A DNA stretch of 64,000 bases from Ensifer sp. LC11. GTDB taxonomy: Bacteria > Pseudomonadota > Alphaproteobacteria > Rhizobiales > Rhizobiaceae. The notes under the pieces are model-generated. The model saw only the letters and a list, made by a program, of their open reading frames with translations. It did not search any database and was not told where the DNA came from. The translations under genes and the position numbers were made by a program. The stretch is taken from contig NZ_MBSO01000012.1 in assembly GCF_001695835.1 (NCBI RefSeq), forward strand, positions 496,001 to 560,000, given 5' to 3'. Below, one piece after another: positions 1 to 64,000 of this stretch (positions are counted from its first letter, which is position 1; every line of letters starts with the position of its first letter).

Positions 1-1
1 C

Positions 2-952
2 AAGGTGGTGGCCGGCCAGCCGCTGTTCCGGCTCGACAATACCGAGGAGGAGGCCGCGGCCGAGGTTGCGCGTCGGCAGATCGCCGAGGTCGACGCCGAG
101 ATGACCGTCGCCCGCACCGAGCTCACCGCCGCCGATGGCGCCATCGTTCAGGCGCAGGCGGCAGTGCAGCAGGCCCAGGACGAGTACGATACCCAGGTCG
201 AACTCAACCGGCTGAACCCCAACGTCGTTGCCCGGCGCGAGATCGAGCGCCGGCAGGTCAACCTTGAAGGGCGCAAGGGCGCGCTCACCGCCGTGCTCTC
301 CAACAAACAGACGCTGGAAACCAAGATCGCGTCGCTGCTGCCCTCGCAGAGGTCAAGTGCCGAAGCCGCCTTGCAGCAGGCCGAGGCCGATCTTGCCAAG
401 ACCACGGTTCGCGCCGGCGTTTCCGGCACGCTCCACCAGTTCACGCTAAGGGTTGGCGAGGTCGTCAACCCGATGCTGAGGCCCGCTGGCGTGCTTGTTC
501 CCGAGGAGGCCGGCCGCACGGCGCTGATCGCCGGCTTCGGGCAGATCGAGGCCCAGGTGATGAAAGTCGGCATGATTGCCGAGGCGACCTGCATCGGCAA
601 GCCGTTCACGATCATCCCGATGGTCGTGACCGAGGTGCAGGACGTCATCGCCGGCGGGCAGATCAGGGCGAGCGACCAGCTTGTCGACGTTGCGCAACTG
701 GCGAAACCCGGCACGCTCACCGTCTTCCTCGAGCCGCTCTATCCCGGCCTGCTTGAAGGCATCCCGCCGGGTAGCAGTTGCATCGCCAATGCCTATACCA
801 ACAGCCATGACGAATTGTCGTCGCCGAACATCAGCACCGCCCGCTGGCTGTACCTCCACGTGGTCGATGCCGTCGGCCTGGTGCACGCCATGATCCTGCG
901 CATGCAGGCGCTGATGCTGCCGGTGCAGACGCTGGTGCTTGGCGGTCATTGA
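2..952 (+). CDS. HlyD-family secretion/efflux adaptor, 5' end cut by window
   Basis: The gene is open from the first bases of the window, so its N-terminus (signal anchor and first part of the lipoyl half) is missing. About 316 residues remain. They show the usual order of a periplasmic adaptor: the end of the first lipoyl half (GQPLFRLDN), a long coiled-coil hairpin rich in Ala, Glu and Gln (about residues 20-135), the second lipoyl half (VRAGVSGTLHQF), and a C-terminal beta domain. Such proteins link an inner-membrane pump to the outer membrane. The total length and the hydrophobic tail resemble the YiaV/YibH subgroup usually paired with a DUF3302 protein, but that partner would lie outside the window, so this is inference. 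Confidence 0.85.
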   Translation, partial: KVVAGQPLFRLDNTEEEAAAEVARRQIAEVDAEMTVARTELTAADGAIVQAQAAVQQAQDEYDTQVELNRLNPNVVARREIERRQVNLEGRKGALTAVLSNKQTLETKIASLLPSQRSSAEAALQQAEADLAKTTVRAGVSGTLHQFTLRVGEVVNPMLRPAGVLVPEEAGRTALIAGFGQIEAQVMKVGMIAEATCIGKPFTIIPMVVTEVQDVIAGGQIRASDQLVDVAQLAKPGTLTVFLEPLYPGLLEGIPPGSSCIANAYTNSHDELSSPNISTARWLYLHVVDAVGLVHAMILRMQALMLPVQTLVLGGH

Positions 953-1626
953 GGCAATGACTGTGGGCCGGGACCCCAGGTTTCCGGCCCGCCTTTCGCG
1001 CTGCATCGCGCGTATGGTTCGCCCCTGAGGCTACCAATAGCGGCCTTACAACTTTGCCTGTCGCTCAAGGGCCGCCTTTCCACCCTTATTCAAGGCGGCA
1101 ATTGCCAGAGCATCCCGCTCTCAAGTGGGTTCACGTGAGGTGGAAAGATGCTCTGGAATCAAAGTGCGAGAGCGTCCTTGGTACGTTCATACGAACGCAC
1201 GGCGCTCTGGCACCCTTGGCCTGGCTGCCAGCTTCACCAGTATAGAGGTTTCGCCCCTCGATGGAGGAGCCTGGTGACGGTCTCGTTGCAGCGATCTGTC
1301 GTTGGACGTCAGATAGATGTGGGGAAATCAAATCGATGTGGGCGTCAGCGCGTCCCAAATATGATTGAGCCCCCGTGGGGACGGAGGCTCAAGCGCGCAA
1401 TCAAATTAATAAAGCAACTGCACCGCAATATAACCGCAAGCATGCGTACTCTTCCGGGGATTGCATACTTCCGTGGCGCAATCGCAAGTACAGTGTGGCA
1501 AAAGCGTGGCCCGAAAGCAATGGATTTTAAGGGGATTCTAATAGTCAATTCGGGTTACGGGAAAATCCCCAGCTTTTTCACCCGATCGGGTCAGGATTTT
1601 CCTGACGGTAGCCCGCGCGGGTGCAG
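953..1626. other. Intergenic region with repeat A and hairpins, no gene seen
   Basis: This 674-base gap holds one full copy of intergenic repeat A (1107-1208). After it the base composition becomes more AT-rich. A strong stem at about 1366-1391 (TGAGCC...GGCTCA) and a short hairpin GTCAGGA-TTT-TCCTGAC at 1590-1606 lie between two converging genes and may help end transcription, but neither is followed by a clear U tract. Open frames crossing the gap have no plausible start or protein-like composition. Confidence 0.5.
1107..1208 (+). repeat. Intergenic repeat A, copy 1
   Basis: This copy has two hairpins side by side. The left one is framed by AGAGCATC and GATGCTCT; the right one has TGCGTTC-type arms around GAACGCA and ends in GGCGCTCT. 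Closely similar copies occur at 7853-7955, 22107-22209 and 50418-50520, an interrupted copy at 29710-31763, and a half copy in reverse at 32605-32653. The design matches the mosaic intergenic elements known in rhizobia (RIME-like); assignment to a named family is inference. Confidence 0.85.
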
Positions 1627-2124
1627 TCAAGCTTCGTGCACACCCTCACGGTCGCCATCGGCCTCGACCGGCATCGTCCAGGGCTCCCAGATCGCGTCCG
1701 GTGCCGCGCCTTCGCGCCGGTAGAAGCGTTTTGCATTTTCGTTGGCCGCAAGCACGGTCCAGTTGATGCGCGGTGCGCCGATCGCCGCGGCGTGACGTTT
1801 CAGGGCGTCGATCAGCGCCGCGCCGGCGCCGGAGGAACGTGCTGTTTCATCGACGAAAAGTTCCTTCAGCACCAGTGTCGGCTTCAGGTCGTAGGTCCAG
1901 GGGATGACGTAATGCACGGCGATGCCGATGATGCGGCCGCCGAGGTCTGCAACCAGAACCCCGAAGCGCGGGTTTTCGCCGAGGCCATGTTTGATCAGGT
2001 CCCGCTCGGTCACACGGAATTTGTCGATGTAACCTTCGAATTCCGCGAGACCGCGCATCAGCCGTAGCACGTCGGCGACGTCGTCACGTTCGAAGGGCCT
2101 GATGGTAAGGGGTGACGCGCGCAT
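1627..2124 (-). CDS. GNAT acetyltransferase, diamine/thialysine acetyltransferase-like
   Basis: This is a 165-residue single-domain GNAT protein. The acetyl-CoA loop is read as RSSGAGAALI, after the beta-4 strand KELFVDE. The N-terminal part (LAEFE, then TERDL and a GENP segment) and the C-terminal NENAKRFYRREGA follow the pattern of the spermidine/spermine and thialysine N-acetyltransferase group, so a small amine is a reasonable substrate. The ATG is preceded by ACGAGG at good spacing. It converges with the adaptor gene across a 674-base gap. The exact substrate cannot be read from the sequence. Confidence 0.88.
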   Translation of the reverse strand: MRASPLTIRPFERDDVADVLRLMRGLAEFEGYIDKFRVTERDLIKHGLGENPRFGVLVADLGGRIIGIAVHYVIPWTYDLKPTLVLKELFVDETARSSGAGAALIDALKRHAAAIGAPRINWTVLAANENAKRFYRREGAAPDAIWEPWTMPVEADGDREGVHEA

Positions 2125-2308
2125 CTTTATACCTCGTGCAAAGGGGTTAGCGGTCAGGCGCGGGTTACGAAAGGCCGGCGAGAGGCCGACCGCGCCGCAT
2201 GATCTGCCTGGATCGCGATCGATTTCAGGGTGAAATCAGGCGCGATCCAAAATGCTGCGGTGCCGCGCATTCCGCAAGCACGCGGCACTGCAATGAACGT
2301 CGACGCGC

Positions 2309-2740
2309 TCAAGCCGCGAGCAAGGCCTGGGCTTCGCCCGGTGCAGCACCGGTGGCGAAGGCAAAGCCTTCGTCTTCCCAACCGGTGATGCCGCCGATCA
2401 TGATCTTTACGGGGCGGCCGAGGCGGGCGAGCTTGAGGGCCGCCTGGTCGGCGCCGTTGCAATGCGGGCCGGCGCAGTAGGCGACGAAGAGCGTATCTGC
2501 AGGCCATTCGGCCATGCGTTCGGCGGTGATCTGCCGGTGCGGCAGGTGGATGGCACCGGGCACATGGCGGCGGGCATAGGCCGCATCGGAGCCGACCACA
2601 TGCAGAAGCACGAAATCCTGTTCTCCGCTCTTCAGCGCATGGGCGACATCTGCACAATCGGTCTCGACGCTCAAGCGCTTGGCGAAATGGACAATGGCGA
2701 TCTCGGGCGAGGCAGCGGGGGTTTCGGTCACATAGCTCAT
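2309..2740 (-). CDS. Rhodanese-like domain protein
   Basis: This 143-residue protein is a single rhodanese domain. The strand-loop element ARRHVPGAIHLPH (about residues 56-68) is the typical substrate-side motif, and the active loop reads CAGPHCN with the presumed persulfide-carrying Cys at residue 89 and a second Cys at 94. Cytoplasmic single-domain rhodaneses move sulfane sulfur between thiols or to acceptors. The start is well fixed by GAAGGAG just upstream. It is divergent from the FtrA-type regulator gene, and the 85-base gap contains a perfect inverted repeat, so the rhodanese is a likely target of that regulator. Confidence 0.88.
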   Translation of the reverse strand: MSYVTETPAASPEIAIVHFAKRLSVETDCADVAHALKSGEQDFVLLHVVGSDAAYARRHVPGAIHLPHRQITAERMAEWPADTLFVAYCAGPHCNGADQAALKLARLGRPVKIMIGGITGWEDEGFAFATGAAPGEAQALLAA

Positions 2741-2808
2741 CGGGCTCTCCTTCAGTCGGTGCGGGTTGACGAGGAGATAGATAGCAGTGCTTCACGGGGG
2801 CTGGCAGT

Positions 2809-2822
2809 TGGCAACATTGCCA
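2809..2822. promoter_or_regulatory. Inverted repeat TGGCAA-N2-TTGCCA, candidate operator
   Basis: A perfect 6+6 inverted repeat lies between the divergent rhodanese gene and the FtrA-type regulator. It ends three bases before the ATG at 2826, so it could control the regulator itself, the rhodanese, or both. The function is inferred from symmetry and position. Confidence 0.5.
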
Positions 2823-2825
2823 TAT

Positions 2826-3863
2826 ATGCTCAAGATCATGCCAAAGTTATCACCCGCTGCCAATCCGCTTGAAAACCCACTCGTCGTGGCGCTCGCGTAT
2901 GACGGGCTCTGCACCTTCGAGTTCGGCGTCGCCGTGGAAATGTTCGGCTTGCCGCGGCCGGAAATGGGCGAGGGCTGGTATCGCTTCGCCGTCGCCTCGG
3001 TCGATCCCGGCGAGCTGAGGGCAACCGGCGGCGTGCGCCTTGTCGCCGATGGCGGTATCGAGCTTTTGCGGCAGGCCGGAACGATCATCGTTCCTGGCTG
3101 GCGCGGCGCGGAACAGCCGGTTCCCGAGGCGGTGTGCCAGGCGCTCAGGGAGGCGCATCAGCGCGGTGCACGGGTGCTTTCCATCTGCTCCGGCGTCTTT
3201 GTGCTGGCGGCGGCAGGCCTGCTTTCAGGCCGTAGGGCGACGACCCACTGGCGCTACACCGACAAGCTTGGGGCGCTTTACCCTGACATCGAGGTAGTGC
3301 CGGACGTGCTCTACGTCGATGGCGGGCAGGTGCTGACCTCGGCGGGAAGTGCGGCCGGCATCGATCTCTGCCTGCACCTGATCCGCCGCGACTTCGGCAG
3401 CGAGGCGGCCAATCGTGTCGCCCGCCGGCTCGTGGTGCCGCCACACCGCGACGGCGGCCAGGCGCAGTTCATCGAGCGGGCGGTTCCTGACGTGCACGAG
3501 AGCGCCCGGCTTGGGCCACTGCTTGACCGGATGCGCGAGCGGTTGGGCGAGGACTTCTCGATCGCCACGCTGGCGAAAGCCGCCGGCATGAGCGAGCGCA
3601 CGTTCCTGCGCCGCTTCGAGGCGGCGACCGGCACCACACCGGCGCGCTGGCTGCTTTCCGAGCGGCTTTCTCGCGCCCGGCAATTGCTGGAGGAGACGGC
3701 GCTCGGCATGGAACAGGTGGCCGAAGCCTCGGGTTTCGGCTCCACCCAGACGCTTCGCCACCATTTCCGCCAGCAGCTTTCGACGACGCCGGCCGCCTAC
3801 CGCGCCGCCTTCGGGCGAATGGTGGCGCAAGCGGGGCTGCCTGCCGAGGTCGCCGCGGAATAA
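2826..3863 (+). CDS. ftrA: GlxA/FtrA-type transcriptional regulator (DJ-1/PfpI plus AraC HTH)
   Basis: This regulator of 345 residues has an N-terminal DJ-1/PfpI (class I amidotransferase-like) sensory domain (about residues 15-190, with nucleophile-elbow segment SICSGVFVLA) and a C-terminal AraC-type double helix-turn-helix (about 220-320, ending GSTQTLRHHFRQQL and TPAAYR). The sequence strongly resembles the FtrA activator family (PRK09393 as known from annotation practice). In-frame GTG 2787 and ATG 2838 are other possible starts; 2826 gives the usual N-terminus but lies against the inverted repeat at 2809-2822, so the true start may be 2838. The divergent rhodanese gene is the obvious target candidate. 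Confidence 0.88.
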   Translation: MLKIMPKLSPAANPLENPLVVALAYDGLCTFEFGVAVEMFGLPRPEMGEGWYRFAVASVDPGELRATGGVRLVADGGIELLRQAGTIIVPGWRGAEQPVPEAVCQALREAHQRGARVLSICSGVFVLAAAGLLSGRRATTHWRYTDKLGALYPDIEVVPDVLYVDGGQVLTSAGSAAGIDLCLHLIRRDFGSEAANRVARRLVVPPHRDGGQAQFIERAVPDVHESARLGPLLDRMRERLGEDFSIATLAKAAGMSERTFLRRFEAATGTTPARWLLSERLSRARQLLEETALGMEQVAEASGFGSTQTLRHHFRQQLSTTPAAYRAAFGRMVAQAGLPAEVAAE

Positions 3864-3963
3864 ACCGCACGGCTTCCGCCGGCCGCCAAAGCACATCGCG
3901 CTCTTTCAGGTGTGCTCGTTGCGCGTTGTCGCAAAGTCGCAGCGCACTTTTGCGCAACATTCT

Positions 3964-4947
3964 CTACGCCTCCGATAGGGCAGGCTCGGCACCGTCCTTG
4001 CGGAAGAAGGAGCGGAAGAACAGGGCATCCGGCGCCGAGACGATTACCCGGGCGATGACCGCCGTGGCGACGATGGCAAAGACCAGGCGGCCGAAGAAGA
4101 CGCTGGTGAAATCCGCACCGAGCGCGACGACGACCAGCGTATCCTCCACCAGGCTGTGGCCAAAACCCATGAAGACGCAGGCGAGGAAGACCTGGCGCGG
4201 CTCGACATTGGCCTCGCGTGCCTCGCGGATGAGAAAAGCGCCACCATAGGAGATCCCAAGCAGCACGCCGACCGCGGCAAACGGCACTGTCTCAGGCTTT
4301 ATGCCGGCGAGCCGGAAGAGCGGCGCCATGCCACGGTTGAGATAACCGAGGATGCCGACCAGCTTGAGGATCTCGATCGTCCAGCTCAAGGCGAGCAGCA
4401 CGACGAGCATGGTCGCGAGCGTCTTCAGCGTGCTGAGGGCGAAGGCAATCCAGCCGGAGCCCTCGTTGACCGGTATCCAGGTGGGGTTCAGCGGCGTGGC
4501 GAGCCATCCGGTTCCCGCGAAGATCTGATGCAGGATGGCTGCGAAGACGAGGCCGCCGCCGATCCGGAGCGCAGCCGTGACGAGGAAGCTTGGACCCGCC
4601 TTCTGGATGATGCGCTGCTCGATCGGGATGGCGTGGGCCACCAGCATCAGCGCCGAAAAGACGGTCATGTCGGCGGTCGTCAGTTCCGAGACCGGCACCA
4701 GCGCGAAGACGACCACGACCGCGCCCCAGATGCCGACCAGGAGCCCGGTCAGCCAGGCAAAGGCAAGCTCGGGCGGCAGGCCGACGAGCATCATCAGCGG
4801 CTCGAAGGCAGGGGCGACCGCGCGGATCACGCCGAGTTCCTGCAGCACATGGGTGACGATGGTGACGGGAACGATGATGCGCACCAGATCCCAGTAGACT
4901 TCCAGCGTCGCGAGCGTCTTGCGGTAGAGGATGATCAGAACGGCCAT
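3964..4947 (-). CDS. Nucleoside-recognition (Gate) domain membrane protein
   Basis: This is a 327-residue inner-membrane protein with about eight hydrophobic segments. Two halves carry the Gate/nucleoside-recognition type fold (for example the [19 protein letters not shown] and [14 protein letters not shown] segments) seen in spore maturation A/B-like and nucleoside transporter gate proteins. Frames continue upstream to 5154, but ATG 4947 is preceded by AAGGAGAG and gives a natural start ([10 protein letters not shown]). It is divergent from an Lrp/AsnC regulator with palindromes between them, which suggests control by that regulator. The transported molecule is unknown; an amino acid or related metabolite would fit the Lrp partner. 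Confidence 0.8.
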
Positions 4948-5013
4948 GGGGTCTCTCCTTGAACTTGTTGTCCAAGGACTAGCGCGAGGCCGTTCGCAGT
5001 TGTGGTCAAAATA

Positions 5014-5038
5014 TGCACTTCTGTGCAATAAAATTGCA
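5014..5038. promoter_or_regulatory. Overlapping palindromes between Lrp-type regulator and membrane gene
   Basis: Two inverted repeats overlap here: TGCAC-TTCT-GTGCA (5014-5027) and TGCAAT-AAA-ATTGCA (5024-5038). Lrp/AsnC proteins bind short symmetrical AT-containing sites and usually control their own gene and a divergent neighbour. The position 22 bases before the regulator start and about 67 bases before the membrane gene supports an operator. Confidence 0.55.
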
Positions 5039-5060
5039 TGGTGCCGGAACGAGGATGAAC

Positions 5061-5513
5061 ATGGACAAGATCGACAGCAAGCTCTTGAGGCTCTTGCAGC
5101 AGGATGCCTCGCGCACCAATGCCGAGCTTGCGGCCGAAGTCGGCCTTTCGCCATCGAGCTGCCTGCGCCGCATCAGGCGGCTGCATCAGACCGGCGTCAT
5201 CGACCGGATCGTCGCGGTCCTCAATCCGGCCAAGGCCGGCAGGACCATGAAGGCGATCATTACCGTGGAACTCGAGCGCCACGGCGAACAATTCGTCCGC
5301 CGCTTTTTGGACAGCGCCGCCAAGGAACCGGCGGTCGTCCAGGCCTACAGCGTCAGCGGCGAGACCGACGCAATTCTGATGCTGCGGCTGAAGGACATGG
5401 ACGAACTGGACGCGCTTACCGAGCGGCTGTTTCGCGAGGAAACCAATGTCGCGCGCTACTACACCGCGTTTGTCATCCGCACCGGCAAGGAGACGACGGA
5501 GATACCAGTGTGA
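5061..5513 (+). CDS. Lrp/AsnC-family transcriptional regulator
   Basis: This 150-residue protein has the N-terminal winged helix-turn-helix of the family ([15 protein letters not shown], then [19 protein letters not shown]) and the C-terminal RAM ligand-binding/assembly domain ([16 protein letters not shown]). Such regulators usually sense an amino acid and assemble into octamers. ATG 5061 is preferred because GAGG is seven bases upstream; ATG 5055 is possible. The gene is divergent from the Gate-domain membrane protein, so regulator and transporter probably form one small circuit. Confidence 0.92.
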
Positions 5514-5610
5514 CGGAGGCCGCCAGGAAGAGACGGAGACGACCTCATATGACGGGCCCGGCGCCGCGCAAGGTGCGCCAGGGCAAGCTGCCCCGGCGCT
5601 TCGGCCATCG

Positions 5611-6360
5611 TCACTTCACCGCGGCATTGCCGCCATCGGCAAACAGTGCCGCGCCTGAGACGAAACTGGCCATCGGGCCGGAGAGGAAGAGGGCGGCCTG
5701 GGCGATCTCTTCCGGCTGAGCGATGCGCTTCATCGCGTGCAGGCCGGCGGCCCATTCCTTCTGCTCGGCGCTGCCGCCGGCCGGGGTATCGACACCACCA
5801 GGAAGCAGGGCGTTGGCGCGGATGCCGCTGGCGCCGTAGTCCGCGGTGATGCCCTTGACGAGACCCATCAGCCCGGCTTTCGCCGCGCCATAGGCGGCCA
5901 TGCCGGGGATGCCGACGCTGGTGCCGACGAAGGTTGAGGTGAAGACCAGCGACCCGCCACCGCGCGCAAGCATGGCCGGGATCTGGTGGCGGGCGCCGAG
6001 AAAGGCGGAGGTGAGGTTGGTGGCAAGCGATTGCTGCCATTCCGACGCTGTGATCTCTGCGACCGGCTTCATGACGTTGACGGCGCCGGCATTGTTGACG
6101 GCGATGTCGAGGCCGCCGAAATGGCTGATTGCCGCCTCCACCAGCCGGATGTGGGTGGCTTCCTCTGTGACGTCGCCGCTGACGGCGATCGCCTCGCCAC
6201 CCTCGTCACGGATCGCCTCGGCGACTGCTTTCAGCGGCGCTTCACTGCGGGCGTTGAGAACGATCTTGGCGCCTTCGGCGGCAAAAAGCTCTGCGACCGC
6301 GCGGCCGATGCCGGACGACGCGCCGGTGACGATAACGATCTTGTCTTCAAGCATGGACAT
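5611..6360 (-). CDS. SDR-family oxidoreductase
   Basis: This is a classical short-chain dehydrogenase of 249 residues. The cofactor loop TGASSGIG is at residues 12-19, NNAG at 89-92, and the catalytic Tyr157 and Lys161 lie in YGAAK. The segment after the first strand (NARSE) suggests NADP preference, which is inference. The start is fixed by AGAGGAG upstream; the frame remains open further upstream without coding character. The gene stands alone between the Lrp regulator and a GFA protein, so the substrate cannot be deduced. Confidence 0.92.
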   Translation of the reverse strand: MSMLEDKIVIVTGASSGIGRAVAELFAAEGAKIVLNARSEAPLKAVAEAIRDEGGEAIAVSGDVTEEATHIRLVEAAISHFGGLDIAVNNAGAVNVMKPVAEITASEWQQSLATNLTSAFLGARHQIPAMLARGGGSLVFTSTFVGTSVGIPGMAAYGAAKAGLMGLVKGITADYGASGIRANALLPGGVDTPAGGSAEQKEWAAGLHAMKRIAQPEEIAQAALFLSGPMASFVSGAALFADGGNAAVK

Positions 6361-6519
6361 GGACTTGCTCCTCTTTGGTTGAGGCGTCCTGACTACTGCC
6401 GGCGCGTCTGAGCGCCCACCCGATTTCCGATCGGTGGTTGAGAGGAGGCGATGTTCAACCGGCAGGGCCGATGGCATAGTTCGGTCCAAATGAAGGGGTG
6501 GCGAGAGGAAGGCGAGCGG

Positions 6520-6927
6520 ATGCTGAAGACCTATAGCGGGAGCTGTCATTGCGGTGCGGTGCGTATCGAGGCGGATATGGACATCAGCGCCGGCACGGGA
6601 AAGTGCAACTGCTCGATCTGCGCGAAGATGCGGCTCTGGTCGGTGATGGTGACGCCCGAGGCTTTCCGGCTGATCGCCGGCGAGGAGGTGCTGACGGATT
6701 ATTGCGGGCGCAATCCGGTCGCCCACCACTTCTTTTGCAGCCAATGCGGCGTCAGGCCGTTTGAGCGGATCAACGCGCCGAACATGACGAACCACACCTA
6801 TTACAACATCAACGTCGCCTGCCTCGACGGCCTCGACATCGACGAGCTGCTGTCAGCCCCCGTGACCTATTGCGACGGGCTCAACGACAACTGGGCCGAG
6901 GCCCCGGCCGAGGTGCGGCATCTTTAG
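6520..6927 (+). CDS. GFA-family protein (glutathione-dependent formaldehyde-activating fold)
   Basis: This 135-residue zinc protein carries the Mss4-like GFA signature. Cys9 and Cys11 lie in GSCHCGAV, Cys29, Cys31 and Cys34 in CNCSIC, and Cys73 and Cys76 in CSQCG, giving two zinc sites. The family includes S-hydroxymethylglutathione synthase-type proteins, but most members have no proven enzyme activity, so the name is a fold assignment. ATG 6520 is chosen because an AGGAAGGCGAG purine stretch precedes it. It is divergent from the SDR gene. Confidence 0.85.
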   Translation: MLKTYSGSCHCGAVRIEADMDISAGTGKCNCSICAKMRLWSVMVTPEAFRLIAGEEVLTDYCGRNPVAHHFFCSQCGVRPFERINAPNMTNHTYYNINVACLDGLDIDELLSAPVTYCDGLNDNWAEAPAEVRHL

Positions 6928-7134
6928 TTCTGGAATTGATTGATGGCCTGGGAGAAGGCACCCTCTGCGGCCTTTCCGAGCGAATGCGCGCCCCAGTTCC
7001 AAGCGCCTGGGCCAGTTCTTACAGCTAGAGAACGACGGCTGGACGCGGTTGATTTTCCATCCTTTTTGGCTATGGCGTCGTCAACCTAAACTTGACAGTT
7101 TGGCTCCTCGACGACATATTGTCGGCAACGGAAA

Positions 7135-7779
7135 CTAGGAGGTCTTCGCATGCGTAGCCCTGACCCGATCCAAATCTAACGCGAAGTCATCATATTTCGC
7201 TTTCAATTCGGCGTCGGACATATTGTTCGGCGCTTTTCGCTTTTTGCGAACAAATTTGTACGATGGATACGATATTTCCATCTCACGCAGAATGGCGCGT
7301 CCGGCGTCGGCGGAAAGATAACAATCGTCGTAGATTCGGTTTAGAACGTTAGCTCTTCCTTGTCCGGATATTTTTACATAGCTCGGCAGGTAAACTCCGT
7401 CGATCTGACCTTTAATTCTTTCAAGCAGGCCGTAAAAATAAACCACGTCGGATATGTATCCGTCTCCTGCATAGTTTATCAATTCAATATTTGACTTATA
7501 TATCTCTGTGTGTCGCGAGTCGGTTACGTGCGGTATAAACGACTGGTCGCTTTTTATCTTTGCGATCACGGTAGCCAGTGAAACGGGATTCTGTATGAAT
7601 TCTTCCATGTCACTGGTGTTGAAATCGATCTCTGCGTACAGGGCCCTGATAAATTTCTCTTTGTCGTCGTTGAGTTTTCGGTGCTGCAGGTAAAACTCAA
7701 CGGCCCGACTTGCCACCCAAAGCAGCACCGTTACCGCAGCCGTGATTGCCGCCGCCAGGTACGATGCACCACCATTCAT
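7135..7779 (-). CDS. Hypothetical protein with N-terminal membrane anchor
   Basis: This 214-residue protein is not recognised. Residues 7-27 form one hydrophobic helix, followed by a charged cytoplasmic-type domain (HRKLNDDKEKFIRALYAEIDF) that is mostly helical with several Tyr/Asp-rich segments. Codons are visibly more AT-rich than in neighbouring genes, suggesting recent acquisition. The ATG has GAGGGGCAGGA upstream. Repeat A copy 2 lies just upstream of its promoter region. Similar one-helix-anchored orphans occur at 18268 and 43733. Confidence 0.7.
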   Translation of the reverse strand: MNGGASYLAAAITAAVTVLLWVASRAVEFYLQHRKLNDDKEKFIRALYAEIDFNTSDMEEFIQNPVSLATVIAKIKSDQSFIPHVTDSRHTEIYKSNIELINYAGDGYISDVVYFYGLLERIKGQIDGVYLPSYVKISGQGRANVLNRIYDDCYLSADAGRAILREMEISYPSYKFVRKKRKAPNNMSDAELKAKYDDFALDLDRVRATHAKTS

Positions 7780-7852
7780 ATCCTGCCCCTCGCAAACCCG
7801 TTCGCTCGGTCTAAAAAATGCGAGATAAGTCGCCAGCGTGCAACTCCTAATC

Positions 7853-7955
7853 TAGAGCATCCCGCTCTCAAGTGGGTTCACGTGAGGCGGAAAGATGCTC
7901 TAGAATCAAAGTGCGAGAGCGTCCTTGGTGCGTTCATATGAACGCACGGCGCTCT
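7853..7955 (+). repeat. Intergenic repeat A, copy 2
   Basis: This copy is nearly identical to copy 1, with both hairpins intact: the left framed by AGAGCATC and GATGCTCT, the right with TGCGTTCATATGAACGCA, a perfect 18-base palindrome. It separates the orphan membrane protein from the end of the LysR gene. Confidence 0.88.
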
Positions 7956-7986
7956 CGGGATGGCCGCCCCACACGAGGCCGCTGAT

Positions 7987-8886
7987 CTACTGCATCTTTT
8001 CTTCCAGATTCGCCAACGTCCTCAAGGCGGCCAATGTCTCGCGTAGCGCCCGGTCGAGCCGCTTGTCGCGGCGAAGCACGAGGGCGGAGCGGCGGGAGAA
8101 GGGCGGCGACACGGGGCGCACCTCCAGCCGCTCGCGATCCTCGGTCCTGAGCGCGATCTCCGGCACGAGGGCCGCGCCGAGGCCGGCGGCCACCATTTCC
8201 TTGATCGCGTCGACGCTGCCGAATGACATCAGCGGTTTGACGTTCGTGCCGCCCGACATCAGCCAGTCGTCGGTGATGCGGCGCGTATTGGCGCCGGGCT
8301 CATAGAGGATCATCGGATACTTCGCCAGGATCGCGGCGGTCACGCTGTCGGGAAGGTCCGTTCCCAAAGGGGCGATGGCGGCGAAGCGTTCTTCGAGCAG
8401 CGGCTCGATGTCGAAGATGCGGCCGGCAACGGGAAGGGTGACGAGGCCGATATCGAGCAGGTTTTCGTCGACCGCCCGGACGATGTCGGCACTGTTGCCG
8501 GTCGTAACCGTGATGTCGAGATCGGGAAAACGACGCTTGAGACCCGCAAGCAGCGGCGGCAGCAGGAAGGCGCAAGGGGTGGCGCCGGTGCCGATCCTCA
8601 CGCGACCGAAGACGCCTCTCGCGTGGCGCGCCACCGCCTCCAGCGCCTGACTGGTCACCGCTTCGATGCGATCCACATGGGCCAGCAATTCCGCTCCGGC
8701 CGCACTCGGCCTTGCGGTGCGGCCGACGCGCTCGACCAGGCGCACGCCGAGCTGCTTTTCAAGCGCCCGCACTTGCAGGCTGATCGCCGGCTGCGTCAGC
8801 CCCAGCCGCTCGGCGGCGGCCGAAAAACTGCCGAGTTCGGCGACCAGCGCGAAGGTTCGGAGGTAGTCGAGGTTGAGGGCACTCAT
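7987..8886 (-). CDS. LysR-family transcriptional regulator
   Basis: This 299-residue protein has the family layout: a winged helix-turn-helix in residues 4-62 (SFSAAAERLGLTQPAISLQV) and a periplasmic-binding-protein-like effector domain from about residue 92. LysR proteins usually activate a divergent target and repress themselves. The divergent neighbour here is a DUF1127 gene starting only about 26 bases away, and the gap holds a near-palindromic AT-rich site. The effector is unknown. Confidence 0.93.
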   Translation of the reverse strand: MSALNLDYLRTFALVAELGSFSAAAERLGLTQPAISLQVRALEKQLGVRLVERVGRTARPSAAGAELLAHVDRIEAVTSQALEAVARHARGVFGRVRIGTGATPCAFLLPPLLAGLKRRFPDLDITVTTGNSADIVRAVDENLLDIGLVTLPVAGRIFDIEPLLEERFAAIAPLGTDLPDSVTAAILAKYPMILYEPGANTRRITDDWLMSGGTNVKPLMSFGSVDAIKEMVAAGLGAALVPEIALRTEDRERLEVRPVSPPFSRRSALVLRRDKRLDRALRETLAALRTLANLEEKMQ

Positions 8887-8915
8887 ATCAAAGTTTTCCT
8901 TATGATTTGAATATG
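8884..8915. promoter_or_regulatory. LysR-type dyad between divergent genes
   Basis: The arms CATATCAAA (8884-8892) and TTTGAATATG (8906-8915) are an inverted repeat with one extra base, separated by 13 bases. This resembles an extended LysR T-N11-A box. It overlaps the start codons of both the lysR gene and the most upstream ATG of the DUF1127 gene, so one of those starts may be wrong. Confidence 0.4.
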
Positions 8916-9194
8916 AATGCTAAGCTTCTTTTATGGAATGTCGAGGCGCAGACTGTGCCCATGGTTAGCAGCAAAACATGGGTATTCGACATGTTCAGAG
9001 AAATCGGTCTCTATCTCGTCGCCTCGCCGCGATCTCGGTTCTGGCAATTGCAGCAGCTTCGCGAGCTCGATGCGGAGCGGCTTGCGGATATTGGCGTTAC
9101 AGCCGGCGAGGCGCAGTTCGGAAAGCGCAAGGCGGCGCCGCGGGACAACACAGTGGTGCGCCATGCGGAGGCGGCACGGGCGGGCGCGATGTAA
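8913..9194 (+). CDS. DUF1127 (YjiS-like) small protein
   Basis: This 93-residue protein carries the DUF1127 motif in its second half: LQQLRELDAERLADIGVT. DUF1127 proteins are short, Arg-rich and common in rhizobia, and several have been linked to RNA or phosphate-stress regulation. The start is uncertain: ATG 8913 has no Shine-Dalgarno and sits inside the LysR dyad; in-frame ATGs at 8961 and 8991 would give 77 or 67 residues, closer to typical family lengths. It is divergent from the LysR gene. Confidence 0.75.
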   Translation: MNAKLLLWNVEAQTVPMVSSKTWVFDMFREIGLYLVASPRSRFWQLQQLRELDAERLADIGVTAGEAQFGKRKAAPRDNTVVRHAEAARAGAM

Positions 9195-9244
9195 TTGACC
9201 GCACGCGGCCCCGGTCTCAGGCATAGGTCGAGGTGGACGTGCCG

Positions 9245-9946
9245 CTACGGAGCCTCAACGATCGAGAAACCCGCCAGCCTGATGTCGGCTGGCGCCCGCA
9301 CGGCTCCGCCGGAGATCCACAGCGGATCGCCAAAGCATTCGATACGCCCGCCTGTGACGACGACGCCGTCGCTGTCCTTGCAGGCAACGATCGGTCGCGG
9401 CGTCGATACGCTGTAGCGCACAAGCGCGGGCAGGTATGTGTCGTCGTCACCGAGATGCGGAAAGAACTCGAAGGGCAGGAGGTCGAGCGCCTCGCCATCC
9501 GTCACGTCTTCCGGCCTCTGGCCGATGAAGGGCCCATCCGTCGCGATCGTCGGTCCCATCAGAATGGCGCCGGCGCTGACGCCGACGAGGACGCCGCCGG
9601 AAAGCGCCCAGTCGCGCAGCGGCGCGAGCAGATTGCTTCGTTTCAGCCGTTCGAGGAAGCCGCCGGTATGTCCGCCTGCGAGGTGAATGGCGTCTGAGGC
9701 GAAAAGGGCGGCGATATCGTCGGCGGAATGCGGCTCATCGAGATCGAAGAACAGCCTGAGATCGAGGCCGAGCCTGCCGTAATAGACCTGGCCGGCGAAG
9801 AAGAAGCTGCGGTCCGGCTCCGGTCCGGAGCCGACATAGGCGATACGGTTTCCGGTCCCGCGGGCTTTCAACAGGTCCACGAGCCTGAGGTCGATTGCGG
9901 AACAGTCGGCGTAGGTCTGGTCGCTGTAGAGGATGAGGTTGAGCAA
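9245..9946 (-). CDS. Peptidase S51 (dipeptidase E/cyanophycinase-like) family protein
   Basis: This 233-residue protein has the class I amidotransferase-like fold of S51 peptidases. GGHTGGF (residues 91-97) and the nucleophile elbow GVSAGA with Ser124 are clear. Dipeptidase E cleaves aspartyl dipeptides, but rhizobial homologues are not characterised. TTG 9946 is chosen because GGAGAGG precedes it at ideal spacing; the frame also has ATG 9988, which would add 14 poorly conserved residues. It faces no operon partner. Confidence 0.8.
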   Translation of the reverse strand: MLNLILYSDQTYADCSAIDLRLVDLLKARGTGNRIAYVGSGPEPDRSFFFAGQVYYGRLGLDLRLFFDLDEPHSADDIAALFASDAIHLAGGHTGGFLERLKRSNLLAPLRDWALSGGVLVGVSAGAILMGPTIATDGPFIGQRPEDVTDGEALDLLPFEFFPHLGDDDTYLPALVRYSVSTPRPIVACKDSDGVVVTGGRIECFGDPLWISGGAVRAPADIRLAGFSIVEAP

Positions 9947-10191
9947 TCTGGCCTCTCCGCGTGGTTTGCACGCCGATCCGCGCATCACTTAATTCAATCT
10001 GTTTTGTCGACCAGCAGGCAGGACGTGGTCAAGCTCCGCTTCGCAAGCAACTGGAGCGGGTGGGTTGAAGCCTGCGCGTCGATGTCGGAACCGTTGCCAG
10101 GCGGCTCCGCGTCATATAGCGGAGACCACACGTTCAAACTGCAGCAGCGTCGGCCGTTTCAATCCTAGCTTCAAAGTCCTGTGAGCCCGTT

Positions 10192-10884
10192 ATGAATTTC
10201 GCCGCCGTCATGTTGGCCGTGCTTGCCATCTGCGCTTTGCTGGCCATAGCCGTCGTCGTCCTTTTCTTTCTCGGGCTGCGCCGCCTCTGGCGACGGACGG
10301 GGCCTGATCAGGTGGTTCGCCGACGGCTGATCCTCGCCTTTGGCCTGCTGGCAATCGTGGCACCTTACGTTGCCTCCAAAATTGCCGAGCGAAACCATGT
10401 TCTGTCACGCGTTCCCGAGCCGCTTGAAGTCGCGGAAATCGAATACCGCCTGGAAGAACTGTTTGGTGTCGGCTTCATGCCGGGCGACAATGAAACCGGC
10501 TTCGTCGTCTATCGCCTGACCGAAGACAGCGCAGATTGGGCACGGAAACAGGGGAGTCGGCTGGGCGATAGGCTTCCGGGAGCAAAGGGAGTGTGGCGGG
10601 CAACACCGGTCGAGGACCGCAGCGACGAAGCAACCGTGAGCCTGTGGCATCACTATGACGACAGACCGCAGATGATGGATGCTGAGCGTCCTGAGCGCCA
10701 TCTTGCCAGCTTGGAGGAGTACCTAGAAAAATACGGATTCTCCATTCCGATTGAAAAAGGGCGGACCGACGAAGCAAACAAGGCGATCCAGTCAGGCGGG
10801 TCGTTCTATTCCTACGGAAAGGGTGGCAGCGTCACGGTCGTTGATCCCGCTCGTGGCAAAGTCTACTTCGCCTATGCCGGATGA
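10192..10884 (+). CDS. Hypothetical membrane protein
   Basis: This 230-residue protein is not recognised. Two hydrophobic segments (about residues 4-29 and 47-64) anchor it in the inner membrane, and the remaining 165 residues form a soluble domain with a segment rich in acidic residues (PLEVAEIEYRLEELFG) and a glycine-rich end (YSYGKGGSVTVV). No signal cleavage site is evident. The Shine-Dalgarno is weak. It converges with macB, 51 bases away. Protein-like composition and GC3 support a real gene. Confidence 0.7.
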   Translation: MNFAAVMLAVLAICALLAIAVVVLFFLGLRRLWRRTGPDQVVRRRLILAFGLLAIVAPYVASKIAERNHVLSRVPEPLEVAEIEYRLEELFGVGFMPGDNETGFVVYRLTEDSADWARKQGSRLGDRLPGAKGVWRATPVEDRSDEATVSLWHHYDDRPQMMDAERPERHLASLEEYLEKYGFSIPIEKGRTDEANKAIQSGGSFYSYGKGGSVTVVDPARGKVYFAYAG

Positions 10885-10935
10885 AGACCCGTGTGGCCTT
10901 CGTCTGCCGCCTGACCGGCGGGGCGTCGCACCCGC

Positions 10936-12879
10936 CTAATCCGCACTCAGCGCCACCGCCGGCTGCAGGCGCGAGGCGTTGCGGGCGGGCAGGAAACCGA
11001 AGGCGAGACCGGTGAGGAAGGCGCAGGCGAAGGCGAGCGCGACGGGGCCGAGGGTGAAGGAGACGGGCATGCCGAACTGGCCGGCGAGTGCGCCGGTGCC
11101 AAGCCCGAGCAGCACGCCGAGCGTGCCGCCGATCAGCGAGACGACCAGCGCCTCGATGATGAACTGCAACAGGATATCGCGCTGGCGGGCGCCGGTTGCC
11201 ATGCGCACGCCGATCTCGCGGGTGCGTTCGCTGACCGAGACGAGCATGATGTTCATGACGCCGATGCCGCCGACGAGCAGCGAGATCGCGGCGACCGAGC
11301 CCAGGAACAGCTTCAGCGTGTTCGAGGTCTCGGTGAAGGCCTCGCGCACGGAGGACATGTTGGTGATCTGGGTGTCCTGGCGCTTGTGGCGCTGGTCGAG
11401 CAGCGCCTGGATCGTCTGCTGGGTGATGTCGATCGCCGAGCCGTCCTTCACCTGCACGGTGATGGTGCGCACGTTGCGCTGGCCGAAGAGGCGGATGCTG
11501 CCCGTTGTCAGCGGCACCAGCACGACATCGTCCTGGTCGTTGCCGAAGGAGGTGGCGCCCATCTCGGCCATCACGCCGATCACCTGGAAGGGGATCTTGT
11601 TGACGAGCACATATTGGCCGATCGGGTTGTCGCCGTCGGGAAACAGCGTCTTGACGACCGTCTGGCCGAGGACTGCGACCGGTGCATAGGTGTCCATGTC
11701 GTTCTGGTTGATGAATTCGCCCTTGGCCATTTTCCAGGATTTTGCCGTGGTGAACTGAGGCACGGTGCCGTTGGCGGTCGTCTGGTAGTCGATATTGCCG
11801 TGGCGGAGCGTGACGGAACTCGTCATTTCCGGCACGGCGAAGGCGACGTTCGGCACGTCGAGGATTGCATCGGCGTCGGCCGGAATGAGCGTGACGTTGC
11901 TTCCCCCCGCACTGCCGCGGAAATTCGCCATGCTCGGCCGCACCACGAGCAGGTCAGAGCCCATGGACGATATGCGGCTTAACACCGAATTTTGCGCGCC
12001 CGTGCCGATCGCCAGCATCGCGACGACAGAGCCGACGCCGATGACGATGCCGAGCAGCGTGAGGATGGTGCGGAAGAGATTGGCCTTCAGGGCCCGAAAC
12101 GCCATCTTCACCGCTTCGGTGACGTCGGCGATTGCGGCCGAGCCTTCGCTGACATGGCGGGCAAGAGCGGCTGCACCTTCGGCGTTCACACGGGCCTTCT
12201 TGGCGCGGTCGGCGACGATGCGGCCGTCATGGATCTCGATCAGCCGGTCGGCCTGTTCGGCGACCTCGCGCGAGTGGGTAATGACGATGACCGTGTGGCC
12301 CTGCGCGTTCATGTCACGCAACAGCGCCATCACGTCCGAGCCGCTCTGGCTGTCGAGCGCGCCGGTCGGCTCGTCGGCAAGGATCACCCGGCCGCCGTTC
12401 ATCAAGGCGCGGGCAATGGAAACGCGTTGCTGCTGGCCGCCGGACAGCTGGTTCGGCCGGTGGTCGAGCCTTTCGCCGAGCTTCAGCGCTTCCAAGAGCG
12501 CCTCGGCGCGGTCGTGCCGGTCGCGGGCCGACATGCCGGCATAGACGGCCGGCACCTCGACGTTTTCCTTGGCGCTTGCCGTCGGGATGAGGTTGTAGCT
12601 CTGGAAGACGAAGCCGAAGGTGCGGCGGCGCAGCGCCGCCAGCTCGTCGGTATCGAAGTGGGCGACACTCTCGCCGTCGATCAGGTAGTCGCCGCCAGTC
12701 GGCTGGTCGAGGCAGCCGAGAATGTTCATCAGCGTCGACTTGCCGGAGCCGGACTGTCCGACGATCGCCACGAACTCACCCGCCTCGATATCGAGCGAAA
12801 GGCCATGCAGGACCTCGACGGCGAGATCGCCGTTGAAATAGGTCTTGCTGACGTTGCGGAGCGAGATGAGTGCGGACAT
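10936..12879 (-). CDS. macB: MacB-type macrolide/export ABC transporter, ATPase-permease fusion
   Basis: This 647-residue protein matches MacB in length and order. The ATPase domain has Walker [10 protein letters not shown] (41-49), signature LSGGQ (145-149) and Walker B VILADEP (165-171). The permease half starts with a helix at about 270-295, followed by a large periplasmic domain and three helices at about 520-640 with the FtsX fold. MacB works with MacA and an outer-membrane factor to expel macrolides, peptides or lipids. It follows macA by 20 bases on the same strand, so the two are one operon. No TolC gene is in the window. Confidence 0.95.
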
Positions 12880-12899
12880 GGCCAGTCTCTAACCGATCC

Positions 12900-14258
12900 T
12901 CAGAACATCGGCGGCATGCGCATGCCGCGCGGCAAGCCGGCGTTACGGCCGCTGCCTGTTGTGTTCGATCCTGTGCCGACGACGACGGTCTCTCCCACTT
13001 CGAGGCCGCTTTTGATCTCGGCGCTGACGCGGTTGCGGATGCCGACTTCGACGTCGCGGGTCTCAACCGCGCCGGAAGCGGTGACGACGGAGACCTGCGC
13101 CCTGCGCCCTTCGCCCCTTGCTTCAGACGTGGCACCGTCGCGCCGGCCGTTACCGTTGCCGCCCGCGTCACCCGTTCCCTTGCCCGGATAGGTGAGGGCG
13201 GACGCCGGCACGATCAGCACGTCCTTGGCCGCGTCTCTGACAAAGAACACCTGCGCGCTCATCGACATCATCAGCTCGCCGTCCGGATTGGGCACGTCGA
13301 AAAGCGCGTAGTAGAGCACGACGTTGTTGGTGGTGTCGGGCATCGGCTGGATCTGTCGCAGCTTGCCCGAGAAGCGTTTTCCGGGCTGGCCGAGCAAGGT
13401 GAAATAGGCGTCCATGCCAACCTTCAGCCTGGTAACATCGGCTTCCGACACCTGCGCCTTGACGGTCATGGTCGAGAGATCGGCAATGGTGACGATGGTC
13501 GGCGTCGTCTGGTTGGCGTTCAGCGTCTGGCCGGCCTTGGCCGGATTGGCGACGATGGTGCCTGAAATCGGCGCGTAGATCTTGGTGTAGCCGAGATCGA
13601 CCTTGTCGCCGGCAAGCGTTGCCTGCTGCTTGCGGATCTGCGCCTCGATGGCGTTGACGTCGGCGCCTGCCGCCGCAAGGTCGGCGACGGCCTGGTCCAG
13701 CGTCGATTGCGGCACGCCCTTGGTCACGACCAGATTGCGCTGCCGGTCGATATTGGCCTGTTTCAGCACGAGCTGGGCCTTCTTGGAAATGAGCTGGGCC
13801 TGAAAATTGGCAAGCTCCGCCTGGTCGATCTCGATGCGGTTTTCGATGGTTGCCGGGTCGATCTCGGCAACCAGCTGGTTCTCGGTGACCTTATCTCCAA
13901 TAGCGACGTGCAGTGCCTTCAGCTGGCCGGAGACCTGCGCACCGGCATCGACGGAGTTGACGGCGTCAAGCGTGCCGACGGCGGTGACGGCATTCTCGAT
14001 ATCGCCGCGCGCCACCATGTCGGTTACGACAGCCGCTGAGGCCGGGTTTTCGCCATAACGCGTCCAGCCGTACCAGGCAGCACCGGCGACCGCGAGAACC
14101 ACCGGCACCCAGAGCCAGCGCCGCGTGCGGCGCCTGCGCTTCACCTTCTGCACCGCACCGGGAATGAAGGTGACATTGGGGGCCGCCTCGTTGCGAGGCG
14201 TGGTCTCGGCTCGCGCCGTCTTGATCGCCTTGTTCATCGCTTGCGCCTTGTCCGGCAA
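12900..14258 (-). CDS. macA: MacA-type periplasmic adaptor of MacB pump
   Basis: This 452-residue adaptor has a short cytoplasmic basic N-terminus (KVKRRRRTRR), one membrane helix (about 47-66), a lipoyl/coiled-coil hairpin region (about 95-215), beta-barrel and C-terminal domains. The low-complexity stretch TGDAGGNGNGRRDG near residue 368 is a linker insertion. It starts the macAB operon. TTG 14258 has AGAAGGG upstream and is preferred; ATG 14237 is the alternative, seven codons later. Confidence 0.93.
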   Translation of the reverse strand: MPDKAQAMNKAIKTARAETTPRNEAAPNVTFIPGAVQKVKRRRRTRRWLWVPVVLAVAGAAWYGWTRYGENPASAAVVTDMVARGDIENAVTAVGTLDAVNSVDAGAQVSGQLKALHVAIGDKVTENQLVAEIDPATIENRIEIDQAELANFQAQLISKKAQLVLKQANIDRQRNLVVTKGVPQSTLDQAVADLAAAGADVNAIEAQIRKQQATLAGDKVDLGYTKIYAPISGTIVANPAKAGQTLNANQTTPTIVTIADLSTMTVKAQVSEADVTRLKVGMDAYFTLLGQPGKRFSGKLRQIQPMPDTTNNVVLYYALFDVPNPDGELMMSMSAQVFFVRDAAKDVLIVPASALTYPGKGTGDAGGNGNGRRDGATSEARGEGRRAQVSVVTASGAVETRDVEVGIRNRVSAEIKSGLEVGETVVVGTGSNTTGSGRNAGLPRGMRMPPMF

Positions 14259-14724
14259 ATTCCCTTCTCAAAATAGAAGCGAACGGGGCGGGCGAAAAGC
14301 ATTGAGATCATTATATTTTCGTAATCTTTCTCATCCGCGCCGCGGCAACGGCGCCCACGATGGCGGGCACCCGACGGTTTCGCGCGCCATGACCGGCTTG
14401 TCAGCCGCGTGGGGCAACCAAAGCGGCGACGCGACGACGGCGCCGTTGATGCGACGGCCACTGCCGTCGGTTTGGCCGCAGACCCGGCGGTTGCGCGATG
14501 ACGAAAACCGCCTTCTGGCTGAATTCGTCGCCCGCAGACGACAGATCGCTGTGGTCGTTGCGGTCTGTCGTTTGCGACCAGCCTTCGCTGTTCTCTTGAT
14601 GTGTGGCGTCAACTGTCTGAGAGGCGACAAACATCGATTATCACCCGTTGTCGGTATTTATTCCGATTTTCTCGTCGTGTTATTCTGGCTGTACACGGTT
14701 CGTTGTTAGGATTGGAAGTTGTGC
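14259..14724. other. Upstream region of macAB, no gene seen
   Basis: This 466-base gap separates divergent macA and a damaged membrane gene. It is AT-rich directly upstream of macA (about 14275-14330), where the macA promoter should lie, then GC-rich with short self-complementary segments. Open frames in it overlap each other and lack convincing starts. Confidence 0.5.
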
Positions 14725-15111
14725 GATGGCCACGAAATCCCGGACGGACGAAGAGAAGAATGTCGTTACCGCCGGAATAGCCGTCCTGTCGGTGCTTCTG
14801 GCCATAACATCGCAATTTTCCTGCTCGTGGTGCGGACAGACAATTCAGTTGTTGCCGAATTTGTTAGCAATCGGCCGCATTACGGTGATTTGAAATTGAA
14901 GGGCCTGTTTTGCGTCTTCTTTGTCGCTTGGGGTTGTTTTGCTTATTCGCAATTATACTTTCAATTTGACTATCTGAAGAAAAGTTCGAATAGTATTGAA
15001 GCAAGTATGACGTTCGTCAATTTTCTCAGGTTGCTTACTGTCTGTCTCATTCTGATGATGACGACGGTGATTTCATTTCTGATGCCGTTTTTATATTTCC
15101 TATTGAGCTAG
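14725..15111 (+). pseudogene. Frameshifted small membrane protein gene
   Basis: The first frame starts at ATG 14725 after GGAAG and reads MATKSRTDEEKNVVTAG with a hydrophobic helix (VLSVLLAIT), then runs into hydrophilic sequence and stops at 14893. The frame one base back takes over near 14805-14815 with NIAIFLLVV and continues to 15111 with two more membrane segments (LFCVFFVAWGCFAYS and a long C-terminal one). Joining them gives a sensible three-helix protein of about 128 residues. A one-base deletion explains this. Codons are AT-rich compared with neighbours. A sequencing error is possible. Confidence 0.55.
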
Positions 15112-15276
15112 AGCCACGCAAAGCCGCCGTTGGCGGCTCCTGGCCAAGAGCCACAACACCTCAAGACAGAGGCCCAACGGATCCAGCGGCTGCGTCTATC
15201 CGCACCGCCGAAATTTCGCCCCCTTGTAAGAATCGTCTTGACGCTCAGATGACGCTTCACTAGAACAATGCGAACC

Positions 15277-15290
15277 GTACCGTACGGTAC
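15277..15290. promoter_or_regulatory. Perfect palindrome GTACCGTACGGTAC, TetR operator candidate
   Basis: A 14-base perfect palindrome lies 20-26 bases before the start of the TetR gene, the usual place for TetR self-repression. It is preceded by another CCG-containing half (ACCGTACCGTAC), giving partial tandem symmetry. Confidence 0.65.
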
Positions 15291-15315
15291 TGATCGGGAG
15301 CGAGGCGACGTGCAG

Positions 15316-15957
15316 ATGACTGCGGCGATAAGGGAGGCGGATGCCGGGGAGGGGCTGACGGAACGTCAGGGCGCCGTTCTCGAGCAGGCGTTGCGTCTTC
15401 TGGTCGACGGCGGCGAAAAGGCGCTGACGACCGCCGGCATCGCGCGGGCCGCCAATTGCTCCAAGGAAAGCCTCTACAAGTGGTTTGGTGATCGCGACGG
15501 CCTGATCTCGGCGATGATCGGCTTTCAGGCGAGCAAGGTGCGCACCCAGGACGTTGCCGCCCGCGCGCTCGATGCCGAGAGCCTGCGCGGCAATCTCGTC
15601 ACCTTCGCCAAGGATCTGCTGGAGGTGCTCGCCGGCGACGTGTCGCTGGCGCTCAATCGCCTGGCGATCGGCCAGGCGAGCCGCGATGGCTCCAAGCTCG
15701 GCCACATGCTGCAGGAGCGCGGGCGCCGGCAGATCGGCCGCCGCGCGGCCGCCCTGCTGGAAGCCGGGCGCAAGGCGGGGCTGCTTTCGTTCGATGATGC
15801 CGACGAGGCCTATGGCGCGCTCTATGGGCTCGTCGTCTCCGACTGGCATCTGAAGATGCTGCTCGGCGAAGAGGCCGGCGAAATGAAAAAGGGTTTCAGC
15901 CGCAAGGCGGAGCAGGCGGTTTCAGCCTTCCTTTCGCTTTACGGCACGAAAAGGTAA
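15316..15957 (+). CDS. TetR/AcrR-family transcriptional regulator
   Basis: This 213-residue protein has a TetR N-terminal helix-turn-helix (about residues 15-60, with TTAGIARAANCSKESLYKWF) and an all-helical ligand domain. ATG 15316 and GTG 15310 are both possible; GAGG at 15302-15305 suits the GTG slightly better. A perfect palindrome lies just upstream, which supports self-repression. ilvC begins 102 bases downstream on the same strand, so read-through is possible, but ilvC probably has its own promoter and a functional link is not shown. Confidence 0.92.
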   Translation: MTAAIREADAGEGLTERQGAVLEQALRLLVDGGEKALTTAGIARAANCSKESLYKWFGDRDGLISAMIGFQASKVRTQDVAARALDAESLRGNLVTFAKDLLEVLAGDVSLALNRLAIGQASRDGSKLGHMLQERGRRQIGRRAAALLEAGRKAGLLSFDDADEAYGALYGLVVSDWHLKMLLGEEAGEMKKGFSRKAEQAVSAFLSLYGTKR

Positions 15958-16023
15958 CGGCCTGCAGCGGTCGCTGCGGCACCAAGAATTGCTGTATGGC
16001 TCCGGATCTCCAGGGCGATATAG

Positions 16024-17079
<1,056 letters not shown>

Positions 17080-17105
17080 GCCTTATCGATATCAGGATGG
17101 AAGGA

Positions 17106-17132
17106 AGCCGGGGTTTTGGCCCCGGCTTTTTT
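17106..17132 (+). terminator. Rho-independent terminator of ilvC
   Basis: Stem AGCCGGGG/CCCCGGCT with a six-base loop TTTTGG is followed by six T residues. It starts 26 bases after the ilvC stop and is the clearest intrinsic terminator in this part of the window. Confidence 0.92.
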
Positions 17133-17295
17133 CATGCGAATGGCAGCTCGCTTTCACTCATCCTCGTCCTTGTGGCGGGATGTGAGCCGTCGGGTCAAAA
17201 GGCCTCTCAGCCCAAGGACTTGGGCTGGCTGGATTTCTGTGACAGGCACAGAAATGAGGGAGATATTGGCTGGCGTCGGTGAGCGGCAAGGAGCG

Positions 17296-18063
17296 TCAGG
17301 CCCTGTGCAGGATAAGAGCGCAGGCGGCCCTTATGTCGTCGATGACTGCGGTGGGCTCCGGTTGGAAATGGTGCTCGTCGCCATCGCGGTATTTGCCGGT
17401 GCGTACCAGAAGAGCCGTTCCGATCCCGGCGGCAAGCGCGCCGGCAATATCGCTTTCGGCATCGTCGCCGACCATGACGACGTCCTTGGGTTCAAGGCCC
17501 ATGCTTGCGGCGGCGGCGAGGAAGAAATTCGCCGCAGGCTTGCCGAAGAGCCGCGCCTTGACGCCACTCGCATATTCGAGCGCCTCGACGAAGGGGCCGG
17601 CATCGAGGCTCAGCCCGCCGTCGCGGTGGCGGAAGAAGCGGTTGCGGGCGAGCGCGAGGAAGGGCGCGCCGTTCGAAAGCGCGCGGAACGCGGCATTGAG
17701 CCTGTCATAGCTGAAGCGCTCGGCGGCATCGCCGAGCACGACCGCAACGGGACCCTCCGCGCGACAGTCGGCGAAGTCTTCTTCGAGGGCAGGGTGCACC
17801 AGCAGATGCGGCTGGTGGCCGTTCCTCTGGAGCCAGGCGCGGACGGCGGCAACCGGCGTGAACACTTCCTCGGCGGCACAATCGAAGCCGAGGCGCTGGA
17901 GTTGGGCCAGCAGTTGACGCTTGGCCTGGCGAGTGGTGTTGGTCAGGAAGCGGATTGGAAGGCCGGCGTCGCGAAGGCGCGAAATCGCCGCGACAGCACC
18001 CGGCAGCACCGTGTCGCCGTCGTAGAGCACGCCGGAGAGATCGAGCAGCACACCTCTGGCCAT
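17296..18063 (-). CDS. HAD-IIA hydrolase, LHPP-like
   Basis: This 255-residue HAD phosphatase belongs to the IIA group with a C2b cap. Motif I reads LLDLSGVLYDG, where the usual second Asp is Ser, as in the human LHPP/TIGR01458-type subfamily that acts on phospholysine, phosphohistidine or pyrophosphate. Motif II is in RFLTNTTR, and motif III/IV in MVGDDAESDIAGA. ATG 18063 (MARGVLLD) fits the family N-terminus; ATG 18078 is possible. It converges with ilvC. Confidence 0.88.
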   Translation of the reverse strand: MARGVLLDLSGVLYDGDTVLPGAVAAISRLRDAGLPIRFLTNTTRQAKRQLLAQLQRLGFDCAAEEVFTPVAAVRAWLQRNGHQPHLLVHPALEEDFADCRAEGPVAVVLGDAAERFSYDRLNAAFRALSNGAPFLALARNRFFRHRDGGLSLDAGPFVEALEYASGVKARLFGKPAANFFLAAAASMGLEPKDVVMVGDDAESDIAGALAAGIGTALLVRTGKYRDGDEHHFQPEPTAVIDDIRAACALILHRA

Positions 18064-18267
18064 GGCAAGAGACTGCATGAGCGAATACTCGTGGTCAACG
18101 GCTAGCGGTTACGATCGGTAGCGCGCGCAGCGTGGCGCAGGACGGGGGATGCGGCGGCAGTGCTCGGTAGTGGGCGCGCGGCTTGTCAATTAGTGATTGC
18201 GAATATTCTCGCATTCTGACATTCTGGTCGAAGCTGATCTCGCTGCAACTTTTCGGGGACAGGTCAG

Positions 18268-18957
18268 ATGGCGCGCGTATCGATCAAGGATTACGCGGGA
18301 ACTCACGCTGTGAGTGAGAGTGAGATCGTCTCTCTTCTTCTGAAGTACAACTTGGACCTTCGCCCAAGCGGCCGAGATCAAACGGTCGACGGCGATGCGC
18401 TAGACAAGTTGCGTGGACTCGAAAGCGACGCAAAACGAACCCAGAGCCTTCGTTCCGAACTGGACCAGGCGAACTCCGACTTGGTCAAGGAAGAGCGATC
18501 AAATTCCTGGATCTCTGCATGGGCTGGTGCCGCCTCCGCGTTCTTCGCCTTTATCGCGGCGGGGCTGTCGATGTGCTCGACAAAGACCGCAGAAGATCAA
18601 ATGAGGAGTTCGTTGGCAGCCACTGATGCGAAGAACCGATACGAGGTTCAGATCCTGATCGCGAACAAGCTCACGGAAATTGCATCGGTTAGCAATGCGA
18701 ACGGGCAGGCAGGGGAAACCGAAACGCTAAACAGGCTGTTTGACCTCAACAATGCGTTCGTGATCGCAAATGATTTCCACGAGGATGGCGGCTTCAATGT
18801 CGGTTGGGAGCAGTTCATCGAAAGAAATTGCGGCCAACTGAGTAAAGTCAACTATTACCAGGGCACCGTCGATCCGCTCGCGCAAACAAGAGTGATTTGT
18901 GAAGCAAATCTGAAAAAACAGCCTGCAGATCCTGTCGGGGGAGTGAAATCACCATGA
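18268..18957 (+). CDS. Hypothetical coiled-coil membrane-anchored protein (gene 1 of coupled pair)
   Basis: This 229-residue protein is not recognised. Residues 1-50 look like a small helical DNA- or RNA-binding-type fold (ARVSIKDYAGTHAVSESEIV, reminiscent of IF2 N-terminal domains, weak). Residues 51-78 form a heptad-like charged coiled coil, residues 82-103 a membrane helix (ISAWAGAASAFFAFIAAG), and the C-terminal 120 residues a domain with two Cys (near RNCGQL and VICEAN) that would be outside the cytoplasm. It overlaps the next gene by ATGA, so both are translated together. AT-richer codons than neighbours. Confidence 0.72.
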   Translation: MARVSIKDYAGTHAVSESEIVSLLLKYNLDLRPSGRDQTVDGDALDKLRGLESDAKRTQSLRSELDQANSDLVKEERSNSWISAWAGAASAFFAFIAAGLSMCSTKTAEDQMRSSLAATDAKNRYEVQILIANKLTEIASVSNANGQAGETETLNRLFDLNNAFVIANDFHEDGGFNVGWEQFIERNCGQLSKVNYYQGTVDPLAQTRVICEANLKKQPADPVGGVKSP

Positions 18958-19568
18958 TGGACGTTCGCTTGAGACGGCCAATGCCATTCGTCGCGCTCGT
19001 GCTCGGTGTGGCTTTGTACCTTTCAACGGATCTTCGGCCCGCCTCGGCGCAAACCGCGACACCTACGCCGCCACCGCAGAGCCAGGTTGAACTGATCGAT
19101 CACAATATCAAAAAATTCCAGAAGGAGGCGGGACTCGTCGACGAAGGAAACGAAATCGGAAAAGCGGCGGGCGCCTTGGCGGACGGCAATTGTCAGATAG
19201 GTGTGGCCCTGGCAGCCATCGCTAAGGGGAAAGACGCCGATTTCGCTGGGGCGATGAAATCGGCGTCGTCCAGCTACGACATCGCCGTACAATCACTGGA
19301 GTCCCTGACAAAGGACAAGCGCTACAAGAAGAAGATCAGCAGCCAGCATGCTTCCTGGTTGATTGATACGGGACTGTTTACAGATCCACCGCGGACGCAG
19401 AACGACATTCTGCTTCAGATCCTTAGCCTGACGCAAAAAGCGAAGGAAGCGGCTGACCGCATTGCCAGTGGCAACGGAACCGACGTCGATTTATCCCTTC
19501 TCCTCGATATTTCATCGAAAATCCCGCGACTGCTGATGGTCTTCATCAAAGTCGTCGCGGCCGCCTGA
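18954..19568 (+). CDS. Hypothetical secreted protein (gene 2 of coupled pair)
   Basis: This 204-residue protein is not recognised. Residues 12-33 form a signal peptide (VALVLGVALYLSTDL, then ASAQT as likely cleavage site). A Pro/Thr-rich linker (ATPTPPPQSQ) follows, then a mostly helical mature domain. Its start codon overlaps the stop of the preceding gene (ATGA), which shows translational coupling. The coupled partner has a membrane helix with an extracytoplasmic domain, so the two products may meet in the periplasm; this is inference from layout. Confidence 0.72.
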   Translation: MMDVRLRRPMPFVALVLGVALYLSTDLRPASAQTATPTPPPQSQVELIDHNIKKFQKEAGLVDEGNEIGKAAGALADGNCQIGVALAAIAKGKDADFAGAMKSASSSYDIAVQSLESLTKDKRYKKKISSQHASWLIDTGLFTDPPRTQNDILLQILSLTQKAKEAADRIASGNGTDVDLSLLLDISSKIPRLLMVFIKVVAAA

Positions 19569-19619
19569 AGCGAGGCACGTGTGGCCGGCCGCCGCCGCGG
19601 CGACGTGCCGTGGCCCCTA

Positions 19620-19680
19620 CTGCGCGGCGTCTTTCAAGACGCGCAAACGCCACTGTAGCGTTTTAAATTCTGCATGTTCT
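19620..19680 (-). repeat. Intergenic repeat B, partial, reverse orientation
   Basis: The reverse complement of this segment matches the right part of repeat B (CATGCAG, then a CTACAG segment and GCGCGTCTTGAAAGACGC hairpin). Full copies are at 20728-20828 and 54325-54427. Confidence 0.6.
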
Positions 19681-19713
19681 CGTTCTGAAGTCGGCAAGGA
19701 TTCAAGGAAACAT

Positions 19714-20631
19714 TCAGTAGGAAGCCTGCCAGGCTTGCAGGCGCTCCACCGTCGTCGTCGCGCCGCCGCAGGCGATGATCAGCACGCGCTCGTATCCGGC
19801 CAGCCGATCGGCATGGGCATAGGCGAGCGAAAGGGCGGCCCCGCAGGCGGGCTCGACCAGGACGCGGTGATCGTCGAGGAAGCGCATGCAGGCGCTCGCT
19901 GCGTCCGCGTCGCTGACGACGACGCTTTCGACCGGGCGGGTCCGGCTCAGTTCGAAGGCGCGGTCGCTGACCTTGCGGGCGCCGAGCGAAGTGGCGATGC
20001 CGCTGACCGAGGCAAGCTCCACCAGCGCGCCGGCCTCGATCGAGGCGGCAAGCGAGGCGGTGCCTTCGGTTTCGACGGCGAAGATCGGAACCTGCTGCAG
20101 CCCGTTGCGCCGGAGCCCCTCGGCGACGCCGGCAAAAAGCCCGCCGCCGCCGACCGAAAGCACGACCGCGTCGAAGGCAAGGCCCGATCTGACCACCTCG
20201 TCGATGACAGTCGCGTGTCCGGTCCACAGAAGCGGATCGTCGAAGGGATGGATGAAGGCGGTCTCGGCATCGACGGAGGCAAGCGCCTCAGCATTGGCCT
20301 CATCCCAGGCGGCTCCGTGCACGATCACTTCGGCACCCTGCTGGCCGATCAGGCTCTTTGCCCGCTCGGTCGTCGTTTCGGGAACGAAGACCGAGACGGG
20401 GATCGAGAGGAGGCGGCCGGCATAGGCGACCGCCATGCCGGCATTGCCGCCGGACGACGAGACGAAACGACGCTTGCCGTTTTGCGCGTGGTGCTCGCAG
20501 GCAGCGCCGACGCCACGGATCTTGAAGGAGCCCGGCGGCTGCAGCGCTTCCATCTTCAGAAAAATGGAGCGGCCCGAGGCGAGGCTGAGCGGCACGGATT
20601 CGATGAGGGGAGTTTCGAGGTGAAGTGGCAT
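19714..20631 (-). CDS. PLP-dependent serine/threonine dehydratase-like enzyme
   Basis: This 305-residue enzyme is a fold type II PLP protein. The Schiff-base Lys37 lies in PPGSFKIRG, the phosphate-binding loop SSGGNAG at about 59-65, and the second glycine loop SVGGGGLFAG near the middle. The family deaminates serine or threonine to the 2-oxo acid. No C-terminal ACT domain is present, so it is not the allosteric biosynthetic type. ATG 20631 gives the family N-terminus (MPLHLETPLI). A related but distinct paralogue is at 34614. Confidence 0.88.
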   Translation of the reverse strand: MPLHLETPLIESVPLSLASGRSIFLKMEALQPPGSFKIRGVGAACEHHAQNGKRRFVSSSGGNAGMAVAYAGRLLSIPVSVFVPETTTERAKSLIGQQGAEVIVHGAAWDEANAEALASVDAETAFIHPFDDPLLWTGHATVIDEVVRSGLAFDAVVLSVGGGGLFAGVAEGLRRNGLQQVPIFAVETEGTASLAASIEAGALVELASVSGIATSLGARKVSDRAFELSRTRPVESVVVSDADAASACMRFLDDHRVLVEPACGAALSLAYAHADRLAGYERVLIIACGGATTTVERLQAWQASY

Positions 20632-20727
20632 GGGATGCCCCGTTGAAAGCGCGATGTTGATGGTTGCCGGCCGGCATAAGGCTGCGGGTGCTAATCCGGA
20701 AGCCATCTGCTCCCGATCGCCTCCTTA

Positions 20728-20828
20728 CTGCATGGTTCTTTTGATCGTCGCCGATCAAAGACAAAACCATGCAGCAGCGCAAAGTGCTACAGCGACTTTT
20801 GGGCGTCTGACAAGACGCGCGGCGCTGT
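20728..20828 (+). repeat. Intergenic repeat B, copy 1
   Basis: The element starts with CTGCATGGTT and pairs with AACCATGCAG (outer stem) around an inner stem TTTGATCG/CGATCAAA. A short spacer with CTACAGCG leads to a second hairpin GCGTCTGACAAGACGC and ends in GCGGCGCTGT. A second full copy is at 54325-54427; partial copies are at 19620-19680 and 50127-50180. Confidence 0.85.
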
Positions 20829-20899
20829 GGCGCAATGGGAAGGGGTCGTGACGGATGGCCGCGCGATGTTGCGGGGATGGGATGGGGCCGCGGCGCCTG

Positions 20900-21022
20900 C
20901 TACCAGAAAAGGCCGTTCACGGTCATCAGGGCGACGAAGATCAGGGACAGGACGAGCGACGCCTTGATTGCCGCCAGCGTGTAGTCGTATCGCCGAATTC
21001 TGAGTGCAAGTGTGTGGAACAT
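20900..21022 (-). CDS. Small single-helix membrane protein (40 aa)
   Basis: This 40-residue open frame begins with a basic segment (MFHTLALRIRRYDY) and continues with one membrane helix (ASLVLSLIFVALMTV) to a short tail GLFW. The ATG is preceded by GGAGGAACAG, a near-ideal ribosome binding site. This makes it a credible small membrane protein although the family is unknown. Another tiny membrane protein with a similarly strong ribosome binding site is at 45529. Confidence 0.6.
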   Translation of the reverse strand: MFHTLALRIRRYDYTLAAIKASLVLSLIFVALMTVNGLFW

Positions 21023-21432
21023 CTGTTCCTCCAATCGTGAGGGATTTGAGTTGCCGTCAAGTCCAGGCGGGACACCGCGCCAGCAAAGTGGCCGTGGCGA
21101 GAACAACTGCTCCGCCGACACAAGACGCGGCGGCTCTCAGTTGCGTATCAGGTCCGCGCGCTGCCGCGGACGCCATGCTGCCGTCGATAAAGGAAAAAAT
21201 GGCGGGTTCGGAGCCCTCACGCCGCGCTAAGCCAAATCGGCCAATGTCGAGCTTCAAACAATGCGCCTCAAATGTGCCCGGCACAAGGCGACCTACAAGG
21301 GCGACCCACAAGCGCGACCTGCAAGGGCGATCCACGAGCGCGCCACATGTCGAGGAGCGCGTCGGCCTTCGAGGTTCAAAGGGGTTTCTGGCCTTTGCCG
21401 CGGCGTGGTGCCGGAGGCGGCTTCCAGGCGGG
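21023..21432. other. Gap with short tandem repeat, no gene seen
   Basis: This 410-base gap between two genes on the minus strand contains four near-identical 13-base units at 21287-21338. Open frames through it have biased, low-complexity products and no ribosome binding site. Confidence 0.45.
21287..21338 (+). repeat. Four tandem 13-base units
   Basis: Units GGCGACCTACAAG, GGCGACCCACAAG, CGCGACCTGCAAG and GGCGATCCACGAG follow without gaps. They lie in the downstream/upstream gap of minus-strand genes. The length of 13 is not a multiple of three, in keeping with non-coding DNA. Confidence 0.7.
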
Positions 21433-21753
21433 TCAGGGGAGGCGCCGGGCGCCGGTGTAGCAGGTGATCTCACTGGATCTGCGCGGCGCGCCTCCCTCGT
21501 TTTCCCACCGTTCGAGATTGGCGGTCTCAAGTTGCCGAGGGGTACGCGGTCCGTTTCGACCCTGCAGCTCGGCAAGCAGCGTGTCCGCCCTGGTAATGCC
21601 GGCCTGGAACCGTCGGACAAGAAAGGTCGCGGCAAGGCGAAGGCTTTCCTGATCATCGAGGTCGACGTGCTGATGAAAGCCTGCACGCCGCAGCACGCCA
21701 TCCAGCATTGCTAGGTCGGATGGAGCCAAAGGGTGCCGCTGAACGGATGACAT
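21433..21753 (-). CDS. Conserved-type rhizobial hypothetical protein (106 aa)
   Basis: This 106-residue soluble protein is not assigned a function. It begins MSSVQRHPLAPSDLAMLDG and contains a mostly helical segment (ESLRLAATFLVRRFQAGIT) followed by a polar C-terminus. The ATG has AAGGAGG at ideal spacing. From memory the N-terminal motif resembles small hypothetical proteins of other Rhizobiaceae, which is only a weak statement. It heads a run of small minus-strand genes. Confidence 0.65.
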   Translation of the reverse strand: MSSVQRHPLAPSDLAMLDGVLRRAGFHQHVDLDDQESLRLAATFLVRRFQAGITRADTLLAELQGRNGPRTPRQLETANLERWENEGGAPRRSSEITCYTGARRLP

Positions 21754-21840
21754 GAAACCTCCTTCTGTTGAAGGGAATGTCGTGTGGCCAGCTAAGCCCT
21801 TGCCCGATGTCCGGGCTGTCGCGTTCAATGATAGCCGCAA

Positions 21841-22062
21841 TCACGGCCGGCGCGATTTCCGCGACGGCTTGGTTGCGACCACCTCCGCAACCGGTTCGGC
21901 GGCGGCGCGCTCAAGGCGCTGCGCCTTGAGCTTCTCGGTCTTCTTGTCACGGGCGATCTTTTCGGCAGCGACGATTGCCCTTGCCGTGTGATCGGTGGCG
22001 GCCGCCTTATCGCTCGACGAGGTTTTGGCCGGTTTAAAGGCTGCGTTGGGGTTTGGCGTCAT
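21841..22062 (-). CDS. Small basic Lys/Ala-rich protein (73 aa)
   Basis: This 73-residue protein is rich in Ala, Lys and Arg, predicted as one long charged helix (TARAIVAAEKIARDKKTEKL) with disordered ends and the basic tail KPSRKSRRP. That composition suits a nucleic-acid-associated or ribosome-linked role, which is inference. CAGGAGACAGG precedes the ATG. Repeat A copy 3 lies upstream, between it and rpsU. Confidence 0.65.
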   Translation of the reverse strand: MTPNPNAAFKPAKTSSSDKAAATDHTARAIVAAEKIARDKKTEKLKAQRLERAAAEPVAEVVATKPSRKSRRP

Positions 22063-22106
22063 GACCTGTCTCCTGAAACGGGCGGGTGCTGGCCGACCCC
22101 GAGATC

Positions 22107-22209
22107 TGGAGCATCCTGCCCTCAGGTGGGATCACCGTGGGGCAGAGAGATGCTCACAGAATCGAAGTGCTAGAGCGTGCTTATGCGTTCATGAACGCAC
22201 GGCGCTTTA
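22107..22209 (+). repeat. Intergenic repeat A, copy 3 (diverged)
   Basis: Both hairpins are recognisable (GAGCATCC...GAGATGCTC and TGCGTTCATGAACGCA). Its middle reads AAGTGCTAGAGCG, which is important because it shows the intact form of the site disrupted by the IS630-type element at 29766. Confidence 0.8.
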
Positions 22210-22443
22210 GCGTGGTCGCACTGCTTTCTTGGGCGCCGGCAGCAGGCCTTCGCGCTGAAGCTTCTTGCGCGTCAGCTTGCGCTGGCGCCGGATTGCTTCT
22301 GCCTTTTCGCGCACGCGCTTTTCCGAGGGCTTTTCGTAGCTGCTGCGCGCCTTGAATTCGCGGAACAGGCCTTCACGCTGCATCTTCTTCTTCAAGACGC
22401 GCAAAGCCTGCTCGACGTTATTGTCTCTAACGAGTACCTGCAA
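22207..22443 (-). CDS. rpsU: 30S ribosomal protein S21
   Basis: This 78-residue basic protein is S21, a component of the small ribosomal subunit that promotes start-site recognition. The diagnostic run [20 protein letters not shown] and the following [20 protein letters not shown] are present. The C-terminal extension ([19 protein letters not shown]) is typical of alphaproteobacterial S21. The last bases of the gene touch the end of repeat A copy 3. Confidence 0.97.
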
Positions 22444-22489
22444 AACATGTTCTCCTGTTGTCGATCGGGGCGTGCGTTCGCACGCGTGA

Positions 22490-22762
22490 TTATTTACCGG
22501 GCCTGGTGCTCAACGGCTTGAGCCAGGGGCCGGTGGGATCCGCCTGAGCCGTGCCCTGTGCCGCGATCTCGGTGTGTTCGAGGTCGGACTCGAGGACGCA
22601 GCGTTCGAACGTCTCGCCTTCGACCCGTACACGATAGCGGGCCTCGCCGCGATCCGTGGGCAAACGGCCGGCGATCCTGCCGAAGGGGCTGTTCAAGGCC
22701 GACTGCGTGGCGCTTGCCTTCAGCTTGACCTTGTCGCCGATCTCATAGGCCATACGGCGCAT
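22490..22762 (-). CDS. Hypothetical SH3-like small protein (90 aa)
   Basis: This 90-residue protein is not assigned. It begins [18 protein letters not shown] and contains short beta-type segments ([21 protein letters not shown]) that look like an SH3/KOW-like barrel. ATG 22762 or 22753 (MAYEIGD) may be the start; the frame extends upstream without support. It sits between cspA and rpsU on the same strand, a context of RNA-binding, translation-related genes. Confidence 0.6.
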
Positions 22763-22892
22763 GACGAGCTCCAGTATCGAGAAAAGACGGCTGCAAAGAC
22801 GCAAAAAGGCCGGGTTGTTCCCCCGACCTCTTCTCGTCATTCAAGCGCCTCCCTGCCAGTACATCCGTGGTCAGGGATGGGCGAATGACAAA

Positions 22893-23102
22893 TTATTCCG
22901 CTCTGAGATTGTCAGCCGAGCTCTTGCCCGATTTGCGGTCGGCAACAACGTCAAAAGTCACCTTCTGACCCTCAGCGAGCGAGCGCAAGCCGGCGCGTTC
23001 CACTGCGGAGATGTGAACAAACACATCCGTGCTGCCGTCGTCAGGTTGAATGAAGCCGAAGCCCTTGGTGCCGTTGAACCACTTTACTGTGCCCGAAGCC
23101 AT
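22893..23102 (-). CDS. cspA: Cold shock protein (CspA family)
   Basis: This 69-residue protein is a single cold-shock domain. RNP1 (KGFGFI) and RNP2 (VFVHISA) are intact. Such proteins bind single-stranded RNA and act as RNA chaperones. AAAGGAAAT precedes the ATG. The 160 bases upstream are unusually AT-rich, as expected for a cold-shock promoter and untranslated leader, which may carry temperature-dependent control; that part is inference. Confidence 0.95.
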
Positions 23103-23554
23103 GATGATTTCCTTTCAATCGTGGAGTTTACCAGAAAATATTTCTCTGGCGGTGATCGATATTTGAGAGGAGATCTGGCCGCGCAGAAGCGCTGTGTCAA
23201 AGGTCACAAGCAATATTCGATGAACCGATATATAGACGATACTTTTTGAAACTCAATGAAAATATTAGATTATTTGCGCCGGGGCGATCGCGAAAACATC
23301 GCCAAAGGCCTGAAATAGCGGGTTTTTCCTCGCTTTATTTTTCTTGCCCTGCGCGCGTTTGAAAGAGGGTTGCGATGTTGTTCGGCGTCGCTTGCGAAAG
23401 CGGTCGCCGCTCTTTGACGCGCGGGCAGTCTCGGGATGCCGGTACCTGTTGTGGAGCTGAGTTGGATCGCCGCAGGACATGTCCGATGCGGCGGGCCAAG
23501 TCGGAAGACGTCGTGGCGGCGGCGCGCTTGTCATCGGCGCACCGCCCCCGCTTG
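23103..23554. other. cspA promoter/leader region and gap
   Basis: Positions 23103-23290 are AT-rich and precede cspA, so they should hold its promoter and leader. The rest (23290-23554) becomes GC-rich. Open frames on either strand lack ribosome binding sites and protein-like composition. Confidence 0.5.
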
Positions 23555-23797
23555 TCAGGCGGTGGTGAAGGTCTGCGGCGAGACCTGCAAAGCGGCGGCG
23601 ATGCGCTGCAACTTGGTCGGATCGGTATCCGCGCCGAGCTCGATCTTGGAGATTTCAATTTCCGTCAGGCCCGTCGTGACCGAGAGGTCATCGACCGAGT
23701 AGCCGGCGGATTCACGCGAACGCTTTATGGCAGCTCCGATTTTGACGCGGGACAAAGATGCACCCGGAGCTTTGTGTAGGTCTTTCTTAAAGGACAT
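23555..23797 (-). CDS. XRE-like helix-turn-helix protein (80 aa)
   Basis: This 80-residue protein is almost entirely one Cro/C1-type helix-turn-helix domain: VKIGAAIKRSRESAGYSVDD, then DLSVTTGLTEIEISKIELG. GGAGACACTTC precedes the ATG. It has no partner toxin gene beside it, so it is probably a free-standing regulator. The region upstream is AT-rich and would hold its promoter. Confidence 0.8.
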   Translation of the reverse strand: MSFKKDLHKAPGASLSRVKIGAAIKRSRESAGYSVDDLSVTTGLTEIEISKIELGADTDPTKLQRIAAALQVSPQTFTTA

Positions 23798-24272
23798 GAA
23801 GTGTCTCCTTCGTTGGTCCACCGGCAAGGGACTGCCGGGTGAAGGGGGCCCAAAACTGAAATGCGACTCAGTCAAAAGAGCGCGAACCTAGGGCGCCGCT
23901 AATATAGGCGAGAAGTTTGCCGGTGCAAGTTTGCAACGGTTGTAATGAATAAGTCGCAAATTTATCAATAGGTTAGGCTGTGATTTACGGTGTAATTGGC
24001 GGCTCGCTCGCCCTTTGGATTGCTGCTCATCCCCCTGCCGGGACCTTCGCCCCGCCATGCGGGGAGAAGGGAGTTTGCGGGGGGCGCATCGCTCCTTTGC
24101 GACGTTGCGCGCCGATGAGGCCAAGACCGCTCCCGGGCTCGCTCTCCCCGCTCGCGCGGAGAGGGCTGGGGTGAGGGGCAAAGCTTGCGACGACGCGCGA
24201 TGTGGGCGCTCAGACGGCTTCCGCCTCACGTAACGTCAGGCCGCAGCATGAGCGCAAAGTGAGCATTGAGGT
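23798..24272. other. Gap with degenerate MITE-like hairpin
   Basis: The first 180 bases are AT-rich (promoter region of the HTH gene). From about 24025 to 24180 lies an inverted structure beginning TCATCCCCCTGCCGG and ending GGGGTGAGGGGCA, with inner GCCATGCGGGGAGAAGG. It is a diverged relative of the element at 37658-37879. No gene seen. Confidence 0.5.
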
Positions 24273-25859
24273 TCACACCAGCCGCGCCTCGATCAGGAAC
24301 GGGCCGCGGCGCGACAGGGCCGCGTCGAAGAGCGCGGCAAAGGCCTCGCAGGAGGTGGCGACGGCAGCTTCGACGCCGAAGCCGCGGGCGAGCGAGACCC
24401 AGTCGAGCACGGGGTCGTCGAGGTTCAGCATGCGGCGCGCATTGGTTCCGATCTCGTCGACGCCGACATTGCGCATTTCGGCGTGGAGGATGGCGTAGGT
24501 GCGGTTGGAAAAGATGACGGTGACGATGTCGAGATTTTCGCGCGCCTGGGTCCACAGGCCCTGAATATTGTACAGGGCGCAGCCATCGGCCTGCAGGCAG
24601 ATGACTTTCCTGTCGGGGCAGGCGATCGCCGCACCGGTCGAAAGCGGGATGCCTTCGCCGATGGCGCCGCCGGTCTGCATGATGAAGTCGTGGGGTGCGG
24701 CGAAGGCCGAAAGCGCGAAGTAGCGGCGGGCCGAGGTGGCCGCCTCGTCGCAGACGATCGCATTTTCCGGGACCTTGTGGGCGACGATGACGGCGATCGC
24801 GTCTTCGGTCAGCGTGCCGGAAGGTTCGCCCTCGTCGGCAGGTGCGCCTGGCACGGGCAGCGGCCGCGTTGCGCTGATGCCGAGTTCGTCGCGCAGCGCT
24901 TCGAGCGTTGCCTTGAGGTCTTCACCGTGGCTGGCGAGCGTTGCGACCGCGCAGCCTTCCGGCACCAGCCGGCCGGGCTTTCCCGGATAGGCGAAGAAGG
25001 CGACCGGTTCCGGTGCGCCGACGAGGATCAGAACCTTGATGTCGCGCAGCGTCTCCAGCGCCATGTCGATCGGGTAGGGGATGCGCCGCGGCGCCACCCG
25101 CCCGCGGCCGCGCTGGGTGTGGGCGACGAGCACCTCGTTGAAAAGCTGGATATTGCAGGCCGCCGCGATCCGCCCGGCGATGGCGAGGCTGTCGGCCCTT
25201 GCAGCGGCGCCACCCAAGACCATTGCAACGCCTTCCGGGTTCGCTCGGATGAGGCGAGCGACTTCGCGGACCGTCTCGGGGCTCGCGGGCAAGGGGGTTT
25301 CGACGAGCACTTTCTGCGCTGGCGCGTCGGTGGAAAGCGCGCCCCAGGCCGCGTCTGCAGGCAGGATCATGGTGGCAACGCCGGGTGGCGTCAGCGAAGC
25401 GCGATAGGCGGCGGCTGCCGTCGGCCCGACGTCGGAGGGGTCCTTTACCCGCCGCACCCAGTTGGACATCGGGCGGGCCAGACCCTCGATATCGCTGGTC
25501 AGCGGTGCGTCGAGGGCAAGATGGTAGGAGGCATGGTCGCCGACGATGTTGATGACGGGCGTGCGGGCGCGGCGCGCATTGTGCAGATTGGCAAGGCTGT
25601 TGGCGAGGCCCGGACCGGTATGCAGCAGGGTGGCGGCCGGGCGGCCGGTCATGCGGGCATAACCATCGGCCGCTCCGGTGACGACGCCTTCGGCGAGGCC
25701 GAGAATGCAGCGCATCTGCGGCTTGCGATCAAGGGCGGCGACGAAGTGCATTTCCGACGTGCCGGGATTGGCAAAGCAGACATTCACATCGTTTGCCAAG
25801 AGTGTGTCGACGAGGATATCCGCGCCCGTGGTGCGAATTCGTTGGCCGCCTTCTCCCAT
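24273..25859 (-). CDS. Thiamine-diphosphate enzyme, acetolactate synthase large-subunit-like
   Basis: This 528-residue protein has the three-domain TPP enzyme layout. The catalytic glutamate is in GLAEGVVTGAADGYA (Glu57). The C-terminal cofactor region includes GGAIGEGIPLSTGAAIACP and LQADGCALYNIQGLWTQ, where the usual GDG reads ADG. It belongs to the acetolactate synthase-like/benzoylformate decarboxylase-like group. No regulatory small subunit gene is near and the protein is somewhat short, so a catabolic 2-oxo acid or acyl-CoA-type role is as likely as branched-chain synthesis. ATG 25859 is chosen; the frame runs 10 codons further. Confidence 0.85.
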   Translation of the reverse strand: MGEGGQRIRTTGADILVDTLLANDVNVCFANPGTSEMHFVAALDRKPQMRCILGLAEGVVTGAADGYARMTGRPAATLLHTGPGLANSLANLHNARRARTPVINIVGDHASYHLALDAPLTSDIEGLARPMSNWVRRVKDPSDVGPTAAAAYRASLTPPGVATMILPADAAWGALSTDAPAQKVLVETPLPASPETVREVARLIRANPEGVAMVLGGAAARADSLAIAGRIAAACNIQLFNEVLVAHTQRGRGRVAPRRIPYPIDMALETLRDIKVLILVGAPEPVAFFAYPGKPGRLVPEGCAVATLASHGEDLKATLEALRDELGISATRPLPVPGAPADEGEPSGTLTEDAIAVIVAHKVPENAIVCDEAATSARRYFALSAFAAPHDFIMQTGGAIGEGIPLSTGAAIACPDRKVICLQADGCALYNIQGLWTQARENLDIVTVIFSNRTYAILHAEMRNVGVDEIGTNARRMLNLDDPVLDWVSLARGFGVEAAVATSCEAFAALFDAALSRRGPFLIEARLV

Positions 25860-25961
25860 ATGCGTCTCCCCCGATGGCCGTCGGGGCATGATAACTTCAA
25901 GTCGACCGGGCGCAAGGCGCCGCCGGCCGGCGCCAGGAGGCGAAATCTTGGGTAGGGTGCC

Positions 25962-26594
25962 TCAGGTCCGCTGCAAGGCGAGATGGGCGCCGAGCCCGAT
26001 CAGCACCGTGCCGCCGGCACGCTGCAGCAGGCGCTGCGCCTTGCCTGAGCGGCGCATTCTCGAAACGACGGCGCCGGCGAGAAACACGCAGACGAGATCG
26101 GCCGAGGAGAACATCAGGTTGACCACCGTGCCGAGCAGCAGGAACTGCACCCAGACCGGAAAGGCGGCAGACGCATCGGTGAACTGCGGCAGGAAGGCGA
26201 CGAAGAAAATGGCGGTCTTCGGGTTCAGCACCTCGACGGTGATGCTCTCGAAGAAGGCGCGGCGCGCCGATTTGGCCTCGACCACCGGCAGGCCGCCTTC
26301 GCCGCTTGCCTTGGCGCGCATCAGCGTGAAGCCCAGCCAGACGAGATAGGCGGCACCCGCAAGCTTGACGGCCAGATAGAGCGTCGGCACCGCATGGAAC
26401 AGGATGGAGAGCCCGGCGGCAGCGGCAAGGACATGCACGTAGCCGCCGATGTGAATGCCGAGCGAGGCCATGAGGCCGGCAAAGCGCCCGCGCGCCATGG
26501 TCTGGGCTGCGGCATAAAGCATGGCCGGACCCGGGATATAGGCGAAGATCGCGGTCGTCACGAAGAAGGTGAGGAGTATTTCGAGAGATGGCAT
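25962..26594 (-). CDS. LysE-family amino-acid exporter
   Basis: This 210-residue membrane protein has six hydrophobic segments and the LysE/RhtB family N-terminus (FAYIPGPAMLYAAAQTMARG). The family exports amino acids or homoserine lactone by proton exchange. The substrate cannot be read. GAGGAGC lies ten bases before the ATG. It follows the PaiB/MocR locus, with 136 bases between it and the paiB stop. Confidence 0.9.
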   Translation of the reverse strand: MPSLEILLTFFVTTAIFAYIPGPAMLYAAAQTMARGRFAGLMASLGIHIGGYVHVLAAAAGLSILFHAVPTLYLAVKLAGAAYLVWLGFTLMRAKASGEGGLPVVEAKSARRAFFESITVEVLNPKTAIFFVAFLPQFTDASAAFPVWVQFLLLGTVVNLMFSSADLVCVFLAGAVVSRMRRSGKAQRLLQRAGGTVLIGLGAHLALQRT

Positions 26595-26730
26595 TGCGGG
26601 ATGCTCCTCGTCTGGTGACGCGCGGCCTTTTCGAGAATCGTTTTAGGGCCTTGCGCGGGAAAGTTGAAGTAAAATAGTTGCGCGGAACACCGGTGCCTTC
26701 GGCAACGAGGCGTTCGGCACTTGCCAGGAG

Positions 26731-27354
26731 TCAGGCCGGTATTTCTGCAGCCACGAGCCGGTCCACCTCGCGCCCGCTCCCGGCAAGCCCTGCGGCCACA
26801 CCCTGACGGTCCTCGGTGCTGCGGTTCTGGCTGATCTTGCGCTTGCCGTCGAGGCGGTGGATCGGCAGCCGCAGGCCGGTGATGCCGCGAAGCTGGGCCT
26901 TGAGGAAGGCGGGCGGGGCGTCGCTGACGCGCCAGGGCTCGGTGCGTCCGGCTTCGTGCCGGTTCGTCAGGCGGGTGACGACATCGAGAAGCCGGTCCTC
27001 GTCGGTGAAGAACTCGGCCTCGCCATAGGCATGCACCGCCGCATAGTTCCAGGTCGGCACCACTTTTCCGTGCTCGCGCTTGGAGGCATACCAGGATGGC
27101 GACACATAGGCGTCCGGCCCCATGAAGATTGCCAGGGTGCTGCCGATCGGCGCCGTCGAGCCTTGCGGGTTGGCGCGGGCGAGGTGGCCGTAGAGCGTGC
27201 CATGGGGGCCTTCGTCGCGAACAAGCAGCAGCGGCAGCGGGGTGGCGACAAGACCGTCGGCCGTTGCGGTGACCAGGGTCGGAAGCGCCGCCGCATCGAT
27301 GATCGCGTGTAGCACGCTCAGCGTCTCTTCCTTGAAGGCCGGGGGTGTATACAT
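26731..27354 (-). CDS. FMN-binding negative transcriptional regulator, PaiB family
   Basis: This 207-residue protein begins MYTPPAFKEETLSVLHAII and contains the family hallmark segment HGTLYGHLARANPQ and a C-terminal KISQNRSTEDRQGV. PaiB-like proteins have a split-barrel flavin-binding fold; PaiB of Bacillus affects sporulation and protease genes, but rhizobial members are likely flavin-dependent enzymes. It is divergent from a MocR regulator and the gap holds a perfect inverted repeat. Confidence 0.88.
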   Translation of the reverse strand: MYTPPAFKEETLSVLHAIIDAAALPTLVTATADGLVATPLPLLLVRDEGPHGTLYGHLARANPQGSTAPIGSTLAIFMGPDAYVSPSWYASKREHGKVVPTWNYAAVHAYGEAEFFTDEDRLLDVVTRLTNRHEAGRTEPWRVSDAPPAFLKAQLRGITGLRLPIHRLDGKRKISQNRSTEDRQGVAAGLAGSGREVDRLVAAEIPA

Positions 27355-27389
27355 GGTCTCGCTCCTTGTGCTTGCCCTGTGATAGATGC

Positions 27390-27417
27390 AAACTGGACTG
27401 ACACGAATATCCAGTTT
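27390..27417. promoter_or_regulatory. Inverted repeat AAACTGGA-N12-TCCAGTTT, MocR operator candidate
   Basis: Two perfect 8-base arms with a 12-base spacer lie between the divergent paiB and mocR starts (35 bases before the paiB ATG, 25 before the mocR ATG). An AT-rich segment CATAAAT follows. MocR/PdxR regulators commonly bind such repeated sites in divergent promoters. Confidence 0.6.
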
Positions 27418-27441
27418 CTGCATAAATTAGTGGGCCAGTTG

Positions 27442-28911
27442 ATGGTGGAAGACAACGAGGCGAGACGCGGGGTCACGCGGCGGATTTACGAGGCGCTGAA
27501 GGCGCAGATCCTCGACGGCACCTACCGGCCCAAGGACCGGCTGCCTTCGACGCGGGCGCTTGCGGCCGAGCTTGGCGTGTCGCGTACCACCGTCACCACC
27601 GCTTACGAGCAGCTTCTCTCCGAAGGATTTCTGGAAAGCCGCCAGGGCGCGCCTTCACGGGTGGCGCTGCTGAGAGAAGACGGCGCCGCGGCGCGCCCGG
27701 CGACCGGGCCTTCCGGAGGAGTGTCGCCGGCAGCATCCTTGCGCCTGTCGCGATTTGGGGCGGCTCTCGGTGACGGGCCGAGCTGGGTGCCTGTTTCGCG
27801 CGGCCTGATCGCGGACTTTCGCTACGGCGATCTGTCGGCTGCGGATTTCCCGGCCGAGCCCTGGCGGCGGGCGGTCAATGCGGCTCTCAGGCGAAGGCGG
27901 CAGCGGCTCGCCTATGACGATCCTGCCGGGTCGGCGGACTTGCGCGCTGCACTTCAGGCCTATCTCTGGCGGGCAAGGGGGCTGCGGTGCGATCCCGGCC
28001 AGATCATCATCGTCAACGGTTCGCAGCAGGGGCTGGACCTTGCCGCGCGTGTGCTCGTCGATCCCGGAGACCGCGTCGCGATCGAGGACCCGGGCTATGT
28101 GATGGCCCGGCGGGTGTTTTGCGCGGCGGGAGCCGATATGGTTCCGATCGCCGTCGACGAGGAGGGTTTGAGGACGGCGCTGCTCGAAGGCCTTGATGAT
28201 GTCAGGCTCGCCTATGTCACGCCGTCGCATCAGTTTCCGCTCGGCAGCGTGCTTTCTGCCCGGCGAAGGCAGGAGCTTCTCGCCTGGTCCGGGCGCACCG
28301 GGGCCTTTGTGATCGAGGACGATTACGACGGCGAGTATCGTTATGACATCCAGCCGATCCCGCCGCTTCAGACCATGGCGCAGGCGCAGAACGTCATCTA
28401 TCTCGGCACGATCTCGAAAAGCCTGTCGCCGATGCTGAGGCTCGGCTACCTGGTCGTGCCGCCGTCGCTTCACCTGGCCTTCACAGCCGCCAAGCAGCTC
28501 ATCGACCGCCATTCCCCCGTTCTCGAGCAGGAGGCGCTGGCGGCGATGATTGCGAGTGGCGCCTATGAGCGCCACATCCGCCGCAGCCGGCGCAGCAATG
28601 GCCGCCGCCGCGAGGCGTTGCTGAGCGCCCTCAAGGTGGAGCTTGGCGAGCAGGTGACGATATCGGGCGCCGATGCGGGCCTGCATGTCGTCGTCTGGTT
28701 CGAGCGGCTGGAAAAAGAACTGGAAGGCGCGCTGATCGAGCGGGCGCGCGCTGCCGGCATCGGCCTCTATCCGGTTTCGCCGCTCTATGCCGACGCCGGC
28801 CAGCGCCCCGACCGGGCTGGCCTCGTGATGGGTTATGCTGGCCTCGAGGTGGCGGAGATCGGCAAGGGGGTGGCGGCGCTTGCCGAAGTCTTGCGTGGCT
28901 GGGGCGGCTAA
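27442..28911 (+). CDS. MocR/PdxR-type GntR regulator with aminotransferase domain
   Basis: This 489-residue protein has an N-terminal GntR helix-turn-helix (about residues 8-75, with PKDRLPSTRALAAELGVSRT) joined to a fold type I aminotransferase domain. The PLP Lys326 is in GTISKSLSP, and the Asp before it in VIEDDYDGEYR. Such regulators sense PLP or amino-aldimines. ATG 27442 is preferred; in-frame GTG 27379 would place the inverted repeat inside the gene. Its divergent neighbour is PaiB-like, so the pair may control vitamin B6 or flavin metabolism (inference). Confidence 0.92.
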   Translation: MVEDNEARRGVTRRIYEALKAQILDGTYRPKDRLPSTRALAAELGVSRTTVTTAYEQLLSEGFLESRQGAPSRVALLREDGAAARPATGPSGGVSPAASLRLSRFGAALGDGPSWVPVSRGLIADFRYGDLSAADFPAEPWRRAVNAALRRRRQRLAYDDPAGSADLRAALQAYLWRARGLRCDPGQIIIVNGSQQGLDLAARVLVDPGDRVAIEDPGYVMARRVFCAAGADMVPIAVDEEGLRTALLEGLDDVRLAYVTPSHQFPLGSVLSARRRQELLAWSGRTGAFVIEDDYDGEYRYDIQPIPPLQTMAQAQNVIYLGTISKSLSPMLRLGYLVVPPSLHLAFTAAKQLIDRHSPVLEQEALAAMIASGAYERHIRRSRRSNGRRREALLSALKVELGEQVTISGADAGLHVVVWFERLEKELEGALIERARAAGIGLYPVSPLYADAGQRPDRAGLVMGYAGLEVAEIGKGVAALAEVLRGWGG

Positions 28912-29025
28912 CGGGTGCTGCGCGACGCCGTAGTGTGGCGGTGCCATCTCCGCTATAGTCTTTGTCGGTGCCGGGATCGATTTTTGCAAATTGCCGAAGG
29001 GCGGCGTGATCAGGAGGCGAGGCCG

Positions 29026-29709
29026 ATGGCAGAACGGAGGGCGCAGCCGTTGCAGCCGGGAGATCCGGCTCCGGACTTCACGCTTGCGAGCGTCAATCGC
29101 GACGCTCCGGTTTCGCTTGCGAGCCTCAGTGGCCGTCCGTTTCTGATCGGTCTGTTCCGCGGATTGCATTGTCCCTTCTGCCGCCGTCAGCTCCGGCAGC
29201 TTTCCGCCGTCGAGCCGGCACTTCGCGCCGTCGGCGTCGAGACCTTGGCAGTGGTCAATACACCGGTCGAGCGGGCGCGCCTCTATTTCCGCTACCAGCC
29301 GACACCGGTCACGCTGCTTTCGGATCCGGAGTGCCGGACGCATCGGGATTTCGGCGTGCCGCGCGCGGTGTTCCTTTCGCCCGATAGCGACGAGCCGCCG
29401 CAATGGCCTGATCGCGCAAGGCTGGCGGATTTCGAGGCGACGCGCATCAACCCCACGGGCGAATTGCCGGAACCGGCGCAGCCGATGCGGGCCAATGATA
29501 TACTCAATGCCATGGACGGCTTCGAACTCAACGAGACGGACAGTCGCATCTACACGGAGCATGGCACACAGCTTGTCGGCCATTTTCTGATCGATGCGGC
29601 CGGCATCGTGAGATGGAGCGAGATCGAAGCGCGCTTCGGGCCGGAGGAGCTCGGCGTCTTCCCGGCTTCACGCGAAATCATGCTTGCTGCCGGCAAACTC
29701 GCCGGCTAG
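29026..29709 (+). CDS. Peroxiredoxin-like/AhpC-TSA family protein
   Basis: This 227-residue protein has a thioredoxin fold with a CPFC active site (Cys49, Cys52) in FRGLHCPFCRRQL. The sequence around it (GDPAPDFTL, then PFLIGLFRG) is the AhpC/TSA pattern. A CxxC at this place favours thiol-disulfide exchange as well as peroxide reduction. ATG 29026 follows AGGAGGCGAGG. Eight bases past the stop begins the interrupted repeat A. Confidence 0.85.
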   Translation: MAERRAQPLQPGDPAPDFTLASVNRDAPVSLASLSGRPFLIGLFRGLHCPFCRRQLRQLSAVEPALRAVGVETLAVVNTPVERARLYFRYQPTPVTLLSDPECRTHRDFGVPRAVFLSPDSDEPPQWPDRARLADFEATRINPTGELPEPAQPMRANDILNAMDGFELNETDSRIYTEHGTQLVGHFLIDAAGIVRWSEIEARFGPEELGVFPASREIMLAAGKLAG

Positions 29710-29767
29710 ATCCCGCTCTCAAGTGGAGCCACATGAGGCGGAAAGATGCTCTAGAATCAAAGAGCTA
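29710..29767 (+). repeat. Left half of intergenic repeat A, split by IS element
   Basis: The sequence TCCCGCTCTCAAGTGG...GATGCTCTAGAATCAAAG matches the left half of repeat A up to the central AGAGCTA. The right half continues only at 31727. The two TA bases at 29766-29767 and 31727-31728 are the target duplication. Confidence 0.85.
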
Positions 29768-29803
29768 GTGTTGTAACTCTAACGCTTGTTTCGCCCTTGC
29801 GAC

Positions 29804-30081
29804 ACCGCCGCAGGTGATCTACGCGTTGATCCCGATCGGGAGCGAGATCGCCCCGTTGCTCGCCAATGTGATGCAGTGGCTGAGTACGCGCATTGCGCAC
29901 ATCGCCGATTCGCAACAGGAATTCGACAATGGGCCGGCCGCAAAGGTTGGAGCTCCTCGGACGTGGATGGGGGGCGCCTTGCGGCTCTCGTCGGTGCGAT
30001 TGTCGCGGGACTGAAATCCTAGGGACCAAGCGGTAAGCTTGGTACCCTTCCTAAAACGAAGACCACATTTGGGAGAGGCCT
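29804..30081. other. Passenger left flank, no confident gene
   Basis: Between the IS remnant and the oxidoreductase a short frame (29814-30014, + strand, hydrophobic start) and opposing frames exist but none has a ribosome binding site or recognisable motif. It may be a gene remnant brought in with the unit. Confidence 0.4.
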
Positions 30082-30687
30082 ATGAAAGCGCTTGTCGTGG
30101 TTTGCCATCCGGCTGCCGATAGTTTCAATCACGCGCTGGCGGAAGCGGTGCGGGCGGCTTGGACATCCGCGGGGTGTGATGTCGTCTTTCATGATCTCTA
30201 CGCAGAAGGTTTTGATCCGCTTCTGTCCGCGTCCGAAGCTCGGGGCACGTCGACCGCGGACAAGACAGTCGCAGCGCATATTGCCGAGCTTCGTGCCTGT
30301 GATCTGCTCGCTGTCATTCATCCCAATTGCTGGGGCGCACCGCCGGCAATGATGAAGGGCTGGATCGATCGCGTGTTCGCCTCGGAGGCCGCCTACACAT
30401 TCGCCAAAGGCGTTGACAACGGGGACGATCCGATCGGCCTGTTGCGGACGCGCGCTGCTTTGATCCTGAACACGGGCAACACTCCGGCCGAACGTGAGAA
30501 GAATCACTTCGGCGACCCGCTCGATCACATCTGGCGGCGGTGCATTCTCGAATTTTGCGGCGTGAAGCATGTGAGCCGCGCGCTATTTGGTGTCGTCGCC
30601 ACAAGTTCCCGCGACGAGCGACGAGCGTGGTTGGAACAGGCTGGAAAGAAGGCGCGGGAAATGTGGGAGCTAGCGTTGCGACGCTAA
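30082..30687 (+). CDS. NAD(P)H-dependent oxidoreductase, flavodoxin-like (quinone reductase type)
   Basis: This 201-residue protein has the NQO1/flavodoxin-like fold: MKALVVVCHPAADSFNHALA at the N-terminus (flavin-phosphate region) and HPNCWGAPPAMMKGWIDRVF for the flavin contact and dimer. Such enzymes reduce quinones or azo compounds. GGGAGAGG precedes the ATG. The last six codons and the stop lie in IS sequence (boundary at 30671-30672), so the original C-terminus was replaced by LALRR. It is the passenger of the mobile unit. Confidence 0.88.
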   Translation: MKALVVVCHPAADSFNHALAEAVRAAWTSAGCDVVFHDLYAEGFDPLLSASEARGTSTADKTVAAHIAELRACDLLAVIHPNCWGAPPAMMKGWIDRVFASEAAYTFAKGVDNGDDPIGLLRTRAALILNTGNTPAEREKNHFGDPLDHIWRRCILEFCGVKHVSRALFGVVATSSRDERRAWLEQAGKKAREMWELALRR

Positions 30688-31707
30688 CGTTTGTTTCGCC
30701 CTTGCAACCTTTTCGAGGATTTGGGCGGCGGACTTTATCCAGACGAAGGGTTTGGGGTCGGCATTGTGGGTTTCGAGGTATTGCATGATGGCGTCTATCA
30801 GCTGTGCGACACTTTTGAAGGCTTCGCGGCGGATGCGGTTTCGGGTGATGTCGGCAAAGAAGCGTTCGACCATGTTGAGCCAAGATGCCGAGGTGGGCGT
30901 GAAGTGCAAGTGGAAGCGCGGATGCGCCTTGAGCCAGCGGTTCACGGCCGGGGTCTTATGGGTGGCATAGTTGTCAACGATGAGGTGAAGGTTGAGACCG
31001 GTGGGGGTCCTTTGATCGATCAGCTTGAGAAAGCGCACGAACTCGCGATGACGATGGCGCGGCATGCAGGTCCCGATGACCTTGCCGTCCAGCATGTTGA
31101 GCGCCGCGAACAGGGTGGTGGTGCCGTTGCGCTTGTAGTCGTGGGTCATGGTGCCGGCGCGGCCCTTCTTCATCGGCAGGCCGGGCTGGGTGCGGTCGAG
31201 GGCTTGAATCTGGCTCTTTTCATCGACACACAGCACCAGTGCCTTGTCCGGCGCATCAAGATAGAGCCCGACCACATCCTCGACCTTGGCGGCGACGTTC
31301 TTGTCGCGCGAGACTTTGAACGTCTTGACAAGATGCGGCTTCAGCCCGTGCGCCCGCCAGATCCGCTGGACGCTACCGTAGGAGATGCCTGCCGCCGCCA
31401 TGCTGCGCGTGCTCCAGTGGGTCGCGTTCGGCGGTTCCTCGTGCAGCGCCATGCGCACCACCTGCTTGATCTTCTCGGGCGCTAGCGGCTTGACGCGCGT
31501 CAAGAGCCCATCCACCCCCTTGACCACATAGCGGCGGCGCCAGCGGCGCACCGTCAGCAGACTTTTGCCGGCCGCCGACGCAATCGCCTCCGCCGTCAAT
31601 CCATCGCTCGCCAACAGCACAATCCGCGCCCGCCAAACCACCTTCTGGGGCGTCTTCCGGTCCCGGACCAGCCGCTCCAGTCTCCTCGGTCCGGTCCGAA
31701 TGGACAA
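30670..31707 (-). CDS. IS630-family DDE transposase
   Basis: This 345-residue transposase is intact. Residues 1-75 form the helix-turn-helix DNA-binding part (WRARIVLLASDGLTAEAIA). The DDE triad is Asp162 (LCVDEKSQ), Asp245 (HLIVDNYATH) and Glu281 (SASWLNMVERFF), with the IS630-specific spacing of about 35 residues between the last two. The stop codon TAG uses the TA of the element boundary, so the gene fills the element to its very end. Promoter and ribosome binding site are weak, as usual for insertion sequences. Confidence 0.95.
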   Translation of the reverse strand: MSIRTGPRRLERLVRDRKTPQKVVWRARIVLLASDGLTAEAIASAAGKSLLTVRRWRRRYVVKGVDGLLTRVKPLAPEKIKQVVRMALHEEPPNATHWSTRSMAAAGISYGSVQRIWRAHGLKPHLVKTFKVSRDKNVAAKVEDVVGLYLDAPDKALVLCVDEKSQIQALDRTQPGLPMKKGRAGTMTHDYKRNGTTTLFAALNMLDGKVIGTCMPRHRHREFVRFLKLIDQRTPTGLNLHLIVDNYATHKTPAVNRWLKAHPRFHLHFTPTSASWLNMVERFFADITRNRIRREAFKSVAQLIDAIMQYLETHNADPKPFVWIKSAAQILEKVARAKQTLASQR

Positions 31708-31726
31708 CCTCTCGAAAGCTCACAAC

Positions 31727-31763
31727 TAGAGCGTCCTTGCTGCATTCGTATGAACGCACGGCG
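31727..31763 (+). repeat. Right half of intergenic repeat A, split by IS element
   Basis: TAGAGCGTCCTTGCTGC followed by ATTCGTATGAACGCACGGCG continues the repeat A sequence that stops at 29767. Joining both halves across one TA gives AAAGAGCTAGAGCGTCC, as in copy 3. Confidence 0.85.
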
Positions 31764-31880
31764 CCCCAGGCGGGCGTGCAGGCAAGGGGCGGCGGTGTTG
31801 CGTCGCCGGCTGGAACGGCCGCGCGTTACGGTTAGCCGCTTGCGCCGGGGTTGTGTCCGCGCATAGTGGGCAATCTTACA

Positions 31881-32468
31881 ATGTGGCAGTCTGGCCTTCA
31901 TGAGAACCCTTCGCATCCATCCCAACTTCACGACGTGTTCGGCGAAGAGCAGCCGCCGGCCTATCTGGCAGCGATCCTGCTCGTTGGGATCGGCGCGGCC
32001 GCCGTCTTCGCGCTGTCGGCGGGGCCGATGCTTCAGGAGCTCGCCTGGTGGCGGGCGGCACTGGCGCTTGTCCTCGTCCTCGATATCGCCGCCGGCTGTG
32101 TCGCCAACTTCACCCCCTCGACCAATGATTTCTACGCGGCGCGGCCGCGCAATCGCTGGATCTTCATCGCCATCCACGTGCACATAATTGCCGTCGCGCT
32201 CATCATCGGCAGCGGGCTTGCTCCTGCGATTGCTGTCTGGGCCTATACGATTGCCGCGGCCACGATCGTCAACTTGCTTGCCGGGCGCGCGCAGCAGACC
32301 TTTGTTGGTGGGCTGCTGCTGGCGGTTGGCCTCACCGGCTTGCCGCTTCTGCCTGGCCTGACGCCGGCGATGGTGGCGGTTGCGGGCCTCTTCATGCTGA
32401 AGGTGCTCTTCAGCTTCGCGGTCGATCATTATCGAACCGTCTCGCCCCAAGATGGGCACCCGCGCTGA
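31881..32468 (+). CDS. Hypothetical multi-pass membrane protein
   Basis: This 195-residue protein begins MWQSGLHENPSHPSQLHDVF and has about six membrane segments (for example AYLAAILLVGIGAAAVFAL and FIAIHVHIIAVALIIGSG). Most of the chain is in the membrane, and the C-terminus is short and charged. The family is not recognised; the layout resembles small uncharacterised integral membrane proteins of rhizobia. TTG 31851 is an upstream alternative start. It stands alone beside the mobile element. Confidence 0.72.
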   Translation: MWQSGLHENPSHPSQLHDVFGEEQPPAYLAAILLVGIGAAAVFALSAGPMLQELAWWRAALALVLVLDIAAGCVANFTPSTNDFYAARPRNRWIFIAIHVHIIAVALIIGSGLAPAIAVWAYTIAAATIVNLLAGRAQQTFVGGLLLAVGLTGLPLLPGLTPAMVAVAGLFMLKVLFSFAVDHYRTVSPQDGHPR

Positions 32469-32604
32469 TGCTCGGTTCGGCACGAGCTGCCTCCAGGGAT
32501 CTGGCGGAAGGCGCGTCCACTGCCTCGGGCGCCCCGGTCCGGGGTTCTGACCTTGCTGCCGCGGTCCACGGCATGAGGCTGGGTGCGGTCAATGTTTCCG
32601 GAGA

Positions 32605-32653
32605 TTCTAGAGCGCCGTGCGTTCATGTGAACGCACTAGGGACGCTCTAGAAA
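32605..32653 (-). repeat. Right half of repeat A, reverse orientation
   Basis: Read on the minus strand it gives GAGCGTCCCTAGTGCGTTCA and TGAACGCACGGCGCTCTAG, the second hairpin of repeat A alone. It lies directly downstream of the outer membrane protein gene and could act as a terminator stem. Confidence 0.7.
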
Positions 32654-34353
32654 CTCCAGGAAACATGCAGCTTACCCTCCCACACATCGAGATCTTTCTG
32701 GCCAAAGCTCAAATAGCCGCCCGTCGCCTCGAGCTGGAGGTTGTCGTTCACCAGCATTCGGAAGCCGGAGCGCAGCGAGAACGACCATGGCGAGGGTGTC
32801 ACTTCCGACAGGTCGCCGGTCAGGATCTTGCCATCGTTCGGCCGTTCGAACTGGTATTCGGCGCCAAGCTCGGTGAAGACGAGAAACGGCTGCCCGTCCG
32901 GCAGGCGGAAGTAGCGGCTGATTTCGGTCGACAGATCGAGAACGCCGTAGTTGTAGCTGTCGCCGGGAAGGGAAACGCTGACCGGTATGTTGAGGATGTT
33001 GCCCGAAAGGTCGTAATCGTCGCTGTTGATGTGCGACCAGCTGACCGACACCTTGGGACGGATGAGATAGGCATCGACCTTGTATTGGCCGTGGAGCGAG
33101 ATTTCGCCGGCAAGACGCTCGGAATCCTGTTCGCCGCTCAACACGCTGAGATCGATATCGTTGTCGTAGCGCCCATAGGTCAGCGATCCGTCGATCGCCC
33201 AGTGCTTCGAGAGGCGGTAGGCGGCATAGGGGCCGAAGCTGAAGCCATCGGTATCGATGCCCAATGTGCCGTCGAACGCGTCGGTCGAACTGTCTTCAAG
33301 GGCAACGGTCATCCCGACGACAAGGTCGCTGGTGATGCGGCGATCAAGGCCCATGGTCAACGAGCGGGCGAGCGTATCGCTGTCGCGGTCGTAGCGGTTG
33401 TCGGATATGTCTGCGAACTGGATGTCCGACCAGAAATTCCAGAGCGAGGGCGCCGGCAGATCGCGGCCCGGCGTCAATGGCACCTGAGAAGATCCGCCGC
33501 CGCTGCGGGCGGCAGCGTCTTTGGCGGCGAGATCACGGCAGATCGGCAGGTCGCGCTGCTGCTTGGAATTCACCGATCTCGGATCAATGCAGGTATCGGG
33601 CGTCCTGCCGGCGATCACCCGGCCACCCCTGACCGCGGTCGGGGTGCGTGGATTGAAGCCCGGATAGATCGGCTGCGGGCGAACATCGGGTCGGCCATCG
33701 GGCAGCGAGAAATCAGGAAAAACGGGCTGCGGTCCGACGTCCGGCCGACCATCGGGCAGCGAGAAATCGGGAAAGACGGGTTGCGGGCCAACGTCCGGCC
33801 GGCCATCGGGCAATGAGAAATCAGGAAAGACGGGCTGCGGGCCGACGTCCGGCCGGCCATCGGGCAGTGAGAAATCGGGAAAGACGGGCTGCGGGCCGAC
33901 GTCCGGCCGGCCATCAGGCAGCGACAAATCGGGGAGGACGGGCTGCGGGCCGACATCCGGCCGGCCATCGGGCCAGTTTATGTCTGGAAAAAGACCATCA
34001 CGCACCTGGTTCTGCGTGTCGAGCAGGCACGGCTTTCCGCCGGACAGGTCGTAGAGCTTGTGCGTGCCGCCGTTGCCGTTGGAAACGACTGGGGACAACG
34101 AGAGATGGAGGCCACGTCTGCTCTTGGTCCAGGTGTCGACCGTTTGGTTGCCTTGCGCCGCTTCGAGGCCGAAGGATCCGGCGCTCGTTCCTGAAAGCCA
34201 GACGGAACTGGTGGCCCCTTTCGTATTGCCGAGATAGGCCAGGCCGCCGCTGGAACTGCAATTGGCGGCAACGGCTACGCCTGGCATTGCGAGACTGCCG
34301 AGGCCCGTAAGCAGCCCGGCATAGGCTGTGATCGATCGACAGCGGCTAACCAT
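32647..34353 (-). CDS. Outer membrane beta-barrel (autotransporter-like) protein with 18-aa tandem repeats
   Basis: This 568-residue protein has a signal peptide (about 1-30, ending PGVAVAAN), a small N-terminal domain with two Cys, six tandem 18-residue units of the type LPDGRPDVGPQPVFPDFS (residues 127-234), a linker, and a C-terminal beta-barrel domain (about 330-568). The barrel ends in VSWSF, the terminal aromatic signature used for outer membrane insertion, and has alternating amphipathic strands. It resembles autotransporter barrel domains, though no passenger domain of the usual beta-helix kind is present. GGGGAG lies 12 bases upstream of the ATG; longer frames to 34497 are not supported. 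Confidence 0.85.
   Translation of the reverse strand: MVSRCRSITAYAGLLTGLGSLAMPGVAVAANCSSSGGLAYLGNTKGATSSVWLSGTSAGSFGLEAAQGNQTVDTWTKSRRGLHLSLSPVVSNGNGGTHKLYDLSGGKPCLLDTQNQVRDGLFPDINWPDGRPDVGPQPVLPDLSLPDGRPDVGPQPVFPDFSLPDGRPDVGPQPVFPDFSLPDGRPDVGPQPVFPDFSLPDGRPDVGPQPVFPDFSLPDGRPDVRPQPIYPGFNPRTPTAVRGGRVIAGRTPDTCIDPRSVNSKQQRDLPICRDLAAKDAAARSGGGSSQVPLTPGRDLPAPSLWNFWSDIQFADISDNRYDRDSDTLARSLTMGLDRRITSDLVVGMTVALEDSSTDAFDGTLGIDTDGFSFGPYAAYRLSKHWAIDGSLTYGRYDNDIDLSVLSGEQDSERLAGEISLHGQYKVDAYLIRPKVSVSWSHINSDDYDLSGNILNIPVSVSLPGDSYNYGVLDLSTEISRYFRLPDGQPFLVFTELGAEYQFERPNDGKILTGDLSEVTPSPWSFSLRSGFRMLVNDNLQLEATGGYLSFGQKDLDVWEGKLHVSWSF
33652..33975 (-). repeat. Six tandem 54-base coding repeats
   Basis: Six in-frame 54-base units encode the PDGRPDV.PQP repeat of the outer membrane protein. 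The middle four are almost identical at the protein level with a few synonymous changes, the first and last are diverged. The unit number is likely to vary between strains by slippage or recombination. Confidence 0.92.
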
Positions 34354-34613
34354 GTTACGCGTGCTCCCCCAAGCTTGCGTCGACCTCGTCGATACGAGGC
34401 ATGGTCTGCTGCGCCAGCCGCGTCCGGCAGGCGCAACACCCCTTTTCCGAGTGGCACGGCAAAGGGTGAACGATGAATCGTCAACTCCAGCTTGCACATT
34501 CCCTCAATGCCGTGGACAGTGCTACCGTCAAATTTCAGTGGAAGCTTGTGGACCGGTACCAGTGTTTTCAAGGGTGTTGGCACCGCAACGGTCGGCACGA
34601 GGAGGAGGGGCGG

Positions 34614-35597
34614 GTGGAGAATTCGACGGGACATGGGGCGGTGCGCATTCCGACATTCGACGACGTGCAGGCGGCTCGCAGCCGGATTGCCGGTGTTGCC
34701 CACCGAACGCCGGTACTGACCTCTCGCACGGCCGACGCTGCGACCGGCGCGCGGCTGTTCTTCAAAGCGGAAAACCTGCAGTGCGGCGGCGCCTTCAAGT
34801 TTCGCGGCGCCTACAACGCGATCGCCGCCTTAAGGCAAAGCGGATCGCGACAGGGCGTCGTCGCCTTTTCCTCCGGCAACCATGCCCAGGCGATCGCCTA
34901 TGCCGCGCGCCTGCAGGGCGTGGCCGCGACCATCGTGATGCCTGATGATGCGCCCGAGATGAAGGTGGCGGCGACGCGCGGCTATGGCGCCGACGTCGTG
35001 TTTTACGACCGTTACAAGGAGGACCGCTCGGCGATCAGCGCCAAGCTGGCGGCCGAGCGCGGCGCCGTGCTGATCCCGCCCTTCGACCATCCCGATGTGA
35101 TCGCGGGCCAAGGGACGGCGGTTCTGGAACTGATCGAAGAGGTCGGCGAACTCGATCTGGTCGTCACGCCGCTCGGCGGCGGCGGCCTTCTGGCCGGTAG
35201 CGCGCTCAGCGTGAAGGAGCGTTCGCCGGGTGCCGCCATCGTGGGCGTCGAGCCGGAAGCCGGCAATGACGGCCAGCAGTCGCTGCGTCAAGGCAAGATC
35301 GTTGCGATCGGCGTGCCGAAGTCGATTGCCGATGGGGCGCTGACCCCCAGCATCGGCCGGTCCAACTTTCCGATCATCCAGCGCGCCGTCGCCGATATCG
35401 TCACGGTGAGCGATGCGCAGCTCGTCGAGACCATGCGCTTTTTTGGCGAGCGCATGAAAATCGTCGTGGAGCCGACCGGCTGCCTGGCGGCCGCCGCCGT
35501 GCTTGAGGGGGTGCTCGCCTGCGCCGGCAAGCGCGTGGGCATCGTGCTCAGCGGCGGCAATGTCGATCTGGCGACCTATGGCGCGCTGCTGCGGTAG
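34614..35597 (+). CDS. Threonine/serine ammonia-lyase or 3-hydroxyaspartate lyase-like PLP enzyme
   Basis: This 327-residue fold type II PLP enzyme has Lys62 in GGAFKFRGAYNA, the SSGNHAQ phosphate loop at 86-92, and TPLGGGGLLAG in the middle. Length without ACT domain and the AFKFRGA motif match the serine racemase/threo-3-hydroxyaspartate ammonia-lyase/catabolic threonine dehydratase group; the substrate is not decided by sequence. GTG 34614 is chosen because GGAGGAGGGG lies just upstream. It is divergent from the outer membrane protein. A more distant paralogue is at 19714. Confidence 0.88.
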   Translation: MENSTGHGAVRIPTFDDVQAARSRIAGVAHRTPVLTSRTADAATGARLFFKAENLQCGGAFKFRGAYNAIAALRQSGSRQGVVAFSSGNHAQAIAYAARLQGVAATIVMPDDAPEMKVAATRGYGADVVFYDRYKEDRSAISAKLAAERGAVLIPPFDHPDVIAGQGTAVLELIEEVGELDLVVTPLGGGGLLAGSALSVKERSPGAAIVGVEPEAGNDGQQSLRQGKIVAIGVPKSIADGALTPSIGRSNFPIIQRAVADIVTVSDAQLVETMRFFGERMKIVVEPTGCLAAAAVLEGVLACAGKRVGIVLSGGNVDLATYGALLR

Positions 35598-35612
35598 AGA
35601 GCGGCGGTCTGA

Positions 35613-35792
35613 GCAATTCCAGGAAAAGTGTGCAGCGGTTTTTCGTCCGGAATTGCGAACGTTCAAACCACCGCAATTCCAGGAAAAGTGTGCAGCGGTT
35701 TTCCGTCCGGGATTGCGAATTTTCAGGCCACCGCAATTCCAGGAAAAGCGTGCACCGGTTTTCCATCCGGAATTGCGAATTTTCAAACCAGA
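35613..35792. repeat. Three tandem 60-base hairpin units
   Basis: Three units repeat with an exact period of 60. Each starts GCAATTCCAGGAAAAG and contains the matching GGAATTGCG (or GGGATTGCG) near position 35-45, so each folds into a hairpin with arms GCAATTCC/GGAATTGC. The core GTGTGCAGCGGTTTTCCG also occurs, as single palindromic units, near 55179 and 53615 and in reverse near 3915. Units 1 and 2 differ in few bases. Confidence 0.85.
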
Positions 35793-35887
35793 GCAACACG
35801 AAAGCGTGAATTGGGAGGGTGAATTTATTGCGTGTATTTTAGTTGGGTTTCGTCATGCCGCTCAACCGCAATCCAGAGGGTTTGCTC

Positions 35888-36325
35888 ATGAGAACGCTCA
35901 TTCTTGCCATATCCGCACTGGCGCTTACGGCCTCCACCGCCTTTGCTGATCCAATTGCAGACCGTAAGGCTATCATGAAGGAGCGCGGTCGACTGGTCGG
36001 CACAGTCGCTCCCATGGTCAAGGGAGAGAAGCCGTTTGACGCTGCCGTTGCCATGACCGCCCTCACGGGCCTTAGCGAGAACGCACAAAAATTCGACGTG
36101 GACGTCTTGTTTCCCGCTGGCAGCGAGACCGGAGACACGGCGGCTTTGCCGGCAATTTGGCAAGACATGTCCGGGTTCAAGGCGGCGGCCGAGAAATTCC
36201 GGGTGGATGCGGCCGCTGCCGTCGCTGCCAATCCGCAGGATCTCGACGCATTTAAGACGCAGTTCAACGCGGTAACCGCGAATTGCGGCAGCTGTCACGA
36301 GAAATTCCGGATGAAGAAAGAATAG
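35888..36325 (+). CDS. Cytochrome c' family (class II c-type cytochrome)
   Basis: This 145-residue secreted protein has a signal peptide (MRTLILAISALALTASTAFA, cut before DP), a four-helix-bundle body, and a C-terminal haem motif CGSCH (Cys133, Cys136, His137) just before KFRMKKE. That place of the haem site is the mark of class II cytochromes c', which bind haem in the periplasm and are linked to NO or electron transfer. In-frame TTG 35843 would precede the signal peptide and is unlikely. It follows the tandem hairpin repeats. Confidence 0.9.
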   Translation: MRTLILAISALALTASTAFADPIADRKAIMKERGRLVGTVAPMVKGEKPFDAAVAMTALTGLSENAQKFDVDVLFPAGSETGDTAALPAIWQDMSGFKAAAEKFRVDAAAAVAANPQDLDAFKTQFNAVTANCGSCHEKFRMKKE

Positions 36326-36912
36326 CGGGCATAAGAGCCTGTTCCTGTCGCCCGTCGGAAGCGTCAACGGCTTTCCGAGGCTCCCGGTTCGCGAGGGAGA
36401 GACGGTGCTTGTTTGGTTCGAATGCCACAAGCATGAAGAAAGCGCGGCCCGCTATCAGGAAGCCTGCATCAGAACGTCCATTGGGCGGAGGAGGTCTACC
36501 CGAAGATGGACGGCCAGTGCTGACGCAGGATCGAGGTGGCACGCCTCACGCCGACGTCGCGGTCTCTTTGCGTCTGGGTTGGATCGCGGCCCAACTGACG
36601 CGCTCGATACGGCTCGATCCGGCCGGTTGCAAAGCTTCGTCTTTCCGGTTGCCTTAAGCGGCAAAAGTGGCAAACTGAGCCTCGCGCTATGGCGCCAGAA
36701 TGTCCGCATGATAGGCGGAGGCTACTGTAATATTTGGTTTTTCTGATTGATTTTCCCTCCGGCCGGTTTCCGCCGGAGGCCAGGTATTGGAAGAGATCAG
36801 AGGATTACAGTGACCCCTAGGTGCCCTATCGGACGCGCGGCGCTGCCAAGAAAATAGAGTGCTCCCATCGCGCCCGGGCGGGCGCGGCGCTCATACACAA
36901 CTGGAGGGTATC
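36326..36912. other. Gap without a convincing gene
   Basis: A plus-strand frame (36405-36746) has partly protein-like stretches (LVWFECHKHEESAARYQEAC) but changes character after about 36470, and a different frame gives NVHWAEEVYPKMDGQC; this may be a decayed gene. A stem CCTCCGGC/GCCGGAGG (36756-36779) ahead of the peroxiredoxin gene could be a weak terminator for transcripts arriving from either side. Confidence 0.4.
36756..36779. terminator. GC hairpin, weak terminator candidate
   Basis: Stem CCTCCGGC/GCCGGAGG with an eight-base loop. On the minus strand it is followed by A-rich rather than T-rich sequence, on the plus strand by CCAGGTATT, so it lacks a proper U tract. Confidence 0.35.
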
Positions 36913-37575
36913 GTGACGCTTGCAATCAATGACCTCGCACCGGATTTCGAGGTCGGAACGACCGATGGCACGATCCGGTTTCACGACTGGATCGGCGACT
37001 CCTGGGCGGTTCTGTTCTCGCATCCGAAAGATTTTACGCCAGTCTGCACGACGGAACTCGGCTACATGGCGCGCATCAAGCCGGAATTCGACCGGCGCGG
37101 CGTCAAGATCATCGGACTTTCGGTCGACCCGCTCGATCGCCACGCCGGCTGGGCGGCCGACATCGAGGAAACACAGGGCCATGCGCCGAACTTCCCGATG
37201 ATCGCTGACGTCGACTACACCGTGTCGAAGCTCTACGGCATGCTGCCGGCCCCGGTCTCGGGTGATCCGACCCAGCGTACGCCCGCCGATAACCAGACGG
37301 TGCGCAACGTCTTCGTCATCGGCCCGGACAAGAAGATCAAGCTGATCCTCGTCTATCCGATGACCACCGGCCGCAACTTCGACGAAGTGCTGCGCGTCAT
37401 CGACTCTCTGCAGCTGACGGCCAAGCACAAGGTGGCGACGCCGGTGAACTGGAAGCAGGGCGACGACGTGATCATCGCCGGTTCGGTCAGCGACGACGAT
37501 GCCCGCAAGGTCTATCCCGACGGCTGGAAGGCGCCGAAGCCCTATATCCGCATCGTGCCGCAGCCGAAGGGCTGA
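36913..37575 (+). CDS. 1-Cys peroxiredoxin (Prx6 type)
   Basis: This 220-residue enzyme has the Prx6-group motif DFTPVCTTELG with the peroxidatic Cys45 and no resolving Cys at the usual place, plus the long C-terminal arm (KVYPDGWKAPKPYIRIV) of this group. It reduces peroxides with glutathione or another thiol in the cytoplasm. GTG 36913 has GGAGG upstream. The next gene, after a MITE-like hairpin, is a persulfide dioxygenase; both act in thiol/peroxide defence. Confidence 0.93.
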   Translation: MTLAINDLAPDFEVGTTDGTIRFHDWIGDSWAVLFSHPKDFTPVCTTELGYMARIKPEFDRRGVKIIGLSVDPLDRHAGWAADIEETQGHAPNFPMIADVDYTVSKLYGMLPAPVSGDPTQRTPADNQTVRNVFVIGPDKKIKLILVYPMTTGRNFDEVLRVIDSLQLTAKHKVATPVNWKQGDDVIIAGSVSDDDARKVYPDGWKAPKPYIRIVPQPKG

Positions 37576-37923
37576 GGCGTCGCATCGGCAAGGGGTGAGG
37601 GCGTGCCCGCCCTCATCCGCGCGGTGAGGGGATGTGCCCCTCATCCGAGCGTGGGCGGCCCCTCATCCGCCTGCCGGCACCTTCTCCCCACAGGCGGGGA
37701 GAAGGAATTCCGCTGCACCCGCTCGCCGTCCTCGATGCCTTCGGGTTTGGTTAGAGCGAGCGGAGTGAAAGCCTGGTGCATCCATTCTCCCCCTCAAACG
37801 GGAGAGGGAAATTCGAGCGTGCGGCAACGTCCCTTCGCCCCGCTTGCGGGGAGAAGGTGCCGGCAGGCGGATGAGGGGCGGACCGCCACTGTTGCACGAC
37901 GCCTCGATGCAAGGGAGCCGCCG
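37576..37923. other. Gap filled by MITE-like hairpin
   Basis: Almost the whole 348-base gap is taken up by GC-rich inverted structure, with the element at 37658-37879 at its centre and a flanking smaller hairpin (GGGCGTGCCCGCCC, about 37597-37612). The promoter for the downstream dioxygenase must lie in or right after it. Confidence 0.5.
37658..37879. mobile_element. MITE-like element with 32-base perfect terminal inverted repeats
   Basis: The arms at 37658-37689 (starting GCCCCTCATCCGCCTGCC) and 37848-37879 are exact reverse complements over 32 bases, enclosing 158 bases without a gene. Short CCTTCTCCCC/GGGGAGAAGG stems repeat inside each half, as in a composite hairpin. The element at about 24025-24180 is an older relative. 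No transposase of matching ends is seen in the window. Confidence 0.7.
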
Positions 37924-38973
37924 ATGATCTTCCGTCAATTGTTCGACAGCGTGTCCGGCACCTATACTTACCTGATCGCCAGCCGCCAGGGCGGGGAGGC
38001 GCTGATCATCGATCCGGTTCTCGAAAAGGTCGAGCGTTATCTGCAGCTCGTGCGCGAACTCGATCTCAGGCTCGTCAAGGCCGTCGACACGCACCTGCAT
38101 GCCGACCACATCACCGGGCTTGGGGCGCTGCGCGACCAGACCCATTGCATTACCGTCATGGGCGAGCAGACGGCAGCCGACGTCGTTTCCATGCGGGTGG
38201 CGGAGGGCGACCGGGTGTCGATCGAGGGCCTGAGCCTCGACGTCATGTATACGCCCGGCCACACCGACGATTCCTATTCCTTCCTGATGGGCGGCGACCT
38301 GGGACGGCGGGTCTTTACCGGCGACACGCTGCTCATCCGCGGCACCGGGCGCACGGATTTCCAGAACGGCGACCCGCGCCAGCAGTATGACTCGATCTTC
38401 AACAAGCTTCTGAAACTGCCTGACGAGACGCTCGTCTATCCGGCGCACGACTATAAGGGCGACACGGTCTCGACCATCGGCGAGGAGAAACGCTTCAATC
38501 CGCGGCTTCGGGTGAAATCGGTCGATGAATATGTCGACCTGATGAACAATCTGAACCTGCCGAACCCGAAGATGATGGACGTGGCGGTGCCGGCCAATGT
38601 CCATATCGGGCTGCACCAGGACGAGATCGCGCGGCGCGGCTGGGCGCTTTCGGTAAAGGAGGCACTGGTGCTTTGCGGCCGGGCGAGCATCGCGCTGGTC
38701 GACCTGCGCGAGAAGGCCGAGCGGGAAAAACACGGCGTGATCCCCGGTTCGCTGCATGCGCCCTATCCGGATCTTCAGCAGAATATCGCTGCCGGCGGCA
38801 TGTTGCACGAACTGGCCGAAGCGACGGGAAAACGCATCGTCTTTTACTGCGCCTTCGGCGAGCGCTCGGCGATGGCTGTCGAGGCGGCACAGCAGATGGG
38901 CATCGTCAGCGCCTGCCATATCGAGGGCGGCATTGCCGCCTGGAAGAAGGCGGACGGGCCAGTCACGCATTGA
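37924..38973 (+). CDS. Persulfide dioxygenase (ETHE1-like) fused to rhodanese
   Basis: This 349-residue protein joins a metallo-beta-lactamase-fold domain (1-230) to a rhodanese domain (250-349). The metal site is THLHADHI (His57, His59, Asp61, His62) with His113, Asp134 and His175 following, as in the ETHE1 persulfide dioxygenases that oxidise glutathione persulfide to sulfite with iron. The rhodanese loop CAFGERSA carries Cys309. In such fusions the rhodanese half passes sulfur to or from glutathione. ATG 37924 is the natural start; upstream sequence belongs to the MITE-like element. Confidence 0.93.
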   Translation: MIFRQLFDSVSGTYTYLIASRQGGEALIIDPVLEKVERYLQLVRELDLRLVKAVDTHLHADHITGLGALRDQTHCITVMGEQTAADVVSMRVAEGDRVSIEGLSLDVMYTPGHTDDSYSFLMGGDLGRRVFTGDTLLIRGTGRTDFQNGDPRQQYDSIFNKLLKLPDETLVYPAHDYKGDTVSTIGEEKRFNPRLRVKSVDEYVDLMNNLNLPNPKMMDVAVPANVHIGLHQDEIARRGWALSVKEALVLCGRASIALVDLREKAEREKHGVIPGSLHAPYPDLQQNIAAGGMLHELAEATGKRIVFYCAFGERSAMAVEAAQQMGIVSACHIEGGIAAWKKADGPVTH

Positions 38974-39060
38974 TGCCGACGCATTGACGCCGGGCGACGG
39001 CGCGCCATTTCCTATCCATGCGTTCGACGTGGTCAAAGCGAGCAAAGCAGGGTCGAGATC

Positions 39061-39276
39061 ATGCATAAATTCTCTGTCAGCATCACCAGGGATTTCGAGG
39101 CCGATACCGCCGAGGAGGCGGCCTTGCTGATGTATCAGTATCTGACCCGCGAGCCGGCGCCGCTGTCCTACACCGCCACGGACGAGACGAAGAACATCAC
39201 CCGGCTGACACTCGACCGGGAAAAGGCGGATGAATTCGCCGGCGTCGATCACACGGCGGACCCGGGCAATTGGTAG
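39061..39276 (+). CDS. Hypothetical small acidic protein (71 aa)
   Basis: This 71-residue protein begins MHKFSVSITRDFEADTAEEA and is acidic, with an alpha-beta pattern. No family is recognised. The ATG has GGTCGAG upstream. It sits 87 bases after the dioxygenase on the same strand and may be co-transcribed. Confidence 0.65.
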   Translation: MHKFSVSITRDFEADTAEEAALLMYQYLTREPAPLSYTATDETKNITRLTLDREKADEFAGVDHTADPGNW

Positions 39277-39333
39277 CCGTGACGGCCGGAACCAATCTCC
39301 GGCGAAGCCCCCGATAGCGATCGTTTCACGACG

Positions 39334-41101
39334 TTGAGTTGCGTCTTTGGCGGCACTGTCGCCAGCCGTGCGGACAGGGGCCCATCGCGCCCAAAAGTGG
39401 CGCCAAAACGATCGGTTTCGAAAACCATCGCCATTCTCGATGCGATCAACCGGTCGCAGGCGATCATCGAGTTCGATCTCAATGGCAATATCCTGACTGC
39501 CAATGAGAACTTCTGCCAGGCGATCGGCTACGAACTCCATGAGATCGTCGGCCGGCATCACCGCATGTTCGTGCAGCCGGAGGAGGCCGCGTCGGCCGCC
39601 TATCGCGAATTCTGGGCGCGCCTTGCGCGCGGCGATTACGAAAGCCAGCAGTATAAGCGCATCGGCAAGGGCGGCCGCGAGATCTGGATCGAGGCATCCT
39701 ACAATCCGGTGTTTAGGGGTCGGAAGCCCTATAAGGTGGTGAAGTTCGCGACCGACATCACCGCGACGAAGGCGAAGAGCTGCGACGACCAGGGCAAGAT
39801 CGACGCGCTGTCACGGGCCCAGGCGGTCATCGAATTTACGCCTTCGGGCGAGATCCTCACGGCCAACGAGAATTTCCTCGCGACGATGGGATACGAACTG
39901 CGCGAGACCGTCGGGCGGCATCACTCCATGTTCTGCGAGCCGGGTTACGCGCACTCGCCGGATTACGCCACCTTCTGGCAAAACCTGGCGTCCGGGCGCT
40001 TCGTCACTGACCAGTTCATGCGGCTCGGCAAGGGCGGCCGCACGGTCTTCATCCAGGCCTCCTACAATCCGATCCTCGACGATGCTGGCCGCGTCCTGAA
40101 GGTCGTGAAATTCGCGATCGACGTTTCTGCCCGCGTGCTGGCGGTCAAGGAGATCGGCGCGGGGCTCGGGCGCCTTGCCGAGTGCAACATCCGCATGACG
40201 CTGGACGAACCCTTTGTCGGCGAACTCGAGGGGCTTCGGCGCGACTTCAACACGTCCATCGGCATGTTCCAGGAAACGCTTTCGGCCGTGCTCAGCCAGA
40301 CCCGTGCGCTCAACAGCGACAGCCACGAGATGAAGGATGCTGCCGAACATCTCTCCGACCGCACGCCAGCAGGCAGCGGCGCTGGAGCAGGTTACGGTGA
40401 CCGTGCGCACGTCGACGGAAAACACCCAGCAGACACGTTCACTGGTGCAGAGCGCGCGCCAGTCCGCGCACGCCTCATCCGACGTTGTGCGTGATGCCGT
40501 CACCGCGATGAACCGCATCAAGACGGCGTCCGAAGAGATCAGCCAGATCATCGGCGTGATCGACGAGATCGCGTTCCAGACCAATCTCCTGGCGCTGAAT
40601 GCCGGAGTAGAGGCGGCGCGCGCGGGGGACGCGGGCAAAGGCTTTGCCGTCGTTGCCCAGGAGGTGCGCGAGCTCGCGCAGCGCTCGGCCAAGGCGGCCA
40701 AGGAGATCAAGGCGCTGATCCAGAATTCTGTCTTAGAGGTCGCCGAAGGCGTGCGCCTTGTCGGCGATACCGGCAGTGCGCTGAAGGAGATCGAAAACTA
40801 CGTCGAAGCGATCGACGCTCGGATCGAGGCGATCGCAACGGCTGCGACCGAGCAGACGGCCGGTCTCGGCGAAATCAATGTCGCGGTCAATGACATCGAC
40901 GCCACGACGCAGAAGAACGCCAGCATGGTGGATCGCACCGCCGACGTCAGCGTTCGGCTGGCAGAAGGCGCGCAGCGACTGACCGAACTCGTCAACCGCT
41001 TCCAGCTCAACCGTCGCGCCGAGCGGCGCAAGGCAGGCACCGACGCAGCGAGCCGCGGCATCGGCGACCGGCGGCGGACAACCGACGCCAGGGCCGCCTG
41101 A
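39334..41101 (+). pseudogene. Cytoplasmic PAS-PAS methyl-accepting chemotaxis receptor, frameshifted
   Basis: The first frame (39334 to about 40365) encodes two PAS domains with nearly duplicate sequence (ANENFCQAIGYELHEIVGRHHRMF and the second around ANENFLATMGYEL; each followed by a RIGKGGREIW-type segment), then a helical linker. At DRT the natural sequence QQAAALEQV continues only after skipping one base, C at about 40366. The second frame then gives the signalling domain with the hairpin core [21 protein letters not shown] (receptor tip) to 41101. No membrane helix is present, so the receptor would be soluble, sensing through PAS, perhaps redox or oxygen. A one-base insertion or a sequencing error explains the break. 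Confidence 0.85.
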
Positions 41102-41456
41102 AGGGAGGCGGGGCCGTGCAGGGCGTCTCGCCCCGCCCCAACCTCTTGCTGAGCAAAATGAAGCGTCGCTTGCGGGCATCCTGACCGCGGCGGGTTCGGT
41201 CTGCGGGCAATGTCGCCGAGCGCTCGCGCCGGCACGCAACGTGTGGTGTCGTCTGTCGTTGACGAAGGCCGCCGATCTATGCATCCTGCCCGCCAGCAAC
41301 GAAGAGCCGCCTGACGGCATAGGGAACCAGGGCGCAAGGCCCAAGCTATCTGACAAATTTGCATGACCGTGGCGCGTCCTGCGCCCGGAACACGACGCAT
41401 TCCTGATACGCATTCACGACGTCATTCGCATCGATTGTTCGAGGTCGGAGGGGACT
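41102..41456. other. Gap before binding-protein gene, no gene seen
   Basis: This 355-base gap should contain the promoter of the binding-protein operon. I see no clear hairpin terminator and no protein-like frame with a ribosome binding site. Confidence 0.45.
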
Positions 41457-42413
41457 GTGAAGGGAAAGTCGAAGTTTCTGCCGGCGGCGCTGGCCGCATG
41501 TCTTGCCGTATCCGCGGCCCTGCCGGCCGCTGCTGCCGATCTGGTGATCGCCATGCCGAACTGGCCGTCGGGCCAGGCGACGGCCAATATCCTGAAGGAA
41601 GGCATCGCCAGGAAGTTCGGCCTCAATGCCGAGGTCAAGGAACTTGGCACGCTCAATGCCTTCGTCGGCTTCGAGGCGGGCACGGTCGATATCCAGCCGG
41701 AAGTCTGGCGCCCGAATTTCGAGGATGTCGTTCGCAAATACGTGACCGATAAGGGTGTCGGGCGGCTGACCGAACGCAGTGTTCCGGCCTGGCAGGGGCT
41801 CTGCGCCACACCGGAAGCGGCGAAGTCGATCAAGACGGTCGCCGATCTCAGCGACCCCGAAAAGACCAAGGTTCTCGACACCGACGGCGACGGCAAGGGC
41901 GAGATGTGGATCGGTGCCCAGACCTGGCTTTCGACCGGTATCGAGCGGGTGCGGGCGGCCGGTTACGGCTATGGCGAGAGCCTGACGCTGTTCGAGGCGG
42001 AAGAGGAAGTGGCGATGGCGGCGGTCGACGCGGCGGTCGCGACCGGGCGGCCGATGGTGTTTTACTGCTACGCGCCGCATCACGTGTTCGAGCTGCACCA
42101 GATCATCCGGATCGACGAGCCGCCGCACGATGCCGCGACGTGGAAGATCCTGCCGCCGAACGATCCGCTCTGGGTGTCCAAGTCCAGTGCCTCGACCGCC
42201 TGGGAGGCGGCGCATTTCCAGATCGCCTATGCCACCGCCTTCGGCAAGAAGCATCCTGACGTCGCGAAGTTCCTCGAAAAGGTGGATTTCTCGCCCGAGG
42301 AAGTGACGAAGATGAGCTACGCGCTTGAGGTCGAGCGGCAGACGCCCGCCGACTTTGCCAAGAAATGGGCCGAGGACAATGCGGCCCGCATCGACGGGTG
42401 GGCGAAGCCATGA
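41457..42413 (+). CDS. Glycine-betaine/choline-type ABC transporter substrate-binding protein (OpuAC fold)
   Basis: This 318-residue secreted protein has a signal peptide (about 1-27, ending AAAADL) and an OpuAC-type binding domain, with VIAMPNWPSGQA at the start of the mature chain and a second-domain segment around MVFYCYAPHHVF. Such proteins bind quaternary amines such as glycine betaine, choline or carnitine in the periplasm. GTG 41457 has GGAGGGG upstream. No permease or ATPase gene lies next to it; its stop overlaps the next gene by ATGA, giving coupling with an L,D-transpeptidase. Confidence 0.88.
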   Translation: MKGKSKFLPAALAACLAVSAALPAAAADLVIAMPNWPSGQATANILKEGIARKFGLNAEVKELGTLNAFVGFEAGTVDIQPEVWRPNFEDVVRKYVTDKGVGRLTERSVPAWQGLCATPEAAKSIKTVADLSDPEKTKVLDTDGDGKGEMWIGAQTWLSTGIERVRAAGYGYGESLTLFEAEEEVAMAAVDAAVATGRPMVFYCYAPHHVFELHQIIRIDEPPHDAATWKILPPNDPLWVSKSSASTAWEAAHFQIAYATAFGKKHPDVAKFLEKVDFSPEEVTKMSYALEVERQTPADFAKKWAEDNAARIDGWAKP

Positions 42414-43108
42414 CCGATACGCCTGACACCAAATACCCCGATCGCTCGCGTCCCGGCGCCCGCCGGCTCGGCATCGGCCTGATTGCTGCCGCTCTCTGCC
42501 TCGGGCCGCTGGCAGCACTCGCCCAGACGCAGATCTATGACGCCCGCACCAAGAAGTGGGTGGACTACGACAAGAAGAAGGCGCGGCAGTATTTTGCCCG
42601 CAACAACCAGGTGCCGGAAGCGTTCCGCCGGCAGGCGGTGCCGTTCCGCACGGCGGAAAAGCCGGGCACGATCATCATCGACGGCAACCAGCATTTTCTC
42701 TACCTCGTGCAGCCGGGCGGCCAGGCGATCCGCTATGGCATCGGCGTCGGGCGCGAAGGCTTCGGCTGGGCCGGCATCGTGCGCGTCGGGCGCACGGCGG
42801 AGTGGCCGACCTGGACGCCGCCGGCCGAAATGGTGGCGCGTGACCCGAATGCCGCCAAATGGGCGGCCGGCATGCCCGGCGGGCCGGACAATCCGCTCGG
42901 CGCGCGGGCGCTTTACCTCTACGAGGGTGACCAGGACACGATCTACCGCATCCACGGCACGGTCGAGCCCTGGACGATCGGGCTCGATGTCTCGTCCGGC
43001 TGTATCCGCATGAACAATGACGACATCGTCGACCTGCATTCACGGGTCGAGATCGGCGCCAAGGTGATCGTGCTGATGCAGGGTGCGGCGCTCTACAAGG
43101 GTGTTTGA
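42410..43108 (+). CDS. L,D-transpeptidase (YkuD domain), exported
   Basis: This 232-residue protein has a signal peptide or anchor (about 19-38) and a YkuD domain with the catalytic pattern IHGT (His182) and SSGCIRM (Cys198). Such enzymes make 3-3 peptidoglycan crosslinks or attach proteins to the wall in the periplasm. Its ATG overlaps the previous stop (ATGA), so the two are translated together although their roles differ. The C-terminus (KVIVLMQG) ends the domain without extension. Confidence 0.93.
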   Translation: MTDTPDTKYPDRSRPGARRLGIGLIAAALCLGPLAALAQTQIYDARTKKWVDYDKKKARQYFARNNQVPEAFRRQAVPFRTAEKPGTIIIDGNQHFLYLVQPGGQAIRYGIGVGREGFGWAGIVRVGRTAEWPTWTPPAEMVARDPNAAKWAAGMPGGPDNPLGARALYLYEGDQDTIYRIHGTVEPWTIGLDVSSGCIRMNNDDIVDLHSRVEIGAKVIVLMQGAALYKGV

Positions 43109-43228
43109 CCCAGTCGCTCGAAAGGCGACCAGATGTTTTTCGGCCGGCCGTCGGGGATCGGGGACAAGGGCGGCCACCCGATCCCGCAGGAAACCGATGA
43201 CAGGCAGACTATTGGAGAGGAGCGGACA

Positions 43229-43546
43229 GTGGTGAGCAAGGGGATGTTGCGTTCGAAAGGTTTTGTTGCGGCGGCCTTGGCGCTTGCCATGATCGGCGGC
43301 TGCCAGTCGCCGCCGAAGCCGGAGGACATGGCGCGCACCAGCCTGCAGACGGCGCCGGCCGATCTGCAGCTGCTCTGCGCGCACGCCGTCGCCGGCACGG
43401 CACAGGTTGATAGCACCAAGGTCTTGCCGACAAGTTCGCGGGCGCTTGACGCGACGTCCTACAGCGTCGATCTCGACGCCGGCGGCCGCAAGTTCAACTG
43501 CGTCGTCGACTCCGCCGGCAGCGTGAAATCGGTCACGCCGGTGTAG
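43229..43546 (+). CDS. Hypothetical lipoprotein (105 aa)
   Basis: This 105-residue protein has a lipoprotein signal: basic start, hydrophobic run FVAAALALAMIGG and lipobox Cys25. The mature part is small with two more Cys (LLCAHA and FNCVVD), likely a periplasmic disulfide. GTG 43229 is preferred because GGAGAGGAG is six bases upstream; GTG 43232 and ATG 43244 are alternatives. A hairpin follows at 43597. Confidence 0.72.
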   Translation: MVSKGMLRSKGFVAAALALAMIGGCQSPPKPEDMARTSLQTAPADLQLLCAHAVAGTAQVDSTKVLPTSSRALDATSYSVDLDAGGRKFNCVVDSAGSVKSVTPV

Positions 43547-43596
43547 GTCCGTCATCCGGACCCATTCACAGTTTAATTATAATGCTCTAAAATAAG

Positions 43597-43623
43597 CCCG
43601 TAACGCGTTTCGTTCGTTACGGG
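43597..43623 (+). terminator. GC hairpin after lipoprotein gene
   Basis: Stem CCCGTAACG/CGTTACGGG with a nine-base loop lies 50 bases after the lipoprotein stop. There is no T run after it, so termination would be weak or Rho-assisted. Confidence 0.45.
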
Positions 43624-43732
43624 AGCCGTCTCCTTTGCATCGGGTTCTGCTTCACGCGTTGCCGAGAGTGCCTCCAACTGGTGTGGAGGATGCTTACGAT
43701 ATTGCTATGGGGGCGGGAACATGGAGGGGGAC

Positions 43733-44602
43733 ATGGAACTCTCCGACAGCGACACGACGTCGCCTGGCGCCGAAACAAAATCCGGTTCGCGGACGCTTCT
43801 GGATCTATTGAAAGAATGGGGCGGGCTGGCAACGCTCGTCATCGCGCTTCTCTATACGTTTCCGTTCTCGCTCGTAGACAGATACTTCAATGCGCAGCGG
43901 GAAAGGCAGCTTAGCGAGCGCGATGCTGTGGCAGAGGTGAGACGAGCAATCGCGGATATGGCGGCGCTTCGCGCTGAGAAGGCCAGTCGCTTCGTACAGT
44001 CTTCCGACCCCAGATATCAAAATGAAATCGCATCGGCCTACGACATTCGTATCTACAACGTGATCTATACACAGAAGGAGAATTTTAGGTCTTGGTCATC
44101 TAACCTTCGCTCATCCGAATTGTACTGGATTGGAAGCAGCCTTACGCTTATCGGCGAGGTTGGTGAGGCGCAATATTATTATGACTCCGCAATATCTGCT
44201 GCGGAAAAAGAGAACATTCCAGGGACAGTTGTGACTGTTCGGAGAGAGAAAGGAAACTCCCTGTTCCTCGATAGCCCCAATCAGGACCTGGAGAAGGCAA
44301 GGTCGGCTTATCTGGAAGCGATTAAAGTTGTCTCCGGGCAAACCTCCTACAACTCGAGAACTTTCTACGTCAGTCTGGTGTCCGAACTTGTGAGCGGAGA
44401 ATTGTTGTACGGGAGTTACCAGTGCGGTCGGTCCAACGTTGATATGACCAATTTCATGTTCGGGACGTTGAGTAACGCCGGTGTTCCAGTCAAAGGTCTC
44501 TACGATTTGTTCAATCAGAACGTAGAGACCTCGAGACCAAGGGCGGCGCTTGCATCTTCCCCTTGCAACTATTCCATCCCCAGGCACTCGTATTTTAAGT
44601 AG
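43733..44602 (+). CDS. Hypothetical membrane-anchored helical-repeat protein
   Basis: This 289-residue protein is not recognised. It has one membrane helix (about residues 30-48, WGGLATLVIALLYTFPF), a charged coiled segment (QRERQLSERDAVAEVRRA), then TPR-like helical pairs with regular Ala/Leu/Tyr spacing (SELYWIGSSLTLIGEVGEAQ and later AYLEAIKVV). The C-terminal part holds two Cys. ATG 43733 has GGAGGGGG upstream; ATG 43721 lies four codons earlier. Codons are more AT-rich than those of the neighbours. Confidence 0.72.
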   Translation: MELSDSDTTSPGAETKSGSRTLLDLLKEWGGLATLVIALLYTFPFSLVDRYFNAQRERQLSERDAVAEVRRAIADMAALRAEKASRFVQSSDPRYQNEIASAYDIRIYNVIYTQKENFRSWSSNLRSSELYWIGSSLTLIGEVGEAQYYYDSAISAAEKENIPGTVVTVRREKGNSLFLDSPNQDLEKARSAYLEAIKVVSGQTSYNSRTFYVSLVSELVSGELLYGSYQCGRSNVDMTNFMFGTLSNAGVPVKGLYDLFNQNVETSRPRAALASSPCNYSIPRHSYFK

Positions 44603-44632
44603 ACGGCGGCGCCTTCCGCCTTTCCTGAGGCT

Positions 44633-45253
44633 CTAGTCGCCAAGATTGAACAGCGTAGAGGGATCGGCAACGACCGGCGGCCCATAGAAGGTCAGCCGCA
44701 CCGCCTCCATGATCAGAAGCGGCGGCGCCATTTCACCGGCGAGCGTGGTGATCCAGTCCTGGAGTTCGTGCACCTTGTCGGCGTTTGCGGCCGAGAGATC
44801 CGTCGCCTCGGACGGATCGGCGGCCAAATCGAACAGCTCGACCTTCGAGGGCAGGGCTGCCTTCCACACGAGCTTCCAATCGTCCTTGCGCACCGCTCCT
44901 GAGAGCGGATCGACATTGTAGACGAGGTCCTTGCGTGGCGACGGCTTGCCTTCGCTTAAAGTTGGCCAGAGGTTGATGCCGTCGAGCGGCTTGTTCTTGC
45001 CAAGCGCTGCGCCGGCGATCGCCGCAAGCGTCGGGTACATGTCGACGACATGAACCATGCCGGTGACTTCCCCCGGCTTGATCCTCTCCGGCCAGTTGGC
45101 AAGGGCGACGACGCGGGTGCCGCCCTCGTAGAGCGTGCCCTTGCCGTCGCGATACGCGCCATTGCTTGCCGGCAATCCGCCGCTGAGCTTGCTATCGCCG
45201 GCAAAGAGCGAACTCGTTTCGGACGGCGAGATCTTTTCATTCGATATCTCTAA
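44633..45253 (-). pseudogene. 5'-truncated sulfatase gene
   Basis: About 206 residues of the C-terminal half of an arylsulfatase are present: SGGLPASNGAYRDGKGTLYE, then GMVHVVDMYPTLAAIAG and DDWKLVWKAALPS. The frame is blocked by a stop at about 45254-45256, and no upstream part with the formylglycine motif or metal-binding DD exists in the following 300 bases. The protein would be inactive. A short internal TTG frame starts at 45175. It marks the start of the sulfatase region. Confidence 0.8.
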
Positions 45254-45528
45254 TATCTACATCTTCCGGTAGCGCCGTCAATCGAATCAGCCATGGTGAC
45301 AGAAGCCACATGCGTGCGGAGGGGTTGTTCCCGAGGGCGCTCGCGGCAAGCCCGTACGTTGCATCGATAAATGCGGCCTATAATGATCCTTGTGCAGTGC
45401 GAAGCATAAATGTTGCGGCGCAAGAATTGCTTTTCAGTATTTCCTTATTTCTTAGTATATTTCCGGATTCGTCTTTCAACTTCAGGAATTATGTGCTCTC
45501 ATAGGTTTAGTTGGAAGGAGGAAATGCC

Positions 45529-45627
45529 ATGCTCTCATTCTTCGAGCATTTTGCACTTTTCGACGCCTTGATCGTTGCCGCGATCTGCACGCTGCTGATC
45601 CTGAGTTACTTCAGCCGCGAGGCTTGA
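45529..45627 (+). CDS. Small single-helix membrane protein (32 aa)
   Basis: This 32-residue frame reads MLSFFEHFALFDALIVAAIC followed by TLLILSYFSREA, one hydrophobic helix and a short charged tail. GGAAGGAGGAAATGCC gives an excellent ribosome binding site. The 200 bases upstream are AT-rich, as in a promoter. No homologue is known to me. Confidence 0.6.
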   Translation: MLSFFEHFALFDALIVAAICTLLILSYFSREA

Positions 45628-45702
45628 GGCGGAAAGAGTGAGGGATCAGTGCCGTCGCGAGGAGAGGGGCGGCTGATGTCGCCCGGGCGCGTCGCCAGGG
45701 CT

Positions 45703-46305
45703 TCAGGCCATACCGGTTGCGGTGACATGCAGCCAGCGGGTCGGCTCGCCGTCGTAACCGCCGCCATCGGCCTCATCGATTTGGATCTGCGACCAACCGG
45801 CTTGCCCGAAGCAGGCGCTGAGCCACGCCGCTGACGGATAGTTGTAATAGCGGCCGAAACGGTCGTAGCCTTCCATCTCGCCAGCCTTGAAGCTCGCCTG
45901 CAACAGGCCGCCCGGCCTCAGGGCGTGGCGGATGCGGGCCAGCACATCGGCGAGCTCTGCGCGCGGCACATGCAGCAGCGACGCCTCTGCCCAGATGCCG
46001 TCGAAGCGATCTTGCCAGTCGATCTCCTGAAACCTGATGACCTCGACCTTCCGCCCGATCCGCGCTTCCGCCTCCAGCGCCAGCTCTTTCGAGCCGTCGC
46101 AGGCGGTGACGTCGAGGCCACGCTCCAACATCGTGTGGCTGTCGTGCCCGCCGCCGCAGCCGAGATCGAGTACGGCGGCGCCGGGTGCAAGCTTGCGCAT
46201 GAAGGCGGCTAGCCGGGCGGTCGGCGCAAGGCGTTCACGGCTTGCATAGGTCGTGGCATTGTCGCGGTAGAAGGCGAGGGTGTCGTCGAGGGGCGGGTTT
46301 GCCAT
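45703..46305 (-). CDS. Class I SAM-dependent methyltransferase
   Basis: This 200-residue methyltransferase has the SAM motif I VLDLGCGGGHDS, motif II acidic residue in VTACDGSKELA, and a post-motif segment ALRPGGLLQASFKAG. Acceptor substrate unknown; the short length suits a small-molecule or tellurite/thiol methyltransferase-like role. ATG 46305 (MANPPLDDTLAFY) is chosen over 46338 because the N-terminus fits the family. Confidence 0.85.
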   Translation of the reverse strand: MANPPLDDTLAFYRDNATTYASRERLAPTARLAAFMRKLAPGAAVLDLGCGGGHDSHTMLERGLDVTACDGSKELALEAEARIGRKVEVIRFQEIDWQDRFDGIWAEASLLHVPRAELADVLARIRHALRPGGLLQASFKAGEMEGYDRFGRYYNYPSAAWLSACFGQAGWSQIQIDEADGGGYDGEPTRWLHVTATGMA

Positions 46306-46541
46306 TCCATTTTTCTCTGCGGCGGAAGTTCTGACCATTGCTGTTCGCGTGGAACCAGTCGACAGCGGCGATCCATGCAGCTTTCAGATAGCGGGACGTG
46401 TCGCGAATCTGATCTGGTGGGTCGAGTACGAGATCAACAGGGCGAGCGGGATTTGCATCGTTTGCAAGGCGTTGCCCGAAAGTGCCGGCGTTTACTCCGA
46501 TTGTTACAAGTAGCCGCCGCAAACCGTTCTTGCCGCCCATG

Positions 46542-47420
46542 TCATTGCGCCCGATCCGTGCCGATGAGCGGCAGCGCCCGCAGCATGTTTCTGATCGCGA
46601 TCGCGTCCCATGGCAGGTGTTCGGTGATGCCGAGCCCCACGACCTCTGCCTCGGCTGCCACGTCATTCAGCAGGCGAACGATCTGCGGAATGGTCATACG
46701 CCCCTGCGGGATGCCGGCGAAGGCACCGGGGGCGGCGTCCGGTCGCGAAAAGTAGAGCGAACGTAGTGTCGCCGGATCGAGGACGTCGAGGTCGAAATGG
46801 ATGGCGACATGCCGCGCTCCGGAGGAACGCAGCCAGTCGATCACCGGTTTGCTCGTGTCGATCAGTTCGGACGGTGTCGCCATGTTGAGCCCGAGGCGGT
46901 CGACGGTCGCCCGTTCCGCCGGCGACATGTCGTAGAGCCCCGCATACATCACCCTTTCGGCTTTTATCGGCCTTTTGACCCTTCTGGTAAAATCCGCGTC
47001 GCCTTCGCCCATCAGCTGGGCGAGCACCATGGTATGCGCATGCGTGCTCTGGTCCGTCGTCCTGATATCCGGATGGGCGTCGACCCAGAGAACCGCGAGA
47101 TCGCCTTGATAGCGCTCGTTGAGATAGGCAAAGGGCGCAAGGTCCACGGCGCAGTCGCCGCCGAGCACGACGATTTTGTCCGGCGCTTCGCGCTTCAGGA
47201 TCTCTTCTGCCGCATCGAGCTGGTGGAGGATGGCGCTGCGGGCGACGATGCCCTCCTCCAGAGGAAGTTTGGCGCCGTCCGGTTCCGGCACCTCGACCGT
47301 TGCCACCGGTCCGGAGGCGGCCGGCGCCAGAAAGGCGAGCAGCTGCGCACCGAAATGATAGGCTTCCAGCGTTCCGCCCTGCCATTGCGGGATCTGCAGA
47401 CGTAGGGTTTTTCCGCTCAC
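46542..47420 (-). CDS. Arginase/agmatinase-fold (ureohydrolase) protein
   Basis: This 292-residue ureohydrolase-fold protein has the metal motifs LGGDCAVDL, VDAHPDIRT and HFDLDVLDP. The first motif normally reads GGDHS; here the His is Cys, which removes or changes one manganese ligand. Agmatinase, arginase and formiminoglutamase share this fold, so the substrate is open. GTG 47420 with AGGAGAGAACA upstream is the start. A second atypical member is at 60912. Confidence 0.85.
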   Translation of the reverse strand: MSGKTLRLQIPQWQGGTLEAYHFGAQLLAFLAPAASGPVATVEVPEPDGAKLPLEEGIVARSAILHQLDAAEEILKREAPDKIVVLGGDCAVDLAPFAYLNERYQGDLAVLWVDAHPDIRTTDQSTHAHTMVLAQLMGEGDADFTRRVKRPIKAERVMYAGLYDMSPAERATVDRLGLNMATPSELIDTSKPVIDWLRSSGARHVAIHFDLDVLDPATLRSLYFSRPDAAPGAFAGIPQGRMTIPQIVRLLNDVAAEAEVVGLGITEHLPWDAIAIRNMLRALPLIGTDRAQ

Positions 47421-47726
47421 TGTTCTCTCCTGCCGAAGGTCTCTCCTGCCGAGTTTGGCGACAGACTAGACGAAGATTGCGGCAGGCGGAGAAAAATGTC
47501 GGCCGGCATCCGCGAAACCGGCCGATCAACAGGCCAGCCGCTTCCGCGTAAGCGCGATCCCATGGCACGTCGAGCGCATGTTCGGGTGGCACTGAGCCAC
47601 CCGATGCGATCGATCTGCGATGAACTTCCGGGCGGACGTCCGCCTCGCCGCCGCCACCCAACGATCGGGTGTCAAGGGCACGAATTCAGCTCGATCAGCC
47701 AGACGAGACCGGCAATTCTTACGGTC

Positions 47727-48176
47727 TCACTTGGCGGCCTGGGTGGCGCCAAGCAGGTAGTCTCCGTCCCAATGCCAGATCTGCTTGTCGTCGACCGTGA
47801 CCTTGACGATCGCCTGGAATCCGGCGAGCGTACCGCTGCCGGCATGGAATGCACAGGTTCCGAGCGGCGGCTTGGCCGTATCGTAGACGACGCAGTATCC
47901 GACCGCCGAGTCTCCATTTCCGACAGCGATGACCGCCGCGCTGCTGGAGAAAAGGGGATTGGCGATCACCGGCCCGTAGTAGAGGATCTTGGTGCCCACC
48001 GGGATCGCCTCAAGGTTCGATTCCGTAATGGTGCAGAAGCTCGGGGTGTCGCCGGAGAACTGGCTGCACTCCTTCGAGATCTTGAGGGGTTGCGTCGCGG
48101 GTGCTGCGGGCGCCGCGGACGCCACGGATGTCAGCGCCAGGATGGCGCCAGCCGACATGGTTAACAGTCTGCTCAT
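47727..48176 (-). CDS. Hypothetical secreted protein (149 aa)
   Basis: This 149-residue protein has a signal peptide (MSRLLTMSAGAILALTSVASA) and a small beta-rich domain with four Cys (SKECSQF, SFCTITE, GYCVVYD, GTCAFH), likely two disulfides in the periplasm. GGAGGGAC precedes the ATG. The function is unknown. It lies between arginase-like and sulfatase genes. Confidence 0.75.
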   Translation of the reverse strand: MSRLLTMSAGAILALTSVASAAPAAPATQPLKISKECSQFSGDTPSFCTITESNLEAIPVGTKILYYGPVIANPLFSSSAAVIAVGNGDSAVGYCVVYDTAKPPLGTCAFHAGSGTLAGFQAIVKVTVDDKQIWHWDGDYLLGATQAAK

Positions 48177-48400
48177 GGCCTAGTCCCTCCGGTCGAATGA
48201 GGGCCGAAATTCTACTCTTGATCTCCTGCTCCGGCAATTTGCCACTTTGAATTATAAGGGCGCTGGTCTCCGCCGCCGGCCTGTTCCGAAATCGTCGCCG
48301 AGGGGCAACGTCACGCCGGTCGAGCCATCCCAAAGGGGGCCGGCGAAAGGCCATCCCGCAAAGCGCCGCTCTGCGAGATGGAAGGGCGACGGCATCATCT

Positions 48401-50038
48401 CTACTGCTTGCCGGTCGAAAGCTTGTCCATCACCTCGTCAAGATTGAAGCTCGCCGGCTTCTGGCGGATCGGGAACTCCTTGAAGCTTTCCAGCCACTTG
48501 CCGACGATCGCCTGCGAGGGCACGAGCAGGAAGGCGCGTTCGGCCATCCAGCGGTCATATTCGAAGGATTCCGGTCCGCGCTCGAAGGGGTCCGCCCGCA
48601 TGTTGAATATCCAGGGCAAGCGCAGGTTGGTGAACTCACGCTGCCAGACGCCGATGCCGGTGTGTTCCTGGATCTTGAAGTTGAGCTTCCAATCCTGCAC
48701 CCGGACCGCCACGAGTTCGCCGTCGTCGTTCCAGTAGAGGAACTCGCGGCGGGGACCATCGGCCACTTCGCCGCGGAAGAAGGGCATGAGGTTATAGCCG
48801 TCGAGATGGACCTTGAAGGTCTTGCTGCCGGCCTGGTAGCCGGTCAGGCACTTGGCAACGATGTCCGTTTCGCCGGCGGCCGCACAGAAGGTCGGGATCA
48901 GGTCGTAGTGCGAGAACATCTCGTTATAGATCGTGTTCGGCTTGATGACGCCCGGCCAGCGGATCAGCATCGGCACGCGGTAACCACCTTCCCAGTTGGT
49001 GGCCTTTTCGCCGCGGAAGGGCGTGGTGCCGCCATCCGGCCAACTCATCACCTCGGCGCCGTTGTCGGTGGTGTAGATGACGATGGTGTTTTCAAGGACG
49101 CCGAGATCCTCGAGCTTCTTCAGCAGTTCGCCGACATGCCCGTCGTGCTCGACCATGCCGTCGGGATAGAGGCCTTTGCCGGTCTTGCCTTGGGACTCCG
49201 CCTTCAGATGCGTGAAGATGTGCATGCGGGTGGAGTTGAAGTAGCAGAACCACGGTTTCTGGGCGTTGTGCTGGCGATCGATGAAATCGAGTGCTGCCGC
49301 CAGGAACTCGGTGTCGACCGTTTCCATGCGCTTCTTCGTCAGCGCGCCGGTATCCTCGATCCGCCCGTCGGCATAGGAGTGGATGACGCCGCGCGGGCCG
49401 AAGCGCTTGGCGAAATCCGGGTTCTTCGGGTAGTCGGGGTTTTCCGGCTCTTCTTCGGCATTCAGATGGTAGAGATTGCCGAAGAACTCGTCGAAGCCGT
49501 GAGCAGTCGGCAGGAACTCGTCCTTGTCGCCGAGGTGGTTCTTGCCGAACTGGCCGGTGGCATAGCCCTGCACCTTCAGGAGCTCGGCAACCGTCGGGTC
49601 TTCCGCCTGCAGGCCGAGATCGGCGCCGGGCAGGCCGACCTTGGTGAGGCCTGTGCGGATCGGCGACTGACCGGTGATGAAGGCGGCGCGGCCGGCGGTG
49701 CAGCTCTGCTCGGCATACCAGTCGGTGAACATTGCGCCCTCATTGCCGATGCGGTCGATGTTGGGGGTGCGGTAGCCCATCATGCCACGGTGATAGATGC
49801 TCGGATTGAACCAGCCGATATCGTCGCCCATGATCATCAGGATGTTGGGTTTGCCGCCCGTGCCGGCGGCGGGTGCCGTCGATTGCTGCGCATGCGCTGC
49901 GGGTGCGGAAACCGTGAGCGCTGCCGCCGCAAGCGCGCTGCCGCCGAGCAGGAGGTCGCGGCGGCTGACACTCAAGTGCGGCTCGTCCTGGAGTTGCTCG
50001 TTCTGTTCGGGATGTTCGGATACCGGATGCTTGTTCAT
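48401..50038 (-). CDS. Sulfatase 1, Tat-exported arylsulfatase-type
   Basis: This 545-residue sulfatase has a Tat signal (SRRDLLLGGSALAAAA, about residues 25-50), metal-binding Asp72-Asp73 (GDDIGWFNP), and the maturation motif CTAGR with Cys113 to be converted to formylglycine. Further blocks are GFDEFFGNLYHLNAEEEPE and YTTDNGAE. It removes sulfate from an organic ester in the periplasm. GGAGCGATGTGCC precedes the ATG. It is a close paralogue of sulfatase 2. A shared 12-base element lies about 200 bases upstream (50242-50253). Confidence 0.95.
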   Translation of the reverse strand: MNKHPVSEHPEQNEQLQDEPHLSVSRRDLLLGGSALAAAALTVSAPAAHAQQSTAPAAGTGGKPNILMIMGDDIGWFNPSIYHRGMMGYRTPNIDRIGNEGAMFTDWYAEQSCTAGRAAFITGQSPIRTGLTKVGLPGADLGLQAEDPTVAELLKVQGYATGQFGKNHLGDKDEFLPTAHGFDEFFGNLYHLNAEEEPENPDYPKNPDFAKRFGPRGVIHSYADGRIEDTGALTKKRMETVDTEFLAAALDFIDRQHNAQKPWFCYFNSTRMHIFTHLKAESQGKTGKGLYPDGMVEHDGHVGELLKKLEDLGVLENTIVIYTTDNGAEVMSWPDGGTTPFRGEKATNWEGGYRVPMLIRWPGVIKPNTIYNEMFSHYDLIPTFCAAAGETDIVAKCLTGYQAGSKTFKVHLDGYNLMPFFRGEVADGPRREFLYWNDDGELVAVRVQDWKLNFKIQEHTGIGVWQREFTNLRLPWIFNMRADPFERGPESFEYDRWMAERAFLLVPSQAIVGKWLESFKEFPIRQKPASFNLDEVMDKLSTGKQ

Positions 50039-50126
50039 GGCACATCGCTCCATATCGCCAGAGGGGATCGAGACCTGGGTGCCGGACAATTGCTGCGATC
50101 GGGATCGGGCCGAGGGCAAATCATGC

Positions 50127-50180
50127 GGCACATGAAAGTGCTACAGCTGCCGCTTTGCGTCCGGTCGGGCGCACGGCGCT
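50127..50180 (+). repeat. Intergenic repeat B, partial
   Basis: The segment CATGAAAGTGCTACAGCTGC followed by TTTGCGTCCGGTCGGGCGCA and GGCGCTGT matches the right half of repeat B. It lies in the 5' leader of sulfatase 1, between the shared upstream element and the start codon. Confidence 0.6.
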
Positions 50181-50241
50181 GTCATGAAAGACAATCGGTG
50201 GACGCGTGACTGTGCGCCCGGTCTGGTGAAGGGGCAAGGAT

Positions 50242-50253
50242 GTAACAGTTACG
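50242..50253 (-). promoter_or_regulatory. Sulfatase 1 upstream element CGTAACTGTTAC
   Basis: On the coding strand of sulfatase 1 this reads CGTAACTGTTACATCCTTG, a palindrome GTAAC-N-GTTAC followed by CTTG that fits a -35 box. The identical 12 bases in the same orientation are upstream of sulfatase 2 (55351-55362). Confidence 0.65.
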
Positions 50254-50366
50254 CTCCGCCTTGCATTGCGGCGAGCCGCGTGGCATTCGGCGCAAACTGA
50301 CGTAGCGTCAGGTGCTGGACGTGACGTGCGCGAATGCCGAAAAGGCCGAAAAGTGCACGGAATTAG

Positions 50367-50381
50367 GTCAATAATATTGAC
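50367..50381. promoter_or_regulatory. Inverted repeat GTCAAT-AAT-ATTGAC
   Basis: Perfect six-base arms with a three-base spacer lie about 200 bases upstream of the aminotransferase start, with repeat A between. It may mark a control site of that gene or of an RNA starting here. Confidence 0.4.
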
Positions 50382-50417
50382 ATAAATTAGCGGTCATGGT
50401 CCTGTCGCTTCACCGTC

Positions 50418-50520
50418 GAGAGCATCCCGCCTTCAAGTGGGATCGCTTGAAGCGGAAAGATGCTCTAGAACGAAAATGTCTGGGCTCCTTCGTGCGTTCA
50501 CCCGAACGCACGGCGCTCTA
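50418..50520 (+). repeat. Intergenic repeat A, copy 4
   Basis: Both hairpins are present (GAGAGCATCC...AAGATGCTCT and CGTGCGTTCACCCGAACGCA, ending GGCGCTCT). It touches the first bases upstream of the aminotransferase leader. Confidence 0.85.
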
Positions 50521-50580
50521 AAATGACGCGGGAGGAAGCGGAGAACCGCTTTCCGCATATAATCTCTGAGGAAACGCCCC

Positions 50581-51807
50581 ATGCTGGATTGGGAACACAT
50601 ATTCGCGACGCGCTCGAGCCGGATGCGCGCCTCGGAAATCCGCGAGCTGTTGAAACTGCTCGATCGCCCCGACATCATCTCGTTTGCCGGCGGCATTCCC
50701 GATCCTGCGCTGTTTCCGGACGCCGAGTTCAAGGACGCCTATGCGGAGATCTTTTCCGGCCCGGCCGTGAGCGCCGCGCTGCAATATTCGGTGAGCGAAG
50801 GCTACAAGCCGCTGCGCGAATGGCTCGCCAAGCAGATGGAAGCCATCGGCATTCCTGCCGGCGTCGATAACATCTTCATCACCTCGGGTTCGCAGCAGGG
50901 CCTCGACTATCTCGGCAAGCTGTTCCTGTCGCCGAAGGATACCGCACTTGTCACCTGGCCGACCTATCTCGGCGCGCTGCAGGCCTTCAATGCCTACGAG
51001 CCGACCTATGACCAGCTGAACCCCAACGGCAACCGCACGCCGGAAGCCTATCGCCAGGCCGCATCGGAAGCCGGCGGTCGCGTCAAGTTCGCCTATCTCT
51101 CGGCGGATTTCGCCAACCCGACCGGGGAGACCGTTGACCGGGCAGGGCGCGAGCGCATGCTTGCGCTCGCCGAAGAGCTCGACATCGCGCTCATCGAGGA
51201 TGCGGCCTACCAGTCGCTGCGCTATGACGGCGAGCCGGTGCCGCCGATCCTGGCGCTGGAAATCGCGAAGAAGGGCGACATCAACAGCGCCCGCACGATC
51301 TATTGCGGCTCGTTCTCCAAGACGCTGGCGCCCGGCCTTCGCGTCGGCTGGGTCTGCGCCTCGGAAAAGGTGATCCGCAAGCTGGTGCTCCTGAAGCAGG
51401 CGGCCGATCTTCATTCCTCGACCATCAACCAGATGGCGATCTGCACGGTTGCCGAGCGCGGGTTCGATGAGCAGGTGGCCAAGATCCACAAGGTCTACAA
51501 GCAGCGTCGCAACGCCATGCTGGCAGCGCTTTCGAAGTATATGCCCGAGGGTGTTTCCTGGACGAAGCCGGAAGGCGGCATGTTCGTCTGGGTGACGCTG
51601 CCGAAGGGCATGGATGGCGCAGCGCTGCTCGCAAAATCGATCGAGACGGCCAAGGTCGCCTTCGTTCCCGGCCGCGCCTTCTTTGCCGATGGCTCGGGTG
51701 AAAACACGCTGCGTGTCTCGTTCTCCTGCGCCAACGACAAGATGATCGACGAAGGCATCCGCCGCCTCGGCGACCTCATCCGCGGCGAGGTTTCGCTGGC
51801 CGCTTGA
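50581..51807 (+). CDS. PLP-dependent aminotransferase (2-aminoadipate/aromatic type)
   Basis: This 408-residue fold type I aminotransferase starts MLDWEHIFATRSSRMRASEI. The segment ISFAGGIPDP and the PLP lysine in YCGSFSKTLAPGLRVGW mark the group of 2-aminoadipate/valine-pyruvate/MocR-related aminotransferases without a regulator domain. It transfers amino groups between amino acids and 2-oxo acids. The leader has GAGGAAACGCCCC before the ATG. It is divergent from sulfatase 1 and ends in a good terminator. Confidence 0.9.
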   Translation: MLDWEHIFATRSSRMRASEIRELLKLLDRPDIISFAGGIPDPALFPDAEFKDAYAEIFSGPAVSAALQYSVSEGYKPLREWLAKQMEAIGIPAGVDNIFITSGSQQGLDYLGKLFLSPKDTALVTWPTYLGALQAFNAYEPTYDQLNPNGNRTPEAYRQAASEAGGRVKFAYLSADFANPTGETVDRAGRERMLALAEELDIALIEDAAYQSLRYDGEPVPPILALEIAKKGDINSARTIYCGSFSKTLAPGLRVGWVCASEKVIRKLVLLKQAADLHSSTINQMAICTVAERGFDEQVAKIHKVYKQRRNAMLAALSKYMPEGVSWTKPEGGMFVWVTLPKGMDGAALLAKSIETAKVAFVPGRAFFADGSGENTLRVSFSCANDKMIDEGIRRLGDLIRGEVSLAA

Positions 51808-51830
51808 GGCTTTGAGCTTTCTTTATCCAG

Positions 51831-51861
51831 ATAGCGCGCCTCCGTGGGCGCGCTATTTTTT
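51831..51861 (+). terminator. Rho-independent terminator of aminotransferase gene
   Basis: Stem ATAGCGCGCC/GGCGCGCTAT with a six-base loop followed by six T. It lies 24 bases after the aminotransferase stop. Confidence 0.92.
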
Positions 51862-51925
51862 GGCGTGTGCTCCCAGCCAAGTGCGGGAATGGCCCGCTGC
51901 ATCCGGCTGTGCAAGAAAACTGGGG

Positions 51926-52408
51926 CTAAAAGACCAGCAAGTCCGCCAATTGCAGGGTCGCTCCGAGGCCAACCAGGAGGACGCCGAGCTTTGCCCACCA
52001 GCCGAGTTGTTGTGACCTGCGTATTGTCTCGATAAAATTGGCTATCACGACCAATTGCGCGGCTTCTTCCTTGCTTTTCAGGTCTTCCTGATCGAAGTCG
52101 ACCATCTTGCTGGATGCTTCGTCGAATTTGGTTTGCAAGGTGGCGAGTGCCACCTGGGTCAGTGGTGTCTGTTCCTGCGAAAGCAGTTTGAGGACGCCGC
52201 CGAGCAGCGTCGTGAGCGTTCGCACGTTCCGGTAGGCGCCGAGGCTTACCTGTCGGGCCACGCTCTGCAAGTCACCCTGCATGGCGGCGAAACTGGCTGC
52301 CTGATCGTTAAGGCGCTTTCCGGAGAGCAGATCGTAGAACAGCGCTGCCAAACCCGCGATCTCGATCGCAAGGCCAGTGGCCCCAACTCCACCTGTGGTG
52401 AAATCCAT
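51926..52408 (-). CDS. Hypothetical membrane protein (160 aa)
   Basis: This 160-residue protein has hydrophobic segments near the N-terminus (about 8-26, GVGATGLAIEIAGLAALFY) and at the C-terminus (about 137-157, WWAKLGVLLVGLGATLQLA), and between them a helical, charged region with SQEQTPL and FDQEDLKSKEEAAQ. It is not recognised. It lies 65 bases downstream of the aminotransferase terminator, convergent. Confidence 0.7.
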   Translation of the reverse strand: MDFTTGGVGATGLAIEIAGLAALFYDLLSGKRLNDQAASFAAMQGDLQSVARQVSLGAYRNVRTLTTLLGGVLKLLSQEQTPLTQVALATLQTKFDEASSKMVDFDQEDLKSKEEAAQLVVIANFIETIRRSQQLGWWAKLGVLLVGLGATLQLADLLVF

Positions 52409-52507
52409 CTCGCGTGCTCCCCCACCTGCGTTGCGACGAACGGTATTCTATAGGGCTCCGGCCAAATCATAAGTTGTCCAAATGGGTGGCTGGATACTAC
52501 CTTCGGG

Positions 52508-52735
52508 TTAGTCGAGCACGGGGATATCGGCACTGAGACTTGCTGGCCGCCGGCTGTGCCCGGATTGCACGGGTGGCGGGAGTGCTCTATAGGAAGCCTG
52601 TGAAATGGCCGGACCTATCCCGGCCACGTAAGCGTTAACGTCACTCAACGCGTATGATCGAACGGCTTTTGCGGCTTCGATCTGCGCGACTCTGTCCTGC
52701 GGATCGAGGTTTTTAAGCCCCCAAAGGACGCACAT
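52508..52735 (-). CDS. Possible small hypothetical protein, overlaps next gene start
   Basis: This 75-residue frame (MCVLWGLKNLDPQDRVAQIE and onward) has acceptable codon use and helical character, but no good ribosome binding site; its ATG overlaps that of the siderophore-interacting gene on the other strand. It occupies most of the 325-base gap 52409-52733. It may be a real small gene or chance. Confidence 0.3.
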   Translation of the reverse strand: MCVLWGLKNLDPQDRVAQIEAAKAVRSYALSDVNAYVAGIGPAISQASYRALPPPVQSGHSRRPASLSADIPVLD

Positions 52736-53504
52736 GGACAATCTTCTCGACTATTCTCATCTTTCGCCGCCTCGGATCGAACGGGTTCGTCATGAGCTCC
52801 GGCGTCGCTCGCTCGTCGTTTCCGGTATCGAGCGGGTAACACCCGGCATGCTCAGGATCACGCTGTCGGGCGACGACCTTGCGGATTTCGTCAGCCTCGG
52901 CGCCGACGATCATATCAAGGTGTTCGTACCTGGCTCCGACGGCGATGAAGAGCGCCGGGATTACACCCCGCGGCGCTACGACAACGGCGCGCGCATTCTG
53001 GCGCTCGATTTCGCGCTGCACGAGGCGGGCCCGGTGACGGCCTGGGCGATGAAGGCTGAGGTCGGCGACCGGCTCGAGATCGGCGGGCCGCGCGGCTCGG
53101 CTGTCGTGTCAGGCGATATCAGGCGCTTGCTTTTGATCGGCGACGAAACGGCGCTGCCGGCAATCGGGCGGCGGATCGAGGAGGCGCAAGCCGGCCAGAA
53201 CATCACCAGCATCGCTGTTGTCACGGGGCCGGACGAACGGCAGACCTTCCGCACGGAGGCGGTGCTTGCCACCCATTGGGCCTATCGTCCGCTAGAACAG
53301 GCGAACGATCCGACGGCGCTGCTCTCGGTCGTAAGGTCCGTACCCCTCGAACCCGGCACCTTCGTCTGGATCGCCGCCGAGGCGGCGGTGACGCGGGCGA
53401 TCCGCGCTCACTTCGTCGAGGAGCGCGGCCTGCCGCTTCCCTGGCTGAAGGCCTCCGGATACTGGGTGAAGGGGAGGGCCGACAGCACGGAGAAGTTCGA
53501 ATAG
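52734..53504 (+). CDS. Siderophore-interacting protein (FAD-dependent ferric-siderophore reductase)
   Basis: This 256-residue protein has the SIP pattern: an FAD-binding domain with DYTPRRYD and ALHEAGPVTAWA, and a C-terminal NAD(P)H domain with LLIGDETALPAI and FVWIAAEAAVTRAIR. Such reductases free iron from siderophores in the cytoplasm by reduction. AAAGGACGC precedes the ATG. No siderophore receptor or synthesis gene is close, and I see no convincing Fur-type box in the 300 bases upstream. Confidence 0.93.
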   Translation: MDNLLDYSHLSPPRIERVRHELRRRSLVVSGIERVTPGMLRITLSGDDLADFVSLGADDHIKVFVPGSDGDEERRDYTPRRYDNGARILALDFALHEAGPVTAWAMKAEVGDRLEIGGPRGSAVVSGDIRRLLLIGDETALPAIGRRIEEAQAGQNITSIAVVTGPDERQTFRTEAVLATHWAYRPLEQANDPTALLSVVRSVPLEPGTFVWIAAEAAVTRAIRAHFVEERGLPLPWLKASGYWVKGRADSTEKFE

Positions 53505-53764
53505 GCGGCGAGCAACGGAGGGCCACCGGTTTGAGCGGCCGCGCGGCCCTTCCTCCGCGGCGGCGCCCCCTTGTCACCGGGGCGCGGCTCAGGCGCCACC
53601 CAAAGGGCGCAAAGCCCGGAAAAGTGTGAAGCGCTTCCTGCACGCAATTGCGTTGCCTTGGAGAGTCAGGTCATTTCGCATCGTTCGATGCGACGGCGAT
53701 TTGATTCCGGTGGACCGTGATTGCCCGTTGCTTCCGGCGGTTCATTTCGAGGGGTAGGGCAGGT

Positions 53765-54314
53765 TTGGACCTCAACGACGAGACAAACGACGAGACAGGG
53801 CAATCCGATCAGCCGACGCCGCGCATGTATGCCTGGGCGCGCAATTCCGCCGCCTATCGCCTGCACCGCCAGATGCTGACGGAAAAGCAGCTCTTCGACG
53901 CGATCGCGCGCAAAGCCAAGGAGAAATTCGAGGATATCAGCGGCGGCGGCCGTGACTTTCGCCTATGACAACGGTGCGCTCGACGATCGGGCCTATGCCG
54001 AGATCAAGACCCGCTCGGGCATGCGCGGCGGCAAGTCCAAACGGGCGATCGCACAGAAGCTCTCTGAGAAGGGTATCGCCAAAGGCCACGTCGTTGCGGC
54101 CGTGGCGGAGGCCGACGATCTCTATGCGGCGGTGGTTCTCGCCCGCAAGCGCGCCTTCGGGCCGTTCCGCAAGGCGGAGCTCGACGAGAAGCGCGTGTCA
54201 AAGGAACTCTCCGCCTTTGCCCGCGCCGGCTTCAGCTTCGAACTGGGTAAACGTGTGTTCGCGATGGCGTTTGATGAGGCCGAGGAAATCCTGCTTGCGG
54301 GGCGCTTGCTCTGA
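53765..54314 (+). pseudogene. recX: recX-like regulator of RecA, frameshifted
   Basis: The first frame starts near TTG 53765 and reads DQPTPRMYAWARNSAAYRLH with RecX-typical KAKEKFEDIS, then hits a GGC run and stops at 53968. Skipping one base in the run (about 53940-53950) restores the family sequence AAAVTFAYDNGALDDRAYAE, which continues to 54314 with GGKSKRAIAQKLSEKG. RecX binds RecA and limits its filament. The frame break sits in the repeat AGCGGCGGCGGCC, typical of polymerase slippage or sequencing error. Start uncertain. Confidence 0.8.
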
Positions 54315-54324
54315 GGCTTCGCTA

Positions 54325-54427
54325 CTGCATGTTTCCTTTAATCGTAGCCGATTAAAGGACAAAACATGCAGCAATTCAAAGCCCTACAGCGACCTTTGCG
54401 CGTCTGATAAGACGCGCGGCGCTGTAG
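54325..54427 (+). repeat. Intergenic repeat B, copy 2
   Basis: This copy starts CTGCATGTTTCCTTTAATCG, has the pair TTAAAGGACAAAACATGCAG, and ends with a GCGTCTGATAAGACGC hairpin and GCGGCGCTGTAG. It lies right after the recX frame. Confidence 0.85.
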
Positions 54428-54525
54428 GCATTCGTGGCCCGCATCATCGCGTCGCTTGCCCTGGTCGGCCAATGCGCCCGGAAAGCGAGCAGAGGCTGGC
54501 GTCTCGTCGACGGCGCGTCAGCGTA

Positions 54526-54993
54526 TCAGACGCGCTTCAACGCCGGATCGTCGAGGGCGGGATTGTAAAACAGCGAGAGCGTCAGGCTGCGGGCGATGCG
54601 CTCGGCCGTTGCCATGAACCAGGCCTTGGCCTCAACGTTCGGGGCGATGTCATCGAGTGTCGCGGAGAATAGCTCCAGCCATTTCGGGAAGAGATCCGCC
54701 GTCATGTTGGCGACGCCGATATGCGCCTGCACCGGCTTGCCGCCATAGGCGCCGTTGCGGAAGGCAACCGCCGACCAGAAGCTCTTCATCTTGTCCATGT
54801 GTTCGGGCCAGCGCCCGGAAAGCCGGGCGTCAAAGACAGGGCCGAGCTCGGGATGCGAAAGCACCCGGCCGTAGAAGGTGTCGACCAGGCGGCTGATGAA
54901 AGCGTCATCGATGCCGATCGCCTTCATCTCGGCTTCCGCACGTTCGCGGATCGCCGCGACATCGGCGGCGCGGCCCTGCAAGTCGTTGTCCAT
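54526..54993 (-). CDS. Group III truncated haemoglobin-like protein
   Basis: This 155-residue protein follows the group III truncated globin pattern: helix with FISRLVDTFYGRVLSHPELG, then DKMKSFWSAVAFRNGAYGG, proximal His in VQAHIGVANMTADLFPKW, and C-terminal SLFYNPALDDP. Such globins bind oxygen, NO or both; roles vary. The protein is longer than the usual 130 residues at the N-terminus. ATG 54993 fits. Confidence 0.87.
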   Translation of the reverse strand: MDNDLQGRAADVAAIRERAEAEMKAIGIDDAFISRLVDTFYGRVLSHPELGPVFDARLSGRWPEHMDKMKSFWSAVAFRNGAYGGKPVQAHIGVANMTADLFPKWLELFSATLDDIAPNVEAKAWFMATAERIARSLTLSLFYNPALDDPALKRV

Positions 54994-55450
54994 CTCGTTT
55001 CCTTGGCTTTGGTTGCGACCATATAGGCACTCGCGGTGCTGGCGCCAAAGGCCGGGTGGGCGGTTGCGGCAATCTGTCAGAGGCAGCGGGGGCCGCACCG
55101 GCCCGGTTCCTCCCTCACGCGCACCCGACCGGAGGAAAACGAGGGGAGGTGCCGGGTTCGCCAAAGCAGGCGGCGCAAAAGTGCGCAGCGGTTTTGCGAC
55201 AGCGACAAGCGACAAGCCAAAATCTTAAAGCGCAGGGAGCGGATCTGAGAGATCGCGACGCGCTTCAGGGCGCGCTGTTGCCGCCTTCATCCACCTTCGC
55301 GCGCCCGTGGCATGAATGCGCGTCGTTGCAACGGACGCAGGTTTGCTCGTCGTAACTGTTACGTACTTGGACATGCACCTCCCCAGGCGCATCATCCGCG
55401 CGGTCCTAAACAAGCAGTTCATTTCTGATCGCCTTAACAAGGAGAGTACG
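54994..55450. other. Upstream region of sulfatase 2
   Basis: This 457-base gap between divergent globin and sulfatase 2 genes contains a family C hairpin at 55179-55201 (GCAAAAG...GGTTTTGC) and the shared sulfatase element at 55351-55362. No gene seen. Confidence 0.55.
55351..55362 (+). promoter_or_regulatory. Sulfatase 2 upstream element CGTAACTGTTAC
   Basis: The sequence CGTAACTGTTACGTACTTGG contains the palindrome GTAAC-N-GTTAC followed by CTTGGAC, a fair -35 box, with CATCAT 17 bases later as a possible -10. It lies 88 bases before the sulfatase 2 ATG and matches the element of sulfatase 1 exactly over 12 bases. Confidence 0.65.
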
Positions 55451-57115
55451 ATGAGCATGCGTGACGGTAACAAGGCCATTCCTGCGGTAGCCGATAATGG
55501 GGCAACGGACGTCAGTCGCCGCGATCTGCTTTTGAGCGGCACGCTCCTTGCGGCCGCATCGCTGGTGGCGAGCGGCGCTTCGGTGAGCCCGGCCAGGGCC
55601 CAGCAATCCTCTTCTTCGAGCGGCAAGCCGCCGAACATTCTCGTCATCTTCGGTGACGATATCGGCATTCCCCAGATCAGCGCCTATACGATGGGCCTGA
55701 TGGGCTACCGCACGCCCAACATCGACCGTATCGCCGCCGAAGGCGCGATCTTCACCGACAGCTACGGCCAGCAGAGCTGCACCGCGGGCCGTGCCTCCTT
55801 CATCCTCGGCCAGGAACCCTTCCGCACCGGGCTCTTGACCATCGGCATGCCCGGTGATCCGCACGGCATCCAGGACTGGATGCCGACGATTGCCGACGTC
55901 TTGAAGACCAAGGGCTATTCGACCGGACAATTCGGCAAGAACCATCTGGGCGACCATGACGAGCACTTGCCGACGGCCCACGGCTTCGACGAATTCTTCG
56001 GCAACCTCTACCACCTGAACGCCGAGGAGGAGCCGGAGGGCTACTTCTATCCGAAGGATCCGGAGTTCAAGAAGAAGTACGGGCCCCGTGGCGTCATCAA
56101 ATCGAGCGCCGACGGCAAGATCGAGGATACGGGCGAGCTCAATACCAAGCGCATGGAAACCGTCGACGAGGAGTTCCTGGCGGCCGCCAAGGATTACATC
56201 GATCGGCAGGTCAAGGCCGACAAGCCGTTCTTCTGCTGGTTCAATTCGACGCGCATGCACGTCTTCACGCATCTGAAGAAGGAATCGCTCGGCAAGACCG
56301 GCAAGGGCATCCATGCGGATGGCATGGTGGAGCATGACGGCCATGTGGGCCAGCTGCTGCAGCAACTTGACGATCTCGGCATCACCGACAACACCATCGT
56401 GCTCTACACCACCGACAATGGCGCGGAGATTGCGCTCTGGCCGGATGGTGCCATGACCATGTTCCATGGAGAGAAAGGCACCACCTGGGAAGGTGGCTTT
56501 CGCATTCCGATGATGGTGCGCTGGCCGGGCGTGGTAAAGCCGGGCACGCAGATCAACGAACCGGTGACGCTGATGGACTGGATGCCGACCTTTGCGGCGG
56601 CGGCAGGCATCGCCGACGTCAAAGAAGAGATGAAGACCGGCTTCAAGGGCACGTCGAAGACCTTCAAGGTGCATCTCGACGGCTATGACCTGACGCCGCT
56701 GTTGAAGGGCGAGGCGGAGACGCCACCACGGGACTCCGTCTATTATTTCGACCAGGGTGGCAACTTGAACGCCATCCGCTGGAACGACTGGAAGCTGAGC
56801 TTCGCCATTGCCAGCCACGGAAATATCGCGACGGCGACCCGTGAGGTGCCGAGCTGGGCGCTGATCTCCAATCTGCGTATGGATCCTTACGAAAGGGGCA
56901 TGGAAGAGGGTGGTGGCGCCATGGACTTCCTTGCCCGCAACATCTGGCTGCTGGTGCCGATCCAGGGCAAGATCAAGGAGTTCTTCGCCGATTTCAACGA
57001 TTACCCGTTCCAGACCGGCAGCGCGCTGAATGCCAGCGGCATCAACTATGGCCTGCTCGCGCAGCAGTCGGCGATGAAGCGGCTGAATGAGCTGGAGCAG
57101 TTGTCCCCGCGTTAA
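55451..57115 (+). CDS. Sulfatase 2, Tat-exported arylsulfatase-type
   Basis: This 554-residue sulfatase has a Tat signal (SRRDLLLSGTLLAAASLVAS, about 22-50, cut after ARA), metal-binding Asp69-Asp70 (GDDIGIPQ), and the formylglycine motif CTAGR with Cys110. GFDEFFGNLYHLNAEEEPE is identical with sulfatase 1, showing duplication. AAGGAGAG precedes the ATG. It probably forms an operon with sulfatase 3, 152 bases on. Substrate unknown; it needs a formylglycine-generating enzyme, which is not in the window. Confidence 0.95.
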   Translation: MSMRDGNKAIPAVADNGATDVSRRDLLLSGTLLAAASLVASGASVSPARAQQSSSSSGKPPNILVIFGDDIGIPQISAYTMGLMGYRTPNIDRIAAEGAIFTDSYGQQSCTAGRASFILGQEPFRTGLLTIGMPGDPHGIQDWMPTIADVLKTKGYSTGQFGKNHLGDHDEHLPTAHGFDEFFGNLYHLNAEEEPEGYFYPKDPEFKKKYGPRGVIKSSADGKIEDTGELNTKRMETVDEEFLAAAKDYIDRQVKADKPFFCWFNSTRMHVFTHLKKESLGKTGKGIHADGMVEHDGHVGQLLQQLDDLGITDNTIVLYTTDNGAEIALWPDGAMTMFHGEKGTTWEGGFRIPMMVRWPGVVKPGTQINEPVTLMDWMPTFAAAAGIADVKEEMKTGFKGTSKTFKVHLDGYDLTPLLKGEAETPPRDSVYYFDQGGNLNAIRWNDWKLSFAIASHGNIATATREVPSWALISNLRMDPYERGMEEGGGAMDFLARNIWLLVPIQGKIKEFFADFNDYPFQTGSALNASGINYGLLAQQSAMKRLNELEQLSPR

Positions 57116-57267
57116 ACGGAACGCGACCCCGCCGCCGGCGAGTGCTGGCGGCGGCAAGCCCTCGTTGGGGGCGACGTGCACGCCAACAGTCCTGTTCGCG
57201 TGCGCCTCCGATGGCTGCAAGCACTGCGGAATGCCGCGCGCAATCGAGAAAGAAACGGGAGAGTGGC

Positions 57268-58860
57268 ATGAGCCTGCGGATTTTGCGTGCCCTTGCGGTG
57301 CAGACGGCAGTCCTCGTGGCGTTGCCGACGATGACGATGGCTCAGTCCGTCTTGACGCAAGCTTTACGCACGAGCGAGAGCCAGGAGCCGGCGCTCGTGC
57401 ATGCCGACCAGCAGACGGCTGCGCAACAGAAGCTCGTGGCGCTCTATGACAAGCTCGGCAAGCGGCCGAACATCGTCTGGCTCGTCGTCGACGACATGGG
57501 GTACGGTGATCCGGGCGCCTACGGTGGCGGCGCGGCGATCGGGGCGGCGACACCCAACATGGACAGGCTGGCGCGTGAGGGCCTGAGACTCACCTCGGCC
57601 TATTCGCAACCCACCTGCACACCGACCCGCTCGGCGATTCTCACCGGCCGCCTTCCTGTTCGCACCGGCCTTACCCGGCCGATCCTTGCCGGCGACAGGA
57701 TCACCAAGAACCCCTGGGCCGATGAGATCTCCCTGCCGACACTTCTCGGCGGGGCAGGATACAAGACCGTGCTTTCCGGCAAGTGGCACGTCGGCGAAAG
57801 CGAGGGCATGCGTCCGCATGAGGTTGGCTTTGATGAGTTCTACGGCTTCTACGAGGCCGAGAAGGAAATCACCCAAGGGGTCGACAAGCGCCGCTATCCC
57901 GATCTCGTGCTCAATCCCGAGCGGCTGGCGATGCTGAAGAAGACCGGCTCAAGCTCGGCGCTGGTGCAGGCGACGAAGGGCGGGCCGGTGACGGAGGTCG
58001 AACAGATCGACAGCATCGAGAAGATGGCCGAGGGCGACCGGATGCTGAAGGAGTTCACAGTCAAGAGGATCGGGGAACTTGCTGCCGGCACCGCGCCGTT
58101 TTTTCTGGAGCATTGCTTCATGAAGGTGCACGCCGACAACTTCGCCTCGAAAGCCTTCGAGGGGAAGAGCGGAGCCAAATATCCCTACAAGGACGACATG
58201 GTGGAGGTCGATGCCTATATCGGCGAAATCGTCGCGGCGCTCGACAAGGCGGGCGTGCTCGACAACACCTTCATCTTCGTCACCTCCGACAACGGTCCGC
58301 AACTCGACGGCTGGCCGGACAGCGGATACACGCCTTTTCGCGGCGCCAAGGGCTCGGCCTGGGAAGGGGGTATCCGCATTCCGGCGATCGCCTACTGGAA
58401 GGGCATGATCAAGCCCGGCCGCGAGAGCGACGAGCTCTTCGATCTGATGGATCTCTTCAACACCTCGCTCAGCGTCGCCGGCATCAAGGACAAGGTACCC
58501 ACCGACCGCTACATCGACGGCATCGACCAGACCTCCTTCCTCCTTGCCGACGACGGTCGGTCCAACCGCGAGAAGGTCTTCGTCTGGAACGAGCAGAACC
58601 TGATGGCGATGCGGATGTATGAATACAAGATCCACGTCAAGGTGGTCGAGACCAAGGCGCAATGGCTGAACATCGACATGACGACCGTCAGCGACGTCGG
58701 CCTCGCGCCCTGGCTCTTCAACCTTTACGTCGACCCCAAGGAGGAATATCCGGTCGGCCACCGGATGAATGCCTTCCTGGCGTCGATGGCCGCCGAGATG
58801 AAGGGCCATGCCGCCACCTTCAAGAAGTATCCGCCGAAGAACATCGGGCTCGGACGGTGA
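57268..58860 (+). CDS. Sulfatase 3, Sec-exported arylsulfatase-type
   Basis: This 530-residue sulfatase differs from the two others. It has a Sec-type signal peptide (MSLRILRALAVQTAVLVALP, cut after TMAQ), metal-binding Asp75-Asp76 (VVDDMGYGDPG), and the classical maturation motif CTPTR with Cys117. C-terminal blocks include VTSDNGPQLDGWPDSGYTPF. It is a separate subfamily with likely different substrate. ACGGGAGAG precedes the ATG. It shares the direction and probably the transcript of sulfatase 2. Confidence 0.95.
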   Translation: MSLRILRALAVQTAVLVALPTMTMAQSVLTQALRTSESQEPALVHADQQTAAQQKLVALYDKLGKRPNIVWLVVDDMGYGDPGAYGGGAAIGAATPNMDRLAREGLRLTSAYSQPTCTPTRSAILTGRLPVRTGLTRPILAGDRITKNPWADEISLPTLLGGAGYKTVLSGKWHVGESEGMRPHEVGFDEFYGFYEAEKEITQGVDKRRYPDLVLNPERLAMLKKTGSSSALVQATKGGPVTEVEQIDSIEKMAEGDRMLKEFTVKRIGELAAGTAPFFLEHCFMKVHADNFASKAFEGKSGAKYPYKDDMVEVDAYIGEIVAALDKAGVLDNTFIFVTSDNGPQLDGWPDSGYTPFRGAKGSAWEGGIRIPAIAYWKGMIKPGRESDELFDLMDLFNTSLSVAGIKDKVPTDRYIDGIDQTSFLLADDGRSNREKVFVWNEQNLMAMRMYEYKIHVKVVETKAQWLNIDMTTVSDVGLAPWLFNLYVDPKEEYPVGHRMNAFLASMAAEMKGHAATFKKYPPKNIGLGR

Positions 58861-59016
58861 GCAGCCGGCAATAGAATCCGAGCGAAGGGCTGATGGAGTT
58901 TGCGATCCTGCTGGTCGATGTCAGGCGATCGGTCGCTCCCCTCTTGAATGATGGTCCATGATTGCACGCAGCGGCATCTCGCCCTAGTTTCCCGCGAAAC
59001 TTGTGGGAAGCGGACC

Positions 59017-59448
59017 ATGCGAATTCGACTTGCTGCCAGCAACGACCATGCGGCGCTCTCAGCCATCGATACCGTTGCTGCGACCGATCCGAAGCGAAGC
59101 GAGGAGATCGCCGGCTGGATCGAGGCGGGCTGCTGCCATCTGGCCGAAGTCGATGGCGCGGTTGCCGCCTACGGCGTGCTGACGCACCACTTCTTCGGTC
59201 ACGCCTTCATAGAGATGCTGATGGTGAGCGCCAGCCATCGCCGCCGGGGTCTCGGCGCGGCATTGATCGAGCATTTCCAGTCGCTGTCGTCGGGCTCGAA
59301 ACTCTTCAGCTCGACGAACATGTCGAACCGTCCGATGCAGGAGCTGTTGATCCAGACAGGTTTCAAGCCGAGCGGCTATATCGACAATCTCGACGAGAAC
59401 GATCCGGAGATCGTTTTCTTCAGCGCCCCCAGGCCGACCGAGGCTTGA
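59017..59448 (+). CDS. GNAT acetyltransferase
   Basis: This 143-residue GNAT protein begins MRIRLAASNDHAALSAIDTV. The acetyl-CoA loop is HRRRGLGAALIEHF, after strand EMLMVSAS; the C-terminal segment NRPMQELLIQTGFKPSGYID is typical. The substrate is unknown. GGGAAGCGG precedes the ATG. It converges with a small protein gene. Confidence 0.88.
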   Translation: MRIRLAASNDHAALSAIDTVAATDPKRSEEIAGWIEAGCCHLAEVDGAVAAYGVLTHHFFGHAFIEMLMVSASHRRRGLGAALIEHFQSLSSGSKLFSSTNMSNRPMQELLIQTGFKPSGYIDNLDENDPEIVFFSAPRPTEA

Positions 59449-59478
59449 GGAGACCGGCCGAGAGGACCGAAGCCGGTC

Positions 59479-59820
59479 TTAAGCGGCCGCGCCAAGCTGT
59501 GCGAGGTGGCCGGCAAGATCGGTGCCCCTGCCGGCGGCGTTGATCGTGTCGAAATATTCGTGCCAGCCGGATTGGGCGATGCCGGCGACGAGGGCTTCGA
59601 GCGCCGTTGCATCCGGGCAGCGCCAGACGGCGAAGAAGGTCTGCGATGCCGCATGCAGCTTCGACTGGTCGACCTTGCCGAAGGTGATGAGCTCGACGCC
59701 GAGCGCCGATAGTCCCGGCATGGCGGAACCGATCGCAGTCAGGAACTGCTGGCGTCCCTGATGGGGAAGGGCGAGCCACGCCGGCTTGGCGCTGTAAAGT
59801 TCTGTCAGGTAGTGAGGCAT
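59479..59820 (-). CDS. Small hypothetical protein (113 aa), ferredoxin-like fold
   Basis: This 113-residue protein begins MPHYLTELYSAKPAWLALPH and reads like a dimeric alpha-beta barrel (GYD/DUF6616-like) with ELITFGKVDQSK and FFAVWRCPDATALEALVAGI. No enzymatic residues can be named. The ribosome binding site is weak. Confidence 0.65.
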   Translation of the reverse strand: MPHYLTELYSAKPAWLALPHQGRQQFLTAIGSAMPGLSALGVELITFGKVDQSKLHAASQTFFAVWRCPDATALEALVAGIAQSGWHEYFDTINAAGRGTDLAGHLAQLGAAA

Positions 59821-60019
59821 CGTCTGTATCGTCAGTCTGAATATTCGGGTGTCGGACGGTGAACCGTTTCATGCCGCTCTGGTTTCAGAGTCAACAGGAC
59901 GGCTGTCGTTGGCTGTGGACTGCGATCCCCAACTTTTGAGCGGGAGCGCGCGCAGGCCGCCGCGCGCACGGATCTGGGCAAGAGGCGGGCGCGACGCCGA
60001 AGGTTGAGACGTTGCGGGT

Positions 60020-60814
60020 CTAGCGCCCGATCATTCGCTCCTGCATCTCCTCGCCGATGAAACAATTGTAGCCCTGGCCGTATTGTACCGGCCGCACCGG
60101 TGCCGGCGACAGGCGGCTGACCTCCAGCCCCGATATCTCGGTGACGAGCTTGTCAAGGATGGCTTCGGCGAACGCGCTTGTATCGGTGACCTTCACCAGG
60201 AAGGCGCCGTCGCCGCCGATCACGCATGCGCGGTAGTAGGCGTCGAGATCGGGAATGGAGGCGCCATCAGAGGCCGCGTGGGTCTTCAGCATGATCGGCA
60301 GGCCATCGATGACGATACCGCGGGCGACGGTGGAGTTGCGGGCGACGGGGGCGGGGACGCCCGAGTTGTTGGGGCCGTCGCCGGAGATATCGATGACGCG
60401 GCGGCTGGCCGAAAAGGGGCTGAAATCAAACAGGCGTCGGGTGAAGGCGAGCGCGTTGGAGATCGAGGTGAAGGCGATGCGGCGGAGCGGCTGCCGGCGC
60501 AGCAGTTCGGAATACTGCGCCGCGGTGCCGCGGCCGTCGATCAGCGTCCAGGGCGTGACCTGCACGGCCGAGCCGCCCCACTCGACATAGGTGACGGCAA
60601 TGCGGCCGAGCGGGCCGTTTTCGATCGCCTTGATCAGCGCCGGCGCGAGAAAGGCGGCGACATAGCCCTGTCGCTGTAGCCGCTGCTCGTCGATCTCCAT
60701 GGAATAGGAGACGTCGACGGCGAGCACCAGTTCGAGGTCGACGCGCAACGGCTCGGCGGAAGCGCTTCCGCAGAGAAGGCAGGCGCAGGCAAGAAGGGCC
60801 GATCCGAGCGTCAT
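60020..60814 (-). CDS. DUF1194 (von Willebrand A-like) secreted protein
   Basis: This 264-residue protein has a signal peptide (about 1-20, LLACACLLCGSASA) and a vWA-like domain with the MIDAS-type motif VLAVDVSYSM and a later VIDISGDGPNNSG. DUF1194 proteins are found in rhizobia; their task is unknown. The C-terminus carries one Cys (YNCFIG). The ATG lacks a strong ribosome binding site. It is 97 bases before the arginase-fold gene. Confidence 0.87.
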   Translation of the reverse strand: MTLGSALLACACLLCGSASAEPLRVDLELVLAVDVSYSMEIDEQRLQRQGYVAAFLAPALIKAIENGPLGRIAVTYVEWGGSAVQVTPWTLIDGRGTAAQYSELLRRQPLRRIAFTSISNALAFTRRLFDFSPFSASRRVIDISGDGPNNSGVPAPVARNSTVARGIVIDGLPIMLKTHAASDGASIPDLDAYYRACVIGGDGAFLVKVTDTSAFAEAILDKLVTEISGLEVSRLSPAPVRPVQYGQGYNCFIGEEMQERMIGR

Positions 60815-60911
60815 TGCAGCCGATACCGAACGCGAGCGGGAGGATCATGCTACGCGCAATCCGCCTTGGCGCAATGCGGTCAGTCGACCGCCCGTGGATT
60901 AAGTCCCCCAG

Positions 60912-61730
60912 TCAGCGGTGCAGCTTTTGCAGGAGCGGTTCCAAGGCCTCGATCAGCGGTTCGGGCGAAACCGGTTCGCCGCCTTCCGACCAGGCGTTCT
61001 GAAACTCGGCGATTTCCAGCCCGACGACCGCGCCTCGGGCGAGAACCGCGCAGGCTGCGCGCAAGTCATTAAGGGAGAGCCCGTCTTCATGCTGGTAATC
61101 GGTCGGGACGATGCCGGGGGTGAGCGCGTCGCAGTCGAGGTGGATATAGACGGGCCTGCCGGCGACGGCCTCGGCCAGCCTTTGCGGCAGGTCGGAACCC
61201 GGGCGGATATGTGGAATTCGCCTGGTCTTGATCAGGTCGGTCTCGAAGGGATCGAGGTCGCGCTGGCCGACGAGAACGACATTGCCGATCGAGAGCCCGT
61301 CGCCAAGGCCGGACTGCCAGAGGCCGCAGGGGCCCGACAGCGCCAGCCCGCCGAGATAGCCGGTGCTGCTGACCTCCGGCGTGTTCAGGTCGCCATGGGC
61401 GTCGAACCAGACGACGACGGCGTCGTTGTGGTGCCTGGCGACGGCCGGCAGCGTTGCCAGCGAGACGGCGCAGCGGCTCGTCGCGGCAAGAGAAAACGAG
61501 CCCCCCGCGTAAATCGTGTCCAGCCGATCGCGCATGCGCTGGAGTGCCGGCATCGCGGTTTCGAGTTCGACCGTCCAATGGCCGTTCAGCGCCGGCTCCG
61601 GCTCACCGATGACGACGGTTTCGAGGCCGAGCCTTTGCGCAAGGTGGGAGGCAACGGACTTGGCGCCGGGAATCGCAAGGTCGTTGTGGTCGCCGGCGCG
61701 ACCCTGAAAACAGGTGAGGGCAATGGGCAT
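60912..61730 (-). CDS. Arginase-fold (ureohydrolase) protein with incomplete metal site
   Basis: This 272-residue protein keeps the second and third ureohydrolase motifs, WFDAHGDLNTPE and HLDCDALTPG, but the first motif, normally GGDHS, reads GGSFSLAATS, without the His. One manganese ligand is thus missing and the activity or substrate is probably altered. GGAGTGATCG precedes the ATG. Another atypical member is at 46542. Confidence 0.85.
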   Translation of the reverse strand: MPIALTCFQGRAGDHNDLAIPGAKSVASHLAQRLGLETVVIGEPEPALNGHWTVELETAMPALQRMRDRLDTIYAGGSFSLAATSRCAVSLATLPAVARHHNDAVVVWFDAHGDLNTPEVSSTGYLGGLALSGPCGLWQSGLGDGLSIGNVVLVGQRDLDPFETDLIKTRRIPHIRPGSDLPQRLAEAVAGRPVYIHLDCDALTPGIVPTDYQHEDGLSLNDLRAACAVLARGAVVGLEIAEFQNAWSEGGEPVSPEPLIEALEPLLQKLHR

Positions 61731-61872
61731 CGATCACTCCAACTTGACTGGGGACCGAACGAAGCACAGCGGCCGTCGATTTGACAAGGCGGAAGCCGAA
61801 CGGCGCAGGCGGATGCCTCCGTTCGGTCTTCCCTTCATGCCATCGCAGGGCCGCCCTTGCGCTGGCTGCTTT

Positions 61873-62757
61873 CTATCCGAACACCAGCGAGCGGTGCAGC
61901 TGCGCGCCGGCCCAGGCGCCGTCGCCGACGGCAAGCGAAACGGAATGGGGGACGCGGCCGACGTCGCCGCAGGCATAGGCGCCCGGTATGGTCGTTTCCT
62001 TGGCGGACGTCACCCGGATCTGCAGGCCCATCGGTGTCTCCTCGATCTCGCAGCCGAAGCGCTCGGCGATGTCGCTTGCGGGTGTCGTGCGGGTGGCGAC
62101 GAAAAGGCCGGAAAAGGCAAGGCGGCGGCCGTCGGTCAGCACCACGTCGGCATGGCCTTCGAGCCTTGCGACCGGAGTTTCGTTGATGGCGACGCCGCGC
62201 CTGAGGAGATCGGCGCGCGCTTCGGCGTCGGGGGTGACAATGCCATTGGTGAAGAAGGTCACCGTGCCCCATTCGGGAATGAGCTGCGCCTGGTGGATCG
62301 ACATCGGGCTTGCGGCAATGACGGCGATCTCGCCCTCATTCAGTTCGTAGCCGTGGCAATAGGGGCAATGGAAGGCGCTTCTTCCCCAGCGCTCGCTCAG
62401 CCCCTCGATCGCGGGCAGGCCGTCCTTGACGCCGGTCGCAAAGAGCAGGCGTCGGCCTTCATAGGAAGCGCCTTCTGCGGTCGTGACGACGAAGGCATCG
62501 TTCTCTCCGCTGGCTTTCTCGGCGCGGCCATCGACGAAGGTGAGCGTCGGATAGGTCAGCAGTTGCTTGCGCGCAGTCGCGGCGATCTCGGCCGGATCGA
62601 TGCCGTCCTGGCCAAGGAAGCCATGGGAGTGGCTGGCGAAGCGGTTGCGGCGGATGCCCTCGTCGATGATCAGTACCCGCCGACGGGCACGCAGGAGCTG
62701 GAGGGCGGCGGCCATGCCGGCATAGCTGCCGCCGATGATGATGACGTCCTGTTGCAT
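61873..62757 (-). CDS. Thioredoxin reductase-like FAD oxidoreductase
   Basis: This 294-residue flavoprotein has the FAD loop GGSYAGMAAA (9-18), the redox pair CPYC (Cys131, Cys134), a second dinucleotide region at about 143-165 and the C-terminal GAYACGDVGR. The length suits low-molecular-weight thioredoxin reductase-like proteins of unknown partner. It lies 169 bases downstream of an Rrf2 regulator on the same strand, so the regulator may control it. Confidence 0.9.
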   Translation of the reverse strand: MQQDVIIIGGSYAGMAAALQLLRARRRVLIIDEGIRRNRFASHSHGFLGQDGIDPAEIAATARKQLLTYPTLTFVDGRAEKASGENDAFVVTTAEGASYEGRRLLFATGVKDGLPAIEGLSERWGRSAFHCPYCHGYELNEGEIAVIAASPMSIHQAQLIPEWGTVTFFTNGIVTPDAEARADLLRRGVAINETPVARLEGHADVVLTDGRRLAFSGLFVATRTTPASDIAERFGCEIEETPMGLQIRVTSAKETTIPGAYACGDVGRVPHSVSLAVGDGAWAGAQLHRSLVFG

Positions 62758-62926
62758 TGGTAAAGTCCTTTCGGTTGCGCGCAGGCCAGCCCACCGGTTC
62801 ACGGAACCAGTGCGTCGACCCGAGCTTTGGGCAATGGAGTTCCAGCCGGAAAACCGCGCTACGCGGTTCCGGGATAACCGGATGTGTCGGGATCGATCAC
62901 GTCATGACGTGACCGATATGCTGTTC

Positions 62927-63361
62927 TTATTGCGATCGAAGCCGGTGCCGCCTTGCGAAATCCTCGGCGAGGTCGGCGAGCGTCACATGGGCGAAGCGGT
63001 CGAGCAGCAGTGCCTCGGCTTCGGCAAAGGCGGTATCGAGCGCGGCATTGACCGCCTGCTCGACGAGGCATTCCGGCATCTCCTGCCGGTTGCCGATGGC
63101 AAAGATCGCGGGCTCGCCGAGCGTTTCGTGCAATTGCCTGAGCGTCACGGTCTTGAGGTCGGCGGTAATCGCCCAGCCGCCCGCATGGCCGCGGGCGGAC
63201 GAGACGATGCCGGCATCACGCAGGAAGCCCATGGTACGGCGCACGACGACCGGATTGGTGCGCATGCACATGGCAAGCTCGTCGGAGGTCAAGGGTTCGC
63301 CGCGCTCGGCCATGTGGAGAAGCGCGTGAAGGACGGAGGAAAGGCGGCTGTCTTTTTTCAT
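62927..63361 (-). CDS. Rrf2-family transcriptional regulator
   Basis: This 144-residue protein has the Rrf2 winged helix (SSVLHALLHMAERGEPLTSD with TNPVVVRRTMGFLRDAGI). It has only two Cys (AMCMRT and PECLVEQ), not the three-Cys cluster ligand of IscR/NsrR, so it is of the thiol- or cluster-free YwnA/CymR kind. It precedes the thioredoxin reductase-like gene. Confidence 0.92.
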   Translation of the reverse strand: MKKDSRLSSVLHALLHMAERGEPLTSDELAMCMRTNPVVVRRTMGFLRDAGIVSSARGHAGGWAITADLKTVTLRQLHETLGEPAIFAIGNRQEMPECLVEQAVNAALDTAFAEAEALLLDRFAHVTLADLAEDFARRHRLRSQ

Positions 63362-63478
63362 GTAACTTCAATTATTGCGAATCGTCACGCGATGCAAGGG
63401 GTGCTTGGGACGGGAGCGGGGGCAGGGAGTGTGGTGTCCGTGCGCCGTGGGCCCGGGTGCCAGGTGAAGGCGGGAGGC

Positions 63479-64000
63479 TCAGGCGTGGGTCTGGTTCTGC
63501 GCTCTTGCGACGATGACGATACCCAAAAGCGAAACGACCAGGCCGCCGGCCATGGCAAGGGAGAGCGGCTCGGAAAACATGACCCATGCCCAGATCATCG
63601 TTACCGGCGGGCTGAGATAAAGGATCGCGGTGACACGGGCAGGGGAGGATTTCCTGAGCGCGAGATAGTAGAGGCTCCAGGCGCCGAAGGTGGCGACGAA
63701 GACGAGCCAGAGGATGCCACTGATGAAGCCCGGATCGCGCACGGGGAGCACGCTGCCTTCGTGCCAGGCAAAGAGTGCGAAGATCGCGGCCGCCGATAGA
63801 CACTGGATGCAAAGGCTCTGGTGGACAGGCATGGCACTGGCCGGACTGCGCTTCTGCAGCAGTGTCGCCAGCGCCAGCGACAGCGTGCCAAGCACCGGCA
63901 GGCCATAGGCCGAGAGCGGAACATCGCCCATATCCAGCGACCAGCCGGAGGCGATGAGCACGCCCGCAAGCCCGATGAACGAGCCGAGCCATTGTCGCGC
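63479..64000 (-). CDS. EamA/DMT-family transporter, 5' end cut by window
   Basis: The gene is open to the window end, so the N-terminal half is missing. About 173 residues remain, with a second EamA domain of five hydrophobic segments (VLGTLSLALATLL, LVFVATFGAWSLYYLAL, TAILYLSPPVTMIWAWVMF, LVVSLLGIVIVARA). Such carriers export metabolites or amino acids. It converges on nothing and ends 117 bases after the Rrf2 start. Confidence 0.85.
   Translation of the reverse strand, partial: ARQWLGSFIGLAGVLIASGWSLDMGDVPLSAYGLPVLGTLSLALATLLQKRSPASAMPVHQSLCIQCLSAAAIFALFAWHEGSVLPVRDPGFISGILWLVFVATFGAWSLYYLALRKSSPARVTAILYLSPPVTMIWAWVMFSEPLSLAMAGGLVVSLLGIVIVARAQNQTHA

Follow-up and report, generated by a model that had tools for sequence, protein, structure and literature searches.

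A cargo-bearing IS630-type unit in an intergenic repeat of Ensifer sp. LC11, probably altered by a later IS481-family insertion and a deletion

The window, the whole stretch of 64,000 nucleotides that we analysed, contains a split copy of an intergenic repeat (repeat A, which we take to be RIME-like). Between the two halves lie a short IS630 end, a decayed fragment, an oxidoreductase gene, an IS630-type transposase gene and the end of an IS481-family element. The features are listed below; L005 and L009 are intact copies of the repeat in the same genome, L074 to L078 are copies of the oxidoreductase unit in other genomes, and L125 and L131 are complete relatives of the two insertion sequences (IS630 and IS481, respectively).

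29710–29767, plus strand: left half of the intergenic repeat A (family D2, with sister copies L005 and L009); its last bases are the CTA of the CTAG target
29766–29767: TA inside the CTAG at 29765–29768, the left-hand copy of the target bases duplicated by IS630 (in the same register, L076, L077 and L078 have TA and L074 and L075 have CA)
29768–29803, plus strand: IS630 end bounding the unit on its outer left side, left over from a first IS630 copy (D9; likeness to the inner end; end of Microvirga L125)
29804–30022, plus strand: decayed fragment that may come from the 3′ end of a gene for an HxlR-type regulator (weakly supported, by a match of the L075 fragment; indels in other copies)
30025–30043: inverted repeat ACCAAGC-GGTAA-GCTTGGT before the cargo gene, a putative operator (sequence; similar sequence in L074)
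30082–30687, plus strand: cargo gene, flavodoxin-fold NAD(P)H/quinone oxidoreductase (Pfam Flavodoxin_2)
30670–30673: CTAG at the inner IS630 left end (sequence; relatives)
30670–31707, minus strand: IS630 transposase open reading frame with a TTG start, catalytic-domain frame open (NCBIfam, Pfam)
31675–31682: CTCCAGTC, 8 bases common to both parents, the deletion join (L075, L131)
31683–31724, minus strand: IS481-family end (terminal TGTGAGC in the minus-strand reading; 50 bases including the shared CTCCAGTC)
31725–31730: ACTAGA, the one copy that survives of the 6-base target duplication made by IS481 (own-genome repeats; complete IS481 copies)
31727–31769, plus strand: right half of repeat A (D3, I6; sister copies L005 and L009)

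Repeat A is split at a CTAG: the left half stops within the CTAG at 29765–29768, and the right half restarts with the CTAG at 31726–31729. Joined together, the window flanks read AAAGAGCTAGAGCGTCCTTGCTGC, and the identical string is present in the two intact sister copies L005 and L009, so both halves come from one repeat copy. An earlier note on this DNA had described a repeat cut in two with TA at both junctions, and that description holds. We preferred L005 and L009 as uncut templates over the place at 22165, the single occurrence in the window of the uncut string AAGTGCTAGAGCG; the other two repeat copies within the window have GCGAG at the corresponding position. The left half has at least 39 more matches elsewhere in this genome (best 40 of 126 candidates scored), and a G precedes the CTAG in all 19 repeat copies read (L002–L020, of the 39 matches listed). 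Window points 29664 and 31816, which are 2,152 bases apart, lie only 105 bases apart in L138 and L139 of the same genus, with neither the repeat nor the cargo unit between them. Eight other same-genus loci are uninformative on the empty site, as L136 and L137 show pieces of the right neighbour only and L140–L145 have none within the 1.5-kb flank. Rfam at gathering scores gave no match in window positions 29000–33000.

Several other repeats lie nearby. A lone palindromic part of repeat A is found at 32607–32650 (I6), where the left half is absent. Tandem 54-base repeats at 33601–34032 encode an 18-residue repeat within a 616-residue minus-strand reading frame (32647–34497), whose product looks like a putative autotransporter-type outer-membrane protein. 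At 35613–35796 a different intergenic repeat (D4) occurs as three tandem copies of 60 bases, with related sequence in L140, L142 and L144.

The left part of the inserted segment carries two IS630 left ends, an outer and an inner one, identical at 31 of 37 bases over 29767–29803. The outer end is the remnant that the earlier note had placed, together with an oxidoreductase gene, between the repeat halves, and both are indeed there. Behind the outer end, the fragment at 29804–30022 may derive from the 3′ end of a gene for an HxlR-type regulator; the match of the L075 fragment to HxlR is weak (E 0.0034, under the gathering score), and the window frame is without a match. The inverted repeat at 30025–30043 could then possibly be the operator of the lost regulator. 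The CTAG at the inner end would be the former target of the second IS630 copy.

The cargo gene, whose stop codon is located within the inner IS630 end, has its best matches among solved structures in NAD(P)H-quinone dehydrogenases (E 6e-20). Its reading frame is open in all seven copies found, and dN/dS ranges from 0.195 to 0.461 over 21 pairs, as estimated by a simple pairwise method from few changes. Six aligned copies show zero gap columns in the 591 bases of the cargo, and three of the six (L074, L077 and L078) carry large indels in the 225-base fragment upstream of it. The cargo is presumably expressed.

The transposase is of the IS630 type with a DDE domain (NCBIfam NF033545, 261.2 bits against a cut-off of 100; Pfam DDE_3). 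The earlier note had called it intact, and this does not stand: the first 15 codons, counted against L075, are absent, 8 codons are read from the IS481 end instead, and the IS630 right inverted repeat is gone. The window unit thus has its outer and inner IS630 left ends and no right inverted repeat, leaving its ends unpaired. The IS630 copy in L075, from a Mesorhizobium metagenome-assembled genome, matches the window up to base 31682 and then continues for 102 more bases to its own right end, and L076 and L124 retain a right end similar to that of L075. In three of three relatives that are complete and lack the cargo (L125 of Microvirga and two copies in G119), the native ends are TA-GTGTT...ACAC-TA, with TA on both sides and a right end reading ..ACAC-TA-G. 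We rejected 31683–31724 as a native IS630 right end, since the relatives end otherwise.

That stretch is instead the end of an IS481-family element. Positions 31675–31728 give short matches in many genomes of the window's family, and in 6 of 6 loci read the IS481 end is common to them at 90–98% identity. The transposase beside this end in L131 reaches 328.7 bits with the IS481 model of NCBIfam (cut-off 224). Of the plasmid copies, those closest to L131 (82%) carry the annotation IS481 family. Among the rows listed, only ISRel2 has an element name, at about 75% identity to L131; the nearer copies go by the family name. The IS481 element of Bordetella targets NCTAGN. Identical NCTAGN hexamers flank five of the six complete IS481 copies examined (L131 and L174–L177, the element ends of L174 and L176 having been compared visually); the hexamers of L173 are unlike. 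In the window NCTAGN is present on one side only, as ACTAGA, and about 50 terminal bases of the IS481 element are left, without its transposase. The left TA of the IS630 duplication is present at 29766–29767, and the right TA, which the earlier note had assigned to the same duplication, falls inside the duplication of the IS481 element, at that element's outer end. A full copy of this IS481 element was not found in the same genome, a 73-contig draft, where only the end piece appeared (best 40 of 100 candidates).

The two parents of the right end meet at CTCCAGTC, which is present once in each of the proxies used for them (L075 4623–5272 and L131 483–1528); 133 of the 613,660 position pairs of these proxies lie in a shared stretch of at least 8 bases. 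Measured on the proxies, the window lacks about 102 IS630 bases and about 994 IS481 bases. The junction beyond the IS481 end has ACTAGA, where the intact sister repeats have GCTAGA. If a native IS630 right end adjoined the repeat, the sequence would be ..ACACTAGAGCG, with ACTAGA inside it, and this argues that the unit came first and that the IS481 element entered at its right junction. The IS630 unit was therefore probably present before IS481, although the argument rests on one base (A versus G), which a later substitution could mimic.

We propose a history in three steps. An IS630-type unit of ~2.0 kb, made up of an outer left end, an hxlR-like fragment, the cargo, an inner left end, a transposase gene and a right end, would have entered the CTAG within the intergenic repeat, giving rise to the TA duplication. 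Next, an IS481-family element would have entered the ACTAGA formed by the right end of the unit and the repeat, duplicating these six bases. A deletion of ~1.1 kb between two CTCCAGTC copies, one lying in the 5′ part of the IS630 transposase gene and the other close to the outer end of the IS481 element, would finally have removed about 100 bases of IS630 and about 1.0 kb of IS481. The outcome would be an immobile scar in which the cargo gene alone is likely to be working. We put the probability of this history at about 0.84, and we infer both the order of events and the immobility of the window copy. Against it count the unlike hexamers of L173 and the lack of a full IS481 copy among the own-genome candidates scored, as well as irregular ends in some of the other copies of the unit.

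The best surviving alternative reverses the order: the IS481 element would have entered the repeat first, the IS630 unit would have inserted into the CTAG at its left side, and a deletion would have followed. This would give the same layout, and relatives of both elements occupy CTAG. The reversed order predicts GCTAGA at the right junction, in keeping with the G of all 19 own-genome copies read, but ACTAGA is seen, and we regard it as unlikely.

The preferred history, with unit insertion first, draws on copies of the cargo unit elsewhere. The cargo is found at six loci besides the window: L074 in Rhizobium alarense, L075 in the Mesorhizobium genome, L076 in Rhizobium sp. Root1220, L077 in Aminobacter sp. 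AP02, L078 in Kaistia dalseonensis, and L124 (G303). Protein identity of the cargo is 88–97% in L074–L078, and L124 has 90% DNA identity; G683, which holds the same kind of locus, is probably L078 again. More distant cargo relatives (L079 onward, at most 74% identity) were also seen, of which L079–L082 match the window essentially within the cargo gene. The left end, the decayed fragment, the cargo and the inner IS630 end are present in five other loci (L074–L078), with an eroded copy in the sixth (L124), where the left end is lost. The left ends of L074–L078 are in the register of the window, that of L078 being diverged (27 of 35 bases). At the boundary, the dinucleotide is TA in four of six (window, L076, L077 and L078) and CA in two (L074 and L075). 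The 1.5-kb left flanks of these six loci show no mutual similarity at E 1e-3, and a shared left boundary with unrelated left flanks is the trace expected of a moving unit. Three copies (L075, L076 and L124) keep the right end, each without a clean flanking TA. These right ends, the two CA boundaries and the divergence of L078 are the irregularities that count against the three-step history. Movement of the unit as a whole would be supported by the left boundary together with the three copies that retain the right end; an intact version was not found among the seven copies.

Wider comparisons add some context. No plasmid record had one place covering 80% of the query (best 20 of 585 records), and the 47% query coverage of the top record is the transposase part. 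Six of nine relatives in the genus Aminobacter have both flanks with other sequence in between, leaving no clean empty site, and for G026 the genus holds one genome only for such a comparison. In Rhizobium alarense (L050:4296–4394) about 100 extra bases stand before the cargo, and the same stretch occurs at five or more other places in that genome, which looks like the insertion of a small repeat.

We consider it very unlikely that there was never a moving cargo unit and that IS ends, oxidoreductase gene and transposase were joined at this locus by separate insertions and recombination. The damage to all seven transposases and the lack of an intact copy would fit such an assembly, but the order of parts and the left boundary recur at five other loci, in several genera and with unrelated left flanks, and three copies keep the right end. 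Least credible of all is the proposal of the earlier note, in which the entire 1.96-kb segment, its IS630 transposase intact, transposed a single time and duplicated TA: it has in its favour the TA within CTAG at both junctions, the splitting of one repeat copy and a left boundary common to other loci, but the right end is of the IS481 family with a deletion join just inward, the IS630 right inverted repeat is missing, the transposase start is replaced, and no second copy of the segment or of the unit was found in the same genome (best 40 of 126 candidates scored). That the present segment ever moved as it stands is most unlikely. The transporter-IS interpretation that accompanied this proposal survives for a cargo-bearing IS630 unit, which has a transposition boundary at its left at five other loci, and fails for the present segment. 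The earlier note had also said that differing unit lengths in related genomes would speak against its reading; the lengths do differ, but the differences arose through one insertion and deletions that came later.

The transposase is damaged in each of the seven copies: the window has a hybrid start and a lost end, L075, L076 and L124 have internal deletions, L074 is truncated, and L077 and L078 have nothing past the inner end. In six of eight cases the break nearest the cargo lies 3–49 bases inside an IS630 end (five of seven if L075 and L077 share one). The distances are 36 bases for the outer remnant, 32 for L076, 40 for L075, 40 for L077, 49 for L078 and 3 for L124, the exceptions being L074 (161 bases) and the window (1,010 bases). 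A uniform model with a 50-base limit and a 1,133-base IS gives 2e-7 for six of eight and 3e-6 for five of seven, values that serve as a lead only, because both the limit and the model were set with the data already in view, and selection would remove any break that fell inside the cargo. The breaks near the IS630 left ends (L075–L078, L124 and window 29768–29803) look as if the end were protected. It is a doubtful, speculative idea that the element delivers its cargo and loses its engine, spreading a quinone-oxidoreductase gene among Hyphomicrobiales while the transposase is repeatedly destroyed and the cargo kept, with the loss as if steered by bound transposase or by the overlap of cargo stop and IS end.

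The unit resembles transporter ISs and composite IS630 elements, with cargo between IS630 ends and insertion at TA in CTAG. Going by the title of a paper by Tenzen and Ohtsubo (J Bacteriol 173:6207, 1991), an IS630-associated composite transposon reportedly prefers TA in CTAG. The window unit differs from a transporter IS in that its first IS630 copy is cut to a 36-base end, its quinone-oxidoreductase-like cargo stands behind a decayed, possibly regulatory fragment, and its transposase is damaged in all seven copies found. In ISEcp1-like one-ended capture, an IS moves together with an adjacent gene by means of an alternative outer end, whereas the outer end here is a copy of an IS630 end and not a chance look-alike. 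The term transporter IS (tIS) is in use, at least in parts of PMC9330008. Like the IS630 unit, ISY100 of Synechocystis (IS630/Tc1/mariner) has a single transposase, short terminal repeats and a TA duplication; ISY100 is without cargo, and the window element is without one end. Passages of PMC2170065 describe TA duplication by IS630-type elements and ISY100 mini-transposons with 30 bases of each end that are as mobile as the full element, so the 36-base outer end of the window unit could work. The window end resembles the IS481 family and ISRel2 in its terminal TGTGAGC, and among its relatives five of six complete copies have the 6-base NCTAGN duplication and an IS481 transposase is present; 6-base duplications occur in most IS481 members, according to a portion of PMC10045372. 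IS-adjacent deletions and missing duplications are discussed in part of PMC11708052. No title naming this cargo unit was found in the literature searched (open-licence full texts).

The locus indicates that two ISs sharing the target CTAG can nest and collapse into a mimic of a single clean insertion; a TA match between the two ends is therefore insufficient evidence for one event. It also points to a small cargo-bearing IS630 unit, present in seven genomes, in which the cargo persists after the transposase has decayed, and this bears on how ISs may seed genomes with metabolic genes.
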